From: a bacterium
GTDB taxonomy: Bacteria > JAHJDO01
NCBI GenBank assembly: GCA_030611945.1
Contig: JAUWOV010000056.1
Coordinates: 1-11,995, forward strand
Direction of reading: 5' to 3'
DNA length: 11,995 nucleotides
Below, in pieces: positions 1-11,995 of the stretch. The position numbers and the translations under genes are program-made. Numbering within the stretch: the stretch's first letter is position 1; each line of letters opens with the position of its first letter. Under the pieces are notes generated by a model, which searched no databases, was not told the DNA's origin, and saw nothing but the letters and a program-made list of their open reading frames with translations.

Positions 1-1
1 G

Positions 2-229
2 TTTGCGTCTATTCCTAAAAAAGATGTAGAAAACATAATTAAAAAAATAAAAGTGTTAAAAGCTAACCCTTTGCCTGTTGGCGTGAAAAAAATTAAAAAA
101 GGAGCAGTATCTTATTTTCGCTTGCGATGCGGAAACTTTCGTGTTGGATATCTATTGGATTTTTCTGAGAAAGTTGTGAGAATAGTCTATATACGCAAAC
201 GGAATGAAAGTACTTACTCAAATCTTTAA
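2..229 (+). CDS. RelE/ParE-type toxin, C-terminal part (5' end outside window)
   Basis: An open frame runs from the left edge to a TAA at 227-229 and gives 75 residues. It aligns along its length with the complete RelE-like toxin at 6809-7069. Shared blocks include NPLP/DPLP, KKIKKG, a Y-(F/Y)-R-(L/I)-R-x-GNFR-(V/I)-GY core, YI(R/K)-(K/R)R and the terminal ESTY. In the RelE/ParE superfamily this core is the end of the compact beta-sheet fold, and the arginine/lysine-rich strands contact ribosome-bound mRNA (RelE) or gyrase (ParE). The target here cannot be told. A partner antitoxin would be expected just upstream, outside the window. The gene is followed after about 47 nt by an intrinsic terminator, so it is the last gene of its unit. 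Family assignment is by motif similarity and by the paralogue in this window. Confidence 0.8.
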   Translation, partial: FASIPKKDVENIIKKIKVLKANPLPVGVKKIKKGAVSYFRLRCGNFRVGYLLDFSEKVVRIVYIRKRNESTYSNL

Positions 230-276
230 CCATTGACTGATCTGTTGAATTTTTACGATAAAAAATATATTTGTAG

Positions 277-307
277 GGGCACAATATTTTGTGCCCTTTT
301 TTCTTTT
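277..307 (+). terminator. Rho-independent terminator after the relE-like gene
   Basis: A perfect 8-bp stem (GGGCACAA at 277-284, TTGTGCCC at 289-296) with the 4-nt loop TATT is followed at once by TTTTTTCTTTT (297-307). It closes the toxin unit on the left and insulates it from the operon promoter about 80 nt downstream. Confidence 0.92.
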
Positions 308-360
308 CAAACATTCTTTCTTTTGGCTTTTCCCTTCTGTAAAAACACCATAAAATTTGC

Positions 361-434
361 AACTAATGAGAAATATATAAAAAAAGACTTGACATATATA
401 ATTTAATAGTATATAACTAGTGAGAAATATATGA
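361..434 (+). repeat. Pair of 20-bp direct repeats bracketing the operon promoter
   Basis: The 20-mers at 361-380 and 415-434 match at 18 of 20 positions (core: tgagaaatatat). They are 54 bp apart start to start. The first lies just upstream of the -35 box. The second overlaps the last bases of the -10 box and covers the transcription start region. The layout fits a two-site operator able to loop out or cover the promoter. It could also be a trace of an insertion-site duplication. No regulator gene is identifiable beside it except possibly the small protein encoded next. Confidence 0.6.
389..417 (+). promoter_or_regulatory. Sigma70-type promoter of the three-gene GHKL operon
   Basis: A consensus -35 TTGACA (389-394) is followed by a 17-bp spacer and the -10 TATAAC (412-417, 5 of 6 to consensus). 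Transcription would begin near 424 and give a leader of about 38 nt to the GTG start at 462. It is the only strong promoter seen for the operon at 462-3383. Confidence 0.8.
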
Positions 435-461
435 TAAATGATTAACATTAAGGAGATAAGC

Positions 462-695
462 GTGGTAAAACCTAAAGTTGAAAATGAGAGTAAGGAAGCA
501 AGATTCAAAAGAGTTGCATCTCTTCGCACACAAAAAACTTTAGATGGTTTAAGGCTATTAGGTAATTGCTCAAACAAATCAGCTTATTCCTATTCTCAAG
601 AGGATACTTCGAAAATTTTTAGTACAATAGATAAAGAACTTAGGCGCGTAAAGGGTTTATTTAATAAGTCTAAAAACAATATGTTTAGTTTGTAA
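462..695 (+). CDS. Small helical protein of the GHKL operon (77 aa)
   Basis: I prefer the GTG at 462, because AAGGAG at 450-455 lies 6 nt ahead of it. The in-frame ATG at 438 has no Shine-Dalgarno sequence and would place that purine run inside the coding region. The product is basic and predicted mostly helical. The middle carries the pattern R-x-x-K-T-L-D-G-L-R-L-L-G-N-C-S-N-K-S-x-Y-x-Y. It is followed by an acidic/aromatic helix with E-D-x-x-K-I-F and D-K-E-L-R. I recall similar short proteins, with an RLLGN(L/C)(S/A)N(K/R) core and an ED-x-x-KIF helix, as hypothetical ORFs in mobile or defence islands, but know no established function. No helix-turn-helix is obvious. Being first in the operon it could be a regulator or an adaptor of the ATPase; both are inference. 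Confidence 0.75.
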   Translation: MVKPKVENESKEARFKRVASLRTQKTLDGLRLLGNCSNKSAYSYSQEDTSKIFSTIDKELRRVKGLFNKSKNNMFSL

Positions 696-709
696 GGAGG
701 TTATTGATT

Positions 710-2752
710 ATGGTGACTGAGACAAGAGTATTTAGGCAAGTCAGAAACGACGAAAAAGATATTGAAGCTATTTGCGATAGTTATGAGTCAAAAATTGGTC
801 ATGAAAGATGGATAGCAGAAGCAATACAGAAGGATGCAATCCAGAATAGTTGGGATGCGAGAGAACATAAAAAAACTGGAAAGGGCTGGGAATGCGGTTT
901 TGAGATTAAATCTATAGTGAATAGAAAGTATCTTTGTATATTGGATAAGGGAACTCATGGGCTAAGTGGAACTACGTTCTCTGACGAAAAGGAGTTATCA
1001 GCCATTTTAACTAGTGGGAAACGCAAAGAAGACCTTGCATATTTTTTGAGTTCCAATTGGAGTGGTAAATCAAGTGAAGAAGGCGGTAGTCGAGGTCGTG
1101 GCAAAACGCTGTTTTTAGCTGCTTCTCGTGATGGAAGAATATATTTTGATTCTTTAAGATTATCAGATAATCTATATCTGTTTGGAGAATATTACTTAGA
1201 TAAAGATAAACAAATTAAGTTTAAGCTATGCTATCAAGATGCTGCAAAGGAAGAGCTTGCGAGGATTACGGATGGGAAGATGTTTCCACTTAGAGATGCT
1301 GGTACTAGGATTTTGATTCTAAATCCAAAACCTGCGGTAGAAGAAGCGATTAAAGATGGCAGCATGTTGGCTATGATAAATAATTCAAGGTGGGAAATAA
1401 TTAAAAAATATCAAGCAAAAATTTATGTAAATAATGGGTTTGAAATGAAATATGCGACTTTGCCTTCTTGGTATCTAGATAATTTCGACGAGGCCGTATG
1501 TCACGAATATAAACCTCGCGATAAAGATAAATATGGCGGCGGACTTATAAAAAAAGGTAAATCATATAGAATTAAGAAGCTTGTTTTACGATATAAACTT
1601 AATAATAATTTACCAGAATCTATAAGAGGTCTAGCAATTCAAAGAGGAGGTATGACAATACAGCGTTTGTTACCAGATGGGTGGATTCATGAAGAAGGTA
1701 TGAATAATATTTATGGTTGGGTTGAAATGGATCGCGAACTAGAAAACGAAATGAATGAACTTTGTGAGGGGCCAGAGCATCTCGATTTCAGTTGGCATAA
1801 AAGACCTGCTAAATATTTATCTGATTATCTTAAAAGTAAAATAAGAGATTTCGCGAAGGAATTAAAATTAATTGAGTCTGAAAAGGCGAAGAAAAACAAG
1901 ATACAGAAAGCAGCGGAAGAAAAGGCACTTAAATCCCTTACCTCATTATTTAAAAAATTGAAGCTTTTCGGAAAGAACCTAGGAAAAAGAAAAAGAGGAA
2001 CATCTTCTAGGCAGAAGAATGAACCACTACGCTTGTCAATATCTGATATTAAGTTTCCAAGAGAAAATCGTCGTGTAAATTATGGTGAAAAAATTGAAAA
2101 TGTCTATGTGTATCCGATAAATGAATTTGAGGACAGCATCATGGTTTTGGTTAGATTGTATATTGTTTCTGACAAAGGCAGAACTATTCTTTTTGATGAG
2201 AAGGAGTTTAATCTTCAACCTGGTAAAGGACCGAAAATTGGTTTTGAGACAGTAAAGATTTCTCAAGAACTTGAAAAGGGTGGCTATGTTATTAAAGCTA
2301 AGATGCGTTCTTTAGAAGATTCTACTATAACTTTCCCGGACGGCACAAATATTGAAAAGGGAACAAAGTTGTATGACCGTATACACCAAAAGTTTTACGT
2401 AGAGGTTGCCCCTCCTGAACATGGACCATTACATTTTGAACCAAAAGGCAGAGATGATAAAGGTTATATTATTGATTGGGAGCCAGAGGGGGACAGTGGT
2501 TATATAATCTACTATAACGAGGTACACCCAAGAATTAAAATACTGGTAAATGATGAATCAAAACTAGCAGAATATTTAACAGAACAAGGCGCTCTTGTTG
2601 CTCTACAAATAAAACTTGAAGAAGTAGTAGCAGAGGGCGAAAGTGATGACGAAGATCTTGAAAAATTACTAAAAAGCAAAGAGTTAGGGCAGGTTATTCC
2701 GACAATTTTAAAAAGGTATAGCGAATTTTTATGGGATTATAGAGAGGCTTAA
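710..2752 (+). CDS. GHKL-family ATPase, MORC/MutL/Hsp90-like (680 aa)
   Basis: The start is the ATG at 710, with TAAGGAGG at 693-700 9 nt upstream; an in-frame TTG at 704 is too close to that site. The N-terminal 200 residues carry the Bergerat-fold signatures. The N-box helix EAIQKDAIQNSWDA (37-50) has the Mg-binding Asn46 and the usual D/E residues. Motif II is LDKGTHGLSG (78-87), and the ATP lid GGSRGRGK is at 125-132. The last motif is AGTRI, with Thr199. A transducer-like region follows to about residue 385. Next comes a highly charged Lys-rich linker (about 390-440), then a beta-rich region (about 445-570) that could be an Ig-like sandwich, then a further C-terminal domain with YIIYYNEVHPRIK near 598-610. 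GHKL ATPases of this shape (MutL, MORC, Hsp90) act as ATP-driven clamps; bacterial MORC-like forms are reported near restriction-modification genes. No nuclease motif is apparent. The gap from the previous gene is 14 nt and to the next 1 nt. The ATPase fold is well supported; the role is inferred. Confidence 0.85.
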   Translation: MVTETRVFRQVRNDEKDIEAICDSYESKIGHERWIAEAIQKDAIQNSWDAREHKKTGKGWECGFEIKSIVNRKYLCILDKGTHGLSGTTFSDEKELSAILTSGKRKEDLAYFLSSNWSGKSSEEGGSRGRGKTLFLAASRDGRIYFDSLRLSDNLYLFGEYYLDKDKQIKFKLCYQDAAKEELARITDGKMFPLRDAGTRILILNPKPAVEEAIKDGSMLAMINNSRWEIIKKYQAKIYVNNGFEMKYATLPSWYLDNFDEAVCHEYKPRDKDKYGGGLIKKGKSYRIKKLVLRYKLNNNLPESIRGLAIQRGGMTIQRLLPDGWIHEEGMNNIYGWVEMDRELENEMNELCEGPEHLDFSWHKRPAKYLSDYLKSKIRDFAKELKLIESEKAKKNKIQKAAEEKALKSLTSLFKKLKLFGKNLGKRKRGTSSRQKNEPLRLSISDIKFPRENRRVNYGEKIENVYVYPINEFEDSIMVLVRLYIVSDKGRTILFDEKEFNLQPGKGPKIGFETVKISQELEKGGYVIKAKMRSLEDSTITFPDGTNIEKGTKLYDRIHQKFYVEVAPPEHGPLHFEPKGRDDKGYIIDWEPEGDSGYIIYYNEVHPRIKILVNDESKLAEYLTEQGALVALQIKLEEVVAEGESDDEDLEKLLKSKELGQVIPTILKRYSEFLWDYREA

Positions 2753-2753
2753 A

Positions 2754-3383
2754 ATGGTACTCAAAATTAAGAAGAAAAACCCATCAGGAGAAAGCGTTCA
2801 GTATAAGAGTTCCAAAATTATTTTAACACCCAGAGATATTAAGAAAGCAGACGCGTTTGATGACGATTTAGATGATGAAGTTATTCAGAAATTAGAGAAG
2901 AAGTTGGTTAAATTAAAAATTGTTGATCAAAAGAGCAAAAAAAAGGACCCTTTAAAAGCTTGGTACATAATTGGGAAATATATAAATAAATTTCTACAAC
3001 ATCATTCTGTTGAGAGAGAGGATGAGAATTCCTTTTGGAATGAGTTTTATGGTCGTTCAAAGATAATACATATTGGAATACCATCTAAGAGAATAGGACA
3101 AACAAGAAATGATTTTAGAACAGCATCTTTACTAGCGCGTTTCCCATTTGACAAACTCCGAAAGACAGGATCATGGGCGTTATGGAGAGAAATCATTACT
3201 TATAAATCTTTCATTGAAGACGAGAGAGTTTTAGAATGGGTTGTAAATAGACTTATCGATTCGCCGAGAACAAGAGATAAAGCAAGACCATTTTTAAAAG
3301 CAGTAGCTGCTCGGTTAAAAAGAATAGACACTTCAATTCTCGATGATAAAGAGTTGTTAAGCAAGCTTGAAACGATTAAATAG
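2754..3383 (+). CDS. Uncharacterised protein of the GHKL operon (209 aa)
   Basis: The ATG follows the ATPase stop after one base, with no good Shine-Dalgarno site, so translational coupling is likely and suggests co-expression at fixed ratio. The N-terminal 65 residues are Lys/Asp-rich and probably flexible, with an acidic run (FDDDLDDE, 35-42). The remainder looks helical and more ordered: DPLKAWYIIGKYINKFLQ (65-82), FWNEFYGRS (94-102), RNDFRTASLLARFPF (118-132), GSWALWREIITY (139-150), DERVLEWV (156-163) and a closing basic helix with DTSILDDKEL. The order 'W-x-x-G-x-x-I', then a short basic stretch, then 'W-x-x-W-R-E-I' recalls loosely the N-terminal domain of DUF1016/YhcG-like proteins, but I cannot confirm homology. 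I do not recognise the family. No catalytic triad, metal motif or membrane segment is evident. It may be a DNA-binding or effector partner of the ATPase. Confidence 0.8.
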   Translation: MVLKIKKKNPSGESVQYKSSKIILTPRDIKKADAFDDDLDDEVIQKLEKKLVKLKIVDQKSKKKDPLKAWYIIGKYINKFLQHHSVEREDENSFWNEFYGRSKIIHIGIPSKRIGQTRNDFRTASLLARFPFDKLRKTGSWALWREIITYKSFIEDERVLEWVVNRLIDSPRTRDKARPFLKAVAARLKRIDTSILDDKELLSKLETIK

Positions 3384-3465
3384 TTTAGTATAGGGTGTAA
3401 ATAAAAGAACATTATACAAAAGGGTAAAATAGATTGAGAAAACTTATTAAGGAGGTGAAAGTCAA

Positions 3466-3771
3466 ATGTCAGTGCGTTATATCTTAGACACAGACGATAT
3501 CATCTGTTTTGATAAAGTAACAAGACATGGTGTATCAGATATGGGTAAAGACGGAATTACAGGAGACGACACACAACTATATCCTCTGTATGGAACAACC
3601 GCAAAAACAGTCTGCGAAGGTAACGATTCAAGACTTTCCACTACAGACGAAAAAGCTGCAATGACAGGGGCTAATTCTCCTTCCGCAGCTAATCCATTTG
3701 CTACAAAGGCAGACATAGCAGCTATGAGAAAAGCCATTATAGCGGAACTAAAAGGGAATTTGAGCAGATAA
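3466..3771 (+). CDS. Small phage tail-fibre-like protein (101 aa)
   Basis: The start is strong: AAGGAGGTG at 3449-3457, 8 nt ahead of the ATG. The product is polar and Ala/Thr/Asp-rich, with no signal peptide and no membrane helix. Its middle has GTTAKTVCEGNDSRLS (43-58), and GANSPSAANPFATKADI follows at 68-84. The 'GNDSRL' and 'NPFATK' phrases are typical of repeat segments in phage tail-fibre and collar proteins, usually inside much longer chains. Here they make up almost a whole short ORF, ending in a basic helix (AAMRKAIIAELKGN). It may be a remnant of a prophage structural gene or a small stand-alone fibre-like protein. The TAA stop is formed with the first bases of the hairpin repeat at 3770, so the end of the gene may have been reshaped by that repeat. 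The family link is from pattern recall only. Confidence 0.65.
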   Translation: MSVRYILDTDDIICFDKVTRHGVSDMGKDGITGDDTQLYPLYGTTAKTVCEGNDSRLSTTDEKAAMTGANSPSAANPFATKADIAAMRKAIIAELKGNLSR

Positions 3772-3793
3772 CCGCCAGCTAAAGCAGGCGGTT
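3770..3793 (+). repeat. Dispersed hairpin repeat, copy 1
   Basis: This 24-nt sequence is identical to 6454-6477. It folds into AACCGCC/GGCGGTT arms plus an inner GC/GC pair across one A-A mismatch, with the loop TAAA. There is no T-run after it on either strand, so it is not a classical terminator. It resembles REP-type intergenic hairpins. Confidence 0.8.
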
Positions 3794-3878
3794 GAGGGGG
3801 AGGGGACAATCAATAGCGGAGGAGACAACAGACTGCTTCAGCTGTCTGGTGGAACAAATAGCTGTCGGGGGAAACAAG
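3794..3878 (+). repeat. Purine-rich degenerate tandem repeat with a 28-nt dispersed unit
   Basis: After the hairpin lies a G/A-rich tract built from related units around 'agctgtc-ggnggaaaca'. Examples are 3839-3858 and 3859-3878, with a weaker relative starting at 3814. The 28 nt at 3847-3874 recur at 6479-6506 with one mismatch. Compared with copy 2, about 53 nt (3794-3846) are extra here. The rest of the gap to murF (3879-3945) shows no clear motif; a weak promoter cannot be excluded. Confidence 0.7.
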
Positions 3879-3945
3879 CAAAAATCAGGAAATAAAGTTC
3901 TCTAACGGGGTTTATTAAATTCCTGAGATGTAGTAGATTGTCGGT

Positions 3946-5334
3946 ATGGAACCATTGTGTGTAAACGAGATAGTAGAAGCCACTAAAGGTCGGCTTGTCA
4001 ATGGCGATAAAAGTCTTTCCATAAAAGGCATATCAATAGACTCCCGCAGTATAAAAAAAGGTGACTTATTTATTGCAATTAAAGGCGAGAGATTTGATGG
4101 TCATGATTTTATTAATGATGCTGTAAAGAATGGCGCATCAGGAATTATTCTTTCCAGCCTGCATTCTCCTCTCAAAACTTTATCTCCGGCTTTTATTATT
4201 AAAGTAAGCGATACTCTTAAAGCTTTGCAGAATTTAGCAGGGTATTATAGGGGGAAATTTGATGTTCCGATTGTTGGCATTACAGGTAGTAACGGGAAGA
4301 CCACTGTTAAGGATATGATACATAACATGCTTTTTCAGAACTTCAACCCGGCAAAGACAATAGGTAATTATAATAATCAAGTCGGGCTTCCGCTCACAGT
4401 GTTTAGATTATCAAAAGACAATAGAGCCGGTATCTTTGAGGTTGGGATAAGTTCATATGAAGAGATGGAAAATCTTGGAGAGATTGTCTGCCCTGATATT
4501 GCAGTTATAACAAACATAAACATAGCTCATATGCAATATTTCAGGACAGTTAAAAATCTTGTAAATGCAAAGGCAAAACTGCTGGAATTTGTTCCCAAGG
4601 AAGGCGTTGCAATCTTAAATGCAGACGATAAATATTTTAGCCTTCTTAAAGACGGAGCAAAATGCAGGGTTATATCATTTGGCATAAAAAATAAGGCTGA
4701 TGTTATGGCTGAGGATATTGGTTTATTGCCTACAAGCACAAAATTTCTTTTGAATGGCGCAGTTAAAATAACTCTGCCTATATCGGGAATTCACAATGTA
4801 TATAATGCATTAGCCGCTGCCAGCGTTTCTTTGCAGTTTTCTGAAGACCTGAATCTTGTAAGAGACGGCTTGGGGGACTTCAAACCTCCTGAGATGAGAA
4901 TGCAAATAATAAAGACGAAAAATCTTACTGTAATAAATGATGCGTATAATGCAAATCCGGCTTCAACCAGAGCAGCTTTGGAAGTGCTTAGGAATGTTAA
5001 TTCAAATTCCAACGGGACAAAACATAGAAAAGTTTTTATTTTTGGTAATATGTTTGAGCTTGGCGACTGCAAGGTATCAGAACATAAGAAGATTGGAAAA
5101 CTTGTTGCGGAATCTCAAATAGACATATTTATAACTGTTGGAGAACTTGCCGGATTATCCGCTGTAGCGGCAAAAGAGAGCGGACTCAATGAAAACAAGA
5201 TATTCTCATTCAAAAACACAGAGGAGGTTAAAGAAAAATTATTGAGCATACTGCAAAGTAATGATACCCTGTTATTAAAAGGTTCAAGAGCAATGCGTCT
5301 TGAAAACATACTTGAAACACTAAAGGATTCGTAA
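3946..5334 (+). CDS. murF: UDP-N-acetylmuramoyl-tripeptide--D-alanyl-D-alanine ligase MurF
   Basis: MurF adds D-Ala-D-Ala to UDP-MurNAc-tripeptide in the cytoplasm, using ATP, the last step of the soluble peptidoglycan precursor. The 462-aa product has normal length and the three Mur-ligase domains. The N-terminal UDP-substrate domain holds SIDSRSIKKGDLFIAIKGERFDGHDF, split as SIDSRSIKKGDLFIAIKG (30-47) and ERFDGHDF (48-55). The central ATPase has the P-loop GITGSNGKTT (111-120), the TIGNYNNQVGLPLT block (138-151), the Mg/substrate Glu165 in FEVG, and TNINIAHM (189-196). The C-terminal domain has INDAYNANPAS (330-340), FGNMFELGD (366-374) and LLKGSRAMRLE (443-453). The ATG at 3946 has no good Shine-Dalgarno sequence; an in-frame TAG at 3934 limits upstream extension. 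It overlaps mraY by one base, implying coupling. murE is not adjacent upstream, where accessory DNA lies instead. Confidence 0.96.
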   Translation: MEPLCVNEIVEATKGRLVNGDKSLSIKGISIDSRSIKKGDLFIAIKGERFDGHDFINDAVKNGASGIILSSLHSPLKTLSPAFIIKVSDTLKALQNLAGYYRGKFDVPIVGITGSNGKTTVKDMIHNMLFQNFNPAKTIGNYNNQVGLPLTVFRLSKDNRAGIFEVGISSYEEMENLGEIVCPDIAVITNINIAHMQYFRTVKNLVNAKAKLLEFVPKEGVAILNADDKYFSLLKDGAKCRVISFGIKNKADVMAEDIGLLPTSTKFLLNGAVKITLPISGIHNVYNALAAASVSLQFSEDLNLVRDGLGDFKPPEMRMQIIKTKNLTVINDAYNANPASTRAALEVLRNVNSNSNGTKHRKVFIFGNMFELGDCKVSEHKKIGKLVAESQIDIFITVGELAGLSAVAAKESGLNENKIFSFKNTEEVKEKLLSILQSNDTLLLKGSRAMRLENILETLKDS

Positions 5335-6431
5335 TGTTTTATCATCTTTTTTATTCTCTCAGCAATGTATGGGGCGGGTTTAATGTTTTTAAGTATATTA
5401 CATTTCGCGCAGGAGGCGCGGCGGCAACTGCGCTTCTGTTGAGTATATTTCTTGGACCGTGGGTGATAAGAAAATTGCATGAGTTGAATATTGGACAATA
5501 TATCAGAAAAGGGGAATGTCCTGACCTGTTCACTCTACATCAAAAAAAGCAAGGCACTCCCACTATGGGCGGAGTTTTAATAATTCTGGTTTTATTGATT
5601 TCCACATTATTATGGGCTGATTTCACAAACAGATACATAATACTTGTTTTACTCATAACCCTATGCTTGGGTGGAGTTGGCTTTATTGATGACTACCTGA
5701 AAATACATAAAAAGAATGCCAAGGGACTCAAGATAGGCGCAAAATTGTTAGGACAGCTCATTATTGCCGGGTTTATAGGTTTCTATCTTTATTATAATCC
5801 GGTAAGTTCTAAGTTTGCCACAAAGCTTGGATTCCCGTTTTTTAAAACTTTCTTTATTGATTTAGGCTATTTCTACATTCCATTTGTTATGCTGGTTATT
5901 GTAGGGGCTTCAAATGCTGTTAATTTTACAGACGGACTTGACGGATTGGCCATTGGATGCGCAATGATGGTTTCTATTACGTTCATCATAGTAACATATT
6001 TGTGCGGACATGTTGGATTCAGTAAATACCTGAATATCATAAATGTTGCAGGGAGCGGCGAACTTGCTGTGTTTTGCGCTGCTCTGGTAGGAGCAAGCCT
6101 TGGTTTTCTCTGGTTCAATTGCTATCCTGCAGAGATATTCATGGGTGATACAGGCTCTCTTGCAATAGGCGGAGCGCTCGGTTTTATATCTGTAGTTGTA
6201 AAGCAAGAGATATTGCTGGTCATAGCCGGCGGTATTTTTGTTATAGAGGCTCTATCTGTTATTATTCAGATTATCTCCTTTCGTATGACAGGAAAAAGAG
6301 TATTTTTAATAGCCCCTCTGCATCATCATTTTGAAAAAATGGGCTGGGATGAGACAAAGGTTACAGTCAGGTTCTGGATAGTATCCATAATTTTTGCTCT
6401 TATAAGCCTTGCAACCCTGAAGTTAAGATAA
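5334..6431 (+). CDS. mraY: Phospho-N-acetylmuramoyl-pentapeptide-transferase MraY
   Basis: MraY transfers phospho-MurNAc-pentapeptide from UDP to undecaprenyl phosphate and makes lipid I on the inner face of the membrane. The 365-aa protein is of standard length and has about ten hydrophobic segments. All signature motifs are present: HQKKQGTPTMGG (69-80), the catalytic Asp pair in FIDDYLKI (117-124), NFTDGLDGLA (197-206), PAEIFMGDTGSLAIGG (265-280) with Asp272, and the triple histidine in APLHHHF (327-333). Its start overlaps the murF stop as TAATG, and its stop overlaps a short mutS-like start in exactly the same way (6429-6433). In most bacteria murD follows; here it is replaced by mutS-related sequence and a toxin-antitoxin cassette. 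Confidence 0.97.
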   Translation: MFYHLFYSLSNVWGGFNVFKYITFRAGGAAATALLLSIFLGPWVIRKLHELNIGQYIRKGECPDLFTLHQKKQGTPTMGGVLIILVLLISTLLWADFTNRYIILVLLITLCLGGVGFIDDYLKIHKKNAKGLKIGAKLLGQLIIAGFIGFYLYYNPVSSKFATKLGFPFFKTFFIDLGYFYIPFVMLVIVGASNAVNFTDGLDGLAIGCAMMVSITFIIVTYLCGHVGFSKYLNIINVAGSGELAVFCAALVGASLGFLWFNCYPAEIFMGDTGSLAIGGALGFISVVVKQEILLVIAGGIFVIEALSVIIQIISFRMTGKRVFLIAPLHHHFEKMGWDETKVTVRFWIVSIIFALISLATLKLR

Positions 6432-6455
6432 TGTCAGAACTAACTCCAATGCTAA
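6429..6455 (+). repeat. Duplicated mutS start region, upstream copy
   Basis: These 27 bases match 7084-7110 (true mutS start) at 24 of 27 positions. The match begins exactly at TAATG. Before and after it the flanks do not align. The three differences are at 6434, 6442 and 6454; two are third codon positions. The pair encloses the hairpin repeat and the toxin-antitoxin cassette. Confidence 0.85.
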
Positions 6456-6466
6456 CCGCCAGCTAA
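6431..6466 (+). pseudogene. Orphaned 5' end of mutS (11-codon ORF)
   Basis: The ATG overlaps the mraY stop (TAATG) and reads MSELTPMLTAS before a TAA. The true MutS begins MPELTPMLRQY, so seven of the first eight residues agree. The hairpin repeat starting at 6454 supplies the last codons and the stop. This looks like the ancestral mutS start, displaced by an insertion. It may still be translated as a coupled leader peptide after mraY. It is too short to be a functional MutS fragment. Confidence 0.75.
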
Positions 6467-6506
6467 AGCAGGCGGTTGTGGTGGAACAAGTAGCTGTCGG
6501 GGGAAA
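6454..6506 (+). repeat. Hairpin plus purine-rich dispersed repeat, copy 2
   Basis: Bases 6454-6477 are identical to the hairpin at 3770-3793. Bases 6479-6506 match 3847-3874 at 27 of 28 positions. Here the two parts are separated by one base, against 53 in copy 1, so this is the compact form. It sits exactly at the junction between the broken mutS start and the toxin-antitoxin promoter. Confidence 0.85.
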
Positions 6507-6525
6507 GCCAAAGCCAAAAAAATTA

Positions 6526-6555
6526 TTGACAGCAATAGTTATCATTTGCTATCAT
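6526..6555 (+). promoter_or_regulatory. Promoter of the relBE-like cassette
   Basis: A consensus -35 TTGACA (6526-6531) is followed, after an 18-bp spacer, by the -10 TATCAT (6550-6555, 5 of 6 to consensus). The start of transcription would fall at about 6562, close to the Shine-Dalgarno sequence, so the leader is very short. mutS downstream can also be served by this promoter. Confidence 0.65.
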
Positions 6556-6564
6556 TAGCTATTG
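6533..6564 (+). promoter_or_regulatory. Probable antitoxin operator over the -10 box
   Basis: An inverted pair CAATAG (6533-6538) and CTATTG (6559-6564) brackets two tandem 10-bp steps ending in TATCAT (6540-6545, 6550-6555). Ribbon-helix-helix antitoxins typically bind short tandem or inverted repeats over their own promoter. That the antitoxin encoded next binds here is inference. Confidence 0.45.
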
Positions 6565-6576
6565 GAGGTGAAAACC

Positions 6577-6816
6577 ATGGAAAAAGTATTATTGGGGGCG
6601 CGATTGCCTGTGAATCTAATTACAGAATTAAGAAGCTTTTGTAAACCACGCGGGATATTAATAAATCACTTTGTTGCCAAAGCAGTTATAGAAAGACTCA
6701 AAGAGGAAAAAGAAGACGAGGAAGATACTCTTACCATAGAAGCTAGAAAAAATGAATTATCTATGAGCGAGGCTGAATGGAATGGATATCTAAAAGGCAG
6801 AGGGATAAGTGTTTAA
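6577..6816 (+). CDS. Ribbon-helix-helix-type antitoxin (79 aa)
   Basis: The ATG at 6577 has GGAGGTG at 6564-6570, 6 nt upstream, and is preferred over an in-frame TTG at 6562 that lies within that site. The N-terminal half (KVLLGARLPVNLITELRSFC, then a GILINHFVAKAVIERLK helix) fits a ribbon-helix-helix DNA-binding fold: one short beta strand and two helices. The C-terminal half is acidic (KEEKEDEEDTL) and probably disordered until it wraps the toxin, as in RelB-like antitoxins. The stop overlaps the toxin start by 8 nt, the usual coupled antitoxin-first arrangement. Its expected role is to neutralise the RelE-like toxin and repress the shared promoter. The family subtype is not certain. Confidence 0.8.
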   Translation: MEKVLLGARLPVNLITELRSFCKPRGILINHFVAKAVIERLKEEKEDEEDTLTIEARKNELSMSEAEWNGYLKGRGISV

Positions 6817-7069
6817 ACTTGAGGTAAAATCTAGTGTTAAGAAAGATACTAAAAATTTCCCCAAAGAAGATCTACAACGAATTGCAAATGACATCAGATC
6901 GCTCAAGTTTGATCCATTGCCGTCAGGGGCAAAAAAAATAAAAAAAGGCAAAGAAATATATTATAGAATAAGGCAAGGCAATTTTAGAATTGGCTATCGA
7001 TTTAATGCAACCAAAAGATTAATAGAAATTATTTATATTAAACGTAGAAAAGAATCTACTTATAAATGA
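6809..7069 (+). CDS. RelE/ParE-superfamily toxin (86 aa)
   Basis: The start is GTG at 6809, inside the end of the antitoxin gene, with a purine-rich AGAGGG a few bases ahead. The 86-aa basic protein is of normal RelE/ParE length. It shows a helical N-terminal half (KKDTKNFPKEDLQRIANDI), then KKIKKGKEIYYRIRQGNFRIGYRF, here given in parts: KKIKKG (42-47), YYRIRQGNFRIGYRF (51-65), and the final strand IIYIKRRKEST. In RelE relatives these Arg/Lys-rich strands bind mRNA in the ribosomal A site, where the toxin cleaves it. ParE relatives share the fold but poison gyrase, and the sequence does not decide between them. It is about half identical to the truncated toxin at the left edge. mutS follows after 16 nt. 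Confidence 0.85.
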   Translation: MFKLEVKSSVKKDTKNFPKEDLQRIANDIRSLKFDPLPSGAKKIKKGKEIYYRIRQGNFRIGYRFNATKRLIEIIYIKRRKESTYK

Positions 7070-7083
7070 GGGCGCCACGATTC

Positions 7084-7110
7084 TAATGCCAGAACTTACT
7101 CCAATGCTCA
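7084..7110 (+). repeat. Duplicated mutS start region, downstream (functional) copy
   Basis: Partner of 6429-6455, 24 of 27 bases identical, beginning with the same TAATG although no gene ends here. That remnant TA before the ATG is what one expects if the segment was copied from the original mraY-mutS junction. Confidence 0.85.
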
Positions 7111-9719
7111 GGCAGTATCTAGGCATAAAAAAGAACAATAAAAATACTGTCCTTTTCTTCAGGTTAGGGGATTTTTATGAGATGTTCTTTGATGACGCAA
7201 AGCTTGCATCAAAAATTCTTGAAATTACTCTGACTTCCCGCGATGGGGGAGAAGGAAGAAAAATCCCAATGTGCGGCATTCCATATCATGCTGCGGAAAA
7301 CTATATAGCAAAATTAATAAAAAGCGGGCACAAAGTTGCAATCTGTGAACAGGTTGAAGACGCAAAAAAGGCAAAAGGACTTGTTAAAAGGGAAATTGTA
7401 AGAACAATAACTCCAGGCACGGTTCTTTCCAGCTCTATGCTTGATGTAAAGAGCAATAATTATCTCGGGGCGATAGTCTTATCAGACAAAAAGTTTGCGC
7501 TTGCGGTCTCGGATTTATCAACAGGCGAGTTTAAAGCAGCAGAGTTTTCTGATTATATAAAATTCTTAGATGAAGTCCGCCGTGTCAATCCAAAAGAAAT
7601 TATTCTTCAAAATTCCTTAATGGAAAATGAAAAGATTAAAAAAGATATTAGTATATCCTGCTCGGTTTTAACGTCGTATGATGACTGGCATTTTGATAGA
7701 GAAAGCGCAAACAGTGTACTTACTTCTCATTTTAAAACGCAGTCAATGGACGGCTTTGGATGCAGTGACTTTCCCGCTGCAATATGCTGTGGAGGTGCGC
7801 TTCTTGAATACATTAAGGACATACAGCAGATTTCGCCGACACATATAAACGATTTCAAGATATATTCAACGTCAGACTTTATGGTACTGGACAACGCTAC
7901 TCAAAAGAATCTTGAACTTGTTGAAACCATACATGCTCATGAGAAAAAAGGAACATTATTGGATACGTTGGATGCAACTATTACTCCAATGGGAGGCCGT
8001 CTCCTGCGGACCTGGGTTGTACAACCTCTGAGAGACTCAGAAGAGATTAACAGCAGACTTGATGCTGTTAATGAGTTTATAAATTCTGCAGATGTTAATG
8101 ATAAGGTAAGAGCTATCTTCAGAAATATCCTTGATATAGAGAGAATAATCAGCCGTATTAATTGCGGTCTGGCTAATGGGCGTGATCTGATAGGTCTCAG
8201 AGAGTCATTGAAAAAGGTTCCTCAAGTAAAGGGAATAATTAACAAATTCAAGGTACAGATGTTGAAAAATATATGTGAGGACTTGCAGGATGTCTCAGAA
8301 CTGGTTAGTTTACTCGACAAGGCTATTGTTGATGAACCTCCGATCAGCATTCGGGACGGCAATATTATCAAACATGGATTTGATGCTGGTCTTGATGAAA
8401 TAAGACAGATCAGTAAGGGAGGAAAGGACTGGATCAAGTCCCTTCAGGTAGAAGAGATTCGGAGGACAGGAATAAAATCTCTAAAGGTAAGATATAATAA
8501 GGTTTTTGGATACTATATTGAAATTACAAAAACGAACTTAAATATGGTGCCTGATAATTATATCAGAAAACAGACTCTCTTGGGTTGTGAGAGATTTATA
8601 ACTCCGGAGCTGAAGGAGAAAGAAGCGCTTGTTCTTGGCGCAGAAGAGAGAATTAATGAAGCGGAATATAAGATTTTTACTGATGTGCGCAGTCAGGCTG
8701 CATGTGAAACTGTCAGACTTCAAAAAATAGCGCGCGCTATTGGCATGCTGGATGCAGTAAGTTCGTTAGCGCTAATAGCTATTCAAAATAATTATGTAAG
8801 ACCTGAGATTACAGATTCTGATGTTATAGAGATTATTGATGGCAGACATCCTGTTCTTGAGAGGTTGGATATCGGAAGTCAATTTGTTCCGAATGATACA
8901 TATATTGATAATTCCAGCCAGCAGATACTGATAATCACCGGACCGAATATGGCAGGCAAGTCAACTTATATTAGACAGGTTGCTCTCATTGTTCTCATGG
9001 GGCAGATCGGCAGCTTTGTACCTGCAAAAAGCGCAAAGATTGGTACGGTTGATAGAATATTTACCAGAGTCGGCGCATCTGATGAACTGACAAAAGGGCA
9101 GAGTACATTCATGATAGAGATGAATGAGGTAGCGAATATACTCAACAATGCCACTCCGCGCAGTTTAATAATACTTGACGAAGTAGGAAGAGGCACAAGC
9201 ACATTTGATGGTGTCAGCATTGCATGGGCGGTAGCGGAATATATACATAACAACCCAAAAGTCAATGCAAAGACTCTTTTTGCTACTCACTATCATGAAT
9301 TGACTGAACTTACTCTCACATTGGAGAGAGCAAAGAATTATAATGTTTTGGTTAAAGAATGGAATAATGAAGTCATTTTTCTTCATAAGATTGTTGGAGG
9401 CCCAACAGATAAAAGCTATGGCATTCATGTTGCGTCTCTTGCAGGACTGCCAAAAGAACTAATAGAAAGGGCGAAGGATATCCTTGTTAATTTAGAGAAC
9501 GAAACAATCTCTGAACAGGGTCTTCCTAAGTTTGCGCCTTCTATAAAGAAGAATAAAAATAGGGAAATAAAAGAGTCGTCTCAGCTTACATTTTTTGCCC
9601 CGATAGATCATTCTGTTGTAGATGAAATAAAAAATTTGGATACAGAAAACATGACCCCGCTTCAAGCTCTTAAGAAACTTGATGAACTGAGAAAGAAAGT
9701 TAAAAAAGATAAATTTTGA
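7086..9719 (+). CDS. mutS: DNA mismatch repair protein MutS
   Basis: MutS recognises base mismatches and small loops in newly replicated DNA and recruits MutL. The 877-aa length is typical of MutS1. The N-terminal mismatch-reading motif is present as GDFYEMFF (28-35; Phe30-x-Glu32). Connector, lever and clamp domains follow, and the C-terminal ABC-type ATPase has Walker A GPNMAGKST (619-627), signature region GQSTFMIEM, Walker B IILDEVGRGTSTFDG with Asp698-Glu699, and the H-loop ATHYHEL near 733-739. The tail MTPLQALKKLDELRKK matches the conserved C-terminus. The ATG at 7086 has only a weak GAGGG 13 nt upstream. The gene lies 16 nt after the toxin and is in frame and intact. mutL is not in the window. 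Expression is probably from the murF-mraY transcript and/or the TA promoter. Confidence 0.97.
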   Translation: MPELTPMLRQYLGIKKNNKNTVLFFRLGDFYEMFFDDAKLASKILEITLTSRDGGEGRKIPMCGIPYHAAENYIAKLIKSGHKVAICEQVEDAKKAKGLVKREIVRTITPGTVLSSSMLDVKSNNYLGAIVLSDKKFALAVSDLSTGEFKAAEFSDYIKFLDEVRRVNPKEIILQNSLMENEKIKKDISISCSVLTSYDDWHFDRESANSVLTSHFKTQSMDGFGCSDFPAAICCGGALLEYIKDIQQISPTHINDFKIYSTSDFMVLDNATQKNLELVETIHAHEKKGTLLDTLDATITPMGGRLLRTWVVQPLRDSEEINSRLDAVNEFINSADVNDKVRAIFRNILDIERIISRINCGLANGRDLIGLRESLKKVPQVKGIINKFKVQMLKNICEDLQDVSELVSLLDKAIVDEPPISIRDGNIIKHGFDAGLDEIRQISKGGKDWIKSLQVEEIRRTGIKSLKVRYNKVFGYYIEITKTNLNMVPDNYIRKQTLLGCERFITPELKEKEALVLGAEERINEAEYKIFTDVRSQAACETVRLQKIARAIGMLDAVSSLALIAIQNNYVRPEITDSDVIEIIDGRHPVLERLDIGSQFVPNDTYIDNSSQQILIITGPNMAGKSTYIRQVALIVLMGQIGSFVPAKSAKIGTVDRIFTRVGASDELTKGQSTFMIEMNEVANILNNATPRSLIILDEVGRGTSTFDGVSIAWAVAEYIHNNPKVNAKTLFATHYHELTELTLTLERAKNYNVLVKEWNNEVIFLHKIVGGPTDKSYGIHVASLAGLPKELIERAKDILVNLENETISEQGLPKFAPSIKKNKNREIKESSQLTFFAPIDHSVVDEIKNLDTENMTPLQALKKLDELRKKVKKDKF

Positions 9720-9743
9720 ATAATACCAGTTTTCACTAATTTT

Positions 9744-9772
9744 TTGACATTTGGCATGTATGAATCTATACT
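9744..9772 (+). promoter_or_regulatory. Sigma70-type promoter of aroD
   Basis: TTGACA (9744-9749), a 17-bp spacer and TATACT (9767-9772) lie in the mutS-aroD gap, 24 nt before the aroD ATG. Both boxes are near consensus, so aroD is likely transcribed on its own. No intrinsic terminator was seen after mutS. Confidence 0.8.
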
Positions 9773-9796
9773 GTAAAAAGTGAGGCGCAGAAATAG

Positions 9797-10513
9797 ATGA
9801 AGAATAAGGTGTTACTAGAAAATTTAGGGACTAGACCCTATGTCGCAGCAGTGCTTAATAAGGCTTCTATAGAAGCTGCTCAATCAGCCGGGAAGCTTGG
9901 CGCAGACATCCTGGAGCTTCGTGTTGATATGCTGGACTCTTGTTATCGTACCGGAGAAAAAGTAAGCTCTGTTATAAGACAATTAAAGAAAGAAGTTAAA
10001 TTACCCGTCATTCTTACTATACGTTCCTCAAACGAGGGGGGTATGGCGAAAATAGCTGATGGCAGACGTCTTGATATTTTCAGGGAAGCTATTTCAGAAA
10101 CAGATTTAGTAGATATTGAAATTAGTTCAGATCGCATAAATTCTAAGGTGATAGAACTTGCCAAAACACGGAATAAAAAGGTAATTCTTTCTTTTCACAA
10201 TTTTGAGAAGACACCTGCCTTGTCCTACTTGAAAGATCAGGCAGAAAAGGCACGGGATATGGGATGTGATATCCTTAAGATTGCAGCAATGGCAAACAAT
10301 ATGGAAGATGTAAGGAGATTACTGAATTTTTGCTCCATATGGGAAAAAACAAAGATATCTGTTATGTCAATGGGCTATTTGAGCGAAATATCCAGACTAA
10401 CTGGATTCCTGTTTGGTTCTTGTCTTACATATGGATTCATAGAACAACCCGTCGCTTCCGGGCAATTAAGCGTAAAGGATCTGGTTAAATATTATCACAT
10501 CCTTTATTCATAA
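9797..10513 (+). CDS. aroD: 3-dehydroquinate dehydratase, type I
   Basis: This enzyme dehydrates 3-dehydroquinate to 3-dehydroshikimate, the third step of the shikimate pathway, through a Schiff base. The 238-aa protein fits the type I TIM-barrel class. Visible are ELRVD (40-44), TIRSSNEGG (74-82), the general acid/base histidine in SFHNF (His134), the Schiff-base lysine in ILKIAAMAN (Lys161), MGYLSEISRL (192-201) with Arg200, and ASGQLS (220-225) with Gln223. All catalytic residues are kept. GAGG at 9782-9785 is the probable ribosome site, 11 nt from the ATG. The 3' end overlaps the convergent xseA by 10 bp. No other aro gene is adjacent, and there is no fused shikimate dehydrogenase domain as seen in some lineages. 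Confidence 0.95.
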   Translation: MKNKVLLENLGTRPYVAAVLNKASIEAAQSAGKLGADILELRVDMLDSCYRTGEKVSSVIRQLKKEVKLPVILTIRSSNEGGMAKIADGRRLDIFREAISETDLVDIEISSDRINSKVIELAKTRNKKVILSFHNFEKTPALSYLKDQAEKARDMGCDILKIAAMANNMEDVRRLLNFCSIWEKTKISVMSMGYLSEISRLTGFLFGSCLTYGFIEQPVASGQLSVKDLVKYYHILYS

Positions 10514-11664
10514 TTTTTTGCTTTCTCTACCTCACAGATCATCGCGCCTTTTGCGAGCTTGACTTCCACTTTATCATGAGGTTTTACTTTGCGAGTATCG
10601 GTAATTAATGTTCTTTGAGGTAGTTTCAGTGTATAGCTGTATCCTCTTGAAAGAGTAGCAAGAGGGCTGAGCATATTCAGCTTGCCTGAAAGATTACTCG
10701 TTCTCTGTATAGCAAGCTCCAATATATGGGAACAGGTTCTATCCATACTTTCGGAAAAATCGTCAATCTCCTGCTTGTATAAACTTAGGTTGTTTGTAAG
10801 CGCTGAAATGATCCTTGCTTGAAAATCCCTGATTTTTTGAATGATTTGCTTCATCTCCCCAACAACAAGTTCAGCTGCTGCAGATGGAGTTGGCGCGCGC
10901 AGATCCGCAACAAAGTCACTTATTACAAAATCTATTTCATGACCAACTGCGGAAATAACAGGGATATTTGAATTATATATTGCTCTTGCAACAATCTCCT
11001 CATTAAATGCCCACAGATCTTCTATAGACCCACCGCCCCTTCCGACAATCAGAACATCCATGTCCCCCATCTCATTGAACTCATCTATCGCATCAGCTAT
11101 CTCTTCCCCAGCGCCTTCTCCCTGAACCTTGACAGGATTAATGAGAATCTCTACTTGGTGAAAACGTCTGTTAATAACATTAATAATGTCTCTGATCGCG
11201 GCGCCTGTTGGAGAGGTTACAATCCCAATCCTTCTTGGAAACAAAGGAATTGGCTTTTTATGTTCAGGGGCAAAAAGCCCCTCTTTCTGCAGCCTTCTTT
11301 TAAGTTGTTCAAAAGCAAGCTGAAGCTCTCCAATTCCTCGAGGTTGAAGAAGCCCTACAATAAGCTGATAGTCTCCCCTGCGCTGATATACGCTTATATT
11401 TCCAAGAGCCAGCACTTTCAAGCCATCCTCTATCTTGAATTTTATCCTCTGGTTAGCTCCTCTGAAAAACACAGCATTAAGCTGAGACTGCTCATCCTTT
11501 AACGTAAAATAAATGTGGCCTGAAGAAGGCATTCTGCAATTTGATACTTCTCCTTCCACCCACACGCTTGGGAAACTCTCCTCAAGCAGATTCTTTATTT
11601 TTGAAGTAAGCTCGCTTACAGTAAAGATATGCTGTGATTGGGACTCATGATCGTATGTTAACAA
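10504..11664 (-). CDS. xseA: Exodeoxyribonuclease VII large subunit
   Basis: XseA is the catalytic subunit of exonuclease VII, which degrades single-stranded DNA from both ends into short oligonucleotides and acts with the small subunit XseB. The 386-aa protein is shorter than the E. coli enzyme (about 456 aa), mainly in the coiled-coil region. It has an N-terminal OB-fold (FTVSELTSKIKNLLE, then VWVEGEVSNC at 35-44). The catalytic domain shows RRIGIVTSPTGAAIRDI (144-160), VGRGGGSIEDLW (207-218), SAVGHEIDF (238-246) and DLRAPTPSAAAELV (254-267). The conserved C-terminal motif is PLATLSRGYS (334-343). The TTG start at 11662-11664 has AGGAG seven bases ahead (plus-strand 11672-11676) and no in-frame ATG is better placed. 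xseB is not next to it; downstream is convergent aroD, overlapped by 10 bp. Confidence 0.95.
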   Translation of the reverse strand: MLTYDHESQSQHIFTVSELTSKIKNLLEESFPSVWVEGEVSNCRMPSSGHIYFTLKDEQSQLNAVFFRGANQRIKFKIEDGLKVLALGNISVYQRRGDYQLIVGLLQPRGIGELQLAFEQLKRRLQKEGLFAPEHKKPIPLFPRRIGIVTSPTGAAIRDIINVINRRFHQVEILINPVKVQGEGAGEEIADAIDEFNEMGDMDVLIVGRGGGSIEDLWAFNEEIVARAIYNSNIPVISAVGHEIDFVISDFVADLRAPTPSAAAELVVGEMKQIIQKIRDFQARIISALTNNLSLYKQEIDDFSESMDRTCSHILELAIQRTSNLSGKLNMLSPLATLSRGYSYTLKLPQRTLITDTRKVKPHDKVEVKLAKGAMICEVEKAKNYE

Positions 11665-11697
11665 TGAATATCTCCTGAATTGTAAAAGACTTCCAAA

Positions 11698-11706
11698 ATT
11701 ATAACA
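11698..11706 (-). promoter_or_regulatory. Extended -10 promoter of xseA
   Basis: On the minus strand TGTTATAAT is a perfect -10 hexamer (11698-11703) with the TGn extension. There is no good -35 at 17 bp, which extended -10 promoters tolerate. A TTGACA (minus strand, 11711-11716) lies only 7 bp upstream and cannot be its -35. The leader to the TTG start would be about 25 nt. Confidence 0.6.
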
Positions 11707-11773
11707 TAAGTGTCAATATTGTGCTATAAAAACAGGGGTTATTCTATGCACAGCAAGCAAAAAATCCCCTCTA

Positions 11774-11807
11774 TGTCATTGCGAAAGATGAAATCTTGAA
11801 GCAATCT
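11774..11807. repeat. Dispersed 'tgtcattgcga...gaagcaatct' repeat
   Basis: The ends of this 34-nt element match a repeat type I know from many unrelated bacterial genomes (cgtcattgcga ... gaagcaatct). It can fold with outer arms ATTGC/GCAAT and inner arms AAGAT/ATCTT around a GAA loop. It lies 6 nt beyond the stop of the minus-strand gene to the right, a usual intergenic position. Confidence 0.65.
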
Positions 11808-11813
11808 TGTTTT

Positions 11814-11995
11814 TCAGTATTTGCCGTATGTCCTGGCAGTTCCAGCCATTGCGAATATATTTTCATCAGGCGTATCCCTGCCGCACTGGTCACCGGTTGA
11901 GAGGATGAACCCCCCGCCTTTAGCGGCATCGTCAATAGCTTTTTTGCTGGCGGCAATTACATCATCTACCGAACCTCTTAACATCACTTCGGTTG
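11814..11995 (-). CDS. Uroporphyrinogen decarboxylase-family protein, C-terminal end (partial)
   Basis: The minus-strand frame entering from the right edge (first full codon 11993-11991) gives 59 residues and a TGA at 11816-11814. The sequence has LRGSVDDV, then KGGGFILSTGDQCGRDTP (25-42), and then ENIFAMAGTARTYGKY at the end. This glycine-rich GGGFIL strand, a 'DTP-x-EN' turn and a closing 'AR-x-YG-x-Y' helix are the standard C-terminus of the URO-D superfamily. That group includes HemE and the cobalamin/corrinoid methyltransferases of anaerobes (MtaA/MtbA-like, 'uroporphyrinogen-III decarboxylase-like'). The GGGFIL-DTP-EN form is more usual in the methyltransferase-like members, but the part seen cannot settle substrate. 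It is 149 bp upstream of xseA on the same strand. Confidence 0.75.
   Translation of the reverse strand, partial: TEVMLRGSVDDVIAASKKAIDDAAKGGGFILSTGDQCGRDTPDENIFAMAGTARTYGKY

Follow-up and report, generated by a model that had tools for sequence, protein, structure and literature searches.

ATPases of the GHKL superfamily that resemble MORC proteins are known in mobile defence operons, by prediction (PMC2292703) and partly by experiment, as in the case of VcSduA (PMC12137116). In 2008, restriction-modification operons were predicted to include prokaryotic relatives of MORC, and MORCs as well as paraMORCs were suggested to have an accessory role in restriction-modification (Iyer, Abhiman and Aravind 2008, PMC2292703). 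According to the same study, strict MORCs are marked by the motif GhXhhpXXRhl in the S5 domain and paraMORC2 by ExxxH in the C-terminal part of S5, kin of paraMORC2 being located together with Dcm and Vsr. The PDC candidates mostly await experimental validation (PMC12988326). In a non-exhaustive literature search, we found no papers naming PDC-M33 or DUF6339, no experiments on PDC-M33 or the gene family described here, and no earlier mention of this family, of the core swap reported below, or of the leader that several GHKL operons have in common (gene A).

The window analyzed here, i.e., the whole stretch of 11,995 bases, is one entire contig of a 1.66-Mb draft genome. It contains three genes, A, B, and C, which the original prediction took for a candidate new system built on a GHKL ATPase. 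This reading is supported by co-occurrence of the genes, the lack of a matching named system, and the location in an accessory slot; from these and the genomic context of relatives, we infer a role in defence.

The operon and its products

Table 1. Features of the operon and its right flank in the window
Feature	Position	Strand	Basis
Likely sigma-70 promoter, TTGACA and TATAAC 17 nt apart	392..416	+	sequence and genus-mate conservation
Gene A, starting with GTG; basic, helical product of 77 aa	462..695	+	homologs in relatives
Gene B, 680-aa GHKL ATPase, paraMORC2-like	710..2752	+	motifs, model, fold search
Gene C, new family; product of 209 aa, basic and mostly helical	2754..3383	+	homologs directly 3' of B
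Tail-protein-like ORF, companion, putative member only	3466..3771	+	PHROG tail protein, E 1.9e-4
Hairpin repeat and second repeat, right edge of insert	3769..3874	+	repeat and genus-mate comparison

All three open reading frames of the predicted tight operon are present, separated by 14 nt (A and B) and 1 nt (B and C). The B-C gaps are short in relatives as well (-11 to +35 nt), in agreement with the claimed translational coupling of the 209-aa protein to the ATPase. The claim that the operon has its own promoter is probably correct: both boxes are in place, and a genus-mate locus (L076) has TTGACA-N16-TATAAT at the equivalent position of a leader that is 79% identical, but a strict promoter scanner did not report the window promoter TTGACA-N17-TATAAC. 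The GTG is the best choice for the start of A, the ATG at 438 being less likely, since the genus-mate has an ATG at the position of the GTG following the same ribosome-binding region.

Downstream of the tail-like ORF, murF, mraY, a RelB/RelE-like pair, mutS, aroD, and, encoded on the minus strand, xseA were recognized from sequence. The surroundings described initially were also recovered. The toxin gene is a partial ORF at the left window edge with a weak match to ParE/RelE-type toxins, the phage-fibre-like ORF is the one with a weak match to tail proteins (Table 1), and the dispersed repeats are real. No methylase or nuclease was recognized in A, B, or C, as had been stated, and there is no methylase gene within the window.

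Searches of Pfam, NCBIfam, and PADLOC yielded no credible match for any of the three proteins, so that the presumed absence from named systems withstood testing, B being a distant relative of the PADLOC candidate PDC-M33A. The product of A is a basic protein, with a pI of about 10 in all nine A proteins, and probably binds nucleic acid.

Gene B encodes a GHKL ATPase with an S5 transducer, as seen from both motifs and model. The three motifs reported as intact, i.e., the N-box (DAIQNSWDA, residues 42–50), the DxGxxG motif (DKGTHGL, of the form D-x-G-T-x-G-L, 79–85), and the glycine lid (GSRGRG, 126–131), were all found, and N46, D79, G81, G84, G126, G129, G131, and K132 are invariant in 16 B homologs, as is R312, a candidate basic residue of S5. 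All 16 B proteins have an ExxxH (E353–H357) at corresponding positions, as do five of five PDC-M33A proteins. The catalytic residue of the N-box is normally glutamate. The general base is Asp in 16/16 B proteins and Glu in the five PDC-M33A relatives; hence, ATP hydrolysis by B may be slow.

We modeled B from the alignment of its family (pLDDT 78.7); residues 11–387 constitute the GHKL and S5 module, with MORC3, SMCHD1, and Hsp90 matching at Z 18–22. The top fold matches are MORC3 (5ix2, Z 21.7, 297 residues, 3.4 Å) and SMCHD1 (6mw7, Z 21.6), followed by Hsp90 and then by type II and VI topoisomerases. The large beta-rich C-terminal region expected from the sequence was modeled as a beta-sandwich (residues ~440–600) with immunoglobulin/fibronectin-like matches, followed beyond ~600 by low-confidence helices. 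Neither Pfam nor the model revealed a nuclease in this region; in particular, Pfam gave no match in B to the C-terminal PD-(D/E)xK domain (DUF4263) of Shedu and paraMORC3. The description of B as MORC/MutL-like therefore holds for the fold, with MORC3 as the best match, but not for the diagnostic motifs, as a pattern search found the MORC motif GhXhhpXXRhl of S5 in none of the 16 B proteins and the MutL endonuclease motif DQHAx2Ex4E is likewise absent from all 16. Many true MutLs also lack the latter. By the published ExxxH description, B is classified as paraMORC2-like rather than as a strict MORC or MutL.

Several other assignments of B were rejected. Pfam gave nothing above chance; the sole PADLOC match, to Cas11b (E 0.0035), and weak matches to XPA_N and to YjgA in the PDB were taken as chance; and the C-terminal part of B is not a fused M33B.

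Gene C keeps its initial description as encoding a protein of no recognized family. No toxin motif was seen in it, and its all or mostly helical model (pLDDT 86.5) produced no clear match in a fold search, overlaps with ParB/Noc-like helix-turn-helix proteins (Z 4.7) being below the meaningful level. Weak database matches to PHZA_PHZB and GapS6a were taken as chance, and a likeness to DUF1016_N noticed by eye was dismissed (hhalign 1.4–1.7%, out of register; hmmsearch also negative). The pI of the protein is 9.8 in the window, whereas two copies from Thorarchaeota are acidic. Binding of C directly to DNA is therefore not a family trait.

Recurrence of the trio and exchange of its core

We searched 84,980 species genomes for B by a motif-guided scan, confirming matches by tblastn against B. 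The 16 relatives found come from Patescibacteria, Chloroflexota (including six Dehalococcoidia), KSB1, Ignavibacteriales, Thorarchaeota, Lokiarchaeota, and Bathyarchaeota; the closest are from Patescibacteria, namely, Taylorbacteria (57% identity), another Patescibacteria genome (48%), and Berkelbacteria (43%). B is present in one of 385 other genomes searched and absent from four genus-mates, and nothing was found in searches of phages, plasmids, and viral contigs. The sole DNA-pattern match to B (L006) falls in a phage tail region and is due to chance.

The flanks of the B relatives, which had no part in finding them, were searched for A and C. Gene A lies directly 5' of B at 8 of 16 loci (L008, L009, L010, L012, L017, L018, L019, L021; E 1e-12 to 5e-23); it was not detected at seven of the others, the eighth (L022) being cut. 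Gene C lies directly 3' of B at 13 of 16 loci, seven of them identified by direct search and six, all in Dehalococcoidia, from the location of a 190–200 aa gene and its moderate profile similarity to C (81.5%, P 1e-5). It was not detected at L014, where B is truncated, at L016, where an IS3-like ORF follows, and at L023. The proposed co-occurrence was thus observed at loci found through B alone, and recurrence of the three genes together in genomes of different phyla indicates that the trio is not a chance arrangement. The operon is therefore A-B-C, in which A can be dispensed with or changes fast.

Archaeal sequences occupy two places in the B tree, and the bacterial phyla are intermingled. 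Together with the distribution of B, this has the pattern of horizontal transfer, as read from a small tree in which several forks are weakly supported. Two Dehalococcoidales (L018, L019) have the trio in the same location next to topA, and there it looks vertically inherited. Several trio loci are flanked by TA, PIN, recombinase, transposase, or C5-methylase genes; the methylase, about 0.6 kb from the trio at L011, is the only one near a trio locus, the other loci having been inspected by eye and partly scanned.

The accessory-island location was tested on genus-mates. In G004, murE ends 20 bases before murF and the site is empty, homology to the window starting at 3911, just left of murF. 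At the same junction, G003 carries an insert of 1.3 kb and G002 one of 4.4 kb that includes a PLD-ankyrin protein. Hence, the trio sits in a variable slot, as had been supposed. In the window's own genome, murE is on another contig and is followed by an AbiEii-type gene.

Elsewhere in the G002 genome, a GHKL cassette (L076) has both ends matching the ends of the window cassette. The left end, comprising the leader, promoter, and start of A, is 79% identical over 200 bases; the right end is 84% identical over the tail-like ORF and 92% over the hairpin repeat, the tail-like ORF at the right end of the cassette being a 74% identical copy of that in the window. The core between them consists of A, a 208-aa protein, and a dissimilar 758-aa GHKL protein. 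The same ends around a different GHKL core look like the result of core exchange through recombination within flanking homology or of a unit moving with its ends.

Gene A as a leader of other GHKL operons

Homologs of A on plasmids of Ensifer, Dinoroseobacter, Agrobacterium, Arthrobacter, Priestia, Planococcus, and Rhizobium precede proteins of 615–800 aa, all with GHKL motifs, one Neorhizobium copy being the exception. A search of 385 genomes with the A profile yielded ten strong matches, including the window. Among the seven other assessable loci, a GHKL gene follows A directly or one gene further in four and is lacking in three; two further loci end at a contig edge. As a raw count, a GHKL gene is found directly 3' of A or one gene further at 11 of 15 assessable independent A loci. 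Copies of A with no GHKL partner include one in a cyanophage and two among housekeeping genes (L079, L081).

Five of the operons led by A are of the PDC-M33 type, three of them by PADLOC matches (L028, L029, L030) and two by layout together with B-profile or DUF6339-like resemblance (L077, L078), and all five adjoin genes for Dcm, Vsr, AlwI-type, MutH/Sau3AI-type, or Shedu proteins. Of the remaining A-GHKL loci, L024 adjoins a DNA methylase and an AAA ATPase, and L026 and L027 adjoin an OLD-like ATPase with a UvrD-like helicase, L027 having a caspase-family gene in addition. The GHKL proteins of L024, L075, and L076 and of L026 and L027 show no profile match to B beyond the superfamily motifs; thus, despite the common A, they are only distant kin of B. 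Partner genes differ among these dissimilar GHKL operons as well. C is not a version of M33B or M33C (profile probability 0.1–0.5%) and has no profile match to the wHTH-like gene of L075, L076, and L024. We conclude that A is a common leader and that the rest is modular.

Predicted function and comparison with known systems

Since the plasmid relatives are found among restriction and anti-phage genes, the trio is probably an unrecorded defence system. In GHKL-S5 proteins such as MutL, Hsp90, topoisomerases, and MORC, ATP closes an N-terminal dimer gate. The reading that we favor, and consider about evenly balanced between right and wrong, is that the trio is a mobile anti-invader operon of the MORC/paraMORC kind, in which B would serve as an ATP-gated dimeric clamp. 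ATP binding would close the GHKL heads of the putative B dimer, S5 would relay the closure, and the beta-sandwich region may hold a partner or target, the clamp acting presumably on DNA or a DNA-protein complex. The A protein, made first, might bind nucleic acid and guide B to invading DNA or else repress the operon; C, made coupled after B, could be the partner that turns the closed clamp into an outcome. Arrest of invader replication or transcription would be the most likely outcome, favored over cleavage because no nuclease or methylase was recognized.

The clamp reading is supported by MORC3 and SMCHD1 topping the fold list and the invariance of R312 and ExxxH; by retention of the operon across bacteria and archaea with a patchy distribution; by the murE-murF slot, AbiEii beyond murE, and the genus-mate cassette with a swapped core; by A-sharing kin, including PDC-M33, beside dcm, vsr, type II enzymes, and Shedu; and by the TA, PIN, recombinase, transposase, and C5-methylase genes near several trio loci. 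Against it speak the topA-adjacent trio in two Dehalococcoidales, occurrence of A alone, the seven B loci with undetected A, the lack of a recognizable fold in C, and Asp as the N-box base in all 16 B proteins.

The main rival to invader arrest is activation of C as a cell poison. In such abortive infection, B would be a sensor keeping C inactive until infection frees or activates it, and A a repressor or second brake. Effectors are usually the variable part of such systems, and C is the most variable part here, with the extra genes differing in dissimilar GHKL operons and C being translationally coupled to B. GHKL systems of similar logic exist, e.g., VapK-VapS-VapC (PMC13373217), but VapK is a STAS-GHKL kinase lacking the S5 module of B, and C has no toxin motif, Pfam match, or clear structural match. 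We regard this scenario as possible, albeit doubtful.

It is unlikely that B is an accessory ATPase of a restriction-modification network, cooperating with a methylase and a nuclease whose genes lie at other places in the genome. The paraMORC2 ExxxH of B, the association of paraMORC2 kin with Dcm and Vsr (PMC2292703), the C5 methylase at L011, and the PDC-M33 kin beside dcm, vsr, AlwI, and MutH/Sau3AI genes would fit such a role; however, by inspection, L011 is alone among trio loci in having a methylase nearby, and the window has none. A host operon for chromosome or plasmid upkeep or gene regulation that merely travels horizontally would agree with the topA-adjacent site and with orphan A among housekeeping genes, but is very improbable, since the distribution is patchy, a cassette swap is seen, the location is a hotspot, and plasmid-borne kin lie among defence genes.

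Returning to the clamp reading, a broader generalization can be offered tentatively: leader A may be combined with many dissimilar GHKL clamps and a swappable third partner in a modular superfamily of operons for invader control, with exchange of entire cores between fixed cassette ends, the trio being a Patescibacteria/Chloroflexota/Asgard branch that would provide immunity by nuclease-free, MORC-like DNA silencing. As no methylase or nuclease was recognized, the trio could serve to test whether a GHKL clamp alone controls invading DNA. The family escapes the Pfam, NCBIfam, and PADLOC models searched, and the common leader A provides a simple handle for finding more unrecorded GHKL operons. 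Eukaryotic MORCs are thought to control transposons, and finding B in Asgard archaea (Thor- and Lokiarchaeota) is relevant to their origin, though B lacks the MORC motif.

Compared with known systems, the ATPase module of B has its best structural matches in eukaryotic MORC3 and SMCHD1, from which all 16 B proteins differ by the missing MORC motif. CapK/CapS and VapK/VapS/VapC (PMC13373217) are likewise small immune operons with a GHKL protein, and VapKSC also has three genes; CapK and VapK, however, belong to the STAS-GHKL kinases, whose substrate is a STAS protein, whereas B has an S5 transducer and no recognized STAS domain. VcSduA, a paraMORC3 in which GHKL is fused to a Shedu nuclease (PMC12137116), shares with B the phage-defence context and the N-terminal ATPase with further domains behind, but these include a PD-(D/E)xK nuclease in place of the beta-sandwich, and B belongs to a multigene operon. 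With paraMORC2 (PMC2292703), B has in common the GHKL and S5 domains with ExxxH and the sporadic spread in bacteria and archaea; the published account stresses methylase, Vsr, helicase, and nuclease partners, whereas the trio has none recognized and adds A and C. Finally, PDC-M33 (GHKL ATPase M33A, M33B, and M33C, which is DUF6339) shares the leader A directly 5' and the defence neighborhood, and the profiles of B and M33A align in register over 325 columns (97.7%, E 1.8e-12) that span the N-box, D-x-G/N-T-x-G-L, the glycine lid, and ExxxH. The two are related at the profile level only, as the PADLOC M33A model does not match the window ATPase; the trio has no DUF6339 gene, its C is unrelated to M33B and M33C by profile, and the N-box base of B is Asp rather than Glu.

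Inserts and repeats at core-gene junctions

A 25-bp direct repeat, duplicating the opening codons of mutS, lies on either side of the window's relBE insert, and comparison with the genus-mate G002 shows mutS directly adjoining mraY there. The insert has the look of a small mobile toxin-antitoxin unit accompanied by a target duplication. At its left edge lies a repeat, composed of a hairpin and an adjoining sequence, that also delimits the A-B-C cassette on its right. The hairpin part in addition adjoins the other GHKL cassette, in G002 (locus L076), and the repeat may be an element specific to the genus, marking or directing insertion.

The end of the L076 cassette holds a 74% copy of the tail-fibre-like ORF, partial copies of which occur within larger ORFs of the genus, both in the window's own genome (G000:C8, C13, and C119) and in a second genus-mate (G001:C114). 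The murE-murF slot, filled by A-B-C in the window, is occupied in G002 (locus L101) by a gene for a PLD-like and ankyrin-repeat protein; this is another accessory gene, perhaps one of defence.

Coordinates of features in the window and related loci
Feature	Sequence	Position	Remark
Tail-fibre-like ORF, 101 aa	window	3466-3771	
Repeat (hairpin AACCGCC..GGCGGTT + TGGTGGAACAARTAGCTGTCGGGGGAAA)	window	3769-3874; 6453-6506	
Hairpin part of the repeat	L076	8233-8282 (reverse complement)	
Region of the relBE-like pair	window	6429-7108	pair lies in an insert of ~630 bp between mraY and mutS
PLD-like + ankyrin-repeat protein, 720 aa	L101	3573-5735	
Gene A remnant, 19 residues	L084	5707-5763 (reverse-complement coordinates)	directly upstream of 841-aa protein
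841-aa protein with N-box-like motif	L084	5855-8380 (reverse-complement coordinates)	adjoins DNA methylase-like gene
Gene B	window	710-2752	

Gene A beyond the trio and the N-box of B

Solitary homologs of gene A, with no GHKL gene nearby, were observed in two bacterial genomes (L079, L081), and a weak homolog, likewise lacking a GHKL neighbor, in the cyanophage S-CRES1 (L031). A broader part for gene A in regulation or DNA binding is possible. The L084 locus perhaps represents an additional type of GHKL operon linked to A, one whose leader has decayed.

A slow or switch-like use of ATP is possible for B. Residue 42 is Asp in all B proteins (16/16) retrieved from 84,980 species genomes, as opposed to the Glu that normally serves as the catalytic residue in the N-box of GHKL proteins.
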